From positions 310,001-374,000 of the forward strand of contig JAJZJR010000001.1 in the NCBI GenBank assembly GCA_021810045.1: a stretch of DNA of 64,000 nucleotides. The letters run 5' to 3'. Position 1 is the stretch's first letter. Every line of letters begins with the position of its first letter. The position numbers and the translations under genes were made by a program. Below the pieces are notes generated by a model, which was not told the origin of the DNA, did no database searches, and was given only the letters and a program-made list of their open reading frames with translations. Of the stretch, positions 1 to 64,000 are shown one piece after another. Origin of the DNA: Thermoplasmata archaeon (GTDB taxonomy: Archaea > Thermoplasmatota > Thermoplasmata > Thermoplasmatales > Thermoplasmataceae).

Positions 1-117
1 CCCGGAACCGTAACATGGTGCATTGGCAAACATGGACATCTTGAGGCTGTTTTCCAGGCAGCCCATAAGGTCTCTGTCAGTAAATTGTATTTCCATGCCA
101 CTTTGTTCCAAGCTCAC
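1..117 (-). CDS. Unknown protein, 5' part only (runs off left edge)
   Basis: An open frame reads leftwards from a GTG at 117 (or an in-frame ATG at 96) to the window edge, giving 39 or 32 residues with no stop. The visible part includes a Met-rich stretch and the residues APCYGSG. A TATA-like TTTAAAT at 137-143 lies about 23 nt upstream of the GTG, the spacing seen at other probable leaderless starts in this window. It is divergent from the methylcitrate operon, so a shared metabolic role is possible, but I do not recognise the family from this fragment. Confidence 0.45.
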   Translation of the reverse strand, partial: MSLEQSGMEIQFTDRDLMGCLENSLKMSMFANAPCYGSG

Positions 118-281
118 ATCAATTGTCAAGAACGCATTTAAATTTTTGCATAGTCATCATGAAAGTTCGCCTTTATACATTGCGTGTTTTCTAAGTTCCA
201 TATAAAATATATACCTTAAGTACATTTTTAACAATTATCTGATACTTTTCAACCTAGAGCGTTGTAAGGCTGCATATCTAA

Positions 282-289
282 TTTATATT
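282..289 (+). promoter_or_regulatory. TATA box of the prp operon
   Basis: The A/T-only element TTTATATT is centred about 22 nt before the prpD ATG and there is no ribosome binding site between them, which suggests a leaderless transcript. A second A/T-rich element near 200-212 could be an alternative promoter or belong to the divergent gene. Confidence 0.5.
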
Positions 290-307
290 TTTCTTGTATT
301 ACAAGGC

Positions 308-1642
308 ATGGACAAAATTGTAAGCCAGCTCTATGAACACAGTGCTGAAGTCGGTTCCAAGGGACTTGATCCTAAGGTTCTTGACGAAATCAAGAAGAGA
401 ATTGCTGATTCCATTATTACATCATATGGGGCAATGAATGCTCCTCCTGTCTCAATTGAGAAAAGAGCACTTCTTCCATCATCCGGTAAGCTAAATTCCC
501 CTGTCTACTTCACCGGGAAGGAAGCTTCTGTTGATCTCGCTACCTTCATAAATGGATCAATGACAAGATATCTGGACTATAATGATACGTACCTTTCCAA
601 GGAAGCCCTCCACCCTTCAGATAATGTTCCTCCAATACTTTCCATGGCATATGCCAACGATCTCATGGGCATGGATGCTGTAAAAGCTGTTTCTGTAGCA
701 TATGATGTGGTTGGGGCCCTCTCCGATGCAGTCTCAATCAGGGATCGTGGATGGGATCATGTCACATATATTTCCATTTCATCAGCTGCTGGCCTTGGCC
801 TCCTGCTTGAGTTTGACCAGACAAAATACGAAAACCTCATTAATCTCGCAATCAACAACAACATCAGTCTCAGACAGACCAGGGCAGGAGAGCTTAGCAT
901 GTGGAAAGGTTGCACCGCTTCAGATGCCAGCAGAAACTCAGTGTTTGCAGCGTTGCTATCCCTTGAGGGTTTCACGGGACCTTCTCCAATATTTACTGGT
1001 GAAATGGGATTCTTCAAACAGGTATCAGGAGAATTTGATCTTGACCTTAAACCAGGGAAAGTCCTCAGAACCATGATTAAGAATTTCCCAGTGGAGTATC
1101 ACGCCATGAGTGCCGCTGAAGTTGCCTTTAACCTCAGATCTGAAATAAAGGGAAAAATAGAGAAAGTTGAAGTGGAAACCTTTGAAGTTGCACATAAGAT
1201 CATAATCAAGGATCCGGAGAAGCTAAGACCTAAGACAAGGGAGACTGCGGATCACAGCATGCCGTATATTGTGGCATACACGCTTAAGAACGGAGCACCA
1301 AATCCAACCTCATATGACGATGCATATCTCAATGATCCGGAAATCATGAGAATCATTGATGTATCTGCATACAAGGTTACACAGAGGTTCAATGAGATGT
1401 ACCCGGAAAATCTGCCTGTCAAGATCAAGGTAAGTACTGATAAGGGAGTTTACGAAGAGGAAATGGATGTCCCCAAAGGCCATTTCAAGAAACCATATAC
1501 CTGGGAGGACCTTGAAAACAAGGGGAAAGCCGTAATGGGAGAATCAAATGCGAAAATACTTGTTGATTTTGCCAAGAAACTTGAAACTAGAAGTGTGAGG
1601 GAACTCTTTGAGGTGATTTCAGATGTCAATTTTAAAGGATAA
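308..1642 (+). CDS. prpD: MmgE/PrpD family protein, probable 2-methylcitrate dehydratase
   Basis: A 444-residue protein of the MmgE/PrpD family, which dehydrates 2-methylcitrate to 2-methyl-cis-aconitate in the cytoplasmic methylcitrate cycle. The family signature is clear: the NGSMTRYLDYNDTY block around residues 82-95, a following HPSDN segment, and the GELSMWKG...ASRN block near residues 195-210. Length is normal for the family (about 440-480). The next two genes encode methylisocitrate lyase and a citrate/methylcitrate synthase, which makes methylcitrate a more likely substrate than an unrelated one. The 3' end overlaps prpB by 20 nt, so the genes are probably co-transcribed and translationally coupled. 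The start follows a TATA box by about 22 nt. Confidence 0.88.
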   Translation: MDKIVSQLYEHSAEVGSKGLDPKVLDEIKKRIADSIITSYGAMNAPPVSIEKRALLPSSGKLNSPVYFTGKEASVDLATFINGSMTRYLDYNDTYLSKEALHPSDNVPPILSMAYANDLMGMDAVKAVSVAYDVVGALSDAVSIRDRGWDHVTYISISSAAGLGLLLEFDQTKYENLINLAINNNISLRQTRAGELSMWKGCTASDASRNSVFAALLSLEGFTGPSPIFTGEMGFFKQVSGEFDLDLKPGKVLRTMIKNFPVEYHAMSAAEVAFNLRSEIKGKIEKVEVETFEVAHKIIIKDPEKLRPKTRETADHSMPYIVAYTLKNGAPNPTSYDDAYLNDPEIMRIIDVSAYKVTQRFNEMYPENLPVKIKVSTDKGVYEEEMDVPKGHFKKPYTWEDLENKGKAVMGESNAKILVDFAKKLETRSVRELFEVISDVNFKG

Positions 1643-2507
1643 TGTGAATCAGGGCCCCGGTAAACTCAGGGAAATTCTGAAGAATGAGTTTGTTGTGGCA
1701 CCGGGAGTCTTCAATGGCATTTCTGCCTTGCTTGCCGAAAGGTCAGGATTCAAGGCCACGTATTTATCTGGATCAGGAGTGGCTGGTGCAATGGGTCTGC
1801 CCGACCTTTCTGTAACAACCTCAACTGAGGTTGCAGAAGAGATAAGAAGGATAACTTCTGTCAGCAGACTCCCACTCATAGTTGATGCAGATACCGGTTT
1901 CGGGGAGCCGGTCAATGTAACCCGTACGGTTAGATTGTTCGAGGGAGCCGGAGCATCTGCAATACATCTTGAAGACCAGGTTCTTCCCAAAAGATGTGGC
2001 CATCTCAATGGGAAGAAGATCGTTGAAAGAGACGAAATGATAAGAAAAATCAGGGTAGCTGCAGATACCAGGAAAGATCCGGATTTTATGGTTATTGCGA
2101 GAACAGATGCACGTTCTGTAAACGGGATTCAGGATGCCATTGAGAGAGCAAACCTGTACATTGAAGCAGGTGCTGACATGATTTTTACCGAGGCCCCGGA
2201 ATCCAAGGAGGAGTTCAAACAATTCAGAAAAAATGTGAAAGGACCTCTCCTTGCCAACATGACTGAGTTTGGAAAAAGCCCCCTGCTTACGGTGGAAGAA
2301 CTCAAAGAAATAGGATATAATGCAGTCATATTCCCACTTACTGCCTTCAGAGTCTCATTAAAAGCCATGGAGCGTACTTATTCGCACATTATGTCAACCG
2401 GAACACAGAGAGACTACATAGACAATCTCATGACCAGGGCTGACTTTTATGAAGCCATAGGTTATAACCAATATGAGAAGGAGGATGCGGAGCTTTCCCG
2501 CAGATAA
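1623..2507 (+). CDS. prpB: 2-methylisocitrate lyase (ICL/PEP mutase superfamily)
   Basis: A 294-residue protein that should cleave 2-methylisocitrate to pyruvate and succinate. It shows the DADTGFGEP metal-binding loop (about residues 83-91) and the KRCGHLNGKK active-site loop (about residues 122-131) in which the Cys is catalytic in isocitrate/methylisocitrate lyases. It is short, as PrpB proteins are, and lacks the large insertion of true isocitrate lyases. A GAGGTGA ribosome binding site at 1611-1617, inside the end of prpD, supports the ATG at 1623. Oxaloacetate hydrolase or another member of the superfamily is the main alternative, but the operon context favours PrpB. Confidence 0.88.
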   Translation: MSILKDNVNQGPGKLREILKNEFVVAPGVFNGISALLAERSGFKATYLSGSGVAGAMGLPDLSVTTSTEVAEEIRRITSVSRLPLIVDADTGFGEPVNVTRTVRLFEGAGASAIHLEDQVLPKRCGHLNGKKIVERDEMIRKIRVAADTRKDPDFMVIARTDARSVNGIQDAIERANLYIEAGADMIFTEAPESKEEFKQFRKNVKGPLLANMTEFGKSPLLTVEELKEIGYNAVIFPLTAFRVSLKAMERTYSHIMSTGTQRDYIDNLMTRADFYEAIGYNQYEKEDAELSRR

Positions 2508-2518
2508 GGTGAATTACT

Positions 2519-3586
2519 ATGGCAGATGAAATCACGGTTCCAAAGGGACTTGTAAATGTAATTGTAGACAAAACAGCTATTGCAACCACAGACAGCAACG
2601 GAAACCTGCTTTACAGGGGATACAAGACTGTTGATCTTGTGGAAAAAAGAAGCTTTGAGGATGCTGCTTACCTCATAGTTTACGGAAAACTTCCCGGTGA
2701 GAAGGAAGGAGAAGAATTTCTGAAGAAACTCGACAACAATTTTGGGGTAGACGAGGATGCCAGGAAAGTCATTTCCATCCTTAAAGAAAAAGATCTTATG
2801 AGAGCTTTGAGATCTATAGTGTCATTTTACCATTACAAGCACAGCAATGATGATGACCTCATGTTAGAAATGGCTGCAAAATTTCCTGAATTTATTTCCC
2901 TTTCATACAGACTTTCTCACGGAATGGAAACACTTGAACCCATAGAAGGCTCATATGCAGAAAGATTCTATCATCTAATAACGGGAAAGAAAGACCCCCT
3001 TAAGGCGAAGTACCTTGGTATGCTGATGATTCTTTACATGGAACATGAATTTAATGCTTCTACTTTTGCTTTAAGAGTAACTGCTTCGACGCTGGCTGAT
3101 CCGGTTTCTTCATTTACCACAGCTCTCGCAACTTTAAAGGGACCGCTTCACGGTGGCGCAAATGCAGAAATCCTTGATTTCTTTAAGAATTTCAAAGGGC
3201 CTGATGAAGCGGTAAAGTACGTTGATGAACAGGTAGCAAAGGGTGAAAAGGTCATGGGATTTGGGCACAGGATATACAAGAGACTGGATCCTAGGGCACA
3301 GTTTGTTAAGTCAAAACTTAAGGAGATTGCACCGGATTCAAAAGTACTGCAGATCGCTGAAGCTGTGGAGAACAGGATGTGGGAAAAGAAAAGTGTTCCC
3401 GCAAACCTGGACTTTTATGCTGCAATTTACATGGATATCCTTGGAATACCGCAGGACTTTTACACACCACTGTTTGCTGCTTCCAGAGTATTTGGGTGGA
3501 TAGCACACTACAAAGAACAGCTTGCAGACAACAGGATTATCAGGCCATCATCCCAATATGTTGGACCTCTGGATCTCAAGCTCTGA
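2519..3586 (+). CDS. prpC: Citrate synthase / 2-methylcitrate synthase
   Basis: A 355-residue type-II-fold citrate synthase. The catalytic triad is present: His in LKGPLHGGAN, His in MGFGHRIYKRLDPRA, and Asp in NLDFYAAIY. The C-terminal SRVFGWIAHYKEQ motif is also present. It condenses acetyl-CoA or propionyl-CoA with oxaloacetate. It lies 11 nt downstream of prpB with an AAGGTGA ribosome binding site at 2507-2513. The operon argues for 2-methylcitrate synthase activity, but archaeal enzymes are often bifunctional and this could also be the TCA-cycle enzyme. The protein is slightly shorter than the usual 370-385 residues, with no motif missing. Confidence 0.88.
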   Translation: MADEITVPKGLVNVIVDKTAIATTDSNGNLLYRGYKTVDLVEKRSFEDAAYLIVYGKLPGEKEGEEFLKKLDNNFGVDEDARKVISILKEKDLMRALRSIVSFYHYKHSNDDDLMLEMAAKFPEFISLSYRLSHGMETLEPIEGSYAERFYHLITGKKDPLKAKYLGMLMILYMEHEFNASTFALRVTASTLADPVSSFTTALATLKGPLHGGANAEILDFFKNFKGPDEAVKYVDEQVAKGEKVMGFGHRIYKRLDPRAQFVKSKLKEIAPDSKVLQIAEAVENRMWEKKSVPANLDFYAAIYMDILGIPQDFYTPLFAASRVFGWIAHYKEQLADNRIIRPSSQYVGPLDLKL

Positions 3587-3599
3587 ATTTTATAAAAGA

Positions 3600-3625
3600 G
3601 CCGCCTTTTTCATTTTATAGGCGGC
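3600..3625. terminator. Hairpin between convergent prpC and JAMM genes
   Basis: GCCGCC at 3600-3605 pairs with GGCGGC at 3620-3625 around a T/A-rich 14-nt loop. It lies between the stop of prpC (3586) and the stop of the minus-strand JAMM gene (3627). On the minus strand it is followed by a T-rich TCTTTTAT, so it best fits a terminator for the leftward operon and may serve both directions. Confidence 0.5.
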
Positions 3626-3626
3626 C

Positions 3627-3989
3627 TCAAATAACCTTCATTTCCACTGGTTTTCCGGTTCGGTCATATGCCTTGAAATTATTTAGGCCGTAGGGGTACC
3701 CTACTATTATGTGGATAGGCCCTGTATTCGAGAACATTGACAGGTCGGCATCTGAAGGAATCGGAACTCCAGAAGGATGGGAATGCACTGAACCTACGAT
3801 ACTAAAATCGATAGGCTTGTTGTACAGATAAAAAAGAGTATGATGATCCCCCTGTATAGTGCCGGGAAGTATAGCAATCTCATAGATCACATTTTTTTCG
3901 GCTTTCATGAATGCACCGAATTCTTTTGGATAGGAATCCAGTGAGGCCTCCATTATCATTCTGAGCGTTCTCTGTCTAATTGACCACAT
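3627..3989 (-). CDS. JAMM/MPN+ domain metalloprotease
   Basis: A 120-residue single-domain JAB1/MPN/Mov34 metalloenzyme. The zinc-binding JAMM motif is complete: a Glu near residue 23 (KEFGAF), then HSHPSGVPIPSDAD near residues 68-81. Small archaeal and bacterial members of this family are isopeptidases or desampylases that remove ubiquitin-like modifiers, or act in sulfur-carrier metabolism; the substrate here cannot be told. The ATG at 3989 lies inside the last codons of NAD kinase (14-nt overlap), so the gene is the last member of that operon. Confidence 0.8.
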   Translation of the reverse strand: MWSIRQRTLRMIMEASLDSYPKEFGAFMKAEKNVIYEIAILPGTIQGDHHTLFYLYNKPIDFSIVGSVHSHPSGVPIPSDADLSMFSNTGPIHIIVGYPYGLNNFKAYDRTGKPVEMKVI

Positions 3990-4794
3990 GTTTTATGAGT
4001 TTCTCCCTGATTTTGTCATAGAAAGAATCCCTGAAAGTTATGAATTCGGCCTTGCTTTCAGAGGCAGATATTTCTATTTCATCTTTTTCATTTACCGGGT
4101 ATTCCGCCTGGCCATCTACTATTACAAGAGAATCCTGTCCTGGACCCGAGAGTCTTATCTTTATGGGCTGATCAGCAGGAATGACCATCGGCCTTACTCT
4201 TGACCTGAATGGTGCAAGGTAAGTTATCACCATGACGTTCAGGGACGGGTGGATTATTGGCCCTCCTGCACTATAGTTGTATGATGTTGAACCTATGGGT
4301 GTGGAGACTATTATTCCATCTGCACTTCCGCTATCGAGGAAAGTGTCTCCAGCGTATATCTTGAATTTCCTTATCTTTGCAATCTTACTTGTGTGGATAA
4401 CAGCCTCATTTGTACAATTCAGAACTTCAAGGCCATTTATCTTAACCTTGAGTTTCATGTTCTTTTCGATCTTATATTCGCCTTTGATAAGTTTGTAAAT
4501 TGATTTTTCAACATCGCCTATTTCAACTTCTGTCAGAAATCCAAGTCCACCCATATTTATTCCGAGAATTGGCCCCTTCGCCATCTGTGTTGCCCTAAGC
4601 GCAGTTCCGTCTCCGCCAACCGCGATAATAATATCCGCAACAATTGCCTCCAGATCTGTACCCCTGACATTCAGAAACTTTGCACATTCCTTGTCATAAA
4701 TTATTTGCCAATCACCTGGAATGAGATCTACGATTCTGCTTACCACTTTGGCACATCTCTCACAATTCCTTCTTATTGTGAAAGCAACTTTCAT
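3976..4794 (-). CDS. nadK: NAD kinase
   Basis: A 272-residue ATP- or polyphosphate-dependent NAD kinase making NADP+ in the cytoplasm. The GGDGTALRA motif near residues 59-67 and the glycine-rich GINMGGLGFLTEV segment that follows are the family signature; the later SADGIIVSTPIGSTSYNYSAGG block is also typical. The start codon overlaps the stop of the upstream inositol-monophosphatase-family gene (ATGA). In Methanocaldococcus these two functions are fused in one protein that is both NADP phosphatase and NAD kinase, so the pair probably controls the NAD/NADP balance. Confidence 0.92.
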   Translation of the reverse strand: MKVAFTIRRNCERCAKVVSRIVDLIPGDWQIIYDKECAKFLNVRGTDLEAIVADIIIAVGGDGTALRATQMAKGPILGINMGGLGFLTEVEIGDVEKSIYKLIKGEYKIEKNMKLKVKINGLEVLNCTNEAVIHTSKIAKIRKFKIYAGDTFLDSGSADGIIVSTPIGSTSYNYSAGGPIIHPSLNVMVITYLAPFRSRVRPMVIPADQPIKIRLSGPGQDSLVIVDGQAEYPVNEKDEIEISASESKAEFITFRDSFYDKIREKLIKHVVN

Positions 4795-5561
4795 AAAATT
4801 TCCTCCAGCACTTCTCTGTTCCTTGCAGCGACAATATTAGTTCTCACTGTTACATCCAATCCCATGTTAAATTCTGAACCGCTTTGATCTACTACCACAC
4901 CGCCAGCTTCACGCACGAGGACCACACCAGCCGCCACATCAATGTTTCTTATGTAGGATCCTTTTCCCACATAAGCCATCATATCTACTGAACCTCTTGC
5001 AACAAGTGCCATTTCAAGTGAGGCACAACCCAAAGACCTGTGTCTTCCAGGCAGATCTATTAATTTTCGCCTCATTTCATCACTGCATTTGCCCAGGCTA
5101 ATGGTGTATCCATGAATTGGGACGGGAGAGACTTTGATCTTCTGGCCATTGTGTGAACTCCCCTTTCCCTTCTCGGCGTAAAATACATCTCCCCTGGCCA
5201 GATCCTTCACATACCCTCTTGTAAGGCTGTTAAAGTTATCTGTAAGCGTCGCAATCGACACAGAATAAAATGGAATTTTGTTTTCAGCATTGAATGTACC
5301 ATCCAGTGGGTCTGTAAGAATGGTTTCTTCATACTTGCGGTCCAGGAAACCGAGTTCTTCGCTCATAATATTGAATGGAAGATCCTTTTCCTCAACATAT
5401 CTTACTATTATGTCCTCGCAAACCTTATCCATTGCATGTGTTGCAGTGCCATCTGCACCGATTCCCACCACATTCTTGTTTCTGTATTCATCATCAGAGG
5501 AATGGAGTGATTTGAATATCTGATCCCCTATGTTGGAAAAATCTCTGTAGAAATCTTCCAT
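4791..5561 (-). CDS. Inositol-monophosphatase-family phosphatase (IMPase/FBPase/NADP phosphatase)
   Basis: A 256-residue Mg2+-dependent phosphatase. Motifs: SEELGF (metal-binding Glu), DPLDGTFNA (DPxDGT core) and NIDVAAGVVLVREAGG near the C terminus. Archaeal members hydrolyse inositol-1-phosphate, fructose-1,6-bisphosphate or NADP. The 4-nt overlap with nadK points to NADP(H) phosphatase as at least one activity, by inference from the natural fusion in methanococci. I chose the ATG at 5561, not the upstream in-frame TTG/ATG codons that would run into rpo3, because a TATA-like TTTTTTATTCC at 5582-5592 lies about 26 nt upstream with no ribosome binding site. It may therefore have its own promoter. 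Confidence 0.85.
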   Translation of the reverse strand: MEDFYRDFSNIGDQIFKSLHSSDDEYRNKNVVGIGADGTATHAMDKVCEDIIVRYVEEKDLPFNIMSEELGFLDRKYEETILTDPLDGTFNAENKIPFYSVSIATLTDNFNSLTRGYVKDLARGDVFYAEKGKGSSHNGQKIKVSPVPIHGYTISLGKCSDEMRRKLIDLPGRHRSLGCASLEMALVARGSVDMMAYVGKGSYIRNIDVAAGVVLVREAGGVVVDQSGSEFNMGLDVTVRTNIVAARNREVLEEIL

Positions 5562-5604
5562 AATATTACGAATGATGATTTGGAATAAAAAATAATGTTT
5601 GCCC

Positions 5605-6426
5605 TCAGTCGGGCGTTGTGAGACTTTCAAGAAGTGTGTTCAATCTTTGTGGAAGTCTCTTAAGTGCATACTCCAGCACGTCTATGGCCTTGTATGAACC
5701 ATCAGTCTCAAACTGGAATATAAACTGTGTATCGTCCTCTATAACTTTGACGGAAGGATAATCGAGAAGCTGCCGAACTGCTTTGCAACCATCATCATCC
5801 GTAAATCTGATGGTTTTTGAATCCTCTGAAATTACGCTAAGAGGGCACTTTTCCTTAACTGATGTCCAGTTTTCCAGTTCAGATTTGGTAACAACAAATT
5901 CCCTGTGATATTTGTAGAAAACACCGGATGTGGCCTGCCACTTTGTGTGTGTCTTACCTCTGCCCATAATGGCTTCACCTGTTACCAGGATTGCCTGTTT
6001 TGGTCCGAGTTTTACAATAGGAATGTCAGGATCAGCTGGGGTAAGATCTGGATTTCCCATTGGTTGTAGGTCCCCGGATGTTACCACAGCTGGGCCGATT
6101 TTGTTGATAGAATATGACATTGTGCAGAGTGGGCAACCTTTCCCTTCACAGGCACATTCCTCTCTGAAGTTCATCTTTGGATCTGAAACTAGGGGAACCA
6201 GTGAAAGTCTGTGTGCAACAATCTCATCGAACAACGGCAGGGAGGAATCGTAAACATTACCTTCCCTGTCTCTGATCTGTCCATGGTGGAAAATTACTTT
6301 GTCTATTGCCAGTTTAGGAATATCGTCAAGCAGTGTTCTTCTCAGGGCATTTGCTATTGTTGGTGTGATTCCATCAATTGAAAATTTAATGAATCTATCT
6401 TCTGCCTTAAGAATTTTCAAGGACAT
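5605..6426 (-). CDS. rpo3: RNA polymerase subunit Rpo3 (D)
   Basis: A 273-residue alpha-like assembly subunit of RNA polymerase (homologue of eukaryotic Rpb3/RpoA). The N-terminal dimerisation domain contains [12 protein letters not shown] and [16 protein letters not shown] Cys loop [11 protein letters not shown] (C-x-C-x4-C-x2-C) resembles the Rpb3 zinc loop. The inserted ferredoxin-like domain keeps only two Cys (EKCPL and DGCKA), so a 4Fe-4S cluster there looks unlikely. I place the start at the ATG at 6426, just past the rps11 stop, because the conserved protein begins MSLKI; an in-frame start at 6477 would overlap rps11 by 47 nt. Last ribosomal-operon gene of rps13-rps4-rps11-rpo3. Confidence 0.93.
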
Positions 6427-6430
6427 GAGA

Positions 6431-6814
6431 TTATACTCTCCTTCCCCTCTTTCCACCTTTCTTCTTTGTTCCGTCATGTGGTATAGGGGTGACTTCTTCT
6501 ATTCTGAGAATCTTGAAGCCTGCTCTGGAAAGTGCCCTTATTGCGGACTGTGCTCCTGGACCCGGAATCTTGGATTTGCTTCCTCCTGGGGCCCTGACCT
6601 TAATTATAAGATCAGAAATTTCCTTTTCTCTGAGCTTTTCAGCAATAAGATCTGCAGCTTTCATTGCAGCATATGGGCTTGATTCTTCCCTGTCATTCCT
6701 GACAACCATTCCGCCGGTTGCCTTGGCAATTGTTTCAGCGCCTGTTGTATCAGTTACAAGTATGATGGTGTTGTTCTGCGAAGCATAGATGTGTGCTATG
6801 CCAGTCTTATTCAT
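6431..6814 (-). CDS. rps11: Ribosomal protein uS11
   Basis: A 127-residue small-subunit protein of the platform, bound near the 3' end of 16S rRNA. Diagnostic features are the N-terminal [12 protein letters not shown] strand, [18 protein letters not shown], and the basic C-terminal tail ending [10 protein letters not shown]. It overlaps rps4 by 4 nt. The ribosomal order S13-S4-S11-RpoD is the standard archaeal alpha-operon arrangement. Confidence 0.95.
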
Positions 6815-7542
6815 TGTTTCACTCCTCCTCTTCTAGGAGCAGGAGATCTCCTTGTTCTCCTTTCTCCCCCTCTTTGTCTGTCTGTGGGTCTCGGTCTTCT
6901 TGAATCTGATGAAGCAGGTGGTTTTGCTGGCTTTTCACCAGTAGCGGTCCCTGATTCCTGTGTCCCTTCTGACTCTTCGTCTGAAGGTTCACCTTCACTG
7001 CCCCTAACGGGACCTGTAAGGATAACCTGTCTCGTAGGATGAAGATCGTCAGTAAATGGTGACCTTTCATGATATATGATTGACTCTTCAAGATCGCCTT
7101 CTACAAGCATACCGGGCACAGTAACTCTTCTTCCGTTGAGCGTTACATGTCCATGAGTAATCATCTGTCTTGCCTGTTTTGGTGTTCTTGCAAGGTTCTT
7201 TTTGAATACTATTGTCTGAAGCCTTCTTGAAAGAATGTCGTCAATTGAGAGAGAAAGCACATCATCAAGTGTTGCGTTGTGGCCAAGGATGTTGTATCTG
7301 ACTAACCTCTGGATAAGGGCCTGGAACTGCTTCTCTGCATTTACATCGTTAACCCTCATTCTTGCCTGAAGGTCCCTTGCCTGACTCCTGAATGACTTGA
7401 GCAACTCCATTCCTTTCCAGAGTTCTCTCTTGTTTTTCAGGCCGAATTTAGCAAGGATCTCTTTTTCCGCATCTATCCTGTCTTTCTGCCAGGGGTGCCT
7501 TGGTGTTGAGTATGTTTTCTTTGGAAATTTAGGATCTCCCAT
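6811..7542 (-). CDS. rps4: Ribosomal protein uS4 with long C-terminal tail
   Basis: A 243-residue uS4, a primary 16S rRNA binder in the small-subunit body. The N-terminal [15 protein letters not shown] segment and the S4 RNA-binding domain ([28 protein letters not shown], shown here only by its ends RRLQTIVF and [12 protein letters not shown]) are clear. Residues from about 179 onward form a low-complexity extension, first acidic ([11 protein letters not shown]) then strongly basic ([18 protein letters not shown]). Typical archaeal S4 proteins are about 160-190 residues, so about 60 residues are additional and presumably disordered. Gap to rps13 is 8 nt. Confidence 0.94.
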
Positions 7543-7550
7543 AGTTCATC

Positions 7551-8021
7551 TCACTCCTTCTTCCTTGACACACCCATTGTAAGTCCGTGTCGTCCATTGG
7601 ACCTTGTCCTTTGGCCTCTTACTTTCTTACCTTTTTCGTGTCTAACGCCCCTGTATGACTTAACTTTCTTCATGGCGTTTATATCGTCATTTATCTGAAT
7701 GTCGAGATCGTTGGATACCAGATTGAGGTCATCTCCTGAAACCATTTCACCTCTATGGTTAAATGCCCAGTTTGGTACTCCTCCATACTGTTTTGTATCA
7801 ATATATTCTCTAAGTCCATCCAGTTCTTTCTCGCTCAGTTCTCCAATTTTTTTCTTTCCTGGCAAACCGAGTTCCTTAATGATCATATGAGAAAGCCTGA
7901 TACCAATGCCTTTTAAATCGGCAAGCGCGAGCTGAACGGTGCGCTCTCCATCGAGGTCGCGGTTTGCGATCCTTACGATGTATTGGAAATCTTCTCTCTT
8001 CTCTCTTTTTGTTTCAGCCAT
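7551..8021 (-). CDS. rps13: Ribosomal protein uS13
   Basis: A 156-residue small-subunit head protein contacting the A/P-site tRNAs and uL5. Recognisable by QYIVRIANRDLDGERTV, ALADLKGIGIRLSH and the C-terminal YRGVRHEKGKKVRGQRT segment. First gene of the rps13-rps4-rps11-rpo3 operon. A GGATGG sequence just upstream of the ATG could serve as a weak ribosome binding site. Confidence 0.95.
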   Translation of the reverse strand: MAETKREKREDFQYIVRIANRDLDGERTVQLALADLKGIGIRLSHMIIKELGLPGKKKIGELSEKELDGLREYIDTKQYGGVPNWAFNHRGEMVSGDDLNLVSNDLDIQINDDINAMKKVKSYRGVRHEKGKKVRGQRTRSNGRHGLTMGVSRKKE

Positions 8022-8063
8022 TGAACCATCCTTCGTTATTTGTTTAGCTAACCCTTATTGTAT

Positions 8064-8076
8064 CATATATTAAAGA
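8064..8076 (-). promoter_or_regulatory. Promoter of the rps13-rpo3 operon
   Basis: On the minus strand a TTTAATATAT element lies about 45-55 nt before the rps13 start. With a 25-nt TATA-to-start-site distance this predicts a short 5' leader of about 20-25 nt containing the weak GGATGG site. Confidence 0.45.
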
Positions 8077-8145
8077 TACTTGCTTAAGGAAATTCCATAT
8101 TACAGATTGAAATTTAAAGTTGATTGAAACTTGAATTAGTATTTT

Positions 8146-8430
8146 TTATTTGTAATGTGTGAAGAGCCTGTGATCCTCTCCTCCATCAAGGACTCCGAGT
8201 CTGACCAGACAATCTATCCATCCGTATGAATAGTTCAAGGCTGCAAATGCATTTATAAAATCTCCTTTTTCCTTGAAGTGCTTTGCGTCGCTGAAATAAC
8301 TCTGTATCATTTCCATAGCATTCCTTGCAAAATCTCCAAGAAAGGAATTTTCAGGAACTGATATTTTCAGCTTTCCAAGGGCTTCGTCTTCTATCAGGAT
8401 GTACCGGTCTACTTTTTCCTTTAGTTCCAC
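8146..8430 (-). CDS. DUF357-family protein
   Basis: A 94-residue helical protein matching the archaeal DUF357 pattern: FARNAMEMIQSYFSDAKHF followed by FINAFAALNYSYGWIDCLVRLGVL. The function of the family is not known to me. The start is a GTG at 8430; no ribosome binding site precedes it and an A/T-rich element about 23 nt upstream (inside an inverted repeat) suggests a leaderless mRNA. It is transcribed away from the ABC exporter. Confidence 0.8.
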   Translation of the reverse strand: MELKEKVDRYILIEDEALGKLKISVPENSFLGDFARNAMEMIQSYFSDAKHFKEKGDFINAFAALNYSYGWIDCLVRLGVLDGGEDHRLFTHYK

Positions 8431-8441
8431 ACTACAATAAT

Positions 8442-8478
8442 TCCTAATCTCTTATTAGGAGTTCTTCTAGACAGAAGA
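8442..8478. promoter_or_regulatory. Two inverted repeats in the DUF357 / ABC exporter promoter region
   Basis: TCCTAAT at 8442-8448 and ATTAGGA at 8454-8460 form a perfect 7-bp inverted repeat with a 5-nt spacer, overlapping the expected TATA position of the DUF357 gene. TCTTCT at 8463-8468 and AGAAGA at 8473-8478 form a second perfect 6-bp repeat with a 4-nt spacer. The arrangement resembles operator sites in a divergent promoter region. Confidence 0.4.
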
Positions 8479-8543
8479 GACTTCTATGCACTTTGTCATT
8501 TCCTTATTTTTAAGTAGTTCGAGATTATCTATCTGGGCACCGT

Positions 8544-9383
8544 ATGATTGAAGTCATAGATCTTGTGAAAAGGTATTCCGAAAAAGTTACTGCCCTCAAA
8601 GGGATTTCTTTCCAGGCTGATAAGAGAGTAACATCAATTATAGGAAGAAACGGAGCCGGGAAAACAACACTTCTCAGAATACTTTCCACACAACTGCTGC
8701 CCACATCGGGGTCGGTCAGAATCAATGGCATTGACATCATTAAAAGACCTGATGAAATCAGGAACAAAATAGTGAGTATACCGCAGGAGGCTTCACCAAT
8801 TGGAGTTCTTACCGCCTTTGAACAGGTAAAGATGTACCTTGTTGGAAGGCGTTTTTCATTCATGGAAGCCACGAGGGAAGCAAACAGGGCCCTTGATGAA
8901 ATAGGATTGAACGAATTCAAGAATACCCCAACTGATACTTTATCAGGAGGGATGAAAAGAAAGGTTTTCGTTGCAATGGCACTTGCATCCAACGCAGAGA
9001 TAGTTTTCCTGGATGAGCCCACCACAGGCCTTGATCCACTTTCAAGAATGGAAGTCTGGTCAGCAATCAGACAGATTGACTCACACATCATACTTACTAC
9101 TCATTACATGGAGGAGGCACAGGAATTATCGGAAGAAGTGTTTCTTGTTGAAACTGGCAAGATAATTGAACAGGGAACTGTTGATAACCTCCTAAAGAGG
9201 TTTGACGGCATGGTGAGGGCAGAGACAACGTCACCTTGTGATAACTGCATTAAGGTTTCAAACACATACATAAGATATATTTCAAAAGACAAGGTCCAGG
9301 ATTACGTTGAAAAGGGATTTACCGTTAAATCTGTAAATCTTGACGATCTTTTCATAAGCAAAGGTGTTTACCTTGAACCTTAA
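8544..9383 (+). CDS. ABC transporter ATP-binding protein
   Basis: A 279-residue ATPase of an ABC-2 type exporter. Walker A GRNGAGKTT (about residues 33-41), Q-loop IPQEAS, signature LSGGMKRK, Walker B IVFLDEPTTGLD and the switch His in LTTHYMEEA are all intact. The C-terminal 60 residues form the usual small accessory region of multidrug or lipid exporters. It overlaps the permease gene by 20 nt, so the two form one transporter. Substrate unknown. A TTATTTTTAAG element near 8504-8513 may be the TATA box. Confidence 0.9.
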   Translation: MIEVIDLVKRYSEKVTALKGISFQADKRVTSIIGRNGAGKTTLLRILSTQLLPTSGSVRINGIDIIKRPDEIRNKIVSIPQEASPIGVLTAFEQVKMYLVGRRFSFMEATREANRALDEIGLNEFKNTPTDTLSGGMKRKVFVAMALASNAEIVFLDEPTTGLDPLSRMEVWSAIRQIDSHIILTTHYMEEAQELSEEVFLVETGKIIEQGTVDNLLKRFDGMVRAETTSPCDNCIKVSNTYIRYISKDKVQDYVEKGFTVKSVNLDDLFISKGVYLEP

Positions 9384-10095
9384 GTTCACCCTACTTCTTG
9401 CATGGTACTACGGAATCAGGACTATTGCGAGGGGGCCCTCATACATAATTGCAGCCTTGAGTACTCCTCTGGCCCTCCTTTTCCTTGTTTATGTCCTGTC
9501 CGGTGGAGCACTAGTAAAATATGCGCTTGTAGGTGGTTTCATTGCAATTGTAGCCTCTGTGGCACTTCAGAGTTCTGGTGATGCTGCATTTTTCAGGCTG
9601 CAGTTGCGTATTCAGGACCTCTATGTTGCCAGTTCCGTGTCACCATCCGACTACATGATAGGCCTGACTTTGAGCTATCTCATGTTTTCGTTACCTGGGA
9701 TTGCCTTGTATGGAATTTTAGGAGTGATTTATCACCTGTTTTCACTATCTGCTATACTTATGCTAATTTTGGTACTGGCACTGCTTGTACTGGCAACTTC
9801 ATCAATTTCATTCATAATTTCGAGCAGCATTAAGCACATCAGGAATATCTGGGGAATAGCCGGTATTCTTTCTGTGCTTATGACTATCCTGCCCCCAACC
9901 TACTATCCGTATGAATCCATAAAGAGGGTGTTTCTTTATATTCTTTCCATTACACCAGTAACTCCTGCTGCAGTTGTTGCACAATATTCTTTTGGACTTT
10001 CTCCGGCATTGCCCGTGGAACTGTACGTACTGATTGGTGAAACGATTATCTTCTTTGCAATGGCAAGATTCCTTACCAGATGGCGCGAGAAGTAA
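9364..10095 (+). CDS. ABC-2 type permease
   Basis: A 243-residue integral membrane protein with about six hydrophobic segments in the ABC-2 permease layout: a cytoplasmic start, then paired helices around residues 25-65, a GLTLSYLMFSLPGIALYG segment and three more helices. Start is a GTG at 9364 within the end of the ATPase gene (20-nt overlap). Forms an exporter with the preceding protein. Nothing identifies the cargo. Confidence 0.85.
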   Translation: MFTLNLKFTLLLAWYYGIRTIARGPSYIIAALSTPLALLFLVYVLSGGALVKYALVGGFIAIVASVALQSSGDAAFFRLQLRIQDLYVASSVSPSDYMIGLTLSYLMFSLPGIALYGILGVIYHLFSLSAILMLILVLALLVLATSSISFIISSSIKHIRNIWGIAGILSVLMTILPPTYYPYESIKRVFLYILSITPVTPAAVVAQYSFGLSPALPVELYVLIGETIIFFAMARFLTRWREK

Positions 10096-10136
10096 TTTCC
10101 TGTAAGGAACTTTAGTAAGATTGAAAAAATACGGCT

Positions 10137-10451
10137 TTATCTTACCTTGCTGTAATCGCCTATAAGATTATACAGTCTTTTTTGTGTATTATCATCAATA
10201 ATTCCGTCTTCATATATCTTAGAGATGTACTCTCTTGCTTCTTTAGTGCCTTGCTTTGAGGCAATGGAGTAGAGACCGCCTTTAATTGCGCCCCTTACAC
10301 TGTCTGGTAACTCTTCTACAATCTTGTTCAGCATGAAGTTGAATTCTTCTGTTTTTCTCATATCCAGTCTCCTGGATCTCTTGGTTTCTGTGTTATTCTT
10401 CTGGGTATTTACCCTGAAGAAATTACGAGGTTTTCTGTTGAATCTTCTCAT
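10137..10451 (-). CDS. Small basic protein of unknown function
   Basis: A 104-residue soluble protein. The first 35 residues are rich in Arg, Lys and Asn (NRKPRNFF, KRSRRLDMRK) and look disordered or nucleic-acid binding; the rest is a predicted helical domain (EEFNFMLNKIVEELP, GTKEAREYISKIYEDG). I do not recognise the family. A TATA-like TTTTTATAAG near 10477-10485 lies about 30 nt upstream of the ATG. Convergent with the ABC permease. Confidence 0.55.
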   Translation of the reverse strand: MRRFNRKPRNFFRVNTQKNNTETKRSRRLDMRKTEEFNFMLNKIVEELPDSVRGAIKGGLYSIASKQGTKEAREYISKIYEDGIIDDNTQKRLYNLIGDYSKVR

Positions 10452-10559
10452 TTGTATTCATAGTAGTCAGAGAACTTATAAAAATGTTGGGAGTAAGTTT
10501 TCAACTTAAACAGAATTTTTCGGTTTCATGAGACACCTGCATAAGAATTGAAATGAATT

Positions 10560-11612
10560 TCATAATGCGGCTGTCACAATGAATCTGGAAGAAACATGCC
10601 ATAGATGGGGGCCGTATGATTTTACCACTTTCTGGTCCAGAATATCTATAAGATAACCGAGTTCTCTTGCTCGTCTTTGAATGCCGATCCAGTGAGAGTT
10701 AATAGTAGCGGTGTCACATATAATGTGCATATTTATCATTGTACCTTTATGGCTCATTCTGAGTGCAGTGGCAAGGAACTGGGGTGAGTCAAAATGACCC
10801 ATCAGTATATAGTCTGCCCGTAGTCCATATGTTGAGGATCTGCAATCCCCGGGCAATGGATTAATTCGATCTTCCATCCTGTTTTTTCGGATATTCTGAA
10901 CAAGAAAATCAAAAGAATTCGGATTAAGTTCACAGGCGAAAATTCGGGCCCTTGGAGAACCTTTTGCAACTTGTAGCGTGAAATAACCTATACCTGCAAA
11001 CATGTCTACAACAGTTTTTTCATTAAAATGGCCCTTAGATTCCCATATTCTGGAGTTTACGTTCCCGGGAGAGAACATTACTTTGGTCGGATCAAACGAA
11101 TAAAATATGCCATTCTCTTCGTGAGTGACTCCACCTTTCCTTCCCCAGAGAAGTTTTACATCAGGCTCCCTTATTGGGGACTCTCCTATTCCCCTATCCA
11201 GATAAATGCTGTTTGCACAGAACTCTTTCGCTATCATCCCGAATACTTTTAAAGGGAGTCTCTGAAAACGTTTTTCTTTTATAAACAGCGAATCCCCAAA
11301 CATGATGAATTTATCAGGAAATCTCCCTTCAATACCCATTTCTTCCAGTTTTCTATTCACCCGTTCTACTGGGGATACTGTTAAATCTCTGACCTGAAAG
11401 TCATGTCTTTCTGCAAGTGTTCCATCGAGTTTTATGGGACTTTTAACTGGTATGAGAACGTGATTCATCTCATACCTGATCTTCAAATCCTTTCTGACAA
11501 CATCCTGCTTTAACAAGTAAGAAAGCACTTTATTGGCACTGCTCTTTGGAACAGAAAGGCATTCACAGAGCACCATTTTTGCAGAACCTCCGTAGGCTAT
11601 CCTTTTAACCAT
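10560..11612 (-). CDS. taw2: Taw2-like tRNA(Phe) wyosine aminocarboxypropyltransferase
   Basis: A 350-residue Rossmann-fold SAM-dependent enzyme of the Trm5/Tyw2 family. The segment THEENGIFYSFDPTKVMFSPGN, VDMFAGIGYFTLQVA (SAM motif I) and the closing SYGPHLWHVSSRF mark the family. In place of the NPPY motif of Trm5 methyltransferases it has DYILMGHFDS, as in Tyw2/Taw2, which transfers the aminocarboxypropyl group of SAM to the tricyclic guanosine-37 of tRNA-Phe. The first 60 residues look like a separate small helical domain. The start could also be the ATG at 11576, which is about 29 nt from a TATA-like element shared with hemC. Confidence 0.8.
   Translation of the reverse strand: MVKRIAYGGSAKMVLCECLSVPKSSANKVLSYLLKQDVVRKDLKIRYEMNHVLIPVKSPIKLDGTLAERHDFQVRDLTVSPVERVNRKLEEMGIEGRFPDKFIMFGDSLFIKEKRFQRLPLKVFGMIAKEFCANSIYLDRGIGESPIREPDVKLLWGRKGGVTHEENGIFYSFDPTKVMFSPGNVNSRIWESKGHFNEKTVVDMFAGIGYFTLQVAKGSPRARIFACELNPNSFDFLVQNIRKNRMEDRINPLPGDCRSSTYGLRADYILMGHFDSPQFLATALRMSHKGTMINMHIICDTATINSHWIGIQRRARELGYLIDILDQKVVKSYGPHLWHVSSRFIVTAAL
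11601..11610. promoter_or_regulatory. Possible shared TATA element of hemC and taw2
   Basis: CCTTTTAACC reads as GGTTAAAAGG on the other strand. Its centre is about 26 nt from the hemC ATG (11631) and about 29 nt from an internal taw2 ATG (11576). The annotated start codons of the two genes are only 18 bp apart, so both promoters must overlap coding sequence. Confidence 0.35.
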
Positions 11613-11630
11613 TATAGCAATGATGTTTTT

Positions 11631-12521
11631 ATGCGACCTATCCGCATAGGTACACGCCCAAGCAAACTGGCATTGAAACAGGCAGAGATGGTTTCCTCAC
11701 TTCTTATGACCAAGGGTTTTGACACAACAGTGATTCCCTTGAGTTCTTCAGGAGATTCTGACTACAGGACTCCTCTTTATGAATCAAAGGGTCAAGGTAT
11801 TTTTGTGGAAGAAATCAACAGAGCTGTCCTGGAAGGAAATGCCGACATTGCGGTGCATAGTGCCAAGGACCTCCCATCAGCACTCCCGGAAGGTCTTGAG
11901 GTTCAGGCAGTATTGCCCAGAGAAGACCCATCCGATGTCCTGATATCCCGTAAACCGTTAATGGAGATTCCACCAGGGTCAGTCATTGGCACATCAAGCA
12001 TGAGAAGAATCAGGGAGCTCATAATGGTCAGGAGTGATTTGAAAACCGCCAATATAAGAGGGAACCTTGATACTAGGATCAGCAAACAGAATCAGGGTGA
12101 GTATTACGGGATAATTGTTGCCAAAGCAGGACTTAAGCGCCTTTCTTTAAATGTTGATATGCACGAACTTAACACCGATGATTTTTTGCCTGCACCAAAT
12201 CAAGGGATTATAGCAGTTGTTGGAAAGTCTGATTCTGACTTTGCGAAACACATAGCCAGTATAAACCACGAAGAAACAATGGCCGTGTACCGAGTGGAAA
12301 GGCATATTGTGAGATCACTAAACCTTGGTTGCTCCATGCCTGTGGGTATACTTTGTACCAGAACCAGAGGAAGATATGATGTGAAATGCAGGTTCTATTC
12401 CAGTTTAATGCGGGAGTTTAAGGAGTTCAGGAAGAGCTTCACAGAAATGGAAGCCCTGGAAGAACTTATATCCAGTATAAAGGAGAAGGTACCTGCCTCA
12501 TATGGTTATAACTTCAGGTGA
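11631..12521 (+). CDS. hemC: Porphobilinogen deaminase (hydroxymethylbilane synthase)
   Basis: A 296-residue enzyme that polymerises four porphobilinogens to hydroxymethylbilane in tetrapyrrole synthesis. Motifs: IGTRPSKLALKQAE at the N terminus, ADIAVHSAKDLPS, GTSSMRRIREL, NIRGNLDTR and the dipyrromethane-cofactor Cys in LNLGCSMPVG. Length is normal. Followed 12 nt later by hemD, so the two consecutive pathway steps are coupled. No hemA, hemB or hemL is nearby. Confidence 0.93.
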   Translation: MRPIRIGTRPSKLALKQAEMVSSLLMTKGFDTTVIPLSSSGDSDYRTPLYESKGQGIFVEEINRAVLEGNADIAVHSAKDLPSALPEGLEVQAVLPREDPSDVLISRKPLMEIPPGSVIGTSSMRRIRELIMVRSDLKTANIRGNLDTRISKQNQGEYYGIIVAKAGLKRLSLNVDMHELNTDDFLPAPNQGIIAVVGKSDSDFAKHIASINHEETMAVYRVERHIVRSLNLGCSMPVGILCTRTRGRYDVKCRFYSSLMREFKEFRKSFTEMEALEELISSIKEKVPASYGYNFR

Positions 12522-12533
12522 ATATGGGAAAAT

Positions 12534-13259
12534 ATGAAAAAGATAATTACAACTAGACCTGAGGAGAAAGCGGAATTATCGTACTCATCCGACTGCTTTG
12601 AATTGGTGAATATCCCTGTTACAAAGCTGGTTGTAAATCATGAAATCGACACCAAAAGCATCCTGAATTTTAAACCCACATTGGGAGTCTTCACCAGCAC
12701 AAAAGGTGTAGAAATATTCCTTTCAGTTTTCAAAGGGAGGTATTTACAGGAAATGAGAGTTGTGGCAATTGGTCATAAGACGGCCGGAATTCTTTCTTCC
12801 CAATATTCCAATGTACAGGTACCTGCCGAGAAAACCTCCAGAGGCGTGAATAAACTCCTGGATCAGATAATTGGGAAGGAAGATAGAATTGCACTTTTTA
12901 CAAGTGCAAAGTCAAATGGCATCATCCTTGAACACATTCAAAGTAGAGGGTGGAGACATATGGAAATCAAACTTTACGATGCAGTGGTACTCGATACCGA
13001 TCCAATATTCATCGAGGCATCCAAGGAAGATTGTCTTGGTATTGTGATCACATCCTCCATGGAAGCAAGGGCGATATTCGGAAAAGATAACCTGAAAGAT
13101 AGAGATAAAAAGATAGTTGCGGGAACACACATATTTGCCATAGGAGCAACTACAGAAGAAACGTTGAAAGAACTTGGCATCCCCATTTCCAAACCAATAG
13201 GAAAATCAAATCTTAAGGAAATGCTGAAAATTATAGAAGAAACCTATTGCCAGCACTAA
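12534..13259 (+). CDS. hemD: Uroporphyrinogen-III synthase
   Basis: A 241-residue two-domain protein that cyclises hydroxymethylbilane with inversion of ring D. The family is poorly conserved, but the N-terminal KKIITTRPEEKA, the FTSTKGVEIF loop, VVAIGHKTAGIL, a second-half VITSSMEARAIF and IFAIGATTEETLKELG, and the position directly after hemC make the call good. The stop codon TAA (13257-13259) directly abuts the discriminator base of the opposing initiator tRNA gene. Confidence 0.88.
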   Translation: MKKIITTRPEEKAELSYSSDCFELVNIPVTKLVVNHEIDTKSILNFKPTLGVFTSTKGVEIFLSVFKGRYLQEMRVVAIGHKTAGILSSQYSNVQVPAEKTSRGVNKLLDQIIGKEDRIALFTSAKSNGIILEHIQSRGWRHMEIKLYDAVVLDTDPIFIEASKEDCLGIVITSSMEARAIFGKDNLKDRDKKIVAGTHIFAIGATTEETLKELGIPISKPIGKSNLKEMLKIIEETYCQH

Positions 13260-13334
13260 TAGCGGGGAATGGATTTGAACCATTGATCTACGGGTTATGA
13301 GCCCGTCGGGATCTCCTAACTACCCCACCCCGCT
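13260..13334 (-). tRNA. Initiator tRNA-Met (CAU)
   Basis: A 75-nt cloverleaf on the minus strand. The acceptor stem is AGCGGGG (from 13334) paired with CCCCGCT (13261-13267), the anticodon loop is CTCATAA, and the T-loop is TTCAAAT. The A1-U72 pair and the three G-C pairs GGG/CCC next to the anticodon loop identify it as the initiator. Discriminator is A73; CCA is not encoded. The gene ends exactly at the hemD stop codon, so transcription of hemCD and the tRNA converge. Confidence 0.92.
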
Positions 13335-13381
13335 TCAATCCAATATAGTTCCAGCCAATATAATACTTCTTGATAACCGAG

Positions 13382-13948
13382 TTATCCAAAGGATTCTTCG
13401 ATGCGTTTGAGTCTCAGTTCCCTTGCACTTTTTTCGAGGTAAGTATAGGCAGTCCTCTGCTTACTGCCGTTAATAAGCATATTAATTGCTTCCTTTGCGT
13501 ATTCCATTGCAACATAATCCCCGATTAATGCAACTGTATCACCATAGACAGAAATTTGAGTGGACGTCAGTTCCTCAACTACTCTTCTGGTTTTCCCGCC
13601 AGTGCCAATAAGTCTGGCCCTTATCTGTTCAATCCTGTGTGATCCAGGTTTGGCAAAATCCCTCAGGGAGATTACTATGAGTTGGTAATTTTCCTCATAA
13701 AGTAGTGTGGCATTGGAAGGACTGAAGCCACGCCCTATTGCCTGAATGACACTTGAAGTTATATTTGCCTTCAGGGGGTCCCCTCTCTGAATTATTGTAA
13801 CATCGCCGGTTTCTGATTCAATGGAAAGTCTCACTTCACCCAATGTCTCTATTTGTTTCTTAGAATTCCCGTCTTTTCCGATTATCACTGCGACACGGTC
13901 TTTTGGTACCCTGACCTGAAAAGTATGTTCCTCTGATGAGCCTTCCAT
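13382..13948 (-). CDS. KH-domain protein, Dim2/Pno1-like
   Basis: A 188-residue protein with two KH domains: the first around residues 10-60 (RVAVIIGKDGNSKKQIE), the second around 105-165 (ARLIGTGGKTRRVVEEL, with the GxxG loop). This is the archaeal homologue of eukaryotic Dim2/Pno1, which binds near the 3' end of 16S/18S rRNA in late small-subunit maturation and cooperates with Rio kinases. It is the last gene of aIF1A-rio1-KH. An AAGGTGA ribosome binding site precedes the ATG. Confidence 0.88.
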   Translation of the reverse strand: MEGSSEEHTFQVRVPKDRVAVIIGKDGNSKKQIETLGEVRLSIESETGDVTIIQRGDPLKANITSSVIQAIGRGFSPSNATLLYEENYQLIVISLRDFAKPGSHRIEQIRARLIGTGGKTRRVVEELTSTQISVYGDTVALIGDYVAMEYAKEAINMLINGSKQRTAYTYLEKSARELRLKRIEESFG

Positions 13949-13988
13949 TATTGTTTCACCTTTCCCTTAGCTAACATATTTAATAAAT

Positions 13989-14759
13989 TTATTCTGGAGC
14001 CGGGTTTCCCCTTATCTTTTTAAGTAATGATTCAAGATCGCATTTTACTCCCTTTGAGGAAAAAAATCTTACCAGATTTCTTACATCTCTCTCCAGAAAG
14101 TAATCAGCAGCAGGATGATCTTTCGCCACCGCCTGGCCAACATCAACAAAATATGCTTTCCTTCTGTGATAAAGGAGATTGTACTCACTCATGTCTGCGT
14201 GAACAAGCTTTGCCTTTGAAAACATTATTGTAAGATCTTCTACAACCTGTTCGTAAATTGCCTGAAAATCAATCTTGACATCCTTTATCATTGGGGCTGG
14301 TGCATATTTTGTACCAACATAAGACATCAGAAGCAGGTTCTTGTGAAATGCAATTGGTCTTGGACACGGAATTTTATACTTCCTTAACTGTTTGAGGTTG
14401 GTGAATTCTTTCTTTGCCCATATATTAACTATATTGGAACGATCAATCCTTTCCCTTGAAAATCTGTAATCCCCTTCAATATATTTCCAAATGTTTGCAA
14501 ACCTCAATGTTGAAAGTTTGTAAACCTTTATAACCACAGGTTTTCCTTTGCTGAATGCCTTGAATACAACCGATTCCTTTCCTGAAGAAATTGGAAAATC
14601 AATATACTCAACGGAATTTCTTCCCATTAGTTCATAAAGGGCTTTAAGAGTCCTTCCATCAAAAACAAGATCCGCTGTTTTTCTGTCAAGATTTGTGTGA
14701 TACAAAAACTCCTTTGACTTCAGGAGTGTTTCCAGTGCAGATACATCTTTTTCAGGCAT
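13989..14759 (-). CDS. rio1: RIO1-family serine protein kinase
   Basis: A 256-residue atypical kinase. The nucleotide loop SSGKESVVFKAF, the catalytic LVHADMSEYNLLYH and the metal-binding VDVGQAV are RIO1 hallmarks. The N-terminal RIO extension (KTADLVFDGRTLKALYELM) is also present. RIO1 acts in maturation of the small ribosomal subunit in the cytoplasm. It lies between aIF1A (2-nt gap) and the Dim2-like KH gene, an arrangement common in archaea and functionally consistent. Confidence 0.92.
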   Translation of the reverse strand: MPEKDVSALETLLKSKEFLYHTNLDRKTADLVFDGRTLKALYELMGRNSVEYIDFPISSGKESVVFKAFSKGKPVVIKVYKLSTLRFANIWKYIEGDYRFSRERIDRSNIVNIWAKKEFTNLKQLRKYKIPCPRPIAFHKNLLLMSYVGTKYAPAPMIKDVKIDFQAIYEQVVEDLTIMFSKAKLVHADMSEYNLLYHRRKAYFVDVGQAVAKDHPAADYFLERDVRNLVRFFSSKGVKCDLESLLKKIRGNPAPE

Positions 14760-14761
14760 GT

Positions 14762-15106
14762 TTACTTGAATATATTAATTACATCTGGCAAAAGATTGCT
14801 TCTGCTCAAATAATTGGCCTGTGTTTGTGTATATCTGTAAACCACATCTGCTTTTTCATTTTGAAAAGGCCATGGCTTTACAATCACCAGATCATTTTCT
14901 CTGATCCACATTCTCTTTTTCATTTTACCTGGTATTCTGCAGCTCCTTGTAAAGCCGTCCTCACACATTACATTAAGTCTGGAAGCACCTGCTAGTTTCT
15001 CTACTATGCCGAACATTTCTCCTCTTCTTTTGTTTGGCAAAACTACCCTTACAGTCGGTTCAGATTCTACGTAACCTTCGCCCTTATTAGCTTCTTGGTC
15101 TTCCAT
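14762..15106 (-). CDS. eif1A: Translation initiation factor aIF1A
   Basis: A 114-residue OB-fold factor that binds the ribosomal A site during initiation. The core VRVVLPNKRRGEMFGIVEKLAGASRL and the following GFTRSCRIPGKMKKRMW and ENDLVIVKPWPF blocks (each shown in the protein) match eIF1A/IF1. First gene of the aIF1A-rio1-KH operon. A CTTTATAAGG TATA element at 15129-15138 lies about 27 nt before the ATG and there is no ribosome binding site, suggesting a leaderless mRNA. Confidence 0.93.
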   Translation of the reverse strand: MEDQEANKGEGYVESEPTVRVVLPNKRRGEMFGIVEKLAGASRLNVMCEDGFTRSCRIPGKMKKRMWIRENDLVIVKPWPFQNEKADVVYRYTQTQANYLSRSNLLPDVINIFK

Positions 15107-15257
15107 TTAGGCTTACACAATCTTATACTGCCTTATAAAGATGATAGTTGAACCCAATGTCCTAGAAAGTAACTGTTCTGTCAATATTTTAGCTGATAAG
15201 TAATTTAATAAGCCACATTTTAAGAATTAAACATTAACTGAGACATAATCAGAAAAA

Positions 15258-15282
15258 GGAGGATCCCGCATATTTGTGCGGG
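15258..15282 (-). terminator. Intrinsic-like terminator of the rpo-nusA operon
   Basis: On the minus strand, just after the nusA stop codon, CCCGCA and TGCGGG (15265-15270 with 15277-15282) form a perfect 6-bp G/C-rich stem with a 6-nt loop, followed by ATCCTCCTTTTTC. This looks like a hairpin plus pyrimidine/T tract ending the operon. Confidence 0.6.
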
Positions 15283-15288
15283 TGCGCA

Positions 15289-15717
15289 TCACTGTTTTAT
15301 ATTCAGACTCTTGATATTGAAACTTCTGGAGATTGCTTCCCTGAAGAGCTTTATGTTCCGGCCTTCCTTTCCAATAGCCTTCCCTACTTCTCCCTGCTCA
15401 ACAGATACAAGAATATCTGTCTGCCCTTCTTTCCAGTTTACGTAAATCTCCTTCACCTTAAACCTGAAGAAAACATTTCTTACATAAGTCAGAAGATCCC
15501 TGGAAAACTCTGCGACAAGTATGTGCTTGTTAATCTTGTCCTTTAAGCTCGTTATAATATTTGGGTTCCTTTTGAATAATTCTGCCAGTTTTCTTTCGCC
15601 GACGATGAACAGTACCATGTCTTCGTTTTCAAGGCATTCCCTGAGTTCGACTCTTCCAATCTTTTCAAAGAGAGCTATATAGCCCATTATTTTGTTATCT
15701 ATTGTTACTTCTTTCAT
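15289..15717 (-). CDS. nusA: NusA-like KH-domain transcription protein
   Basis: A 142-residue archaeal NusA, consisting of the two KH domains without the bacterial N- and C-terminal parts. The N-terminal IMGYIALFEKIGRVELRECLE and the C-terminal KH signature VGKAIGKEGRNIKLFREA are clear. It is normally encoded in the rpoH-B-A'-A'' operon in archaea and probably acts in elongation or termination. ATG at 15717 chosen; a GTG two codons upstream is possible. A TTTTTTATATC element near 15773-15783 may give it an additional promoter. The L30e gene that usually lies between rpoA'' and nusA is absent. Confidence 0.88.
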   Translation of the reverse strand: MKEVTIDNKIMGYIALFEKIGRVELRECLENEDMVLFIVGERKLAELFKRNPNIITSLKDKINKHILVAEFSRDLLTYVRNVFFRFKVKEIYVNWKEGQTDILVSVEQGEVGKAIGKEGRNIKLFREAISRSFNIKSLNIKQ

Positions 15718-15797
15718 TGACACTCGTTCCAGGTTTTTGAGAAATTGTCCTTTTTAACACTCTATTATTTAAGATATAAAAAATACTTTCGTAGGGC

Positions 15798-17327
<1,530 letters not shown>

Positions 17328-19994
17328 TTACTCCACCTCCTTCTGGTTCTCTATATCGAAAGCCAAGTAGTCAACGTCAACGGTCTCACCCTTCTCACTC
17401 CTGGTGGGATCAACGCCGTCTTCACCGTATTTAAACTGGATTACTGCACCAACAGTGTCCTGTACCCTCAGTGATTCATCAACCTTGAGATCTTCGAAAG
17501 CGTTGATGAGCCTTCTTTGCATGTATCCACTCCTTGATGTTCTCACGGCTATATCCACAAGTCCTTCTCTTCCTCCAATACTGTGCATGAAGTATTCAAG
17601 TGGGTTAAGTCCCTGCTTATAGGATGATTTTACAAACCCTCTTGCGGTAGCTCCAATATCATCCGGTTTGAAATGCGGTAGAGTCCTGTTATAGTATCCT
17701 CTGTTAAGTCTGCCTCCTCGAACAGATTGCTGACCCACCATACCAGCTACCTCAGAGATGTTAAGCATCTTTGCCCTTGCACCTGATCTGGCCATGATAA
17801 CTGACGGGTTACTCAGACCGAGGAATGCACTTGCAATTTTACCTGATTCATCTCTCACTGCACCAGTGGTTGAGAGAACCTCTATTTCAAGAGTGTCTTC
17901 GACTGATCTGCCAGGAGCTGGTTGTAGCTGTCCTGCCCTGTATGCCTCTACCAGCTTCTCTGTCCTCTCAATAGCCTGCAATGATATTTCGTCGATTCTT
18001 GCAATAGCACTGTCTGGGATATCGTAGTCATTAATACCGGTTGAGAAACCTCTTCCAGTGAGGAATCCAACCCCAAGTCTTGTCATGTTGTCTATAAACT
18101 TTCCAGCTTCCTCAGAACCGTATTTTCTGAAAATCTTGTCAATAATTTCACCAGAGAATGAACCTACTGCGGCCTCATCAATCGTACCATGTGTCATAAC
18201 CCCGTTAACAATGTAAACTTCCTTGTCCAGCGGATCATCCTCAAATTCACACTTTTCCTTTGCTGATGAGCATAGTTTACTTGCGAATTTTAGGTTAAGG
18301 CCGTCAGGAAGGATCAGTGAAAATATGTCCCTGCCTCTATAGTATCTCTTTCCATCAACGATCTCTGCGGGAGGCATATGATCGACTTTGATGTAGCTCA
18401 ACATATGCACCGTTTGTGCCTCAGTGTAAAGCGGGTTTCCATGGGTTAAAAGGAACATTGCAGTAATATGGTCGTGAATACCGCCAATAATAGGGCCACC
18501 AAATCTTGGAGACATGATCTGTTCCTGAACTTTCATAATGATTCTTGCTTCAGCCCTTGCCTCTTCCTTCTGAACTATGTGGAGATTCATTTCATCCCCA
18601 TCGAAGTCGGCATTGTACGGAGTACATACAGCCAGGTTGAATCTGAAGGTCTGACCGGTAAGGATCCTTACGGTATGGCCCATCATGGACATCCTGTGCA
18701 GTGAAGGTTGCCTGTTAAACAGTACTATGTCGCCCTCTGTGAGCTGCCTTTCAACAATCCAGCCGGGCTCCACCCTCTTAGCATTCTCCTCAGCGTTCTG
18801 TGCAGTAAGCTTTATTCTTCTGCCGTCAGGCCTTATGATGTAATTTACTCCTGCAAGATATTTTCCAAAGCTGTCTCTTGCTTCGGGACCTCTTGCAACC
18901 AGCTCCCTCACATGATCAATATTGAATATATTTACTGTAACAGGTACGGTAAGTTCTCTTGCAGCTTTTTCAGGTACACCTACCTCATTGATGGAGAGGA
19001 AAGGTTCCGGTGAAATAACTGTCCTTGCAGAGAAATTCACCCTTTTACCTGACAGATTGGATCTGAATCTTCCTTCCTTACCTTTCAGTCTCTGAACAAG
19101 AGTCTTCAGTGCTCTTCCGGATCTGTGTCTTGCTGGAGGTATACCTGCTGTCTGGTTATCGAAGTACGTTGTTACATGGAACTGGAGCAGGTCCCAAAGG
19201 TCCTCAATAATAAGCTGTGGTGAACCGTTATCTCTGCTCTCCCTGAGTCTCTGACTGATACGTATAATATCGACAAGCTTGTGAGTGAGATCATCTTCAC
19301 TTCTTTCCCCGGTTTCCAGTGTTATAGAGGGCCTTACATTGATTGGTGGAACTGGAAGAACGGTGAGCACCATCCATTCCGGTCTTGCCACTTCATTGTT
19401 CAGACCAAAGAACTGAAGATCTTCGTCTGGTATTCTCTCGAGTCTCTCTCTGATTTCCTTTGGTGTAACCTTTATTCCCTCTTCCCTGAATGTTGTGGGC
19501 TTGTCAAGTATAATTTTGATCTGCTGGGTACCACAGTGTGGGCATACCATTCTTGTCGAGGCTTCGTCTGTGACCTTTTTACTCATTAGACCGATAATTT
19601 CTGGGTCAGATGAGGAAAATGAGTACTGACTGAATCTTTCTGCATATGAGTTAATCTCATCTTCTGTGAGCTTAATCCTACCACAGGATTTGCAGGTAGA
19701 ATCAAGAAGTGTCTTGATTTCCTTAATGAACCCAACATGGACGACAGGCATTGCAAGCTCTATGTTGCCAAAATGCCCCGGACATTCATCCACTTTTCCT
19801 CCACATGTTGCACATTTAAGACCTGGCTCTATGACACCCATGTGCAGATCCATCAGACCTCTTTCTATTGGGTATCCATCATCGTCATAGGTATCAGCAG
19901 TTATTACCTTAACCTGTGACATTTTCCTTATCTCGTCTGGAGAAAGGAGCGCAAATTGTATTCTGTATATTCTCTTTGATATTCCACCGGTCAT
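17328..19994 (-). CDS. rpo1N: RNA polymerase subunit Rpo1N (A')
   Basis: An 888-residue N-terminal part of the largest subunit, holding the catalytic magnesium loop [15 protein letters not shown]. Zinc-binding motifs [16 protein letters not shown] near residue 60 and two further Cys pairs (CKSCG, CPHCG) are intact. The lid/rudder region [20 protein letters not shown] and the bridge-proximal segment are conserved. Its ATG overlaps the rpo2 stop by 4 nt and it is followed directly by rpo1C; the split between A' and A'' is at the usual archaeal place. Confidence 0.96.
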
Positions 19995-22900
19995 TTTAGA
20001 TCACCCAATACAAGTCTCATCATTACACCCAGTGAACTCAGCTCGTCCCTCATTAATTTGAAAGCATAGCTTGTTTCAACAGGGTGGATATTTCCTGTGT
20101 TTCCACAGACAGGACACCTTGGAGTCCCTCTTTTTCTGTCAAGGATTGCAATGTGCCCACACTTGGGATTTCCACAGACATAAAGGATAGTGCCATCGCT
20201 CTGATCCAGTAGTCTGTCCTTGATAACCATGGCAGCCCCATGTGCGATCAGGGTATCTCTTTCCATTTCTCCAAATCTGAGACCTCCCTGCCTTGACCTT
20301 CCTTCTGTTGGCTGCCTTGTAAGTATCTGCACTGGGCCTCTGGACCTTGCATGGAACTTCCCTGCCACCATGTGATGAAGTTTCTGATAATAGATAACTC
20401 CAGTGAATATGTCAGCGTCAAATTTCCTGCCAGTAAGGCCATCATACATTACCTCTGTAGATGAATGTCTGAATCCAAGTTTTGTGAGATCTTCCCTCAG
20501 ACTCTTTTCAGGCTCTCCACTGAAGATTGTTCCATCAACTGGCTCTCCCTTCTGTGTGGCGATCTTTCCGCCAATCATCTCAAGAATATGCCCTACAGTC
20601 ATTCTCGAAGGAATTGCATGCGGGTTGATGATAATGTCAGGAATAACCCCTTCTTCTGTGAAGGGCATGTCCTCTTGGGCGACTACGGCACCAATGACAC
20701 CTTTCTGTCCATGCCTGGAAGCAAACTTGTCACCAAGCTCAGGTATTCTCTCACTTCTGACTCTTATCTTCACAACTCTGCTGTTGCTTTCAGAAACTGT
20801 AAGAATTACATTGTCAACGAAACCTTTCTCGTTTGGCCTCATTGTAATTGAGGATTCTCTCCTTCTCTGTGGACCAAGCTTATCTCCTCCCTCTTCAAGG
20901 AATCTTGGGGGTGATGTCTTTCCCACGAGAACGTCTGATCCTTCCACATATGATTCGGGGAAAATTATGCCATTCTCATCAAGGTTTCTGTAGAATTCTT
21001 CGGCTCTTGCTCCAAGAACATCGTGTGTTGGAATTTCAAACTTGTCTTCCTGGCCTCCAGGGTACCTTCTTTCCTCAGCACTGTAAGTCCTGAAGAAGGT
21101 ACTTCTCCCAAGTCCCCTTTCCACAGCTGATCTGTTGAAAACAATTGCATCCTGGATGTTGTATCCCTGGTATGACATGATGGCAACAACAAAATTCTGC
21201 CCAGCTGGTTTCTTCTCGTATTTGATGAAATCCATTACCCGTGTGGTAACAAGAGGTATCTGCGGATAGTGCAAAACATGTCCTCTTGTGTCGGTTCTGA
21301 TCCTGAAGTTACTGGAGGAAAGCCCCAGAGACTGTTTAGTCATAGCAGCTGCCATAGTGATTCTGGGGGATGAGTTGTGTTCCGGATACGGTGTTACGGA
21401 TGCAGTTACGCCTAGTATCAGGGACGGATCTATCTCGAGATGTGTGTGTTCTTCTGTCAGTAGGCTTGGTGCCTCAAACTTGGTACGGCAATGACCGCAT
21501 TCAAGGATCACTGGTGAATCCGGTGTGTCCTTTTCTCCCGGATTAAGCCACCTCAACTTGCTCCTGTAAAGGTACTGATTGCATTTGGGGCATCTCTCCG
21601 GGAAGTCAAAGCCATAGACGGATATGAAAAGGTTTTCCTCTTCCTCAGCGTCCACCAGTTCCAATGCTCCCCTCTTTACAAGGTCCTCATGGCTGTATTC
21701 TCCGGATTGGAGCTTTTTGAGCATGTCGCTGTTCATAACAGTGGTACCATTCTTTACAACAAGCAGGGGCCTCCTTATTCTGCCTCTGTCACAGTTTATG
21801 ATAACTTCCTTTGTGGAATCATCAAACCTTACGTTGACCTCGGAAGAGATTTTTCCTCTTCTTCTTTCCTCTCTTATTCTGTCGGTAAGTTCTGCTGGAT
21901 CATTGTGATACCCCACAAAATCTCCGTTGAGGTAAACTCTTCCGGCGTCCGGATTTTCACCTTCAACCTCCTGAAGGTCCATGCCTTTCAGGGTCTCCAT
22001 GACAATTGTTGGATTGTATCCTTCTGTTACATTAATGATAAGTGCCGCATTTTTAACGAGACCACAATTCTGACCTTCTGGTGTCTCATTTGGACATATT
22101 CTTCCCCACTGTGTGGGGTGAAGATCTCTTGCCTCAAAGTGCGGTTGTGATCTTGTAAGCGGAGATATGATTCTTCTTAAATGACTGAGGGTACTCACGT
22201 TTGATATCCTGTCCAAAAGCTGAGATACGCCGGTTCTTCCACCTATCCAGTTTCCAGTTGCCATTGCATGGAGTATTTTCTGTGAAAGAAGATCCTGTCT
22301 TACTGCTGGCTTCAAACGTATACCTTTCTTTCTGTTGTAAGTTCTCTCAAGCTGGTACTTGAGATCTTTCATAACAGCCTGGAAAGCGTTTCTGAAAAGT
22401 TCGTCAAGAAGGTCTCCGGCAAGTTTAACTCTCTTGTTTGCAAGATGATCCTTGTCGTCTTCTTTTCTTATGCCGAGGTGAAGTTCAAGCAGTGATCTTG
22501 ACATTCGGCCAAGATAAATTGCTTTCTTGATTCTGTCTTCCGGTCTGTCGCCGAGATGGGGAAGAAGTGATCTGTCAAGCATCTGAGATACTTTCTTTTC
22601 CCTGAATTCCTTTGCCTGACCAGCTGCAAATCTCTTTTCAAGATATGCGATTGCATCCTCATTGTTATTTACTCCATTGGGAGGGAATATCTTTGGGTTT
22701 TTCGACTCTTCAATGTTTGCGTAAATAATTGGCTCCATTCTCTCGTTTGATGAAATAGAGTTGTGAACATCCACATCTCTGTCTAGTCCCAGTGCCTTAA
22801 GAAGTATAACAAGAGGAATTGAACCCGCAACACTGGGTATTGAAACTGAAATAATACCATCATTGCCTCTTTCCATAGAGGTTAATGCCCTAAACCCTGC

Positions 22901-23593
22901 CTTCTGTGAGAAGACTTTTGCCACTTCAACTTTACTGTCATATTTTTCTTCGAATTCTACAAGGATCTTATTGGGCGCCAAATCTTCAAGAGATGTGATA
23001 ACTCTCTCCGAGCCACCTATGAGGAAATATCCTCCGGAATCGTCCGGGTCCTCACCAACATATTGCAGTTTTTCCCTTCTGCTGGCATCCACGGGACCGT
23101 TGTTCTTTTCCACATAAACGTCCAGGTTATTTCCGGTTAATGAGCAGACCTTTGATCTTACCATCACTGGAAGGTCGCCGATCTTTATGTTCTCAGGCTC
23201 TTTCTCCATCCCATCTTCAACGACGCGTACCCTGAGTGTTATGGGTGCCATGTAGTTGAGATCCCTAAGCCTTGCCTCATTTGGAGTAATCTGATTGGAA
23301 GCTCCTGATGCTTCCTTTATCTCAGGTGACCCGACCCATATGGTAGGTTCTCCTACAAACCTCCCCTTTTCACGTACTCTTCCGTAATAAACCCTGATTT
23401 CTCTGCCACCTGTCTTTGTTGGATCAAGAACCATAAGTCCTGGTTCTTCGTCATCTGAAACTTTAGTTTCGTCAACGATCTGTTGCATAACACTCTCTGG
23501 GTTCCCCAGTGTCGCAACGAAATTATTGTATGAATCTATCTGGTGACTTACTACACTTTCATTTTTGAAAAAATAATCTACGAGCTCCTTCAT
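19991..23593 (-). CDS. rpo2: RNA polymerase subunit Rpo2 (B), unsplit
   Basis: A 1200-residue second-largest subunit in one piece, unlike the B'/B'' split of many methanogens and halophiles. Conserved blocks include [65 protein letters not shown] and the C-terminal zinc finger CGNPKCGH...CPVCG. Between the DAEEEEN and [14 protein letters not shown] blocks there is an insert at about residues 660-705 with CPKC and CGHC pairs, an additional zinc ribbon not expected from shorter (about 1120-residue) B subunits. Overlaps rpo5 upstream and rpo1N downstream by 4 nt. Confidence 0.96.
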
Positions 23594-23862
23594 TTAAAAA
23601 CCTCGCTAGATATTGCCCTGTAATATACAGAGTAACCCATAGTCGGACTCTTGCGTATGATTTTGATTATGGTGCCACTTTCAAGTGGGCCGTGTATCTC
23701 CTCGAGAGCCTTGATTGCTGGATCACTCCTGCTTATTTTGGGCAAAAGGTCTCTAGCTATTCCAATCTCACTTAAAACTTTATCTTCATCCTTCTTTGGA
23801 ACCACGTGGTGTTCCGGTACTAGATCGTGCTGCAGCACATTGAATTTTCCCAATTTTCTCAC
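23590..23862 (-). CDS. rpo5: RNA polymerase subunit Rpo5 (H)
   Basis: A 90-residue homologue of the C-terminal domain of eukaryotic Rpb5. The [15 protein letters not shown] start and the C-terminal [22 protein letters not shown] segment are diagnostic. First protein gene of the rpo operon. The ATG lies 10 nt downstream of the tRNA-Lys gene on the same strand, with a GGGGAGTGAG ribosome binding site in the gap, so the mRNA probably starts as part of a tRNA-containing transcript. Confidence 0.94.
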
Positions 23863-23871
23863 TCCCCGTAA

Positions 23872-23945
23872 CGGGCCCAGAGGGATTCGAACCCTCGACC
23901 ACCTGGTTAAAAGCCAGATGCTCTACCTAGCTGAGCTATGGGCCC
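23872..23945 (-). tRNA. tRNA-Lys (UUU)
   Basis: A 74-nt cloverleaf on the minus strand. The acceptor stem GGGCCCA (from 23945) pairs with TGGGCCC; the anticodon loop is CTTTTAA (anticodon UUU); the T-loop is TTCGAAT; the discriminator is G73, as in archaeal tRNA-Lys. CCA is not encoded. It is immediately upstream of rpo5 in the same direction and shares the promoter at 23981-23990. Confidence 0.93.
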
Positions 23946-23949
23946 AGAG

Positions 23950-23990
23950 CGCAACGTTGCGTCCTGACATATCACTACAGATTATAAATA
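23950..23990 (-). promoter_or_regulatory. Promoter and palindrome of the tRNA-Lys/rpo transcript
   Basis: A TATA box ATTTATAATC at 23981-23990 predicts a start site near 23958-23962. Exactly there is a perfect 12-bp palindrome, CGCAACGTTGCG (23950-23961), ending 5 nt before the tRNA. It could be an operator over the start site or fold as a hairpin at the 5' end of the pre-tRNA. No other promoter is evident upstream of rpo5. Confidence 0.5.
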
Positions 23991-24112
23991 TTATTGGAAA
24001 CCTCATGTCATCCTTCTTAGCAGTTATGTATCGCTGAATGAATATCCTAAAATGAATCTTTTGCTTATTTTTGAATTAAAATAGGAAAAATGAAATTTAA
24101 AAATAAAAAAGT

Positions 24113-25681
24113 TTAATCCCTTGAACGTGCAAGTAAGAATGAAATCAATGATGGAATCAATATCCACACAATACCAACAGCAACTACCGATGTGAGAGTT
24201 ATCCCGAGGGAAGAGGCTGAAAAGAGAGGTGCCGTTGAGCTTGAGGTAATTCCAAAGGTAGGCGGGTAGTACCCTGTTACATAGGAAGTTATCATTGAAG
24301 GGTAGAATGTTGGGGAAATTGCACCCAATGTTATACTGAGGCTATAACCTGCACTGGTTGCCACATTTGTATGCAGCAGGTAGAGTATTGCATCAACGAT
24401 TACCCCCCATACAAACACCAGAAGGAAAAACAGTCCAATACCTATTCCAAGTAATGCTCCCTGGGATTTTACAAACTGAGCCAGGATATACATAATTCCT
24501 GAGAATGCTATAGCTTCAATTGTGTACCCAAAGACAATACCGAAGAATGAGGTCCATGACATCAGTGAACCGGTGTAATGCAGAAGTACGTAATCTGAAA
24601 GGAATATCGCTATGAGCAAAGCCAGCAAAAAGGTCACTGCTGATCCCACGTATCTGGACATGAATAGCCTTCCCTTGGTTACAGGTCTTGTAATAACTGA
24701 TTCGAGAACCCCGGATGTCTTATCTTTTCCATAATAGAAATAAGCTGAGAATATACCAATTATTGGTATAAGGAATTCATAAGGCACCTGAAGCAGAGCC
24801 TGAAGAACAGCTGCGGTGGACACAGAACTGTAGAAGGCGTCAGTATTGCCGCCAAGAATTGTTCCAGTTGAATTTGTAAGGGCTACTGATACCTGCTTTA
24901 AATTGGCCGTCTTGGTTAACGGAAGTGTTAACACATAGTGGTCAGACCCTGAAATACTCTTGTAAAGAGTGAAATTGCTTATTGATGCAGGAGGGAGGGA
25001 AGAGGATGATGTCCCGTTCGAGACATGATAATAAACGTTTAATGTGGGAGATGGTGTTCCATTTGGTGCTGCGTAATAGACAAATTCATTAGCAAGGTAC
25101 TGGCTGGACGGATTGGCAACTTTCATAGTATAAAGGACGTTTGTTGAATTCTTCAGAATTTTATAGCTGGCAGATATTGTGTTCGGCGCAAATGTTACTG
25201 TATTATTGTTGATGAAAAGTTCAGCGGTTCTCTGAAACGCCCCGAGTCCATTTTTATAAACCGCATGATAGTTCAACTGCACCAAATTTACAGAGGAATT
25301 TCCACCAATACTGAAGTATGAAAAACCTTGCCCGTTGGTTTTCTCAGTAAAGTTTGCCATGGACACTACAGACGACTGCACACTTTTCACATTAATTGTA
25401 TAGTTGAGAAGTGATACATTTGTATTGAGATCCAAACCCGTTACAGGTTGCCCGTAGCCATTTACTGCATAGAGTGAAAAGTTGTATCCACCGTCATGAG
25501 CCTGATATATCTCCGGAAGGATGTATGCCGTAGCCTGAGGAGAAGCCCCGCTACTGCCTGATGATGATAATACAGCACCGGCATAGGAAATCCCTACAGA
25601 AGAGAGGACTATCAGAACGATCATAACAATTGTAAATTTCCCTGTGAAGGTTCTTCTGAAATCATAAAAGAAATCTCTCAT
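24113..25681 (-). CDS. ABC-2 type permease with large external domain
   Basis: A 522-residue membrane protein. One helix near residues 17-38 anchors a roughly 250-residue extracytoplasmic region that is rich in Ser, Thr and Asn with many N-x-S/T sites, followed by about five or six helices from residue 295 onward (for example EFLIPIIGIFSAYFYYG). The cytoplasmic GKDKTSGVLESVITRPVTKGR loop is characteristic of ABC-2 permeases of the NosY/Gliding type. It overlaps the ATPase gene by 4 nt and is its partner. Substrate unknown. Confidence 0.85.
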   Translation of the reverse strand: MRDFFYDFRRTFTGKFTIVMIVLIVLSSVGISYAGAVLSSSGSSGASPQATAYILPEIYQAHDGGYNFSLYAVNGYGQPVTGLDLNTNVSLLNYTINVKSVQSSVVSMANFTEKTNGQGFSYFSIGGNSSVNLVQLNYHAVYKNGLGAFQRTAELFINNNTVTFAPNTISASYKILKNSTNVLYTMKVANPSSQYLANEFVYYAAPNGTPSPTLNVYYHVSNGTSSSSLPPASISNFTLYKSISGSDHYVLTLPLTKTANLKQVSVALTNSTGTILGGNTDAFYSSVSTAAVLQALLQVPYEFLIPIIGIFSAYFYYGKDKTSGVLESVITRPVTKGRLFMSRYVGSAVTFLLALLIAIFLSDYVLLHYTGSLMSWTSFFGIVFGYTIEAIAFSGIMYILAQFVKSQGALLGIGIGLFFLLVFVWGVIVDAILYLLHTNVATSAGYSLSITLGAISPTFYPSMITSYVTGYYPPTFGITSSSTAPLFSASSLGITLTSVVAVGIVWILIPSLISFLLARSRD

Positions 25682-26595
25682 CTGTTTTCACCTACCAGAC
25701 CGATAAAGTAATCCTCAAGATCTTCGCCGGTAATTTCAAAATATGGAACATTATAGTCGTTCTGATTCAACTCTCTGTTGACTCTTGGTGCTTCTTCAGC
25801 GCTGATCGAAATGTCCCTCACAATGAGTGAATCTCCATATGATTCCACTCTTCCGTATTTTTCAAGAATATTCATTGCCCCGTTGTCCATGTTTTGTATT
25901 CTTACCCTTATGACTGTTGTTCCAAGCGTCGATAGCTCCCCTCTTTCAAGAACTTTTATGAGTTGACCTTTTCTTATGATTGCAATCCTGTCTGCCACAT
26001 TCTCAAGTTCTGATAGAATGTGTGAAGATAGAAAAACAGATTTCCCATCTTTCTTAAGCTGGATCATGAAATCTCTCATATTCCGTACTCCCTCAGGGTC
26101 AAGTCCATTAAGCGTCTCATCAAAAAGGTAATTCTGAGGGTCCCCAATCATTGCAGCCGCAATTGAGAATCTTTTCTTCATTCCCTGCGAATAATCCTTT
26201 AATTTCTTGGTCCTGGCATCCCAGATGTGGAACCTCTTCAGGAGTTTCTCTATCTTATCCTCAACTTCAGACCCTTTCAAACCGTAAAATCCTGCATAAT
26301 ACTTCAACAGTGGAACTGGTTTTGAATTTGGTTCAAAGTTCGGGAGCTCTGGTACCCAGCCTATATTCTTTGATGCGTCAATCTTGTTCTTTACAATGTC
26401 CTTGCCATTAACCAGGACATTTCCTCCGCTGGGGAATATTATTCCTGAAATAAGACGGATTGTGGTAGTTTTGCCTGCCCCATTGAGGCCGGCGAATCCC
26501 ATAATTTCACCATCGTTTATTTCGAGATCAAGTTTGTTTACCGCAGGTGTTTGGGTTCTTCCATACACCTTGGTCAGACCCCTGATTTCGATCAT
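25678..26595 (-). CDS. ABC transporter ATP-binding protein
   Basis: A 305-residue ABC ATPase. Walker A GLNGAGKTTT, signature YSQGMKKRFS and Walker B with the slightly unusual sequence YLFDETLNGLDPEG (Thr where Pro is usual after the catalytic Glu) are present, with the switch His in SSHILSELE. The C-terminal extension of about 90 residues is as in ABC-2 exporters. I use the ATG at 26595, not an upstream TTG at 26610, because a TATA-like TTCATATAATC lies about 26 nt before it. Operon with the following permease. Confidence 0.9.
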   Translation of the reverse strand: MIEIRGLTKVYGRTQTPAVNKLDLEINDGEIMGFAGLNGAGKTTTIRLISGIIFPSGGNVLVNGKDIVKNKIDASKNIGWVPELPNFEPNSKPVPLLKYYAGFYGLKGSEVEDKIEKLLKRFHIWDARTKKLKDYSQGMKKRFSIAAAMIGDPQNYLFDETLNGLDPEGVRNMRDFMIQLKKDGKSVFLSSHILSELENVADRIAIIRKGQLIKVLERGELSTLGTTVIRVRIQNMDNGAMNILEKYGRVESYGDSLIVRDISISAEEAPRVNRELNQNDYNVPYFEITGEDLEDYFIGLVGENR

Positions 26596-26715
26596 GAAGC
26601 CAGAAATCAATGCGATTATATGAATATTTGTTTATTATTTATAATGAATATAAAAAAAAGATTTCTGATTATTGCTGTGCCGCCATTTTTTTAATGATCT
26701 AAACATAACGAACAT

Positions 26716-27579
26716 GTGCCTGAAATAATCATTCCGATGATAACCCCATTCAGGGGGGATGAAATTGATCACAAAGTGCTCATAGGTTTCATCGAATATG
26801 CCAGGGAAAACCATTTTGATGGTTTATTTCCAGGAGGATCCACTGGTGGTTTTGCCTCACTCTCGCAAAGAGAGCATACAGGTTTACTGGAGGAGGTTAT
26901 TGAAGAATCCACTGGTCTCAAGCTTTTCGCTGGAATATGCAGAAATAATGTTGAAGAGACCATCGAAATGGGGAAAAAAGCAATAGATCTAGGGTACCAG
27001 AATCTTGTTTGCATAAACCCATTTTATCACAAATACAGTGAAGCTTCAGTTGAAAAATTCTTTGACGCAGTTATTTCGGCGCTTGATGCAGACATGTACA
27101 TTTACAATAATCCATCGCTTAGTGGTTTCAGGCTGTCTCCGGAACTGGTGGAAAGACTTAAGGACAAACACCCTCAGGTTGTAGGCATGAAAGACAGTGG
27201 AAATGACATGGAAGCTTTTGGACGTTTCCTGAAGATCAAGAATCTCAAGGTATACCAAGGCAAGGATGCTTTTATCCACGAATCTATTGAACAAGGTGCG
27301 TACGGAGGAGTATGTTCCACTGCCAACTTTGCCCTGAACACACTCCTGTTGGCAAATAATAAAACCAATATTGAAGAGACAAAAGCCAAGACCAAAAGGC
27401 TTGTGGAACTTGTGTCACATTATGAGGTCCCTGCCATCCACAACTACCTTTTCAGAAGGTTCATATTGAATGAAATGGAGCCGAAAAACTACGTTAACAG
27501 GCCTTTTGTCGATCTCAATGACATTCCTGAACTGATGTCCCTGAGGGAGAATTCAATCCTGCCGGTAGACACCCGGTAA
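26716..27579 (+). CDS. kdgA: 2-keto-3-deoxygluconate aldolase (DapA superfamily)
   Basis: A 287-residue class I aldolase of the dihydrodipicolinate-synthase superfamily. The Schiff-base Lys is in VVGMKDSGND and the Tyr in MYIYNNPSLSGF. The loop LFPGGSTGGF and the segment VYQGKDAFI...GAYGGVCSTANF resemble the KDG aldolase of Thermoplasma more than dihydrodipicolinate synthase. It should split 2-keto-3-deoxygluconate into pyruvate and glyceraldehyde in the non-phosphorylated Entner-Doudoroff pathway. Start is a GTG at 26716, about 23 nt after a TTTTTTTAATG element, so probably leaderless. Confidence 0.78.
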   Translation: MPEIIIPMITPFRGDEIDHKVLIGFIEYARENHFDGLFPGGSTGGFASLSQREHTGLLEEVIEESTGLKLFAGICRNNVEETIEMGKKAIDLGYQNLVCINPFYHKYSEASVEKFFDAVISALDADMYIYNNPSLSGFRLSPELVERLKDKHPQVVGMKDSGNDMEAFGRFLKIKNLKVYQGKDAFIHESIEQGAYGGVCSTANFALNTLLLANNKTNIEETKAKTKRLVELVSHYEVPAIHNYLFRRFILNEMEPKNYVNRPFVDLNDIPELMSLRENSILPVDTR

Positions 27580-27610
27580 TACATATATTTATTGAGCATA
27601 TAACCTCACA

Positions 27611-28636
27611 ATGAAAGTCAACATAGACGGTGAGATTAGGCATTTATTCGCGGTCTGGTACGAAGATGACAAGGTAAAGCTGATAGACCAGAGAAAACTT
27701 CCCGAGAAAATCGAAGTCTTTGAGGCTTCAACTTCTGATGACATTGCTTATGCGATCAAGGACATGGTTGTAAGAGGTGCCCCCGCCATTGGTGTCACAG
27801 CTGCATTTGGCCTTGCCATGGCCAAGAAAAAGGGTGAGGACATGAATCTTGTTGTTGAAAAAATAGGAAAAACAAGACCTACCGCCTTTGATCTATTCAA
27901 GGCCATCGCCTATATGAAAGCAAACAACTTTGATATGAGTGCTGCCAGCAGATATTCAAACGAGATTAGCGGAAGAAGCAAAAAAATAGGGGAGTATGGA
28001 AACAGCCTTATTGGCAACAACTCAAGGATCCTCACACACTGTAACGCAGGAGCCCTTGCTGTGGTAGACTGGGGAACTGCCCTTGCGCCAATGAGGTTTG
28101 CAAAAGCGGATGGGAAGAATATCTTTGTTTTTGTTGATGAGACAAGACCCAGATTACAGGGTGCAAAACTCACTGCATGGGAACTGGGCCAGGAAGGCAT
28201 AGAACATGCAATTATTGCAGACAATGCAGCAGGTCACTTCATGAGAAAGAAGGAAATTGATCTTTGTATCGTTGGTGCAGACCGTATAACCGCAAATGGA
28301 GATTTTGCAAACAAGATCGGGACTTATGAAAAGGCTGTGGTTGCAAAGGAGAACGGAATACCATTTTATGTTGCAGCTCCTGGAAGTACATTTGATTTCA
28401 GCATTTCCTCCGGAGACGACATACCTATAGAGGAGAGAGCAGAAGATGAAGTCCTTATTGTAAATGGAAAGCACCTGGGCCCGGAAACAAGCCACGCAAG
28501 AAACCCTGCCTTTGATGTTACTCCTTCAAGATATGTTGCTGCATTCATAACAGAATATGGGATCTTTAAACCGGATGAACTTTCAAGGCTCAGGTCCATT
28601 ATGGAGAAGGATCTCTTCATGAAGACGCCTAAGTAG
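27611..28636 (+). CDS. mtnA: S-methyl-5-thioribose-1-phosphate isomerase
   Basis: A 341-residue aIF2B-related sugar-phosphate isomerase. MtnA signatures are RGAPAIGVTAAFG, THCNAGALA (catalytic Cys), DETRPRLQGAKLTAWEL and GADRITANGDFANKIGTY. It converts methylthioribose-1-phosphate to methylthioribulose-1-phosphate in methionine salvage; in archaea related activity on 5-deoxyribose-1-phosphate is possible. A TATA element ATATATTTAT at 27583-27592 lies 24 nt before the ATG, so it has its own promoter immediately after kdgA. trpS follows by 18 nt. Confidence 0.88.
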   Translation: MKVNIDGEIRHLFAVWYEDDKVKLIDQRKLPEKIEVFEASTSDDIAYAIKDMVVRGAPAIGVTAAFGLAMAKKKGEDMNLVVEKIGKTRPTAFDLFKAIAYMKANNFDMSAASRYSNEISGRSKKIGEYGNSLIGNNSRILTHCNAGALAVVDWGTALAPMRFAKADGKNIFVFVDETRPRLQGAKLTAWELGQEGIEHAIIADNAAGHFMRKKEIDLCIVGADRITANGDFANKIGTYEKAVVAKENGIPFYVAAPGSTFDFSISSGDDIPIEERAEDEVLIVNGKHLGPETSHARNPAFDVTPSRYVAAFITEYGIFKPDELSRLRSIMEKDLFMKTPK

Positions 28637-28654
28637 GATTTCAAGGGGAAAATT

Positions 28655-29800
28655 TTGACAGACAAGGCAGAAGTAACACCGTGGGAGGTATCGGGTGAAC
28701 TCAAGGAAACTGATTACAGCAGGATTGCAGACCAGTTTGGAGCCAGGCTCATAGACCAGAAGATCCTTTCAGAAATCAAGGAAATAGCTGGTGAAATCCA
28801 CCCATTTCTGCATTATGGAATCTTCTTTGCTCACAGGGATCTCGACATAGTTCTGCAGAACTACAGGAAAGGTGAACCTTTCTACCTTTACACAGGGAGA
28901 GGCCCCTCGGGAAACATGCATCTTGGGCATCTCCTGCCATTTATGTTTACAAAATGGCTTCAGGAGAAATTTGACGTTGATCTGCTTATCCAGATCACTG
29001 ATGATGAGAAGTATCTGTTCAGAGACATCCCTGAGAATGAGATAAAATCAATTACCAGGAATAACATCCTCGACATACTCAGTCTTGGCTTTAACCCTGA
29101 GAAAACACACATTATTGTTGATTCAGAACAGGCAGGAATTCTGTACAACCAGGCGGTGAGAGTATCACGGCACATTACTGCATCAACTGCAAAGGCCGTA
29201 TTTGGCTTCACAGACAGTGACAGCATTGGGAAATATTTCTTTACCAGCATGCAGGCTGTCCCGGCATTTCTCCTTTCAGCACTGTCTGGAAAGAATATCA
29301 GATGCCTGATTCCGTATGCCATAGATCAGGACCCTCATTTCAAAGTTGCAAGGGATGTGATCCCAAAGCTTGGGTATGAAAAACCGTCCTCCATCATATC
29401 AAAATTCATACCCTCCCTCAAGGGAGGCGGTAAAATGTCATCTTCAGACACCAACAGTGGGATATACCTGGATGACAGCCCCAAGGTAGTGAGGAAAAAA
29501 CTGATGAAATATGCATTCTCAGGTGGCCGTGAGACCGCCGAAGAGCAGAGAAAGTATGGTGCAAATCCCGACATAGACTTTGCTTTCAATATATACAGGA
29601 TGCTTGAGCACGACCAGAAAAAGGTTGGTGATATATATTCAGGTTACAAGAACGGTGAAATACTGAGCGGTGAAATGAAACAGCTTGCCGCAGATACCAT
29701 AAGTGCGTTCCTTGAGACACTTAAGCCGGTGAGAGAACAGGCTGAAAGGAATTTCTCAGAATACATGTTTAACCCCGATGATTTTAGGGACAGATACTAA
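28655..29800 (+). CDS. trpS: Tryptophanyl-tRNA synthetase
   Basis: A 381-residue class I synthetase of the archaeal/eukaryotic type. The HIGH-equivalent is YTGRGPSGNMHLGHLLP and the KMSKS loop is GGKMSSSDTNSG. Trp-pocket and dimer segments such as IPYAIDQDPHF match archaeal TrpRS. The only plausible start is a TTG at 28655, preceded by AAGGGGAAA as ribosome binding site; there is no upstream ATG. Probably co-transcribed with mtnA. It ends 13 nt from the convergent MFS gene. Confidence 0.93.
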   Translation: MTDKAEVTPWEVSGELKETDYSRIADQFGARLIDQKILSEIKEIAGEIHPFLHYGIFFAHRDLDIVLQNYRKGEPFYLYTGRGPSGNMHLGHLLPFMFTKWLQEKFDVDLLIQITDDEKYLFRDIPENEIKSITRNNILDILSLGFNPEKTHIIVDSEQAGILYNQAVRVSRHITASTAKAVFGFTDSDSIGKYFFTSMQAVPAFLLSALSGKNIRCLIPYAIDQDPHFKVARDVIPKLGYEKPSSIISKFIPSLKGGGKMSSSDTNSGIYLDDSPKVVRKKLMKYAFSGGRETAEEQRKYGANPDIDFAFNIYRMLEHDQKKVGDIYSGYKNGEILSGEMKQLAADTISAFLETLKPVREQAERNFSEYMFNPDDFRDRY

Positions 29801-29813
29801 GAGATCTTTTGGC

Positions 29814-30986
29814 TCAATGAGTTGCAGTTTCAGGAAACTGATCTGCAACATGAGATTTTTTCCAGAAAGCTGCCATGAATACCATGACGCTTATGAAACC
29901 CCATACTGTAGTTAGGCCCCAAAGTTCATAAGAATTCGTTGTGAAGCTTAATACAGCACCTCCAATGAGCGGACCTATGGCTCTTCCTGCCGAGATAAAT
30001 GCATTGTAGGTCCCCATATTCCTCCCTATATTCTCTGGTTTTGATACCAAAGAAACCATGGCATACCCGGCAGGGAAGGTGAAGTTCTCCCCCATAGTAA
30101 GAATTACAGTAGCAAAAATGAAACCAGGCAGGGCGGAGAAAAACGCATAGAGGAAAAAACCGAAGGAATAGAGAATGCCGCCAATGATAAAAGAAAGATA
30201 ATTACCGATTTTTCTTGATATCTTGTATACTAAACCCTGGGCAGCAATAACCACTATTCCGTTTGTGAGGTATATTAACCCAATTTCATTGAAATTCAGA
30301 TGCCTTATTATCTTGGCATAGTTGGACAGAGTTATGGTCTCCTGTGCCTGTACAATGAAGAGGAGAAGAGCAACGAATGACAGTACTATCAGCATGCGGT
30401 TTGCTGCATTGAGTTCCACTGTTCTTGTACCAGTTGATGAGACTTCCTTCAGGGTAAGTGAGAGCAAAAACCCTGCAGATGCTGTCACCAGTCCGAACAG
30501 GAAAAGATAAAAGAAGTCCCCTCCGAATATTAAGAAACCTCCAAGGGCTGGCCCTATCCCCCAACCTATGTTGTTGCCTATTCTCAAAATTGAGAAACCC
30601 CGGAGTTTTACTGCACTGGATTCTGACACTATTGCATTGGCAGCTGGAGCCTGAGATGCATTTGAGATCATCAGGCCCACAAATACAATCGGGTAAAGGA
30701 GGGGGGATTGCCTTATGGTGGGACTTGAAACAAGAACTGCAAAAAGTATGGCACTTATTGCCATTGATAATACGACGAATCTCTTGTAGCCAAACCTGTC
30801 AGCGAGGATACCAGCATAAATCTGCAAGCCTGCTGCAACTGCACTTCCTGCGGTTATAATCAGACCGTCCTGAAGTATGGAGAGCCCCAGGTTTGTTCTA
30901 AGATAGAGGGCACTGTAAATCCAGATGGATGAATAACCAAGGCCACGTAAAGTGGATAGAATAGTTACGGTTTCTACGTTCTTCAA
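29814..30986 (-). CDS. Major facilitator superfamily transporter
   Basis: A 390-residue protein with about 12 hydrophobic helices. The loop between helices 2 and 3 has the MFS motif GILADRFGYKRFV. The family includes sugar, amino-acid and drug transporters and the substrate cannot be read from sequence. I place the start at the TTG at 30986, because a TATA element TTTAAATAAT (31011-31020) lies about 29 nt upstream; the longer frame to 31040 would start inside that promoter. Confidence 0.8.
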   Translation of the reverse strand: MKNVETVTILSTLRGLGYSSIWIYSALYLRTNLGLSILQDGLIITAGSAVAAGLQIYAGILADRFGYKRFVVLSMAISAILFAVLVSSPTIRQSPLLYPIVFVGLMISNASQAPAANAIVSESSAVKLRGFSILRIGNNIGWGIGPALGGFLIFGGDFFYLFLFGLVTASAGFLLSLTLKEVSSTGTRTVELNAANRMLIVLSFVALLLFIVQAQETITLSNYAKIIRHLNFNEIGLIYLTNGIVVIAAQGLVYKISRKIGNYLSFIIGGILYSFGFFLYAFFSALPGFIFATVILTMGENFTFPAGYAMVSLVSKPENIGRNMGTYNAFISAGRAIGPLIGGAVLSFTTNSYELWGLTTVWGFISVMVFMAAFWKKSHVADQFPETATH

Positions 30987-31077
30987 GGCGGTTTCTGGAA
31001 ATATTGTGCAATTATTTAAACGATAGGAAATACAAAACAACCAGTAATATGATCAAAGAAGAAATTGAATTGAAAAT

Positions 31078-31196
31078 GTGACAGCGAATCACATTTCCCA
31101 TCCCCTCGCGGAAGACAGTACGCGTGTGAAACGTGGCAGGCTTTACCGTCGGGTTCGGAATGAGACCGGGTGTGACCCTACCACTATGGCCGTCAC
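31078..31196 (-). rRNA. rrf: 5S ribosomal RNA
   Basis: About 119 nt on the minus strand. The ends GTGACGGC (from 31196) and GCTGTCAC (to 31078) pair as helix I; the internal GGCCATAG, CACACCCGGTCTCATTCC and GAACCCGACGG segments are typical of 5S rRNA. There is no 16S or 23S gene next to it, in line with the unlinked rRNA genes of Thermoplasma relatives. A TATA box CTATAAAAG at 31217-31225 is about 25 nt upstream of the 5' end. Confidence 0.92.
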
Positions 31197-31289
31197 GGAC
31201 ACTAAATAGAAGGGCTCTATAAAAGAGTTTCTCTCTGATAGGTCAATCAAAACATGTTTGTTTAAGTACCATAAACACAATTATCCTTT

Positions 31290-32657
31290 ATGAGTTATCT
31301 TATTGTCACAAGCAGGTGTCCAATATCGCATGAAAAGATTGGTGGCAATGAGACCTTAAAGAAGAACGTTGGAGGCGTTGCCACAGCCCTTAGCAGAGCC
31401 ATGAGACAGGAAGGAGGTACATGGATTTGCTGGGGTGATGGTAATATGGATCACAAGTATCCTGAAGAAAACTATGACGGATACAAAATTGTAAGAATCT
31501 TCCTGACTAGCAGAGAACGAAAAGGCTTCTACGACGATTATGCAAATGGAACCCTATGGCCACTTTTCCATTACTTCCGGGACAGAATGAAGCTGACCAG
31601 CACAGGGATATCCTATTACCGGCAGATAAATGAGAGATTTGCCGATGCAGTGGCCAAGAACGCTAAACCGGGACAAAAAATATGGATCCATGATTATCAG
31701 CTGGCCCTTCTTCCCAAGATGCTCAGGGACAGGGGACTTGATAACTTCATAATGACAACATGGCACATCCCATGGGTTGCAAGTGAATTCTATGCTACAC
31801 TCCCGGAAGCCAAGGAGCTGTTGGAAGGCATAACCGCATCTGACATGATAACATTTCACACTGTACTGTACAGGAAAAACTTCCTGGAATCCTGTGAAAA
31901 CATCCTTGGTAAAGTCACGGGAATAGAGAAGAAACTTTACACATTCTCCCTGGGCATAGATTCCCAGTACTATTCTGGTAATCCAGCCAACAGGCAGAAT
32001 ATTGAGCTGAAAAATAACCGGAAACTTATCCTAAGCATCGACAGGTTGGATTATACAAAAGGTCTTGTAAACAGGGCACTTGCGATTGAGGCCCTTCTGA
32101 AAAGACATCCGGAAGATGCCAGGAAATTTACCTATGTCATGATAGTAACGCCAAGCAGGACATCAGTTACTGAGTACATTAACATGAAAAAAGAACTCGA
32201 AATGACTGTTGGAAGAATCAACGGGACCTATTCTGACCTTAACTGGCAACCAATAATATACCTTTACAGGAGAGTAACAGACAGGCAGCTGATGAATTAT
32301 TACAGATCCGCGAATGTTGCACTTATAACGCCACTTATTGATGGTTTGAACCTTGTAAGCAAGGAATTTGTTGCAGCCACAAAGAATGGAGTATTGATTC
32401 TTTCGAGATTTGCAGGTGCGTCATTTGACCTCAGTGCTTCTTTGAAAGTTAATCCAAACGATTTAAATGAAGTGGCGGATAAACTGGACGAAGCCCTTCA
32501 TATGCCTGAAAATGAAATTCAGTTCAGGCTTGAGAGCATGAAGGAAAATGTTATTAAAAAAGACATAAACTGGTGGCTTTCAAAAATTTCATCCACTGCG
32601 GAAAATATGGAAGGAAAGATTCATGGAAAACCAGAAAGTGCTGAATATACTCCTTGA
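31290..32657 (+). CDS. otsA: Trehalose-6-phosphate synthase (GT20)
   Basis: A 455-residue glycosyltransferase joining a nucleotide-activated glucose to glucose-6-phosphate. Features: NVGGVATALSRAM near residues 26-38 (phosphate-binding glycine loop), IWIHDYQLALLPKML, SIDRLDYTKGL and TPLIDGLNLVSKEF, all conserved in OtsA. otsB follows with a 35-nt overlap. A TTTAAG element at 31261-31266 is about 26 nt before the ATG with no ribosome binding site, suggesting a leaderless operon. Trehalose would serve as compatible solute or stress protectant. Confidence 0.92.
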   Translation: MSYLIVTSRCPISHEKIGGNETLKKNVGGVATALSRAMRQEGGTWICWGDGNMDHKYPEENYDGYKIVRIFLTSRERKGFYDDYANGTLWPLFHYFRDRMKLTSTGISYYRQINERFADAVAKNAKPGQKIWIHDYQLALLPKMLRDRGLDNFIMTTWHIPWVASEFYATLPEAKELLEGITASDMITFHTVLYRKNFLESCENILGKVTGIEKKLYTFSLGIDSQYYSGNPANRQNIELKNNRKLILSIDRLDYTKGLVNRALAIEALLKRHPEDARKFTYVMIVTPSRTSVTEYINMKKELEMTVGRINGTYSDLNWQPIIYLYRRVTDRQLMNYYRSANVALITPLIDGLNLVSKEFVAATKNGVLILSRFAGASFDLSASLKVNPNDLNEVADKLDEALHMPENEIQFRLESMKENVIKKDINWWLSKISSTAENMEGKIHGKPESAEYTP

Positions 32658-33351
32658 TTTCAGGCAAATAAGGGACAGCGATCCAGTAATTTTCCTAGAC
32701 TATGACGGTACCCTTGTTCCTATTATAAAGAATCCCGAAGAATCCTATCCGGATCACGAAATAATGGGAATACTCGAGCTTCTGAGGAAAAAGTATGAAT
32801 TATATATCGTAACAGGCAGATCTTTAAGAGAGATCAGGGAATTCATCGGGCCTTCTTTCAATGTTATGGCGCTGCACGGTGCAATATTGTCACTCGAAGA
32901 TGGAACAACAAATTTTGTCAACAACTATTCTAAATACAGAAAGATATGCGATAACATTTACGAAAAAAAGGACGAATTTGTTAAAAAATACCCCGGAGTA
33001 CAGATAATTAACAAGGATGGTGGCCTGGTGTTCACCAAATGGTATGTTTCACCAGATCTTTATGAAAAGCTCCAGGAAGATGTGAGAAACATAGCCACCC
33101 GGACAGGGATGTACCTCTATCTTGGGAAAATGATTGTTGAACTGCGTATCCCTGGTGCTGACAAGGGAAAAGCAATCAAGGAATTGAGAAAAGGAAGACC
33201 TGCACTCATTGCTGGAGATGACATCACAGACGAGGATGCGTTCAGATTGAACCCCGATACAGTATCTATCCACATTGGTAAGGGTGAAACAGCTGCAAAG
33301 CATACCCTGGAAAACTATCTGGAACTAAGAGAACTCCTCAAGGCATTATAA
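32623..33351 (+). CDS. otsB: Trehalose-6-phosphate phosphatase
   Basis: A 242-residue HAD-family phosphatase. Motif I is FLDYDGTLVPI, motif II IVTGRSLREI, and motif IV IAGDDITDEDAF; the cap segment ALHGAILS is typical for OtsB. It releases trehalose from its 6-phosphate and completes the pathway started by the overlapping otsA. The last 6 nt overlap the 3' end of the opposing nitrilase-family gene. Confidence 0.92.
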   Translation: MENQKVLNILLDFRQIRDSDPVIFLDYDGTLVPIIKNPEESYPDHEIMGILELLRKKYELYIVTGRSLREIREFIGPSFNVMALHGAILSLEDGTTNFVNNYSKYRKICDNIYEKKDEFVKKYPGVQIINKDGGLVFTKWYVSPDLYEKLQEDVRNIATRTGMYLYLGKMIVELRIPGADKGKAIKELRKGRPALIAGDDITDEDAFRLNPDTVSIHIGKGETAAKHTLENYLELRELLKAL

Positions 33352-34149
33352 GCCGGATACATCATACATATCCTTTCTTCTCTGCTTCATCATCGGGACA
33401 TCTTCCGCATATTTGCCTATAATGTTAATGTCAAGATCACAGGCCATGACGTCTTCATCATTTTGGGTTTCTGCGAGAACGTCGCCATATGGACTTACAA
33501 CCATGCTGTGTCCAGTGAAATCTTTCCCGCATTGTGCAGTACCTAAAACAAAAATGCCATTTTCAATAGCTCTTGCCCGAAGCAATGTTTTCCATGTTTC
33601 AAGTTTACGCTCACCAGCGTACCAACCTGCCTGATAGGATAATACCTGAACCCCAAGGAGCTTCAATAACCTCGCGGGTTCCGGGAATCTTAAATCGTAA
33701 CATATCTGAAGACCAAAGTTTACCGATCTTACTGTCGTGGGACCCGGGTTTAATCTTCCGATTTCGTAAAGACTGCTTTCCAGTTTGGAGTATGCATCAA
33801 ATAAATGCAATTTCCTATACTTCCCTATTATCATACCTAGGTCGTCTATGAGTACAGATGTGTTAAATGGCCTAAGAGTTCCATAATTCTTTTCCGAAAC
33901 ATTCAGGAGAGTGTAGACGGAATTCTTTTTTGACAGTCCCATAAATGTAGTTACAAAATCACCGTCTAGAGGTTCCGAGTTCGTCTTTAGGCCTTCTGGA
34001 TCTGAATAATCCGGTGACACCATCTGGTACTCGGGAAAAATAATCATATCCGGTTTCGATTTTATTGCCTCGTTGAATAGCTTCACAGACTTATCGAGAT
34101 TGACCTTCTTATCCGTTCCTGATGCCATTTGAACAAGAGCGACCTTCAT
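33346..34149 (-). CDS. Nitrilase/carbon-nitrogen hydrolase family amidase
   Basis: A 267-residue enzyme with the nitrilase-superfamily triad: Glu in IIFPEYQM, Lys in GKYRKLHLFD, Cys in LQICYDLRFPE. The family hydrolyses small amides such as omega-amides or N-carbamoyl compounds; the exact substrate is uncertain. It begins at the end of top6A: a GTG at 34158 overlaps the top6A stop, and an ATG at 34149 after GTGATC is my preferred start because family members begin MKVALVQM. Confidence 0.82.
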   Translation of the reverse strand: MKVALVQMASGTDKKVNLDKSVKLFNEAIKSKPDMIIFPEYQMVSPDYSDPEGLKTNSEPLDGDFVTTFMGLSKKNSVYTLLNVSEKNYGTLRPFNTSVLIDDLGMIIGKYRKLHLFDAYSKLESSLYEIGRLNPGPTTVRSVNFGLQICYDLRFPEPARLLKLLGVQVLSYQAGWYAGERKLETWKTLLRARAIENGIFVLGTAQCGKDFTGHSMVVSPYGDVLAETQNDEDVMACDLDINIIGKYAEDVPMMKQRRKDMYDVSGL

Positions 34150-34157
34150 TTTGATCA

Positions 34158-35249
34158 CTACATGAATCCTGTCAAATCTGATAACTTCTCCGGCAGATAC
34201 GTTGAAGTGACATAATTAAGACCATATTTTGCAAGTGCCTGCTGCTCAGCCTTTTTGCCAATGCTGAGCATGGTTTCAATCTCGTCCCTCCACTGCTCAG
34301 ACTGGAATCTTGGATCCTTTAGCTCAGCGTTAAGGGCAGCAATATCTTTGTCACTTAAGTCGTCTGTTGGCAGTTTATAGTTCAGAATGTCACTTGCAGT
34401 TATACCGATGTACTCTGCGGTAGGGACTGCAAGATAATGAGAAATATGGGCCGTTTTAATTGCTCCATATGCTATTGATGCGTATATTCTGAATGACCAT
34501 GGATCCCCATCAGTGAAGACATAAACGGGGAGATTGTGTTCCTCATTTATCCTTTTAAGCAGTCTTCTGGTGCTTCTTGCAGGCTGGCCCTTAAGATGAA
34601 CAAGAAGACAGTTGTTTGATTCATCAAACCCGTTCTCTACAAGTCTGTCAAACATACCTCCTGTTTCTATTGCCAGGATAAATTTGGCATTGACATCCTT
34701 AATCCTTAGTTTGTCCTCCTCGACACTGTAGGGTATTCCATAACCCCCATCACCTACATCATCCCTGCAGTTGATTTTCTTAAATTCTCCCTTTCTTGTC
34801 CTTTCCTCGATAGTGATATCGCCCATTATGCTGGCCCCGTTTTCTTCAGGCCTTAGCTTGAAATCCTCCCTTAGAAGTGAGGAAAGAACTTCGAGGTCTT
34901 CCGCCATGAGGTTAGATTCATCCTGTGTTGCAAATTTTCCAAGATTCCAACCTTCAGAAATGTAATACATTTCTCTCAGGGTTGAAGATTTGCTCTCCTT
35001 TAGCATTTCCCTTATAAAATCGACCATGTACAGAACTTTGACCATATACTCTGCACCGTCTACTGCTTTCCCGGATCTGGTGACAGTCGAATCCCCATAT
35101 CGCCATACAGAAAGCATGGGGTCCAGGACTATGTTTTCCTTGCTTCTTGATGGCATGGATATTTCCGGTATTTCACCAGAGGAAAGCATCGAGTAGATGC
35201 TGTTTACCATTTCCTCCAGTTTCCTGGTTGTCTCATCTGTCGCCATCAT
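34158..35249 (-). CDS. top6A: DNA topoisomerase VI subunit A
   Basis: A 363-residue Spo11-like DNA-cleaving subunit. The 5Y-CAP domain has the tyrosine pair in [11 protein letters not shown] (residues 95-96), and the TOPRIM domain has [15 protein letters not shown] and [16 protein letters not shown]. It makes transient double-strand breaks in an A2B2 complex to relax DNA and separate linked DNA. Overlaps the end of top6B by 4 nt. As far as I know Thermoplasma, Picrophilus and Ferroplasma lack Topo VI, so its presence is noteworthy. Confidence 0.94.
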
Positions 35250-37120
35250 TCCTCACCTTCCGTTTCAATTATACTCACAGTTTCTGTTCCAAAATCAGCA
35301 GGCAACGGTTCTGCCCCCTGTACCCTGACAGGATCTATACCAGTGAAATAGTAGTTTGTCCCTGGATAATCAGGAATTTTCCCTTTTAAAGAAAATGTGA
35401 CAGTAAACTCACTGGCAGGTTCAAGTTCCTTTACCTCCCATTTCAGATCTGGCCCTTCATAATCCCCTGTGGGAGGGTCGGCAATGAGATTCATTGAGAT
35501 ATTCTTTCTTGTATAGTTTATTATTTTCATGTCAATTTCAACACCATCTGCAACTTTCCTGAATTGCTCTGTAACAAACACTACATTGGCAATTTTTGAT
35601 ATGACACTTTCAAGATTTGGGACTTCTTTGCCAAGTATTTCTGATGCCTTTCTTCCGATCTCGGGAATAAGTGTATTGACAAGCCTGAATTTTTCATATA
35701 TTTTAGCTCTCTTGTCCTTTTTACCCAGAAATGATTTTACCCCTCTGCCCAGTGACCTGAGGCACAGGGATATTTCCGCCGTTATTGCATCAACGTTTGC
35801 CAGTGCCTCTTTTGACTCAGAAGTGAAAGGGATACGTATCCCATACACGTGTACAAAGATGATTGCTGGCCCATATGGTATCCCCTGTCCGCCTTTTTGA
35901 TCGAAACCATACTGCCTCCAATCCATTTCTGAAATTGCTTTTGTTATGGCACAAGCACCTGGTTGATACAGCAATGGTACCTTATTCGCAAATCTCACAA
36001 CCCTAACTGGCTGATCGTTTGGCAAATCACCGCCATAAACTATGCCGGCTTCAACAGAGAAGGGATTGCCGTTGTAGACTGTAATAGGTCTTGATACAGG
36101 TTTTCCATAGTGTGAAGGATGGTTTTCCTCATAAACGCTCTTAAGTCCCTTTTTAATAAATTCTGAACCAAGGGGAGAAAGACAGTCTGTTGGAGGGGGC
36201 ATAAGCTTCACTGACTTAAATGCCTCACTGAGTTTTTTTATGTCCTGCAGGGAAAGTTCAGAAGGTTTCTTATTGCCGGATAAACCTGAAGAAGACAGTA
36301 TTTCTTCTGCAACCTTATCACTTATTCTGTTAAAGTCATCTTTCAAAAAGTGCAAGACATCGGATGATGCTGTATTTTTTGCCATACTGCTTATATCACC
36401 CAGTTCTAACCCGAGAGGATGGGGTTTTATCCCAATGGCCGGTTTGGAAAGAACATCTGTAACCCTTTGGATTTCGTAGCTTTTGCCATCAGGGTCCACA
36501 AGGGTTAATGTAGCATTCGGGTTTGCAACTGCACATTCCCGCATGTATTCGAGAATTGACTGTTTCCCCACCTGATATTTTCCTTTAGCAGGTATCGAAA
36601 TAAGTGTGCCATGGGGTTTGTCCCAGATTACAGGCTTTTCACTGTGAATATCTGCTTTGTTTTCCTTCACGTTTATTCCAAGAACAAAATCATAGGCTAC
36701 GTCATCTTCCTTTCTCCTTGTCTTTACCTGGGAAGGGCGTGCAGTAGTGATCTGGCCATAAAGGATGGCGGCGGTTATCCCAATCCCCTGTTGGCCCCTG
36801 GACTGCTTAAAGGAGTGGAAACGGGAACCATAAAGTAACTTTCCAAATACATTTGGAACCTGTTTTCTCTCTATTCCGGGTCCGTTGTCCTCAACAGATA
36901 CAACGAATTCATCTCCTTCTATTTTTTCTAATGAAACTTTGACTTCCGGAAGGATTCCATGTTCTTCACATGCATCCAGAGAATTATCGAGAGCTTCCTT
37001 CACTATCATGAAGAGAGATTTCTGAGGAGAGTCAAAACCCAGTATGTGTCTATTCTTTTCAAAGAATTCAGAAATAGATGCTTCCCTGAATTCAGATATG
37101 GTGGCCTTTCGAGGAGGCAT
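35246..37120 (-). CDS. top6B: DNA topoisomerase VI subunit B
   Basis: A 624-residue GHKL ATPase subunit. ATP-binding motifs: [17 protein letters not shown] (N box), VEDNGPGI (G1) and [17 protein letters not shown] (G2); the transducer domain carries the switch Lys region near [12 protein letters not shown]. It couples ATP binding to opening of the A subunit gate. I choose the ATG at 37120, since the ATG at 37144 would sit in the A/T-rich promoter AATAATTTAT (about 37146-37156), which is the right distance for a leaderless start at 37120. Confidence 0.94.
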
Positions 37121-37234
37121 TGATGTGCCATATGCAAAGAGCATAAATTATTTTGTCTGACAAAAGGGGTGAAATCTATGAGATATATTTACAGAATTTT
37201 GTATAAATAAGAAAAAAGTGGGTGATCGAAAAAC

Positions 37235-37993
37235 TCATCCAAAATAGCCAAGATCGTCTTTCTGAGCCACTTTTGTCTGGACATCTTCCTGCATCTTTTC
37301 TGTTATCTGCTCTATCTGCTTGCTCCTTTCTTCTAATTCAGTGAGATCCAGATCGAGTCCTAAAATTCCCTTGAGAACTCTTACAATTTCCCTTGCACCT
37401 TTGGGATCAGCAAAATACCCTGACGTTTCCCCCATGAGGCATGCTCCATTCATGGAGAATATTTCCTTTCCCAGACCGAGCATAACTCCGGCTGATCCAA
37501 CAATTCCCCCACCTGGTTCTCCTTTGGGAAACACAACTCCGTTCTCCTTAAGGTCGTTAAGGAGGTTGGTGTTTGTTACTGCACCGAGAACTCTTGGCGT
37601 TTCTACGATCTTGCCGGTGCTGTATCCGCCTAAAGTATAAACGAAGGAGACGTTGAGTTTTGCTGCCAATTCAAGGATTATGTGGGATATTTCGTACTGT
37701 CCTTCTTGAGTTGTACCCTGAAAATCCCCTACGAGAACAAGCAGATCGTTCTCTTTTCCTGTTTTCTTGTAATAAATACTGTTCCGAACAAGCTTCACCA
37801 CGCCGTCATCATCTATGAAAACCTGTGGTGGCAGGTACTGTGAGAAAACATCTGCCAGTTTCTGCATTTTAAGTTTCTCAATTAAGTATTCTGCAGCAAT
37901 TTTGCCGACATTTCCTATACCAGGCAACCCACCGATGAGGATGGGATTCTTAAGCCTCGGTCTCTTATATTGGTTGATTATGATCTTTTCCAT
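37235..37993 (-). CDS. PAC2-family proteasome assembly chaperone
   Basis: A 252-residue protein of the PAC2/DUF75 family. The N-terminal NPILIGGLPGIGNVGKIAAEYL, the central YTLGGYSTGKIVETPRVLGA and LMGETSGYFADPKGA are characteristic. Archaeal homologues (PbaA/PbaB) help assemble 20S proteasome alpha rings. The C terminus is a Gln/Glu-rich helix. Its ATG overlaps the nop10 stop by one nucleotide (TAATG), making it the last gene of the rpl44e operon. Confidence 0.88.
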   Translation of the reverse strand: MEKIIINQYKRPRLKNPILIGGLPGIGNVGKIAAEYLIEKLKMQKLADVFSQYLPPQVFIDDDGVVKLVRNSIYYKKTGKENDLLVLVGDFQGTTQEGQYEISHIILELAAKLNVSFVYTLGGYSTGKIVETPRVLGAVTNTNLLNDLKENGVVFPKGEPGGGIVGSAGVMLGLGKEIFSMNGACLMGETSGYFADPKGAREIVRVLKGILGLDLDLTELEERSKQIEQITEKMQEDVQTKVAQKDDLGYFG

Positions 37994-38151
37994 TATTCTT
38001 CCTCCTCCATCTTGAGCCTGAATCTCTGGAACCTGTCCAGCGGTGAATATCTTGGGGGTAATGCAACATCAGCAAATGTACCGCATTCAGGACACTGCTC
38101 CTTCATTGTATAAGTATAACAGTTTCTGCATTTTCTTATTAATGAACGCAT
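37993..38151 (-). CDS. nop10: H/ACA RNP protein Nop10
   Basis: A 52-residue protein read directly from the minus strand. It starts MRSLIRKCRNCYTYTMKEQC, continues PECG, and ends with the PPRYSPLDRFQRFR linker and an acidic tail. The four Cys form the Nop10 zinc ribbon; the PPRYSP segment wraps around Cbf5 in the box H/ACA pseudouridylation complex. A TGAGGTAA ribosome binding site precedes the ATG. It lies between aIF2alpha and the PAC2 gene, the common archaeal order. Confidence 0.93.
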   Translation of the reverse strand: MRSLIRKCRNCYTYTMKEQCPECGTFADVALPPRYSPLDRFQRFRLKMEEEE

Positions 38152-38163
38152 TTTACCTCAGGT

Positions 38164-38919
38164 CTATTTTCTTACGAACTCAGCTATTACGCCTTTCTTT
38201 TTAGATAAGTCCAGTATATTCTGTACAGCTTTTTTTAATACATCTTCGGCGGATTTATAGTCTTTGTCCGTAACTGTTAACCTGTATCTTGGAGCCCCCG
38301 CGTACTGGATTTCCACATTTTCCTGCATTGCTGCTGTAAGAACTTCCTTGAGAAGCTCAACGCCATTTGGGGCAAGAGAATATGCTTCAACATAACCGCC
38401 TATCTTTATGTATGGTAGAACAACGTTTTCCTTGGCAACCTTTTTAAAGGTCTCCTTCCATTTGTCATTTGATTCAGGAAGCCAATCCTCACTTGCTGAT
38501 GCGTCTTCAAATGCATCATAAAGTGTGCCATACTGTTCTCTGAGCTCTTCAGCAAATTCCTTTTCTGCATTTTCTACGGAAATCTTTAGTTGAGAGGCTA
38601 CAATTTCCAGAAGTTTTTCTGCCTTCTGTTCATTTTTCCAGCCGGAAATCTTTTCCCTTTTCTGGTGTTCGTTTACCCTTTTAAGGGAAAGATCCACATA
38701 TCCTCGACCAGTATCAACATTCAAGACCTTGCAGACTGTCTTTTGACCTTCCCTGAGATAATCTCGTATATGCTTAACCCATCCAGTTGCCACTTCAGCA
38801 ATGTGGATAAAACCTTCCTTTCCAGGGTATTCTTCTAATTTAACGTTAGCGCCAAAACCTTTTACTTCCTTGATGGTAACGACTACCAGGTCACCAACTT
38901 CAGGAAGATCTTTTCTCAT
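38164..38919 (-). CDS. eif2a: Translation initiation factor aIF2 subunit alpha
   Basis: A 251-residue subunit with an N-terminal S1/OB domain (PEVGDLVVVTIKEVKGFGA, KEGFIHIAEV, VDLSLKRV), a helical middle domain and a C-terminal alpha-beta domain (RYRLTVTDKDYKSAEDVL). It helps aIF2gamma bind initiator tRNA. The ATG overlaps the rps27e stop by 4 nt. Confidence 0.94.
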   Translation of the reverse strand: MRKDLPEVGDLVVVTIKEVKGFGANVKLEEYPGKEGFIHIAEVATGWVKHIRDYLREGQKTVCKVLNVDTGRGYVDLSLKRVNEHQKREKISGWKNEQKAEKLLEIVASQLKISVENAEKEFAEELREQYGTLYDAFEDASASEDWLPESNDKWKETFKKVAKENVVLPYIKIGGYVEAYSLAPNGVELLKEVLTAAMQENVEIQYAGAPRYRLTVTDKDYKSAEDVLKKAVQNILDLSKKKGVIAEFVRK

Positions 38920-39116
38920 TGTTTTTCGCCTGTAATCTCGGCGGCCAGTTCAAGTGTACCGCCTGTTGGTCTAGCGAGTGTTGCACCACATATGTTGCAA
39001 ACAACCGGGGAAGAAATTTTTGTATAGGTGACCTGTTCGTTCCCACAGTCCTTGCACTTAATGTTGATGAATTTATTCCCAATACTCTTGGGCTTTTCAA
39101 ATCTGCTATCTGCCAT
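38916..39116 (-). CDS. rps27e: Ribosomal protein eS27
   Basis: A 66-residue zinc-ribbon protein of the small subunit: FINIKCKDCGNEQVTY and VVCNICGATLARPTGG carry the four zinc ligands. The start is the ATG at 39116 directly after the rpl44e stop, with a GGAGGTTC ribosome binding site; the longer reading from 39134 would lie inside rpl44e. Confidence 0.94.
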   Translation of the reverse strand: MADSRFEKPKSIGNKFINIKCKDCGNEQVTYTKISSPVVCNICGATLARPTGGTLELAAEITGEKQ

Positions 39117-39117
39117 T

Positions 39118-39396
39118 TTACTGAACCTCCACAATCTCGAATTTCTTTGCCCTTATGCTTGGAGGAGTGAGTGATTTCTTGCAAGTCTGGCATTTGAATT
39201 TAAGTGATACTCTCTTGGTTGGCTTCTCCCTTCCTTCGTATCTAGGTCTTGGGAAACCTCCATAACCAGATGTAACTCTTCTGAATCTCCTCTGTCCAGC
39301 CCTGAATTCACTGGCCTTTCTCTTCCTGACTCTCTCTACTTCGTGAGGAGTGTGCTTTTTGCACGACGGACAATACATGCTGATGACCTTTGGCAT
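39118..39396 (-). CDS. rpl44e: Ribosomal protein eL42 (L44e)
   Basis: A 92-residue large-subunit protein near the E site. The N-terminal zinc half MYCPSCKKHTPHEVERV and the second half LKFKCQTCKKSLTPPSIRAKKFE are diagnostic, as is the GYGGFPRPRYEGREKPTKR linker. First gene of rpl44e-rps27e-aIF2alpha-nop10-PAC2. Two starts are possible: the ATG at 39396, about 22 nt from a TTAATTAA TATA element, or a TTG at 39402, correctly spaced from an AGGTGA sequence. Confidence 0.94.
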   Translation of the reverse strand: MPKVISMYCPSCKKHTPHEVERVRKRKASEFRAGQRRFRRVTSGYGGFPRPRYEGREKPTKRVSLKFKCQTCKKSLTPPSIRAKKFEIVEVQ

Positions 39397-39660
39397 TTTC
39401 AATGTAGTTCACCTTTAATTAAGCAAGACATAAGTAAATTCAAGTTCCATGAACACTCATGCCATGTTTTTATGCTCTCGGCTTATTGGTTGGAGGGATA
39501 TAAGTTTTCTTGATTTTTATCATTTATATTCACATTAGCTCACGAAATCTATTGATGTCAAAATATGTAAACTGTGAAGAAATATTTCATCATTAGTTAC
39601 TTGATTGAACATGTGGTCAATAGAGTTAAATACGAACTTTCAATTTAGCGTGGAATCGAC

Positions 39661-39915
39661 ATGCCTAAGCCACAGACAAGCGTACAAAAGCCAATGGACG
39701 TTCTTCGTAGCTCTATAGACAAGAATGTACTGGTGGACGTAAAAGGTAACAGAGGTTATTCAGGCATCCTAGAGGGATATGACATATACATGAATCTTGT
39801 AATAAAGAATGCCGGAGAGACCATAAACGGTCAGACTACTGGTGTTCACGAGAGGATTCTCGTCCGAGGAGATAATGTTATTTTTGTTTCCCCTTCAAAA
39901 GGTGATAATCAATGA
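39661..39915 (+). CDS. lsm: Sm-like archaeal protein (Lsm)
   Basis: An 84-residue Sm-fold protein forming a heptameric ring that binds U-rich RNA. Sm1 is VLVDVKGNRGYSGILEGYDIYMNLVI and Sm2 is RILVRGDNVIFVSP (quoted as separate segments). The stop overlaps the rpl37e start (ATGA). The 258-nt region upstream, to rpl44e, is A/T-rich and holds no gene I can support; it must contain both divergent promoters. Confidence 0.92.
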   Translation: MPKPQTSVQKPMDVLRSSIDKNVLVDVKGNRGYSGILEGYDIYMNLVIKNAGETINGQTTGVHERILVRGDNVIFVSPSKGDNQ

Positions 39916-40076
39916 GCAATGGAACAGCCGTAATGGGAAAAATGAACAATAAAAAGGTTCATATTACATGTCGCAGATGTGGACATCATACATACCACAT
40001 CAGACAGAAGAGGTGCTCTCACTGTGGATTCCCCGCAGCCAGAACTAGATCATATAGATGGGCAAAAGCCAAGTGA
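39912..40076 (+). CDS. rpl37e: Ribosomal protein eL37
   Basis: A 54-residue zinc-ribbon protein of the large subunit, read directly from the sequence: it starts MSNGTAVMGKMNNKKVHITC, continues with RRCGHHTYHI, then KRCSHCGFP and ends RSYRWAKAK. The C-x2-C and C-x2-C pairs are intact. It overlaps lsm by 4 nt, and the start of purF lies within its coding region in another frame. Confidence 0.94.
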   Translation: MSNGTAVMGKMNNKKVHITCRRCGHHTYHIRQKRCSHCGFPAARTRSYRWAKAK

Positions 40077-41472
40077 TCACTGTGCTGTGGTCGGATATAT
40101 AGGTGATGAACCTGCATATCCATTTATTCTTTCGTCGCTAAAAACCCTGCAACATCGCGGACAGGAAAGTGCTGGAATTGCTACTTTCCATGCTTCTTCA
40201 ATTAATGCAAGAAAAGGTATGGGCTTAGTTGGTGAAGTATTCAACGAGAGAACAAAAGATTCTGAATACCTTTTGGGAAATGTTGGTATAGGTCACACCC
40301 GATACTCAACAGCTGGATCCAAAGCTATGGAGAATGCTGGTCCGTTTCTTGTTACTAACACCCTTGGGCACATAGCTCTTTCACATAACGGAGAGATAAC
40401 AAATGCTGACAGATTGCGTGATGAGCTTCTTAAGCAGGGACTTACCTTTCTCACATCATCCGATACTGAAGTATTGATGATGGAGCTTGCCAGAGACATC
40501 TCTGTTCACGGCCTAAATGGTGGAGTGAAACTTGCTGCAGATCGCCTAAAGGGAGCATATGCAATTACTTTTCTTATTAATGATAAACTGTATGCAATGC
40601 GAGATCCACTTGGAATAAGGCCCCTGATTATTGGAAAAATGGACAGCGGTTACATTGTTGCCTCGGAATCCTGTGCACTTGATATAAATGGTGCTACAAT
40701 TGTGAGAGATGTAAAACCAGGCGAACTTGTTGAAATTTCAAGAAATGGAATAACATCTATCCTTACTGTTCCCGGAAAGAAACTGGCCCACTGCATGTTT
40801 GAATACGTCTACTTCGCAAGACCTGACAGCATTATTGACAATAAAGAAGTGTTTCAGTCAAGACTTAACCTTGGGAAGGCCTTGGCAAGAGAGTCTCCTG
40901 TAGATGCCGACGTAGTCTTTGCCGTACCTGACTCTGGAAGAGCACAGGCACTGGGATATGCCCAGGAATCCGGTATCCCCTATAGTGAAGGTCTTATAAA
41001 GAACAGATTCTCCGATAGAACTTTCATCATGCCAACTCAACAATCCAGAACATCAGCTATTAGATTAAAACTCAATGTAATTCAATCTGAAGTGAAAGAC
41101 AAGAGGATCATACTGGTGGATGACAGCATCATAAGAGGAAATACAATGAACCATATCGTTGCTCTTCTTAGGAAAGCCGGAGCAAGGGAAGTTCATGTAA
41201 GAATTGGATGTCCGCCTGTTGTTGCTCCCTGTTTCTTTGGAGTTGACATGAAGACAAAGGACCAATTTGTTGCAACTGGAAGAAATCTGGAGGAGATCTG
41301 CAAGGTTATAGGGGCAGATTCACTTGGATACGTGTCTGTAAAAGGTTTAGTGGAAAGCATTGGAATGGGAAGAGATAGCTTATGCCTCGGTTGTGTAACG
41401 GGAGAATATCCCTCTCCAGTTTCTGAAGAAAAATACCCCCGGCAGAAGGAGCTTGAAAGCTTCACCCCATAA
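40024..41472 (+). CDS. purF: Amidophosphoribosyltransferase (glutamine PRPP amidotransferase)
   Basis: A 482-residue enzyme of the first committed step of purine synthesis. The N-terminal Ntn-hydrolase nucleophile is Cys20 in HCAVVGYIG; LQHRGQESAGI, HTRYSTAGS and SHNGEI follow. The C-terminal half has the PRPP motif LVDDSIIRGNT. Four Cys at AHCMFEY, APCFFG and SLCLGC suggest the oxygen-labile 4Fe-4S form with a cleaved propeptide. I start it at the GTG at 40024 because GAGGTG at 40010-40015 is ideally spaced; an ATG at 39979 is possible. It overlaps rpl37e by 53 nt. Confidence 0.92.
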   Translation: MDSPQPELDHIDGQKPSDHCAVVGYIGDEPAYPFILSSLKTLQHRGQESAGIATFHASSINARKGMGLVGEVFNERTKDSEYLLGNVGIGHTRYSTAGSKAMENAGPFLVTNTLGHIALSHNGEITNADRLRDELLKQGLTFLTSSDTEVLMMELARDISVHGLNGGVKLAADRLKGAYAITFLINDKLYAMRDPLGIRPLIIGKMDSGYIVASESCALDINGATIVRDVKPGELVEISRNGITSILTVPGKKLAHCMFEYVYFARPDSIIDNKEVFQSRLNLGKALARESPVDADVVFAVPDSGRAQALGYAQESGIPYSEGLIKNRFSDRTFIMPTQQSRTSAIRLKLNVIQSEVKDKRIILVDDSIIRGNTMNHIVALLRKAGAREVHVRIGCPPVVAPCFFGVDMKTKDQFVATGRNLEEICKVIGADSLGYVSVKGLVESIGMGRDSLCLGCVTGEYPSPVSEEKYPRQKELESFTP

Positions 41473-41481
41473 ATCTGCAAT

Positions 41482-42330
41482 TCACTTTTTTCTTTTTAGT
41501 AGTTCTAGAATCTTTTCTTTTGTATTTTCCTGATCAAGTCTGTGTCCTGCATAATCTGCTCTTAATGCAATAGCAGTCTTTCCGGCAATGAATCTGGCAA
41601 CCCTTCCTCTCTGTGAAGTTTTGAGACTCGACATACCCTTCACTTTGAATAGAGATCCATGCTTGGGAGGAGGGGACCCATACAAAATATGTTTGAAAAG
41701 TGCTTTTTCAGCACCGAGAACCTGTATGGCACTTGCAGGCATAAGTGCCAGGTTTCTGAGACTCCCTGCATGATACAGCAGCTCGATTGCAATTTCATCA
41801 CCTACCAAATCACAGGTATTTGGCATAACTTCACGGGCTCGTTCAGAAAGAAAGGAAATTATCCCAGACTTGAGTGAGCATATGGAATCAGCTGATGTTG
41901 CAATTTCTTCCATGACAACTGGAAGCCCACCGGGTAGATCGAGACCTCTCAATCTTCTGAAGAAATTACATGGATCTTCATTTCCGTAGGTCAAACCTGT
42001 AATGATGCCGAAACCCGCTACCTTCTCAAGAATAAGATTCAGCGATTTATTCAGATCAGGTATAAGGGCGTACAACTTTCGGATATACTGGTCATCCGCA
42101 AATTCCTGCTTGATTCTGTATTTTCCATAGTTGATGATAAGATCTCTAAGTTCAGGAATTTTCCTTGATTCGACCTTAGAGAAAGCGACCTCTTTTCCCT
42201 CTCTTAGAGAATCGAATATTTCCTGGTAATTTTCTTCAAGATTTTCAAAAACAAGATACTGGTTTCCCTTTCTTGATCCGTACCATCTATCTTCGTTTCT
42301 TCTGATTCCTGAATTCTCTTCTCCGGACAT
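41482..42330 (-). CDS. nop5: C/D-box RNP protein Nop5
   Basis: A 282-residue Nop56/58 homologue. The C-terminal NOP domain is clear: MPNTCDLVGDEIAIELLYHAGS, LALMPASAIQVLGAEKALFKH (quoted in parts), PPPKHGSLFKV and the basic RGRVARFIAGKTAIALRADY. With L7Ae and fibrillarin it forms the 2'-O-methylation RNP. It overlaps the 3' end of cbf5 by 44 nt and is the last gene of the large ribosomal operon; fibrillarin, its usual neighbour, is not adjacent. Convergent with purF at a distance of 9 nt. Confidence 0.9.
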   Translation of the reverse strand: MSGEENSGIRRNEDRWYGSRKGNQYLVFENLEENYQEIFDSLREGKEVAFSKVESRKIPELRDLIINYGKYRIKQEFADDQYIRKLYALIPDLNKSLNLILEKVAGFGIITGLTYGNEDPCNFFRRLRGLDLPGGLPVVMEEIATSADSICSLKSGIISFLSERAREVMPNTCDLVGDEIAIELLYHAGSLRNLALMPASAIQVLGAEKALFKHILYGSPPPKHGSLFKVKGMSSLKTSQRGRVARFIAGKTAIALRADYAGHRLDQENTKEKILELLKRKK

Positions 42331-43342
42331 CTTTGCCTCCTTTCCTCATTCCCTGTTTCTGCCTTTGGCCTTGATATCTGTTTGTTCTCTCCCTGTCTCC
42401 ACCGAATCTGGTCACTTTTGGTTTAGGCCTGACCTCTTTCTTTATTTCCTTGGCCTTTTGTTTTAATTGACCAGGATTTTCCAGCAAAACTCTGTCAAAA
42501 TCCACTACTTTTAGGTCAAGAATTTCATTATAATTGACCATCATTATTCCTGTGCCTACCAGTTCATTATTCTCTGAAAGAACCGCGACACGCTCTCCCT
42601 TGATGGGAGTTCCGATGATCATTCTTATGCCTCCAGGAAATAGATCAGAACCGCGTGAAATATTTGCAAGGGTTGATTTTTTTACTATAATTTTAGGATA
42701 ATCCCTGAAGAGATAATCCATGGAAAACATGATTTTTGCAAGTTTCTCGGGAGAATTTTCGTCTGCCAGCTTCTTTGCGTCAGTAATTTGCTGAAGGGTC
42801 ACCATATCTGATTCCTGAAATAAACCAGTCTTTGTTCGACGCAGTTCAGCCATCTGAGCCCCTACACCCAGCGTATATCCCAGGTCTGTACAAAGTGTCC
42901 GTATGTAAGTTCCCGAATCACAGACTACGCGGAATAGTACTAATCTCCCACTGATTTCCAAAATTTTGAGTTCATATATGGTTCTCTTTCTGAGGGTTCT
43001 GGCTACTGCAGATCTCATGGGAGGTATCTGATAGATCTCACCCTCGTATTCATGGAATGCTTTCCTGATGGATTCTTCTGGTACATCTCCGTAAAGACGC
43101 ATTACGCCAACATACTCTTTCTTCTGTTCATGAGCAATATCAATGAGTTTTGTGGCCTTTCCCAGTGCCATTACAAGAACACCGGTAACACCGGGATCAA
43201 GAGTGCCAATATGGCCAACCTTTTCAATGCCTAGAATTTGTCTTACCCAATAGTCAACTTGATGACTGGTAGGCCCTTTTGGTTTATCTATAACGATAAA
43301 TCCATCAAGTTCGATGGACTTCTTTGATTCCTGAGCGTTCAT
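42287..43342 (-). CDS. cbf5: tRNA/rRNA pseudouridine synthase Cbf5
   Basis: A 351-residue TruB-type pseudouridine synthase. The catalytic Asp is in GHIGTLDPGVTGVL; the Cbf5 signature GFIVIDKPKGPTSHQV and the C-terminal PUA domain (KKSTLANISRGSDLFPGGI) are present. It is the catalyst of H/ACA RNPs with Nop10, Gar1 and L7Ae. The last 60 residues are a highly basic Arg/Lys/Gln tail. ATG at 43342 chosen; it overlaps cmk by 38 nt. Confidence 0.92.
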   Translation of the reverse strand: MNAQESKKSIELDGFIVIDKPKGPTSHQVDYWVRQILGIEKVGHIGTLDPGVTGVLVMALGKATKLIDIAHEQKKEYVGVMRLYGDVPEESIRKAFHEYEGEIYQIPPMRSAVARTLRKRTIYELKILEISGRLVLFRVVCDSGTYIRTLCTDLGYTLGVGAQMAELRRTKTGLFQESDMVTLQQITDAKKLADENSPEKLAKIMFSMDYLFRDYPKIIVKKSTLANISRGSDLFPGGIRMIIGTPIKGERVAVLSENNELVGTGIMMVNYNEILDLKVVDFDRVLLENPGQLKQKAKEIKKEVRPKPKVTRFGGDRERTNRYQGQRQKQGMRKGGKDVRRREFRNQKKRR

Positions 43343-43847
43343 ATATCTGTTCTGCCACCCTTTGGGCAGAAAGGCTGTCAGAGTTAATAACAAGATCGTA
43401 AATTTCTGTTGAGCGATAATCTATGGAATAAAATTCTTTGTATCTTTTTGCCTCTGACTCTTCCCTGACCCTTAGGAGGTCCATTAGATCAGTTTTATTT
43501 CCTTCTCTCCGCGATATTCTTGAAACCCTTGTTTCAAGCGAAGCTGTTAGAAAAACCTTGAATGCATCGATGTCATTTCTGTGACACATCCATCCTGCGA
43601 GCCGGGCTTCAACAACTACGTTATCATGATTCCTCAGAAAATCAACAATCATATCATCCTGCTTTTTGTCAATTTCTGGATGAGTTTCAGCATAAAGGTT
43701 GAATTCTTCAATAGTCTTGCCGTGAATCCTGGCCTGTTCCCTGAAAAAATATCCACCGGAAAAAAACTCATACCCAATGTGTTTGGCAAGTATCTTGCCA
43801 ACAGTGGATTTTCCACTTCCAATGGGTCCGCTAATTGTAATCCGCAT
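43305..43847 (-). CDS. cmk: Cytidylate kinase (archaeal type)
   Basis: A 180-residue P-loop kinase phosphorylating CMP/dCMP. P-loop SGPIGSGKSTVG at the N terminus, then YEFFSGGYFFREQA, VVVEARLAGWM (Walker-B-like region) and SRISRREGNK (lid). Start set at the ATG at 43847 that gives MRITISG; a TTG at 43865 is also in frame. It overlaps the DUF106 gene by 17 nt. The L14e and L34e genes usual at this place in other archaea are missing. Confidence 0.9.
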   Translation of the reverse strand: MRITISGPIGSGKSTVGKILAKHIGYEFFSGGYFFREQARIHGKTIEEFNLYAETHPEIDKKQDDMIVDFLRNHDNVVVEARLAGWMCHRNDIDAFKVFLTASLETRVSRISRREGNKTDLMDLLRVREESEAKRYKEFYSIDYRSTEIYDLVINSDSLSAQRVAEQIYERSGIKEVHRT

Positions 43848-44550
43848 GTTCAAGGGATCTCTCAATCTTCCTTACCTTGTATGTGAAGTCAAATATTTTG
43901 ATTATCATGGTTGTAAGGTATCCAAAAACCATGATGGCAAAGAAGTAAACCATGATCCAGTACGGCATCAACCAGATGTGTGCTGTTGCTACATTGATTT
44001 CGAAATCCCACGGGAATGCAATGACCTGATAGGCAAGCTGATCCAGGAAATAATATAGCCATGCAATAAGCAATAATGTGAATATTGTGAAAACCATCAG
44101 AGGTTTCATCGTGTTCATGCTGAGGCTGGTCTGTTCCATGGACATGTCCATTCTCATTTTCTGAAGTTTCTGAATTTTGTCTCTCTGCTGGTTCTTGTAT
44201 GCAGCACTCATAACCTTGTTGAAGGCCCTCATTCTGTTCTGCATCTTTCCCATTTTCAGCCAGTCTGTGAAGAAGTACCTTGGGATTGAAGTGATGAGAC
44301 CTATTACAACTCCCACCAGAACAATTGTAAGAAGAGGATACTGGTAGTTAAACCCTACAGCAGGCATTAGCACATAGCCAAGATACGTACCGATATATGA
44401 CCTGAGAGTAGCATCGGTGATAACAATAAGAGAGCCAAAGCTGATCACCATGTAAATCATCTGAAATCTCAGCATTTTTGACATGGCTTCCTGCTGCGGA
44501 TTCCTCTGCATTCTTGGCCTCTGTCCTGAAGTACCCTGTGTATCGGTCAC
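43831..44550 (-). CDS. DUF106 membrane protein (YidC/Oxa1/EMC3 superfamily)
   Basis: A 239-residue membrane protein with about four helices: two near residues 28-50 and 72-93, a long cytoplasmic Met/Gln/Lys-rich helical hairpin (KMGKMQNRMRAFNKVMSAA), and two in the C-terminal third. Archaeal DUF106 proteins are membrane insertases related to EMC3, Get1 and TMCO1. Its position after secY and adk agrees with a role in membrane protein insertion. Starts at GTG 44550, sharing one nucleotide with the adk stop (TAGTG). Confidence 0.85.
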   Translation of the reverse strand: MTDTQGTSGQRPRMQRNPQQEAMSKMLRFQMIYMVISFGSLIVITDATLRSYIGTYLGYVLMPAVGFNYQYPLLTIVLVGVVIGLITSIPRYFFTDWLKMGKMQNRMRAFNKVMSAAYKNQQRDKIQKLQKMRMDMSMEQTSLSMNTMKPLMVFTIFTLLLIAWLYYFLDQLAYQVIAFPWDFEINVATAHIWLMPYWIMVYFFAIMVFGYLTTMIIKIFDFTYKVRKIERSLEHADYN

Positions 44551-45098
44551 TATTGCATCAACCTCTTGACTATATTCTGTGCTGCTATGTCAGGTTTTCC
44601 CTCTACATTTTCTATAAATTTGATTGTCGCAGCAGTATATATTGAATATGCAGCAGCAAATGATCGATTTATCTGCTGATGTTCGATAATATCAGCAACG
44701 GTATCTTCATCTCTCTTTCTTGATGGATCAGAATTCCTCCTTTTCTGAATTAACTCCGGATCTGCTTCTATTAGGTAGAATGCGGATACCTTAAGTTCAC
44801 GGAGTACCCATTCTGGGAGACCTGGCATGTAACCATTTGGTGTTTTTATGGTCATATGTGTGTCAACCACAACATTTTCCATCTTACCAATGGCAGCAGA
44901 TGCCTTCTTCTGAAGGTTGATCTGTGTATCTACTGGAAGCCTCCTTAGTTCATCTCTGTCTTTAACCAGATCAACGGCTTTTGCCATTTCGAACATTAGA
45001 GTACCAAAATTTATGATTTCATAGCTTGTTTTATTTTTTACAATGTCCAGGACAGTGGATTTACCCACGCCCGCTACACCAGTTATTACTACTCGCAA
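44550..45098 (-). CDS. adkA: Adenylate kinase (archaeal AdkA type)
   Basis: A 182-residue nucleoside monophosphate kinase equilibrating AMP, ADP and ATP. P-loop ITGVAGVGKSTVL, the AdkA segment YEIINFGTLMFEMA, and the THMTIKTPNGYMPGLPEWVL block are characteristic. Start is a TTG at 45098 immediately after the secY stop (TAATTG), with GTAGGTGG as ribosome binding site. No upstream alternative exists. Confidence 0.92.
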   Translation of the reverse strand: MRVVITGVAGVGKSTVLDIVKNKTSYEIINFGTLMFEMAKAVDLVKDRDELRRLPVDTQINLQKKASAAIGKMENVVVDTHMTIKTPNGYMPGLPEWVLRELKVSAFYLIEADPELIQKRRNSDPSRKRDEDTVADIIEHQQINRSFAAAYSIYTAATIKFIENVEGKPDIAAQNIVKRLMQ

Positions 45099-46871
45099 TT
45101 AACCACCTACAAAGAACTGCCTGATTACAGGATGCATTTCCATCATCTGTTCTTTACCCATTGCCTCATAGAACTGAATTACGATACCTACTGCGAGAAG
45201 CAGTCCGGTTCCACTTGTGTTTCCCACAGTTCCAATAAGGTTTGCACCTGCAGCAAGGAGACCTACTGCAGCACCGCTGAATACCGTGATTGCAGGTATG
45301 TACTTCTGAAGTACTTTCTCTATGACTTTAGGATCCCTTCTGAAACCCGGTATCTGCATTCCACTGGACATGATCTGTTTCGCTACAGAAGATGGCCCCA
45401 TATTCGTAGTTTCAATCCAGAACTTTGCAAATATTATACTCGCAACTACCATGAATCCAAGGAACACTATTACATGAATTGCTTCCTGTATTGGAGAGTG
45501 CCCAAGGAGTATATTGGCAGCAGAGCCTGGTTCCAATATGGGGAACAACCAGTCCGATAATCCATTCGGAGAGAAAAGGTAGAACGCCAATCCTCCAGTA
45601 GGAGTTGTTTGTGAAATATTATACTGAGCCACCTGTGCTGCTGTTGGATATGCCCCTAATAATGCGTTGTGCCCAAGCAAAGGCACATGACTCAACACTG
45701 GACTACTCCAGAATAAGAGTGTCCACATGGAGACATTTGCCAGCAAGGCAGTTGCAAGTATGACAGGTATATTTGATGCGTAGAAAAGCTGCAGTGGATA
45801 TCTTCCTCTTGCTCCCCTGACTCTTTCATGTGCAATGGGGAGCTCAATCTTGCTGCTTTGGAAGTATGCAACTATGAAGAATATCAGGAGAGTGCCCAGT
45901 AGGGCAATTATAGGGTTCGGAATTCCACCAGGTATACCAAAGAGAATCTGTGGTAACCCTGTCTGTATGAAATATGCAGAACTGGAATGCATGATTATGT
46001 ATATTGTCTTGGGAATAGCACCTGCAGGCGGATTTATCAATGAAAGAGCTGTGCTTCCGGAAACCGGGATCCAGTTAAAAGTACCAGTAATAAGCTGTTG
46101 TGACACTCCTGCTGCAATGAACAGTGATATTCCGGATCCTATTCCGTACTTGGATACCACTTCATCCATTAGAAATACCAGATAAGAACCGAAGAACAGC
46201 TGGAGAATTATAATTGCCTCAGATAGGAAACCACCATATCCTGGAGCAAATCCATTAATTCTTGAGACAAGAGAGGCGTCTGGAACAAGATAACCAAAAG
46301 CCTGCGGGATTGCCTCAACGAAGATCATAATAATCACGAGAAGCTTCTGTACACCCTGATAAACAGCTCTGTCAGTCGAGTCCTGCAAATCTATGTTGAA
46401 TATTTTGGCACCTGCAAACAACTGCATAACGATTGAAGCTGTAACTATGGGTCCAATACCAAGGGCCATAAGTGAGCCCTGGGCACCAGCAAAGATTGCC
46501 CTGAATGAGGCAAATACATCTACTGATTGTGTAACATTAAGTCCATAAATGTAAATATTAGTCAGTGCGAAATAAAGGACAACAATGAGGGCTGTCCACA
46601 TAAGCTTGTACTTGAATTGTACATGTCCCTTTGCTTTCTTGACCGCCGGTAGTTTAGAAGTTATGTATTCAAGTCCGTACAGCTTACTCTGTTTTGGACC
46701 CACATAACTTACCACCAGATAAGCAAGTGCAAAAAGAGGGGATATGAGAAGCCCCGCAATGAAGAGTTTTAGTCCTGTGTAGTGGTCAAAATACCAGAAT
46801 GCTGCAAGCACTATGGCAAATACCACTATTATTGGAAGGGCTACCCCTTTATTCCGCTGAACTGTCGCCAT
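45099..46871 (-). CDS. secY: Preprotein translocase subunit SecY with N-terminal extension
   Basis: A 590-residue protein-conducting channel. The canonical core begins near residue 85 (VQFKYKLMWTALIVVLYF) and includes the plug/TM2 region MALGIGPIVTASIVMQLF, TM5 DEVVSKYGIGSGISLFIA and the cytoplasmic loop HERVRGARGRYPLQLFYASNIPVI (quoted ends HERVRGARG and ASNIPVIL). Archaeal SecY is usually about 440-490 residues with ten helices. Here the first 80 residues add two hydrophobic segments (about 10-28 and 35-58), giving probably twelve. It overlaps rpl15 by 23 nt. Confidence 0.93.
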   Translation of the reverse strand: MATVQRNKGVALPIIVVFAIVLAAFWYFDHYTGLKLFIAGLLISPLFALAYLVVSYVGPKQSKLYGLEYITSKLPAVKKAKGHVQFKYKLMWTALIVVLYFALTNIYIYGLNVTQSVDVFASFRAIFAGAQGSLMALGIGPIVTASIVMQLFAGAKIFNIDLQDSTDRAVYQGVQKLLVIIMIFVEAIPQAFGYLVPDASLVSRINGFAPGYGGFLSEAIIILQLFFGSYLVFLMDEVVSKYGIGSGISLFIAAGVSQQLITGTFNWIPVSGSTALSLINPPAGAIPKTIYIIMHSSSAYFIQTGLPQILFGIPGGIPNPIIALLGTLLIFFIVAYFQSSKIELPIAHERVRGARGRYPLQLFYASNIPVILATALLANVSMWTLLFWSSPVLSHVPLLGHNALLGAYPTAAQVAQYNISQTTPTGGLAFYLFSPNGLSDWLFPILEPGSAANILLGHSPIQEAIHVIVFLGFMVVASIIFAKFWIETTNMGPSSVAKQIMSSGMQIPGFRRDPKVIEKVLQKYIPAITVFSGAAVGLLAAGANLIGTVGNTSGTGLLLAVGIVIQFYEAMGKEQMMEMHPVIRQFFVGG

Positions 46872-47289
46872 CAGTCTCTACCGTTATTCCCAGAGGGGAA
46901 AGCTTGTTTAATGCCTTTTCGGTTGCCTTGCTCACAACTATGGTAGACTTCTCCCTGAATGTCCCTGAACCAAGTAGCTTTGTAAAGCCAGCTTTTGTCA
47001 GATCTATCCTCAATTCCTTGCCCTCCATTGTTGCAAAGCCCTGTTGCTTGAAGTAATCAAGCTTGGCTGAAAGTTCGTTTAGTGTTAAGGGAATGTCTCC
47101 AATACCCGGATGGTGGCTGGTAAATCCATGGACACCAAAGTGGTTGGGGTCATTTTTAAGGAGCCATACTGACCTGTGTTTTCCGAGACCAGCCATTCCT
47201 TTGCCTCCTCTTTTTCCCTTTCCTCTTCCGGATTTCATGCCTCGGCCGTATGAGCCGCCTCTGAGTTTTTTAGTTCTCGTTCTTACCAT
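46849..47289 (-). CDS. rpl15: Ribosomal protein uL15
   Basis: A 146-residue large-subunit protein. The Gly/Arg-rich N terminus (RTRTKKLRGGSYGRGMKSG, GKGKRGGKGMAGLGKH) and the C-terminal GFTKLLGSGTFREKSTIVV segment identify it. It overlaps rpl30 by 20 nt and secY by 23 nt, indicating tight translational coupling. Confidence 0.94.
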   Translation of the reverse strand: MVRTRTKKLRGGSYGRGMKSGRGKGKRGGKGMAGLGKHRSVWLLKNDPNHFGVHGFTSHHPGIGDIPLTLNELSAKLDYFKQQGFATMEGKELRIDLTKAGFTKLLGSGTFREKSTIVVSKATEKALNKLSPLGITVETDGDSSAE

Positions 47290-47767
47290 TTAAATCAACT
47301 CCAGGCTTAAGCATCGTCAGGATTAGCCTGTTGATGTCTTTTCCTCTGTATCCGGCTGAACCTCCCTGGCCGAATGGTTTCCTGATGGCTTCATAACCAC
47401 CCTTTGGAGGGTTCAGTCTCACAACCGGGACGATGTCCCTGATTTCCTTATATTTAATTTTACCCTGTTGAAGAGCCTGAGCAAGATCTTTGTAGCTCTT
47501 ATACCCAGTAACACCTTCAAGTTCCTCTTCGTCAAGATACTGGTGTCCTTTGAGCTGAGACCTGTGTTTAAGGACCATCTCAATAGTGGAATCTTCGACT
47601 TCACCCCAGGTTACGTAGTCTTTTGCAACATTGAGCATTCCCCGGTTTATTTCGTTATCTTCCACAAGCACCATGTGGTTGACCCTGTGCAATCTCATGA
47701 GAGCTGCTGTCTTGGCTGCTTGCGGCCTAATCCCAGTTTCCCCTCTAATTCTTATCACTGCTAGCAT
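47270..47767 (-). CDS. rpl30: Ribosomal protein uL30
   Basis: A 165-residue archaeal-type uL30. The N-terminal MLAVIRIRGETGIRPQAAKT and the following MRLHRVNHMVLVEDN are diagnostic; the archaeal C-terminal part (VVRLNPPKGGYEAIRKPFGQ) is present. It overlaps rps5 by 23 nt. Confidence 0.94.
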   Translation of the reverse strand: MLAVIRIRGETGIRPQAAKTAALMRLHRVNHMVLVEDNEINRGMLNVAKDYVTWGEVEDSTIEMVLKHRSQLKGHQYLDEEELEGVTGYKSYKDLAQALQQGKIKYKEIRDIVPVVRLNPPKGGYEAIRKPFGQGGSAGYRGKDINRLILTMLKPGVDLNGKNEN

Positions 47768-48413
47768 TGGCTACACTCCCCACATATATTGGCGTTGTAA
47801 GATTCAACGCAGGATTTACCTTCATTTTGGCTGTTCCTCTCATGGCGTCGAACACCGCAAGTGCGTAATTCACGGTTGTTTTTGTGTGACCGTTGGCGAA
47901 TCCCCACACGTCATCAATTCCAGCCATTCTTAGAACGATCTTAGCAATATCGCCTACTGCTCTTCCCACACCCTGTGGTGCAGGTTTGATTGTTACTTCA
48001 ACTGAACCTGATTTTCCAATAACCATGAATGGCAGACTATGGGCTCTTCCGCAACCGCACTCCCAGGAACCGCATCCTCTCCTGATTTCCAGGATATTGA
48101 TTTTTGCATTGTTAATTGCTTTTCTTATGGCAGGAGCCGCTTCTTTTGCCTTTCCCCTGCCAACACCTATGAAACCGTCCTCATTACCTACTACTGCAGT
48201 TACAGAGTAGTTCATCCTTCTTCCAGAGTCCGTCATTCTTTGGGCACGTTCAATGTCAATTACCTCATCCTTAAGTTCAGGAAGAAGGTAGTCCACTATC
48301 TGGTATTCCTTAAGTGGGAGTTTTGTCCTGAGGGCCTCTGACATAGTCTTTATTTCTCCGGATGCGACCATTTTACCCAGTTGGGTTCTTGGAACCCAGC
48401 TTTCATCACTCAT
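47745..48413 (-). CDS. rps5: Ribosomal protein uS5
   Basis: A 222-residue small-subunit protein at the mRNA entry region. The double-stranded-RNA-binding half includes SVTAVVGNEDGFIGVGRGKA and the second half GSVEVTIKPAPQGVGRAVGD and FANGHTKTTVNYALAV (each a separate segment). Its ATG overlaps the rpl18 stop (ATGA). Confidence 0.94.
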   Translation of the reverse strand: MSDESWVPRTQLGKMVASGEIKTMSEALRTKLPLKEYQIVDYLLPELKDEVIDIERAQRMTDSGRRMNYSVTAVVGNEDGFIGVGRGKAKEAAPAIRKAINNAKINILEIRRGCGSWECGCGRAHSLPFMVIGKSGSVEVTIKPAPQGVGRAVGDIAKIVLRMAGIDDVWGFANGHTKTTVNYALAVFDAMRGTAKMKVNPALNLTTPIYVGSVANASSDKN

Positions 48414-48901
48414 AGTTTCTCCTCCAATTGTTTCTTGTAATCATCGAGTTTTTGTGATAGGGGCTTTTTAAGATGCTCACCCGCAAGCCTCTTCTTGTCT
48501 GGGAAGATGCCTTTTTCATAAGGTATCTTAGCTCCGGCATCCACATATCCCTTGAGTACTGCAGATATTCTGCCACCTTTTATGATATTGTATCTTCCGG
48601 TGTCAAGTATTGATTCCCCTATTTTCTTCTTTTTTGCATTGAGGCCAGTAGCATACCCGACGAGATATGCAACTGGAACACTGTTTCCGTCGACCTCAAG
48701 TCCAAGTTTTTTGAGGGATCTTTCATTAACTGTTGCCAGTATTTTATCTCCAGCTTCGTTGTATTCAACGATCTGAGCGATTATACCCTTGTTAGATGGT
48801 CTAACCACAAGTCTGGGAAGTCCTGATTTCAGGAGTTTCAACCTCTTGTGATAGTTTGTTACTCCATCCCTTCTTCTCTTCATTATACTCTGCTTCATCA
48901 T
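48410..48901 (-). CDS. rpl18: Ribosomal protein uL18
   Basis: A 163-residue 5S-rRNA-binding protein of the central protuberance. The basic N terminus RRRDGVTNYHKRLKLLKSG, RLVVRPSNKGIIAQIVEY, and the VAYLVGYATGLNAKK segment are typical. Overlaps rpl19e by 4 nt. Confidence 0.94.
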   Translation of the reverse strand: MMKQSIMKRRRDGVTNYHKRLKLLKSGLPRLVVRPSNKGIIAQIVEYNEAGDKILATVNERSLKKLGLEVDGNSVPVAYLVGYATGLNAKKKKIGESILDTGRYNIIKGGRISAVLKGYVDAGAKIPYEKGIFPDKKRLAGEHLKKPLSQKLDDYKKQLEEKL

Positions 48902-49353
48902 TTTTCATCACCCAGATGTCCTGATGATTTCATGTGGGACCTTAGCTGGGCTCGTGATTTTATTGAGCCTCCCTTGACCTGTACATAGAATTTCCTGTAG
49001 GTCTTAGAGTCAATTTTGTTCTCAGCTTTGAGTGTCCTTAGTTCGTCTCTGAGTGCCCGTATGGTTTTCATCCATCTGTCCTTTCTTGGGAATCTTGCAT
49101 ATTTTGTTCCTTTGATTGAACCGGGACCTCTTCTTCGTTCTTTAGACCTTTGGACGACTCTCTTCTTGAGCCTACCGTTTGAGTTTCCTTTCTTCTGTTT
49201 GAGTTGTATTACATGTCTGTTGATCAGATCTCTTATATCGGACCTGGATGCGGCCTCGTCCACCTGATCGAGGCTGTTGGTGTCAATCCAGACTCTTGAA
49301 ATTCCTGACTTGAATTCTTCAGATGCAATTCTCTTAGCGGTTTCAGCCTTCAT
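48898..49353 (-). CDS. rpl19e: Ribosomal protein eL19
   Basis: A 151-residue archaeal/eukaryotic-specific large-subunit protein: RVWIDTNSLDQVDEAASRSD, then the basic GRLKKRVVQRSKERRRGPGS helix region and RKDRWMKTIRALRDELR. Preceded by a GGAGGTTGA ribosome binding site overlapping the rpl32e end. Confidence 0.94.
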   Translation of the reverse strand: MKAETAKRIASEEFKSGISRVWIDTNSLDQVDEAASRSDIRDLINRHVIQLKQKKGNSNGRLKKRVVQRSKERRRGPGSIKGTKYARFPRKDRWMKTIRALRDELRTLKAENKIDSKTYRKFYVQVKGGSIKSRAQLRSHMKSSGHLGDEK

Positions 49354-49355
49354 GC

Positions 49356-49763
49356 TTATTCAACCTCCGGGTTGAGAATCCTTACCTTGAGCTCTTCTGC
49401 TTTTTCCATTATGAGTTCTCTTTTTCTGGAACCGACGCTTGAGCCGATTCTTGCTGCCTCTCTCAGTGGATCAAGTTTCTCAATTTCCTGTGGTGTGAAA
49501 ACGAGGACCTCCTGGAATCCTGATGGGTGCAGTCCCCTGACTGCAGATGGAGATCTGTATCCGGCATCCACTACTGGAGGCCTTCTTGCCAGGTGCTCTC
49601 TCTGCTTTGAGTGTTTACCTCTTGGTTTTCTCCAGGAGTCGCCAAGTTTCTTGTACCTGAACCATTCCTGTCTTTTGAATTCCACTCTTTTGACGGCACT
49701 TTTGTTTTTTATTTTAAGCAGTCTTTTCTCATTTTCCGTGAGTTTTGGTTTAATGTATGCCAC
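49356..49763 (-). CDS. rpl32e: Ribosomal protein eL32
   Basis: A 135-residue large-subunit protein. [20 protein letters not shown] and [20 protein letters not shown] are the family signature. Start is a GTG at 49763 with GGGGTGA as ribosome binding site at the end of rpl6. Confidence 0.94.
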
Positions 49764-49768
49764 TTAGT

Positions 49769-50299
49769 TCACCCCTTCAATATGTAGATTCCATCCTGAA
49801 ATACCCTCAGGTCGAATCCTTTGATCTTTGTGGCTCTCTCTATGTTGGCAGCCGTCTCTCCAAGGTCTCTTTTATCAATACCATTGAGTATGACCTTGTC
49901 TCCTTTTACGGATACCTTTGTAGCTCCTCTGATTTCGGCAATTCTGGGGCTTCTTTCTCCAAGGAAGTTCTCCACCACTACCTGGTTCCCTTTAACTGAG
50001 ACCCTCATAGGAAAGTGGGTGTAATCTATCTTGAGTTCATATTCGAAGCCTGTCAAGACACCATTGCAGAGGTTTTTGATCTCGGAAGCCCAGGTTCCTA
50101 CTATTCCCCTGGACCTCTTATTGTCTTTGCTGACATTTAATTTCAGCGTCTTTCCTTTCATGGACACTTTAACGTAATTGTCATTGAGGATCCGTGTTAC
50201 TTCTCCAAGTTTTCCCTTGGCTTTCACTTCACCATCCTTGACCGTAAGGGTAACCCCCTCCGGTATTTCGTATGTCCAGGTTTCCTTCCAGTCTATCAT
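49769..50299 (-). CDS. rpl6: Ribosomal protein uL6
   Basis: A 176-residue protein near the sarcin-ricin loop, made of two repeated alpha/beta domains (GVTLTVKDGEVKAKGKLGEV and MRVSVKGNQVVVENFLGERS). ATG at 50299 chosen, since AGGTGA overlapping the rps8 stop is ideally placed for it; a GTG at 50308 is in frame but overlaps that site. Confidence 0.94.
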   Translation of the reverse strand: MIDWKETWTYEIPEGVTLTVKDGEVKAKGKLGEVTRILNDNYVKVSMKGKTLKLNVSKDNKRSRGIVGTWASEIKNLCNGVLTGFEYELKIDYTHFPMRVSVKGNQVVVENFLGERSPRIAEIRGATKVSVKGDKVILNGIDKRDLGETAANIERATKIKGFDLRVFQDGIYILKG

Positions 50300-50308
50300 C
50301 TGATTCAC

Positions 50309-50698
50309 CTAATAAACGTAGGCCAAGAGTTTTCCTCCGAGACCCTGTTTTCTTGCTTCTATATGACTCATTACACCCTTTGTGGTGGTGAGTATAAGAA
50401 TACCGAAATCCTGGGCCGGCAGATACCTTGATTCATATCTCTCAAGATTCATCTGCTTTACCGGAAGCCTTGGCTTGATTACTCCACAGTTGTTGATAGT
50501 ATCGCTAAGAACTATCCTGAATTTTCCACCTCTGTTCTCATCTACTACTTCGAAACTCTTGAGGTAGTTATAGTCCTGCATAACTTTCAATACTCTGCCG
50601 ATCAACCTTGCGGCTGGTTCAGCCTCTATTACTCTCTTTCCTGTCCTTGATGCATTTTTGATGCTGTTGATTATATCATTAAGTGGGTCGTGCCTCAT
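50309..50698 (-). CDS. rps8: Ribosomal protein uS8
   Basis: A 129-residue 16S-binding protein of the central domain. HDPLNDIINSIKNASRTGK at the start and FGILILTTTKGVMSHIEARK at the end are conserved. Preceded by a GAGGTGA site spanning the rps14 stop region. Confidence 0.94.
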   Translation of the reverse strand: MRHDPLNDIINSIKNASRTGKRVIEAEPAARLIGRVLKVMQDYNYLKSFEVVDENRGGKFRIVLSDTINNCGVIKPRLPVKQMNLERYESRYLPAQDFGILILTTTKGVMSHIEARKQGLGGKLLAYVY

Positions 50699-50707
50699 TG
50701 TTTCACC

Positions 50708-50869
50708 TCAGCTGTACTTCCTGAATCCCAGTTCCGGTGCTGTATCCCTGAAACATTGTCTGCAGAGTCTCAGTCCGTATCTTCTGACCATTCCTCTCTT
50801 TCTGCCACATCGTACGCATCCGTCTTTGTGACCGAAATTTTTCTTTGGTTCGAGCTTAATTTGTGACAT
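50708..50869 (-). CDS. rps14: Ribosomal protein uS14 (zinc-binding type)
   Basis: A 53-residue protein read directly from the sequence: [17 protein letters not shown], then [19 protein letters not shown] and [17 protein letters not shown]. The two C-x2-C pairs form its zinc finger. The AAGGTGA ribosome binding site contains the rpl5 stop codon, 4 nt upstream of the ATG. Confidence 0.94.
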
Positions 50870-50873
50870 TAGT

Positions 50874-51425
50874 TCACCTTAATACCTCAACCTTGTAGTT
50901 GTCAGATAGGAATTTCATGGACTCTTCCCTTGGTACCCTTATGGCATTGGGGAGCCTCTTGGCACCTATCTTCCTTCTCCGCAGTCTGTAGCCGCCTCTT
51001 CTTTTTATTACCACTGCAACGTCCAGACCAAATATTCCTATGTCCGGATCGTACTTCATTCCTTCAAACTCTGTGTAATCAGGGATGCCGAAGTATGCGT
51101 TTCCCTGTTTGTCGAATGAGTAATGCTGAATCTTGTATTCCCTGGCATAGAGGGCCCTCTTAAGGAAATCATTGGCATCATCGCCCCTGAGGGTTACCTT
51201 GGCACCAATCTGGAGCCCTTTTCTTATGTTGAAATCCCTGACAGTTTTTTTAGATGTGGTGAGAACAGGTTTGTGCTTTGTGAGCATTTCGATGACCTTT
51301 ACTGCTTTGTTAAGGCGATCTCCTGCCTGGCCAACACCTATATTTATTACTACTTTGTCCAGAGTGATTTCCTGCATGGGGTTTACTTTTGTTTCAGTCT
51401 TTTTCGTAGTCTTCTTTGCTGGCAT
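50874..51425 (-). CDS. rpl5: Ribosomal protein uL5
   Basis: A 183-residue 5S-associated protein that contacts P-site t[39 protein letters not shown] and [20 protein letters not shown] are diagnostic. The ATG overlaps the rps4e stop (TAATG) and follows a GAGGTGAG site. Confidence 0.94.
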
Positions 51426-52132
51426 TACTGCTCACCTCTGGGAATCTCGTAGGAATATTTTGGCCCTGCTATCATGAATGTGTAATCTGCAACTGTTGTG
51501 AAATCCTCTTCAAAGTGAACCAGGTTGCTCTTTGATGATTCTTTTACTTCTACCTTCTTTATTGTTCCTATGCTTCCAACGTGTGCCCCGCCCGTAAGGA
51601 ATGCCTTATTTCCAGGCTGCATCTTTATTATGTGCTGAATTTTCTTTTCTGGGACACTCATTATCAGAACATCGCCGGTAGATATGCTTGAGTCTTCAGT
51701 AATAAAATTCTGTCCATCGTGAAGGATCAGCTGTGTTTTACCAGATACTGTAGTAATCTTGTTGAATACTTTCATAGGTTTCAGGTTGCTGTTTTTCTCA
51801 TCTTCCTTATTAACAATGAGTCTTCCTTTCTTATCATACAATACTCTGAAGTGCTCACTTGTGGGTACAACTGTTATTACGTCCATGAAACCCACTGCCG
51901 TCTTTCTGTTCTTTACAACTTTTCCATCAATTTTGATGAAACCGCTGTTAAGCATTCTGGTTACTTCCCTTTCCTTATCACCAAGTCTCAGGTAGTCTCT
52001 CAGTACTGTGAGCAGTGCTACTGAACTTTCCTTGGAATGTCTGCCAGGGTTGGCAGTAGCCCCCCAAAAGAAATTCTTCCTTGGAATCTTTGTGACTCTT
52101 GGGACAACCAATCTTTTTGTCTTGTTGATCAC
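51425..52132 (-). CDS. rps4e: Ribosomal protein eS4
   Basis: A 235-residue small-subunit protein with an S4-type RNA-binding region (EREVTRMLNSGFIKIDGKVV) and a KOW-like segment (GNKAFLTGGAHVGSIGTIKK). Start is a GTG at 52132 overlapping the rpl24 stop (GTGA). Confidence 0.93.
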   Translation of the reverse strand: MINKTKRLVVPRVTKIPRKNFFWGATANPGRHSKESSVALLTVLRDYLRLGDKEREVTRMLNSGFIKIDGKVVKNRKTAVGFMDVITVVPTSEHFRVLYDKKGRLIVNKEDEKNSNLKPMKVFNKITTVSGKTQLILHDGQNFITEDSSISTGDVLIMSVPEKKIQHIIKMQPGNKAFLTGGAHVGSIGTIKKVEVKESSKSNLVHFEEDFTTVADYTFMIAGPKYSYEIPRGEQ

Positions 52133-52629
52133 TCTTTTTCACTCTCCGATTTTTCTGACTCTGCTTCGTCTTCGGGTTCCTCCTCAGATTCTTCTTCGGA
52201 TTCCCCTTCGGAATTATCGGCATTCTGTTCAAGGGTATCGGCTTCCTTGACTTCTGTTGCCTCGGCCTCGATCTCAGCCGGTTCTTCTTCTTGTTCTTCT
52301 GGTTCCGGCTCTTGGATTGTTATTCTTTTAATGGCAGCAATCTGCCTTATCTTCTGGAGTCTCTCATCCCTTGAGAAATCCAACTTCGTGATTGTGAGGT
52401 CCTGTGCTCTGAGGTAAAGCTCCGTTTGCTTTCCATCTTCTTTAGCAATTGTAATGCCTTCAACGGACACCCTGCCATTCACATGGTTGACATTAACAAC
52501 CTTGCCTCCTTCGCCCTTTCTTTTTCCGGATTTTACTTTGACAATGTCCCCTGTGGCTACAGGAAAAGCTCGGATACCGTATCTTTTCTTTAAGTCGCTG
52601 GACAATGTAACTTTAACTTTGGAAATCAT
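52129..52629 (-). CDS. rpl24: Ribosomal protein uL24 with acidic C-terminal tail
   Basis: A 166-residue uL24, an early assembly protein of the large subunit. KOW motif: VATGDIVKVKSGKRKGEGGK; followed by VNVNHVNGRVSVEGI. Normal archaeal L24 is about 120 residues; here about 60 residues are added that are mostly Glu, Asp and Ser (for example SEGESEEESEEEPEDEAES). I choose the second ATG (52629), since GGTGGATGA is properly spaced for it and too close to the ATG at 52635. Confidence 0.93.
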   Translation of the reverse strand: MISKVKVTLSSDLKKRYGIRAFPVATGDIVKVKSGKRKGEGGKVVNVNHVNGRVSVEGITIAKEDGKQTELYLRAQDLTITKLDFSRDERLQKIRQIAAIKRITIQEPEPEEQEEEPAEIEAEATEVKEADTLEQNADNSEGESEEESEEEPEDEAESEKSESEKE

Positions 52630-52641
52630 ATTCATCCACCA

Positions 52642-53040
52642 TTACACTATTGTTGAAGCGATGGCAGCAATTCTTGGCCATCTCTCAGCTGCTTCCCTTG
52701 CCACAGGACCTTTTATTTCGGATCCTCTGACTTCACCATCTGGTGTAACAAGGACAGCAGCGTTCTCGTCGAACTGTACCATTGTGCCATCTGCTCTTCT
52801 GAAAGGTCTTCTCTGCCTGACCACCACAGCATAAACCACTTTAGCCCTCATTTCTGGAGTGCCTTTCTTAACGCTCGCAATGAACATATCGCCAACACCT
52901 GCTGCAGGAATTCTGGATGCAACACCGTGATAGGCTTTTACGTCAATCAGGCTGATGACTTTGGCGCCGCTGTTGTCAGCGCATGGCATAGTAGCTCCCA
53001 ATGGGAGACCTCTGTGCTGTCTTCCGGCAATACCTTTCAT
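52642..53040 (-). CDS. rpl14: Ribosomal protein uL14
   Basis: A 132-residue protein at the subunit interface. MPCADNSGAKVISLIDVKAY and AAVLVTPDGEVRGSEIKGPV are diagnostic. Overlaps rps17 by 4 nt (ATGA). Confidence 0.95.
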   Translation of the reverse strand: MKGIAGRQHRGLPLGATMPCADNSGAKVISLIDVKAYHGVASRIPAAGVGDMFIASVKKGTPEMRAKVVYAVVVRQRRPFRRADGTMVQFDENAAVLVTPDGEVRGSEIKGPVAREAAERWPRIAAIASTIV

Positions 53041-53372
53041 TGCTTCACCTTCTCAATCACTACAAATGAAATTGTCTTAGCAAGATTGCGGCATTCTGCT
53101 ATTTTTACATGATCACCTGGTGCCAGATGTATACATTCTGGAACATGTGCATGATATTTGCTGAATCTTGTTTCCTTTCTCTCGTACTTTCCAAGTGCCT
53201 TCTTGTATTCTCTTACGATTGTGGCACTCCTTATCATTGAGGCAGATTCAACTGTACCGTCAATAACCTGTCCTCTTACCTTAAGCTCCCCATGGAATGG
53301 GCATTTCTTGTCATGGCACTCCTCTTCCGGAGGAGTAACTTCGAAACCGATATTCTTAGTTATTGTAATCAC
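53037..53372 (-). CDS. rps17: Ribosomal protein uS17
   Basis: A 111-residue OB-fold protein of the archaeal type: PEEECHDKKCPFHGELKVRG, MIRSATIVREYKKALGKYER and HLAPGDHVKIAECR. Start is a GTG at 53372, overlapping the end of rnp1 by 17 nt. Confidence 0.94.
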   Translation of the reverse strand: MITITKNIGFEVTPPEEECHDKKCPFHGELKVRGQVIDGTVESASMIRSATIVREYKKALGKYERKETRFSKYHAHVPECIHLAPGDHVKIAECRNLAKTISFVVIEKVKQ

Positions 53373-53655
53373 CCTTGTTTTCGTTTTTGATTATCTTTCT
53401 GAGATTCTTCAGGCGTTCTTCTGGCCTCATTAAAATTGAGTTTCCACTCACTTTAAGACTGAATCTTTCAGATTTGATCATGAATTTTCCTGTTGCTTTA
53501 GGAACCGTTTTTAGTTTTCCGTGTGACAATATCTTAAATGTTCTTGCAGTCTCATCAATCACTATGCCTTCTACATTATTGTAGAGGCTATTTGAATGAG
53601 ATAGCACCGTTATGTCTGTACCGATGAACTCCCTTGTGAAATCTTTCGTATCCAT
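53356..53655 (-). CDS. rnp1: Ribonuclease P protein component 1 (Rpp29/Pop4)
   Basis: A 99-residue Sm-like-fold RNase P subunit that acts in 5' maturation of tRNAs. REFIGTDITVLSHSNSLYNN and GIVIDETARTFKI are typical, as is its place between aIF1 and rps17 in the archaeal S10/spc region. The ATG follows the aIF1 stop directly (TAGATG). Confidence 0.9.
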   Translation of the reverse strand: MDTKDFTREFIGTDITVLSHSNSLYNNVEGIVIDETARTFKILSHGKLKTVPKATGKFMIKSERFSLKVSGNSILMRPEERLKNLRKIIKNENKGDYNN

Positions 53656-53955
53656 CTAAACCAGCTCAACTTTAAACCCGATTTCTTCCAGGTATTTTTT
53701 CACAGTGTCCCTGTGGTCACCCTGAAGCTCGATAGTTCTGTTATCCTTGACTGTACCGCCTGAGGCTACTTTCTTTTTGAGTTCTTTGGCGATATCCCAG
53801 ATATTTTCAGATTTTGGATCAATTCCATCAATTATTGTCACGTTCTTTCCGTACCTTCTCTTGTCAACGCTAACTTTCACTGCCTGACTGTCCCTTGTAA
53901 ACCCTTCCCAGGGCTGCAGTTCCTTTGGCAAACCAGTGAAATTCTTATCCTTCAT
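53656..53955 (-). CDS. eif1: Translation initiation factor aIF1 (SUI1)
   Basis: A 99-residue SUI1-fold factor that monitors start-codon selection. KRRYGKNVTIIDGID and KKKVASGGTVKDNRTIELQG are the SUI1 signature. The ATG overlaps the rpl29 stop by 4 nt. Confidence 0.93.
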   Translation of the reverse strand: MKDKNFTGLPKELQPWEGFTRDSQAVKVSVDKRRYGKNVTIIDGIDPKSENIWDIAKELKKKVASGGTVKDNRTIELQGDHRDTVKKYLEEIGFKVELV

Positions 53956-54155
53956 TCTTGGTTATCCTCCGAGCCCAGAACAGTCAATATTCTGGCGATT
54001 TGCCTTCTTATGGATTTGATCTTGCCAGGATTTGTTGGAGCGCCTCCCATTGCCACAGATGCTCTTTCGTTGAGCAGTGACTCTTTGAGAGCCTTCAGTT
54101 TGTCCTGAACCTCTTCCTTACTCATTTGTCTTAGCTGTTTCGCTCTTAGCTCCAT
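53952..54155 (-). CDS. rpl29: Ribosomal protein uL29
   Basis: A 67-residue helical-hairpin protein at the exit tunnel. [18 protein letters not shown] and [16 protein letters not shown] are diagnostic. It starts 38 nt before the end of rps3 in another frame. Confidence 0.93.
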
Positions 54156-54780
54156 TGTCCTGCACCTCCGATACTGTCTCTACCTGTGGGCGTATGTCGG
54201 CTCTAATTTCATCTGGCAGTTTGTAATCATTTCTAAGCATTTTTACACTGACCCCAATAACACCAAGTTTCATCTTAGCAATTGAGAATCCTGTTTCCAT
54301 TCCTGCTCTGGCTGGTTCTCCTGAGTATTTTATGGAACCGAATGAGAACTTTTGTGTTCTCCCCCTTTCTCCTGAAATCTTCCCTGAAATTTTGATCATT
54401 ACACCTCTTGTGCCACTTTCTGTAACTCTTCTCAGTGAAGTGTTTCCGGCTTTTCTGTAAGACCATCCTTTCTCAAGTGAAAGAGCGATTTTTTTGGATA
54501 CCACCTGTGGGTTCAGGTCAGGTTCATTTATTTCCTTGACCTCTATCTGTGGAGATTCCACTTTGTATTTCTTTTCCAGAGTTTCAGTTATTTCCTGTAC
54601 CTTTCCACCATGTCTTCCTATTACAAGTCCAGGTTTGTTAGCAAAAAGTGTAATGTTGGTTCCGAAGGGAGTTCTCTTCATCTCTAGACCTCCAAAACCT
54701 GCACTTTCAGTGGCACTTCTCAGGTACTCTGTGACAAGAAGCTTGCTCACAGAGTTTGAAACGAATTTTCTTTCCTTCAT
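54118..54780 (-). CDS. rps3: Ribosomal protein uS3
   Basis: A 220-residue head protein with a KH domain ([19 protein letters not shown]) and the S3 C-terminal domain ([20 protein letters not shown]). The last 25 residues are acidic/polar and overlap rpl29. Overlaps rpl22 by 4 nt. Confidence 0.94.
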
Positions 54781-55226
54781 TCTGTAACCTCCTCTACTAC
54801 TACATCAATATTGATTAAATCCCTGAAAAATGCTCCAGCTCTTCCGTATGCCTTGGGTGAGTATTTCTTAATCACTCTTCCTTTGGATGCTGAAATGTGC
54901 AGGATCTTCAGCGAATCAGTATCTAGACTTTTGAACTCTGCATTTGCCTCCACATTATTAAGCAAATCAAGGAATGCCTTTGCGGCTTTAACTGGGTATC
55001 TTCCTGGACCAATCCCTCTCCTGTGGGAAACAGAGTCCAGGTACCTGAAGTAAGGTACTGGCTTTTCCTTGGCAATTACCTTTTCAAGTGTGTCTTTCGC
55101 CCTAGTGAGCCCCATCCCTCTGATGTGATGTGCGACGTTTACTGCATCTTTCAGAGAAATATCCACTTCTTTTGCTCGTGCAATTGCGGATCTTTCCGGT
55201 ATTTGTGCTATTGCGTATCCTTTCAT
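54777..55226 (-). CDS. rpl22: Ribosomal protein uL22
   Basis: A 149-residue tunnel-wall protein. [20 protein letters not shown] and the C-terminal [19 protein letters not shown] are characteristic. An AGTGATC sequence lies upstream of the ATG. Confidence 0.94.
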
Positions 55227-55231
55227 TTAGA

Positions 55232-55690
55232 TCACTTCAGTGGCATGAATTTAGACGACCTGGTAGCTCCTACTCCAGGACCAGAGTGTTTGACCTCTTT
55301 CCTTGTTGGTGCAAATTCACCAAGATAATGACCTATCATTTCCGGCCTTAATTCAAATTTAATGTATGAATTGCCGTTGTAAACCTCAACTACCTTTCCT
55401 ACGAACTTTGGAAGGATAATTACATCCCTGACGTGTGTTTTTAGTTCGTGGATGTCGCTGGAACCCAACTTGTTATAGAGTACGTTTTGCTCATGGTTGT
55501 TTTCCCTTTTCAGGGATCTTCTTGCTCTTGCAGGAAGTACTTCCAGAAGTTTTTCCATTGGAAGTGCCTGAAGCTCTTCCAGGGAGTAACCTTTGAAGTG
55601 GAATTCCTTTGAACGCCCCATCACTACTTTCTGTGACTTTCGCGCCCTCCTTTTGATCGACTTTACAGATGCCTGTTTATTCTGTGCCAT
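55232..55690 (-). CDS. rps19: Ribosomal protein uS19
   Basis: A 152-residue head protein. The archaeal N-terminal half (FHFKGYSLEELQALPMEKLL) precedes the core THVRDVIILPKFVGKVVEVY, NGNSYIKFELRPEMIGHYLG and GEFAPTRK. Ribosome binding site AGGAGGAAG lies in the last codons of rpl2. Confidence 0.95.
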   Translation of the reverse strand: MAQNKQASVKSIKRRARKSQKVVMGRSKEFHFKGYSLEELQALPMEKLLEVLPARARRSLKRENNHEQNVLYNKLGSSDIHELKTHVRDVIILPKFVGKVVEVYNGNSYIKFELRPEMIGHYLGEFAPTRKEVKHSGPGVGATRSSKFMPLK

Positions 55691-55692
55691 AA

Positions 55693-56385
55693 TTACTTCT
55701 TCCTCCTCTTAGGTGATAGTCTTCCAACCTTCCTACCAGGGGGTGTTCCTCTTCCCACAGTGCTCGGTCTTCCAACGTGCTGGTGATTACCTCCTCCATG
55801 TGGGTGGTTAACTGCATTCATTGCTACACCTCTTACAGAGAAAGACTTCTTTGCCCTGCTCTGATGATAATGTACATTTCTTCCTGCTTTCAATATTGGT
55901 ATATCCTTGCTTCCAGATCCTGCCACGAATCCTAGTGTAGCCCTGCACAGAGGATGAAACTGTTTAATCTTTCCAGACGATAGCTTGACTGCAACATTCT
56001 CGCCATGGCTGATTACCTGCCCACTTGTTCCTGCTGTTCTGCAGAACTTACCGCCATCTCCGGGAATACTCTCTATGTTATGTATGTATTGACCATCGGG
56101 CACTGCACCGAGTGAAACTGTGTTTCCCTGGACTGCGTTGCCTTGTGATCCTGATATTATTGTCTGACCTACATATGCCCCGTTAAAGGCTATCTGGAGA
56201 TGCTTTTCCCCATTGGAGTTCGTAAGCACAAGAACAGGAGAGTTCCTGCCAGGTGCGTGTATAAGATCTGTTACCTTGTATTCCCCTTCCGGAATTAATT
56301 TCAGGTCACCGACGTGCCTGTGGCTTGGACTCCTATAAACAAGTCCGCCTTTTCCTCTTCTCTGTGGTATGATTAGTTTACCCAT
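55693..56385 (-). CDS. rpl2: Ribosomal protein uL2
   Basis: A 230-residue protein near the peptidyl transferase centre. [40 protein letters not shown] and [20 protein letters not shown] (with the conserved loop His) are present. A GAGGTGA site precedes the ATG. Confidence 0.95.
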
Positions 56386-56393
56386 AATTCACC

Positions 56394-56645
56394 TCAGAAT
56401 ATTCCTATCCTCCCTGCAATGTCATCAGCTGAATACTCAGATGAAAGTTTCACGACAGCTTTTTTCCCAGCTTTTGTGATTAACATATTCACCGAGTCTA
56501 CTTTAACTGAAAACCTCTCTTCTACTTCTTTCTTGATCCCTGCCTTTGTGCTTTTCTTATGTACTATGAATGTCAGTTTGTTTTCCTTTTCAACCTGCAG
56601 CATAGTCTTTTCTGTGGCCACTGGTTTGATTATATAATCCACCAT
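56394..56645 (-). CDS. rpl23: Ribosomal protein uL23
   Basis: An 83-residue exit-tunnel protein, the docking site for SRP and SecY. IIKPVATEKTMLQVEKENKL and KKEVEERFSVKVDSVNMLI are diagnostic. The ATG overlaps the rpl4 stop (TAATG). Confidence 0.94.
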   Translation of the reverse strand: MVDYIIKPVATEKTMLQVEKENKLTFIVHKKSTKAGIKKEVEERFSVKVDSVNMLITKAGKKAVVKLSSEYSADDIAGRIGIF

Positions 56646-57406
56646 TACTGTCCACCCCTCAGACTTTCTATAGCAGCTTCTGTAAACACAGTAAGTCTTC
56701 CTCCGACTCCTCCGGGAGCCAGTTTCCTTATGCTAAGGCTGTTTGGTGTTGCAATGTCAACTCCAGGAAGTGATGAGAATGCTCTCAGATTTTCTCTGGA
56801 AGTACCTACAATGAGCAGGCTCTTTGGCTGTTTGTATCTTCGTCCTCTCATTTTTCCTCTTCCCGCTCTTACTTTGATTCCGTCCTTTGACTTGATTACG
56901 TCATCAAAAAGCCCGATGTTCTCAAGGAACTCTCTTGCTTCCTTTGTCTTTTTAATTTGTTCAAGCTTGTTTTCAACGATTATCGGAAGCTTTGCCCCCT
57001 CGGGTACTCTGTGTCCTCTCGCCTGAACACATTCTAATGATGTTGTCATTGCAAGAGCTCCGTATCGTGCCAGCTTTCTTTCCTTCTCATTGATTCCTTT
57101 GTGGAGAATCTTTGTTGTCCTTGGTGCGTGAGCACTCCTTCCTCCTACGAAACTCGCCAGAAGTACAGCATTGTTCGAGCCTGATGTGGCTCTTGGTATC
57201 CTAGCTGCACCACGACCGGGTCCCGCATTATGGCCCACTCTCCTGGTTCCGGCAAGCGGGGAAGCCCCGTATGGTTGCCTCAATGAAAGAGAAATTGCCC
57301 TGAAAGCCTTCCTGATGAGGTCTGCCCTCGGGACAGTGGAAAAAACCTCAGGGAGTTCGATCTCTTTCTTTACTTTTCCTTCAAGATTGTAAACGTTTGA
57401 TTTCAA
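56645..57406 (-). CDS. rpl4: Ribosomal protein uL4
   Basis: A 253-residue tunnel protein of archaeal/eukaryotic type: RAISLSLRQPYGASPLAGTR, AARIPRATSGSNNAVLLAS and VRAGRGKMRGRRYKQPKSLL. Start is a TTG at 57406 with GGGTGAT, overlapping the rpl3 stop region, as ribosome binding site. No better ATG exists near the start of the homology. Confidence 0.94.
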   Translation of the reverse strand: MKSNVYNLEGKVKKEIELPEVFSTVPRADLIRKAFRAISLSLRQPYGASPLAGTRRVGHNAGPGRGAARIPRATSGSNNAVLLASFVGGRSAHAPRTTKILHKGINEKERKLARYGALAMTTSLECVQARGHRVPEGAKLPIIVENKLEQIKKTKEAREFLENIGLFDDVIKSKDGIKVRAGRGKMRGRRYKQPKSLLIVGTSRENLRAFSSLPGVDIATPNSLSIRKLAPGGVGGRLTVFTEAAIESLRGGQ

Positions 57407-57408
57407 GA

Positions 57409-58398
57409 TTAATCACCCTGCTTTGATTCTTTGGAAACATACGAAACAGTGAGGTTATCCACAGATGGAACCTGCTGTCTGGCTGGATCCCTGAATTTTA
57501 TGAGTCTCTTTGAAGCCCCCGGAATTGAACCGTGGAGCAGAACATATTCTGTCCTGACAAGACCATACCCGGTGTAGCCTCCCTTGACATTTACATCGTC
57601 CTCGCCGTCATTTTTTCCGTACTTTATTATACGAATGTTGTGAGCTGTTCTCTGGTGTGTACCAACCTGACCTGCCTGTGGAACAGTGTTCCTTACCCAG
57701 TCAGGGTGCCATGGTCCTTCTGTACCAATCATTCTCCTGTGCTTTCTGTTGTGTTTTGACAGGAGTTTTACACCAAATCTTTTAACGTGACCCTGGAAAC
57801 CTTTTCCCTTTGTAACACCTATAATGTCAGCAAAGTTTCCGGCTTTTGAGAAATCAGAAAAATGGAGCTGTTTGCCAAGGTGCTCTTCAGCATACTTCAT
57901 TTTTTCCTTGACGTCGTTTCCTCCAATCCTTATTTCGAATATCTCTGGTGTCTTAGATGGAACACCTGTAATGAGCTGTGGATTAGTATGAACTATAAGC
58001 CTTGCATCAGATACCTCAGTAACCATGGGAGGCTCCTTCCTGTTCTTGGCTGCAGTTATTCTCCTTGAAATTTCTTTATCAAGGTTTTCAGCCCATTTTT
58101 CATAAACGATCCTAAGACCCTCTATTGTTTCATCGTAGTATCTTATTCCTGCCACTGTGAGCGGTGGAACTTCCACTACTGTAACTGCAGACATGATGTT
58201 CTGTCCTGCTGTGACACTTTTCTGTCTGTAGTCTACCATTTCAACATGTGTCATCCCAACCTTATAGCCTGCGAAAGCCTGTATCTTAACTGCTCCCTCA
58301 CCGCTAGGCCAGCTGCGGATGTCACCTTGCATTCTCTTCGAACGTACCCTTGGGTAGTAACCCATAGACCCCCGTCTGGGGTGATGTGGCGTTGCCAT
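57409..58398 (-). CDS. rpl3: Ribosomal protein uL3
   Basis: A 329-residue archaeal-type uL3, first gene of the long operon. RRGSMGYYPRVRSKRMQGDI near the start, AFAGYKVGMTHVEMVD, and VTKGKGFQGHVKRFGVKLLS with GTEGPWHPDWVRNTVPQAGQ are diagnostic. An AGGTGAT site sits about 6 nt before the ATG. The mRNA has a predicted leader of about 87 nt containing a hairpin. Confidence 0.95.
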   Translation of the reverse strand: MATPHHPRRGSMGYYPRVRSKRMQGDIRSWPSGEGAVKIQAFAGYKVGMTHVEMVDYRQKSVTAGQNIMSAVTVVEVPPLTVAGIRYYDETIEGLRIVYEKWAENLDKEISRRITAAKNRKEPPMVTEVSDARLIVHTNPQLITGVPSKTPEIFEIRIGGNDVKEKMKYAEEHLGKQLHFSDFSKAGNFADIIGVTKGKGFQGHVKRFGVKLLSKHNRKHRRMIGTEGPWHPDWVRNTVPQAGQVGTHQRTAHNIRIIKYGKNDGEDDVNVKGGYTGYGLVRTEYVLLHGSIPGASKRLIKFRDPARQQVPSVDNLTVSYVSKESKQGD

Positions 58399-58429
58399 TA
58401 TTTATCACCTGTGACCGTTACACATATTC

Positions 58430-58452
58430 GGCCTGTCAAAAGTTTGACAGCC
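58430..58452 (-). promoter_or_regulatory. Hairpin in the rpl3 leader
   Basis: CTGTCAAA (58433-58440) and TTTGACAG (58443-58450) form a perfect 8-bp inverted repeat with a 2-nt spacer, extended by a GG/CC pair of base pairs beyond a single bulged base. It lies between the predicted transcription start and the ribosome binding site, so it would be in the 5' untranslated RNA of the ribosomal operon. It could also be a protein-binding DNA repeat. Confidence 0.5.
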
Positions 58453-58507
58453 TTGCTGGGATGCACTTAGCATTGCCCATTGTGTATGGTTTTAAGTTAT
58501 TCGATAA

Positions 58508-58515
58508 CTTATAAG
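58508..58515 (-). promoter_or_regulatory. TATA box of the rpl3-nop5 operon
   Basis: The symmetric CTTATAAG element is the best TATA candidate upstream of rpl3; a start about 25 nt downstream gives a leader of roughly 87 nt. A further TTTAAA-containing stretch just upstream (near 58519-58526) could contribute to initiator-factor binding. Confidence 0.5.
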
Positions 58516-58610
58516 CGTATTTAAACCTTTATTGGCCATTTGATTTGGTAGAATCAGCAATTAAGATAGGGACAAAGGAATTTTGTCGAATATTTTAGGG
58601 CTCCCGACTC

Positions 58611-59786
58611 TCACTTCATTCTAGCCTCCCTGAAATAAAACACCCCTATTACGGCAATGATAAAAACAGCTGTCAGCTGACTGTAAATCAAAACATAACC
58701 TACGTAAGGTAAAGTAAAGTAAACCTGACCCACTAGATCCCTCGAAGGAACAGGCAAAGGATCTTTGGCAGGATTGTTGATGCCTTTTGTTACAAAAAAT
58801 TCATGTCCATTTGAATAAGTAATGTTGATGACCTCGTGTGCAAACAGCGTCCCATTTTCCCATGGGGCATTGAAAACTATGACTTCCCCTGTCCTTACCT
58901 GGTTTACATCGATATGCTTAACAAACAAGAGTGAACCTGGTTGTATCTGAGGATACATGCTGTCGGTTGGGTCGGCTATCACATAATGTGATTCTTGTGT
59001 TATTATTGGCATTAATACGAGTAGGATCAGGATTATCAGAATTCCGGCGAATATGACGGGGGTAGTATTATCTTTCTTTTTGAAAGCAACTCTTCTGCTC
59101 TTCAGAACCCTTTTTATATTGATTGATTCCCTCATAAGCCTGTCTGTGATGAATAGGAGGACGGATAGAGAAATTACCTCCCATACCAGATTGAAGAGCT
59201 TTGATACCTGAACATTGACATTCATGGCCAGGAATATTGAATAGATTAGAAGGAAAAGCATGGGTGAGAGAAGATTGAAGTTGCTTTTTAGGTACATAAA
59301 TCCCATAAAAAATGAAAATACCACCAAAAAAGCTATGTTGAAAAGAAGCAATTCGGGCAATCCGCTGATAGAAAGAAATAGTTGTACTGGCGTTACACTC
59401 AACACATAGACTATAGAAGAGATACTCAGTGCAAATACAGGTTTGCGCCAAAGTGCCTTGAGAATCACCCCATAAATCATTGTAACTAGTAGTGCTGAGA
59501 AGAGAAGGGAATAAACTATATTCATCCATAAATCTGTGAAATAGAGGTCCAGGTGGATTTTCCCATATGCAATTGCTGGCTCCACCAGCATGAATATAAA
59601 CAACAAGCTGAGCGAGATCGAATAAACCACTGTCTTGTTAAATTTATAATCATGCCTTCTTGTTAAGAGGACTGGGAAAAGGAGTGCCAGTATAACAGGG
59701 AATTGATTTAAATGGAAATAGTATTCGATCTGCAAAATGAAAATGAATGGAATGGATGCCAACACTTTCCAGTCTGATCTTTTCAT
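58611..59786 (-). CDS. SipW/ER-type signal peptidase fused to a polytopic membrane domain
   Basis: A 391-residue membrane protein. Residues 1 to about 215 hold seven or eight hydrophobic helices. After a basic linker (RRVAFKKKDN) and another helix (about 244-262) comes a type I signal peptidase domain: Ser276 in ADPTDSMYP, His317 in LFAHEV and Asp342 in NNPAKDP, i.e. the Ser-His catalysis of SipW and eukaryotic/archaeal peptidases, not Ser-Lys. A final helix ends the protein. The start at 59786 overlaps the DUF5305 gene by 4 nt. Most likely it cleaves the TasA-like secreted protein encoded at 62850. I do not recognise the N-terminal domain. Confidence 0.8.
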   Translation of the reverse strand: MKRSDWKVLASIPFIFILQIEYYFHLNQFPVILALLFPVLLTRRHDYKFNKTVVYSISLSLLFIFMLVEPAIAYGKIHLDLYFTDLWMNIVYSLLFSALLVTMIYGVILKALWRKPVFALSISSIVYVLSVTPVQLFLSISGLPELLLFNIAFLVVFSFFMGFMYLKSNFNLLSPMLFLLIYSIFLAMNVNVQVSKLFNLVWEVISLSVLLFITDRLMRESINIKRVLKSRRVAFKKKDNTTPVIFAGILIILILLVLMPIITQESHYVIADPTDSMYPQIQPGSLLFVKHIDVNQVRTGEVIVFNAPWENGTLFAHEVINITYSNGHEFFVTKGINNPAKDPLPVPSRDLVGQVYFTLPYVGYVLIYSQLTAVFIIAVIGVFYFREARMK

Positions 59787-60727
59787 AATAACACATATTT
59801 GTACTGTTCACCCTGGTGACTTACATAAAGGACTTTGCCATTGGCATAAAGAAATACTGGTGTTTCCAAAATTTCAGAGAGTTTAATCAGATCTTCCAGT
59901 TTAGAGAGAGTTTTGGCGTCCTCGCTTGGAGGAGTATCTATTTCGACTATGTGGTCACCGTAATCCTTTCTTATTTTTACTACAGTATCTGAAACTCTCG
60001 GAATATACAGCACAGCCATGGAAATTGCACTTGCTCCTGCCCCAGCCAGAAAAATATAGCCAAATACAGTTCCAAGGCCAATAATCTCATGAGGGGTAAC
60101 AAGTTCCTGTTTGAAGGAGGTTACTGATACAGGATTTGAATTACTGTAGGACAAATCTTCATAAGTGCCGTGGAGACTGATTGTCATTGACGTCGAATAG
60201 ATATTGAGACCCGTAGATACAACACTGATGTTAAGAACTATTGTCGGATCAGACGTCCCATCCTGAAGCTCATTGTCTATGCTGGTTGCCAGAGCCATTT
60301 CTTTTGTGATATTCAACGGAATTGAGATTTCAACTACTCCATTTTGCGAAACAGTTTTGCTTGTTTCATTGGTTTCGATGAGTTTTTCCCAGGGAGGGCT
60401 ATTTGAAACCAAATCTACAGTTGATACCAGTGAAACTTTTCTCCCGGAAATGTTACTAAAATGAACAAACGCTTGAGCACTTATGTTCACAGAACTGGTA
60501 ATATTGTTGTAGATTACTGTTGGATTTGTCAAATAGGACTGGTTGTAGAGGGAATTCGGCAATAGATTTTCTTTAACGGTGAAGCTACCTGATTCATTAT
60601 AGCCGGATGTGGGGATCTTTACAGAGTACTGATGGGCCTCTAGGACTATAATTGAACCAACCATGGCAAGTATCAGGAACACAATTACCAACACGGCTTT
60701 TATCCAAAGTTTATCCTTATTGATCAA
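59783..60727 (-). CDS. DUF5305-type membrane protein
   Basis: A 314-residue protein. One helix near the N terminus (about residues 9-30), a roughly 185-residue external domain rich in beta-strand-like Ser/Thr/Asn sequence with many N-x-S/T sites, a second helix near 215-242, and a cytoplasmic C-terminal domain (KLEDLIKLSEILETPVFLY, GKVLYVSHQGEQYKYVLL). This layout and the C-terminal pattern match the DUF5305 family, whose genes accompany SipW-type peptidases in archaea. Function unknown; assembly or anchoring of the filament is plausible. Start is a TTG at 60727 with GGGTGA well placed; an in-frame stop lies two codons upstream, so there is no longer form. Confidence 0.72.
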   Translation of the reverse strand: MINKDKLWIKAVLVIVFLILAMVGSIIVLEAHQYSVKIPTSGYNESGSFTVKENLLPNSLYNQSYLTNPTVIYNNITSSVNISAQAFVHFSNISGRKVSLVSTVDLVSNSPPWEKLIETNETSKTVSQNGVVEISIPLNITKEMALATSIDNELQDGTSDPTIVLNISVVSTGLNIYSTSMTISLHGTYEDLSYSNSNPVSVTSFKQELVTPHEIIGLGTVFGYIFLAGAGASAISMAVLYIPRVSDTVVKIRKDYGDHIVEIDTPPSEDAKTLSKLEDLIKLSEILETPVFLYANGKVLYVSHQGEQYKYVLL

Positions 60728-60956
60728 GAACTTTCACCCAAGTACCTTTTCAGTATTGAAGTTCTGAAGCTTTTCCTGGAGACCAATATTATGTGGGCTT
60801 AACATGGCCCCATAAAAACTCGAATTCCAACGATTAGTTAAGCTCTCTATTGGCCACATATATCAAAAACAACCTCCTGGAAAATAATAAAACTTTCTGA
60901 ATTAAAAGGGAATTCCTTTTTGCAGATTAAATGGCTTTCTTGTTTCATGCTGAAAA

Positions 60957-61562
60957 TCACTGTGCCTCTTGGTTAATCCATGATCTGCTTTTCTGAAGTC
61001 TTGAGTACCTTATCTCCAATCTATGGCTGATGTAAAAAATATAAACTGATATGTAAACAAAGAATGAAGAGAAAAGTACAGTTGCAATAAGCATATCGCT
61101 AATTGCTGATGTGAATAGTGCTGATTTTGTTGAATAGAACATGGTGACGATTATATATTGTGTGAGTGAAACTGAGAAACCGTAGAGCAATAAAATCGAT
61201 CTCAGGTACAAGGCAGAGATCTTTATTCGGGATAGCTCCTCGGAAGGTTTGTAAGCTTTGCTTGTTTCATTGTAAAGCCTTTCAATTTCAGCTCCGGCAC
61301 CTCCAAATGAGTTATTCAATGATTCAAAGATGTATTCATCATTCCCATTTCCCTGCACTATCCCATCCACTAGGTTTTTTGATTCGCTGCTTGAAAAAAG
61401 TCTCACAAAATCAGAAGCTATCAGCAACAAGGATATTCTCTGAATGGTTTTGGCTTTGACTTCAATTTTCTTTATGTAAAGATTAAGGCCTCTTGAGAGG
61501 ATGATAAAAGTAACAATTGTGGAAAGAACTATTGCAGTGGGGATTAAGAGAAGAACTTGCAT
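60957..61562 (-). CDS. Membrane protein of unknown function (about four helices)
   Basis: A 201-residue protein with one N-terminal helix (about 1-24), a soluble stretch of about 90 residues (SSSESKNLVDGIVQGNGNDE and similar), and three helices in the C-terminal half, ending in a basic tail. I do not recognise the family. GGGGAGATG precedes the ATG. It follows the regulator gene by 36 nt and is probably in its operon; the DUF5305 gene begins 229 nt further on, a gap with TATA-like elements near 60812-60819 and 60857-60868 and no gene I can support. Confidence 0.6.
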   Translation of the reverse strand: MQVLLLIPTAIVLSTIVTFIILSRGLNLYIKKIEVKAKTIQRISLLLIASDFVRLFSSSESKNLVDGIVQGNGNDEYIFESLNNSFGGAGAEIERLYNETSKAYKPSEELSRIKISALYLRSILLLYGFSVSLTQYIIVTMFYSTKSALFTSAISDMLIATVLFSSFFVYISVYIFYISHRLEIRYSRLQKSRSWINQEAQ

Positions 61563-61598
61563 CCATGCATCTCCCCAATGAACGCATATTGACTTTCT

Positions 61599-62333
61599 TC
61601 ATGGTTCATTATAACTGCCTCCATTAACAACCCTTAACCTCTCTATCATCTGAGAACCAATTCCTGTTGTTTTGTAGATGGCTTTATCGTCACCATTCTT
61701 TGTTATTCCCAAAAGTTCCCTTCTTAATAGCTCGTCTACAATCTTTCTTGCAGAGTTGTAATTGAGATTGCATCTGAAAACTAAGTTATTCAAAGTAGTT
61801 CCATTCTCAGAAGATGCTGATCTCAAGACCTCCTGGATAAGCATAGTACGGTCTCTGTACTTTTTGGTTACTTTATCATTTTTTTCACTATTCTTAAGAG
61901 ACAGGATCGAGCTTATGTCGAATTTTACGGCCCCAATGGGATCGTTGTCCATCATGGATCTGGATAGAAATGCCGCAACATCGCCAACATTGTTGAGAAT
62001 TACTATTTTCAGTGCACTGGCAAGTAGTTCTACTTCCTCCGGCATTTCCCTTTCGCAGAATATTACCTTTCTATCAGCTCCCACATCATCACTTTGTGCA
62101 TTGAAATATGTAAGCAATGAAAGGCCGTTCCTGATATCCTTGCCGTATTGCTTTCCAAGTACCAGAAAGTCTTCGTTTCCATTGAGATAAAAACCATAAT
62201 CGAATTCATGAACCTTTCCGGATTTTCCATTTAGCTTCGGCTTCATCAAAAAGGTCCAGGTCTCTTTGCATTCAACAATCTTCTCGTGTGGAATCGAATC
62301 TGCCTCATTATATCGGGAACTTGTGTTTAGCAT
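61599..62333 (-). CDS. Winged-helix transcriptional regulator
   Basis: A 244-residue protein. The C-terminal part (about residues 158-238) is an archaeal winged helix: RTMLIQEVLRSA, NLVFRCNLNYNSARKIVDEL as recognition helix region, and YKTTGIGSQMIERLRVV, similar to the HTH_45 type. The N-terminal 150 residues form a domain I cannot assign. It is the first gene of the leftward cluster and divergent from the TasA-like gene, so control of that locus is the simplest guess. A TTAATATATC element at 62382-62391 fits as its TATA box. Confidence 0.68.
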   Translation of the reverse strand: MLNTSSRYNEADSIPHEKIVECKETWTFLMKPKLNGKSGKVHEFDYGFYLNGNEDFLVLGKQYGKDIRNGLSLLTYFNAQSDDVGADRKVIFCEREMPEEVELLASALKIVILNNVGDVAAFLSRSMMDNDPIGAVKFDISSILSLKNSEKNDKVTKKYRDRTMLIQEVLRSASSENGTTLNNLVFRCNLNYNSARKIVDELLRRELLGITKNGDDKAIYKTTGIGSQMIERLRVVNGGSYNEP

Positions 62334-62685
62334 TTAGAATACTTCCAAAATGATTTATTGAAGTACGGATATTATGCGATGAGATATATTAATGATTTTT
62401 GGTAAATATAATTGTATGACAGTGTCTTACCTTCAAATTATCACCTTTCCAATGGGTTTTCTGATAGAATATTTTGAAAATTGAAGGCAGCCAACATTAT
62501 GAAAATTAAAGCTAATAAAAAGGCCCGAAAACACTGACAATTTTTGAATTGCAATCTACACTTTTAAAAAAGTCTAGACTTATAATATGAAAAATAGCTC
62601 TATTATTGGTTCTGTTATAATGAATCAATTTTTCATCGGCCTTGTTCCCAGAATATGATATATTTATTCAGGAACCTACTTTTCT

Positions 62686-62757
62686 ATGTTGGTAACAATG
62701 CCTCAAAAAAGTCTTGGCGGCATCAATATAGAGACAAATCCATTTTACTCCAATTAA
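62686..62757 (+). CDS. Possible leaderless micro-ORF (23 residues)
   Basis: An ATG at 62686 opens a 23-codon frame starting MLVTMPQKSLGG and ending in NPFYSN before TAA. A TATATTTATT element lies about 22 nt upstream, the same spacing as at confident leaderless genes in this window. There is no homology I recognise, and a frame this short can arise by chance; it ends just before the pilin TATA box. Confidence 0.2.
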   Translation: MLVTMPQKSLGGINIETNPFYSN

Positions 62758-62759
62758 TC

Positions 62760-62769
62760 ATATATAAAC
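62760..62769 (+). promoter_or_regulatory. TATA box of the TasA-like gene
   Basis: TATATAAAC lies about 85 nt upstream of the GTG start. Initiation about 25 nt downstream would give a leader of roughly 60 nt that contains the 10-bp palindrome TTCTGCAGAA (62797-62806) and a strong AAGGTGA ribosome binding site at 62836-62842. Confidence 0.5.
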
Positions 62770-62849
62770 TTAACTAATCAATTATTCTAACAGTCTTTCT
62801 GCAGAAGTTAACACTGTCCCCCACATGAAATAAACAAGGTGACATAAAA

Positions 62850-63542
62850 GTGAACAAGAAACTGTTTGCTATGATGATGGTACCTGTTCTGGTGGTTATG
62901 GGAGGCACTTTCGCATTTTCAGCCTGGTCTGGAAGCGGGAATGCATTTTTTGGCCAAACTGCTGCCACAGTATCATACACTGAAACCATGTATTTTAATG
63001 GAACAAATGCGGTCCATAACCCCCTGACTGTTTCAAATGGACAGTCCAGTCAGTCTGTTACACAGGCTACCGCTGAATATAAGATATCCCATGCAGCCGG
63101 AAGCGCTTCATCTGTGTTAAATGTCTATGCAAATGTATCATATCTGGTACCTGGTCAGTATGTTAACTTCACTGTTGTTATTCATAACAAAGGCAATACA
63201 GTCCTCAACACCAGCACAGTGTCAGTAGCAGGTGGAAACCTCTTTAATGGACTTGGACAACAACTCTCATCTCCACAGGGTATCGTTAGCTTCTTTAATC
63301 CTCCAATAACGAATTCATACATACAAAACGTTGCCACAAATGGTATACCCAACATAGCTAATGGAAATGGACCTTTATACCTCATGAATGCAACTTCAAG
63401 TGGATCAACAACTGCTCTCCTGGCTCCAGGCGCCTCCATTACATATGACGTAGTCGCAGTTTTGCCGAGTATTGCCCCAACAAGCTGGCAGGGCTATACT
63501 TTTGACATGGAGATATCGATTCCAATAAGCACTATAGCATGA
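62850..63542 (+). CDS. TasA/camelysin-like secreted filament protein candidate
   Basis: A 230-residue secreted protein. The leader is MNKK, a hydrophobic segment to about residue 17, then GGTFAFSAW; the GGTFA-type end is the hallmark of SipW-cleaved TasA/camelysin proteins, with cleavage likely after Ala22 or Ala25. The mature part is beta-rich, with YLVPGQYVNFTVVIHNKGNT matching the PG...F...N.G strand pattern of TasA, and several N-x-S/T sites. It lacks the type IV pilin leader (no charged residue plus Gly before the hydrophobic stretch). Start is a GTG with AAGGTGA 7 nt upstream. It is opposite a regulator, a DUF5305 protein and a SipW-type peptidase. Extracellular fibre or sheath subunit is the most likely role. 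Confidence 0.7.
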   Translation: MNKKLFAMMMVPVLVVMGGTFAFSAWSGSGNAFFGQTAATVSYTETMYFNGTNAVHNPLTVSNGQSSQSVTQATAEYKISHAAGSASSVLNVYANVSYLVPGQYVNFTVVIHNKGNTVLNTSTVSVAGGNLFNGLGQQLSSPQGIVSFFNPPITNSYIQNVATNGIPNIANGNGPLYLMNATSSGSTTALLAPGASITYDVVAVLPSIAPTSWQGYTFDMEISIPISTIA

Positions 63543-63543
63543 T

Positions 63544-63570
63544 GTTAAAACTTTAACCCTTTTTTTATTT
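63544..63570 (+). terminator. Terminator after the TasA-like gene
   Basis: Directly after the stop, GTTAAA (63544-63549) and TTTAAC (63552-63557) form an inverted repeat with a 2-nt spacer, followed by a run of eight T (from about 63560) and a further T-rich stretch. This suits termination at a T tract. Confidence 0.5.
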
Positions 63571-63737
63571 TTATATTATATTTAAGGAAATTTCCACATT
63601 ATAATTTTTAATCTTACAGGTTATAGTAGTTCTAGAAACGACAAATAAATTTGAAATCGGGTAGATATTAATTGATTGAGACTTATGCAGTCATTTGATG
63701 GAAAAATTATAAATCGGCTGAGCAATAACGGATGAGT

Positions 63738-63811
63738 GGGTCCGTAGCTTAGCTAGGTAGAGCGATGGACTCTTAATCCATAGGTCGGGGGTTCGAACCC
63801 CCTCGGACCCG
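63738..63811 (+). tRNA. tRNA-Lys (CUU)
   Basis: A 74-nt cloverleaf. Acceptor stem GGGTCCG pairs with CGGACCC (63804-63810); the anticodon loop CTCTTAA gives anticodon CUU; the T-loop is TTCGAAC; discriminator is G73 as in the other Lys tRNA of this window. No encoded CCA. A TATA element TTATAAAT at 63707-63714 lies about 28 nt upstream. Confidence 0.92.
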
Positions 63812-63946
63812 CTATAACTCTGATTAGTTCTGTGAGGACTTTCCTGCGGTACTTCACCACCTGGATAAAATGATAATAGAGAGAGTAAACGGAATGAGCC
63901 CTTTTATCGAGGTCATAGGACATAGTTATAGTATTTACCCCCAGAA

Positions 63947-64000
63947 CTATAAAGATTTCGCTTTCATCCCCTCCCTTTCAGAAGGGGATTTCTCGCTCAA
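63947..64000 (-). CDS. tnpB: Probable 3' end of an IS200/IS605-type tnpB (partial)
   Basis: From the right edge a leftward open frame of 17 codons, LSEKSPSEREGMKAKSL, ends at TAG (63949-63947). The nucleotide sequence inside it folds as a 7-bp hairpin, ATCCCCT (63966-63972) with AGGGGAT (63983-63989). A CCCC/GGGG hairpin overlapping the last codons, with an -EKSP..REG-like peptide, is how many archaeal tnpB genes end, and that hairpin is part of the TnpB guide RNA scaffold. The rest of the gene is outside the window, so the call rests on this short piece. Confidence 0.4.
   Translation of the reverse strand: MSEKSPSEREGMKAKSL
63966..63989 (-). ncRNA. Hairpin, possible omega-RNA scaffold end
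   Basis: The perfect stem ATCCCCT/AGGGGAT with a 10-nt loop lies at the presumed tnpB 3' end. In IS200/IS605 elements the RNA spanning this hairpin and continuing into flanking DNA guides TnpB. Without the element's other end this remains a guess. Confidence 0.3.

Follow-up and report, generated by a model that had tools for sequence, protein, structure and literature searches.

Gene content and setting of the locus

The window, a 64,000-nt stretch of DNA from a Thermoplasmata archaeon, carries five genes that the original prediction had assigned to one block beside the ribosomal operon. All five open reading frames are present at the predicted positions (Table 1), and the genes for ribosomal proteins L3, L4, L23 and L2 (from 58398 to 55693) follow directly downstream on the same strand. 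On the side away from the ribosomal genes, the block is bounded by a tRNA-Lys gene (63738-63812). The start of the peptidase gene and the stop of the DUF5305 gene share 4 bases, while the regulator gene and the gene of the secreted protein diverge from a 516-base intergenic region.

Table 1. Coordinates of genes and sequence features within the window
Feature	Position	Strand	Details
Accessory signal peptidase I	58611..59786	-	391 aa
DUF5305 protein	59783..60727	-	314 aa; start codon TTG
Membrane protein, no known family	60957..61562	-	201 aa; about three hydrophobic spans
Winged-helix regulator	61599..62333	-	244 aa; HTH_45 in C-terminal part; conserved GKSGxxHxxDF region in N-terminal part
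Conserved AT-rich block, candidate promoter of four-gene unit	62379..62408	-	upstream of regulator gene; 18/30 columns identical
Conserved TCTAGACT motif, candidate operator	62573..62580	.	in divergent intergenic region
Conserved promoter/leader block of TasA-like gene	62757..62849	+	TATA-like ATATATAAA (62760-62768); ribosome-binding AAGGTGA (62836-62842)
TasA/AbpX-like secreted beta-rich protein, candidate fibre subunit	62850..63542	+	230 aa
N-terminal leader, candidate SipW-type signal peptide	62850..62915	+	residues 1-22; MNKKLFAMMMVPVLVVMGGTFA
Candidate donor strand	62916..62969	+	residues 23-40, directly after leader

Across three genomes, 16-23 of 30 columns are identical in the block preceding the TasA-like gene, versus 4-8 over most of the intergenic middle. 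A scan for sigma-70 promoters returned no more matches than shuffled sequences did.

Two family assignments were confirmed by profile searches. The winged-helix regulator scored 31.3 bits against HTH_45 (cutoff 25.5), a domain found in 9/9 of its relatives (best E 1.7e-15), and the DUF5305 protein scored 34.4 bits against PF17231 (cutoff 29), in agreement with a whole-genome search. The latter protein consists of an N-terminal transmembrane segment, a beta-rich middle, a second transmembrane segment near residues 220-241 and a small C-terminal domain. Its structural model is poor (pLDDT 60.7, pTM 0.32) and gave no Foldseek match under E 0.001; weak Ig-like matches were therefore left unused. 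The product of 60957-61562 had been described as a four-pass membrane protein, but hydropathy indicates about three spans (residues ~3-21, 123-141 and 158-176). Pfam/NCBIfam searches of the five proteins detected no ATPase or platform component of archaeal type IV pili or archaella.

An accessory signal peptidase beside its putative substrate

The block peptidase matches TIGR02228 (sigpep_I_arch) with 102 bits (cutoff 51.85) and comprises a multi-TM N-terminal part of ~240 aa followed by an S26 domain with Ser276 and His317. Since both residues are invariant in seven relatives, the enzyme is of the Ser-His archaeal/ER type; a Ser-His enzyme had been predicted originally. Against the SipW equivalog model NF046067 it reached 59.6 bits, below the cutoff of 190, and we therefore regard it as SipW-like in function rather than as SipW itself.

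A different, 269-aa S26-like signal peptidase family was detected in 64/77 genomes of the archaeal family, including the window's own (contig C40, 74152-74952). This excludes the block peptidase as the genome's sole signal peptidase and identifies it as accessory, like SipW. An archaeal-type accessory signal peptidase, distinct from the general one, is encoded beside its predicted substrate, in line with the SipW-type role proposed for it. A first peptidase search had listed only the block enzyme and a short S26 protein whose gene neighbours a probable NiSOD gene.

Probable TasA/AbpX relationship of the secreted protein's family

Orthologues of the secreted protein occur in three other genomes (about 50, 50 and 63% identity). 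Searched alone against Pfam/NCBIfam, the protein had no significant family match; chance-level matches, such as those to CH4_NH3mon_ox_B and DUF7507, were set aside. The relationship to TasA and AbpX rests on the homologue family. Using a profile of 24 homologues, all from the same GTDB family, we found TasA (5of1, 8aur) and AbpX (9sj2, 9rhp) to be the top four of 177,635 PDB sequences, at E-values (0.036-0.09) that by themselves fall short of significance. Addition of four more distant Thermoplasmatota members (28 sequences) kept the same four on top with E-values of 2.8e-7 to 4.6e-5. AbpX was the best match (E 2.8e-7), covering only about half of the domain, and the TasA match lies for the most part in a single 33-column hairpin (PGxxV...NxG) whose motif also occurs in DUF11-type surface proteins. 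AbpA was not retrieved from the PDB sequences by the homologue profile.

HHalign to mature TasA gave a score of 37.8, versus 17.3 for the best of 200 shuffles, and the C-terminal N-x-YQGS strand motif of the family is collinear with TasA NKYQGNS. The HMM searches suggested by the original prediction succeeded for DUF5305 and failed for camelysin as regards the window protein, whereas 10/21 homologues match camelysin PF12389 (best E 3.5e-4), with scores that, where checked, stay below the Pfam cutoff (20.9 bits at best versus 22.5). The leader model TIGR04088 (cognate_SipW) matched neither the window protein nor a 21-member alignment. Taken together, the profiles support the proposed TasA-type relationship, and they point to kinship with TasA, camelysin and AbpX at the level of the homologue family rather than of the window protein by itself.

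The AlphaFold model describes a beta protein (pTM 0.71, mean pLDDT 78). Foldseek returned no match below E 0.001 for it; TasA 8aur ranked 43rd (E 0.21, TM 0.23). The predicted leader end is present and kept in homologues, with G19, A22, S24 and G28 invariant among the 24. Mean pairwise identity is 0.52 for residues 23-40 and 0.53 for the leader, versus 0.27-0.34 for the rest of the protein. Residues 23-40 alternate between apolar (even) and polar (odd) positions, and residues 20-36 have a pLDDT below 50 in the monomer model. This combination of conservation, alternation and predicted disorder fits what is expected of a donor strand.

Distribution and gene order in relatives

The block was found in eight genera and, being repeated in this way, is well beyond chance. 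Its gene neighbourhood is conserved in Thermoplasmata. Of the three conditions named as refuting the original prediction, two are thus contradicted: the DUF5305 match exists and relatives share the neighbourhood. TasA-like genes are present in 16/16 genomes with the peptidase versus 3/61 others (Fisher p 7e-14, without phylogenetic correction); TasA-like proteins without the peptidase occur in G013, G216 and G243. The window genome also has a second, tandem TasA-like pair (C24:1506-3019) with no adjoining peptidase gene.

DUF5305 is adjacent to the peptidase at all readable loci but one, and this adjacency extends to distant Thermoplasmatota, where a protein near one such locus matches TIGR04088 over the cutoff. 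TasA-like genes adjoin the module on ~15 contigs in varying orientations. In five genomes (G001, G016, G032, G011, G266) the order is wHTH-TM-(TasA)-DUF5305-SP-(TasA-TasA) in one direction; in eight (G000, G005, G033, G154, G256, G254, G240, G171) the TasA-like gene is divergent. An operon holds as many as three TasA-like genes and a genome as many as five, and they diverge from one another. One module (G266:C116, L083) lacks a TasA-like gene and lies near another secreted family. The ADVMITG secreted family was excluded as TasA-like by profile.

Proposed function and alternatives

Judged from sequence, the five genes most likely serve to export and trim the secreted protein and to assemble it as a TasA-like surface fibre, in an archaeon without a rigid wall. 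In this probable reading they form an accessory system that exports and assembles a fibre of the TasA/AbpX type. The regulator, encoded opposite the fibre gene, would set its expression. Sec would export the preprotein via its conserved SipW-type leader, and the membrane-embedded Ser-His peptidase, whose gene overlaps that of DUF5305 and which is additional to the general enzyme, would cut near residue 22. The freed residues 23-40, with their alternating pattern, could then fill the following beta-sandwich subunit as a donor strand, building the fibre. DUF5305, whose ectodomain is beta-rich and which has two transmembrane segments, may together with the small membrane protein start, anchor or chaperone the fibre beside the peptidase, in the position that TapA has in Bacillus subtilis. 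As the block occurs in 16/77 family genomes, it represents an accessory trait rather than a cell-wall replacement. Of the dedicated fibre or sheath system originally envisaged for a wall-less cell, the fibre or sheath stands as a prediction, and the dedicated system does not hold as a general claim.

DUF5305, an uncharacterised family on which our literature search found no paper, is likely the membrane partner of the fibre system. It is a rather speculative extension that DUF5305 and the multi-TM peptidase form a membrane machine coupling cleavage to donor-strand assembly, with fresh N termini passed to a DUF5305-bound acceptor. Such a machine, absent from the Bacillus system, would allow fibre anchoring in the bare membrane of a wall-less, acid-loving cell.

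Alternatively, the TasA-like protein might be a non-fibrous coat or matrix protein, cut by the accessory peptidase without donor-strand polymerisation, for example in the unordered protein layer that covers Thermoplasmatales cells. The relatives Cuniculiplasma and Oxyplasma do bear such a layer, dense and ~20 nm thick, whose proteins are unnamed, and their solved filaments, a type IV pilus and an archaellum, are not TasA-like (PMC12448462); in addition, the PGxxV/NxG motif is frequent among non-fibrous surface proteins, and some TasA-like homologues have no peptidase nearby. A plain coat protein, however, needs neither a post-leader segment whose conservation only the leader equals nor its apolar/polar alternation, and the closest PDB relatives are all donor-strand fibres (fibre type according to PMC11952670), which leaves this alternative unlikely.

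We regard as quite improbable a signalling module in which DUF5305, the membrane protein and the regulator monitor the envelope while a secreted ligand or sensor is trimmed by the peptidase. The peptidase is accompanied by the regulator and the small membrane protein across loci, the GKSGxxHxxDF region is conserved, and the domain of DUF5305 following its last transmembrane segment is well predicted, but the multiplied, diverging TasA-like genes behave like structural subunits, as a ligand need not. A reading in which the block acts on another secreted substrate, with the TasA-like gene beside it by chance, would agree with the module found near a different secreted family; given the ~15 contigs with varied orientations and the complete co-occurrence, this is hardly credible.

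Comparison with known systems

The best reading of the block is a variant of the TasA/AbpX-type systems already known, with DUF5305 as partner. As in tapA-sipW-tasA of Bacillus subtilis, an archaeal-type signal peptidase gene lies beside the gene of its substrate (a beta-sandwich protein there, a predicted one here) with a conserved N-terminal segment, and the peptidase gene overlaps that of an accessory protein (tapA/sipW there, PMC10151520; DUF5305/peptidase here). In contrast to B. subtilis, no TapA homologue was recognised in the block, which has DUF5305 instead, adds the regulator and the membrane protein, and encodes a peptidase with the long N-terminal part. Bacillus cereus sipW-calY1-calY2 combines a single SipW with more than one camelysin per operon (PMC10151520), a multiplicity mirrored by the seven-gene form of the five genomes, although the camelysin matches here are sub-cutoff where checked.

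AbpX of the Pyrodictium ABP-like fibres and Pyrobaculum AbpA are likewise archaeal secreted beta-rich subunits, and ABP-like fibres are donor-strand exchanged (PMC11952670); these proteins belong to another archaeal phylum, however, and their sequences are far from the window family. The CdiP pilus of Cuniculiplasma and the Oxyplasma archaellum are also filaments of S-layer-free Thermoplasmatales (PMC12448462), but their subunits are of the type IV pilin superfamily and work with an ATPase and a platform, an unrelated machinery. The fibre reading would extend TasA/AbpX-type fibres to a group whose solved filaments are only type IV pili and archaella (PMC12448462), and DUF5305 would gain a testable function alongside a SipW-type peptidase. 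How a TasA-type fibre is anchored and started could be studied in a clean setting in cells that have neither wall nor S-layer. Our literature search found no paper linking Thermoplasmatales with TasA; the Pyrobaculum work may list homologues, and priority is not certain.

A search of plasmids for DUF5305 gave no match. Haloarchaeal plasmid loci (for example in Halobellus sp. DFY28 and Natrarchaeobaculum sulfurireducens AArc1) place signal peptidase I beside proteins annotated in the records as 'SipW-dependent-type' or 'TasA family'. They differ from the block in having no DUF5305 match among the proteins scanned and in their leaders, which are of another type, often with RRK/RRR.

Locus organization

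An ORF check of the window placed the five genes of the block exactly where the original prediction had put them. The window corresponds to C41:310001-374000 in the source genome (G000; 2.26 Mb in 81 contigs). In it, the regulator, membrane protein, DUF5305 and peptidase genes follow one another on the minus strand, the last two overlapping by 4 bases; the ribosomal L3 gene follows 212 bases downstream of this run, from which the secreted-protein gene diverges. When the sequence between the two divergent units was aligned for three genomes, conserved islands fell mainly at both promoters and at TCTAGACT.

Location of the features described (bare positions are those of the window)
Feature	Position	Remark
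Conserved TCTAGACT	62573-62580	intergenic
TATA-like ATATATAAA	62760-62768	5' of GTG start, secreted-protein gene
AAGGTGA	62836-62842	5' of GTG start, secreted-protein gene
269-aa S26-like protein	G000:C40:74152-74952	
Tandem TasA-like paralogues (L027)	G000:C24:1506-3019	no DUF5305 or peptidase gene beside them
Near-identical copy of this pair	G016:C1:1905518-1907031	
Split DUF5305 gene	L037:4282-6868	G016
Broken peptidase frame	L033:4724-6840	G023
NiSOD gene (probable), then small S26-type protease	L091:960-1803	G000:C11
527-541-aa proteins	L106:269-1852; L107:943-2568	relatives
'ADVMITGNV' paralogues	L002:16839-18652	G000:C41:382838-384651, outside the window
'ADVMITGNV' relative	L083:1414-2037	G266

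Conservation of gene order

The conserved neighbourhood expected across Thermoplasmata was borne out: the module recurs in family genomes, and the DUF5305-peptidase adjacency extends to distant Thermoplasmatota. Three loci share the window's order (G000, G005 and G033; the ribosomal operon adjoins the block in G005 as in G000), and parts of it occur in G054 and on two further G001 contigs. At five loci (G001, G016, G032, G011, G266:C118) the order is regulator, membrane protein, TasA, DUF5305, peptidase, TasA, TasA, all in the same direction, while TasA is divergent from DUF5305-peptidase in G154, G256, G254, G240 and G171. DUF5305 lies beside the peptidase at all loci but that of G271, where TasA separates the two and DUF5305 is encoded on the opposite strand. 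TasA-like genes are present in 16 of 16 peptidase-bearing genomes versus 3 of 61 others.

Among the distant genomes, a 393-394-aa peptidase adjoins DUF5305 in G129, G136 and G141, each with SipW-type secreted proteins nearby (that of G129 matches TIGR04088 over cutoff); in G203, the DUF5305 match falls within a 366-aa ORF that comes after the gene of a 398-aa peptidase. A transposase gene splits DUF5305 in the G016 module, the near-identical G266 module (L082) being intact; the G023 module, with its broken peptidase frame, keeps its DUF5305 and TasA-like genes.

Family-level relationship of the secreted protein to TasA and AbpX

Homologues of the secreted protein are about 50% identical in G005 and G033 and 63% in G271. 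G001 has a fragment, and more genomes of the family, G000 with a tandem pair among them, encode weaker paralogues. Single-sequence searches with the window protein alone found no family. The proposed camelysin (PF12389) match was recovered in part, in 10 of 21 family members (best 3.5e-4), but below the Pfam cutoff where individually checked. With a 24-member same-family profile, TasA (5of1, 8aur) and AbpX (9sj2, 9rhp) took ranks 1-4 among 177,635 PDB sequences (E 0.036-0.09). Adding four Thermoplasmatota proteins drawn from DUF5305 loci lowered E for the same four entries to between 2.8e-7 and 4.6e-5, a drop due to these intermediates, two of which match a 21-member profile at 3e-6 and 2e-4 (small ORF set). 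HHalign of the family to mature TasA gave 37.8 over 33 columns, versus at most 17.3 in 200 shuffles. Judged by these profiles, the relationship to TasA/AbpX holds at family level.

The N terminus is conserved and amphipathic. Among 24 homologues, residues 1-22 average 0.53 in pairwise identity and residues 23-40 average 0.52, versus 0.27-0.34 for the remainder; from residue 26 to 38, apolar residues prevail at even positions (0.5-1.0; the exception is invariant Gly28) and polar ones at odd positions. In the predicted model (pLDDT 78, pTM 0.71), pLDDT is below 50 at residues 20-36 and strands begin at 42. This pattern resembles a neighbour-donated strand as it appears in a monomer model, a likeness that is not proof. 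Foldseek, run with the model, gave no hit below E 0.001 and placed TasA (8aur) 43rd, with E 0.21 and TM 0.23.

An accessory signal peptidase

The block peptidase scored 102 bits against TIGR02228 (cutoff 51.85) and 59.6 bits against the SipW model, below its cutoff of 190; its closest solved structures are the signal peptidase subunits SEC11A/SEC11C (E 4.5e-11). Its catalytic residues, Ser276 and His317, do not vary in 7 relatives, nor do Asp342 and Asp350, and the multi-TM part (residues 1 to ~240) is kept in all relatives; peptidases of the distant loci are equally long (393-398 aa). Matches among named contigs are all Thermoplasmata MAGs, including Thermoplasmatales archaeon UBA447. A second signal peptidase, the separate 269-aa S26-like protein, with what we read as Ser-Met and His-Arg signatures, occurs in 64 of 77 family genomes including G000, versus 16 of 77 for the block peptidase, which is therefore not the general signal peptidase.

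TIGR02228 has just one further match in G000, and it adjoins a gene that we take to encode nickel superoxide dismutase (NiSOD); from this position, the small S26-type protein is probably a NiSOD maturation protease. The 527-541-aa proteins, with a long hydrophobic N-terminal part and a C-terminal S26-type region, represent another peptidase architecture in relatives.

Fibre or coat

We read the block as an accessory TasA/AbpX-type fibre system, in which the secreted protein would be exported, its leader cleaved and the subunits polymerised; roles for DUF5305 and the small membrane protein, and the surface function, we infer. By analogy, DUF5305 is a candidate for the slot held in bacteria by TapA, an accessory component not conserved even within Bacillus (PMC10151520). 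In records of haloarchaeal plasmids, genes annotated as signal peptidase I stand next to ones annotated as SipW-dependent or TasA-family; DUF5305 had no match among the proteins scanned from these loci. A coat role for the secreted protein stays the main rival, since the filaments solved from Thermoplasmatales, one a type IV pilus and the other an archaellum, are not TasA-like, and the exterior layer of ~20 nm there consists of unnamed proteins (PMC12448462).

Outside the window, G000 encodes three tandem secreted paralogues of ~200 aa with 'ADVMITGNV' after the leader, which showed no TasA likeness against the TasA-like profile. Because their G266 relative lies near a regulator-membrane protein-DUF5305-peptidase module without TasA-like genes, the block peptidase may act on these paralogues as an additional substrate family.
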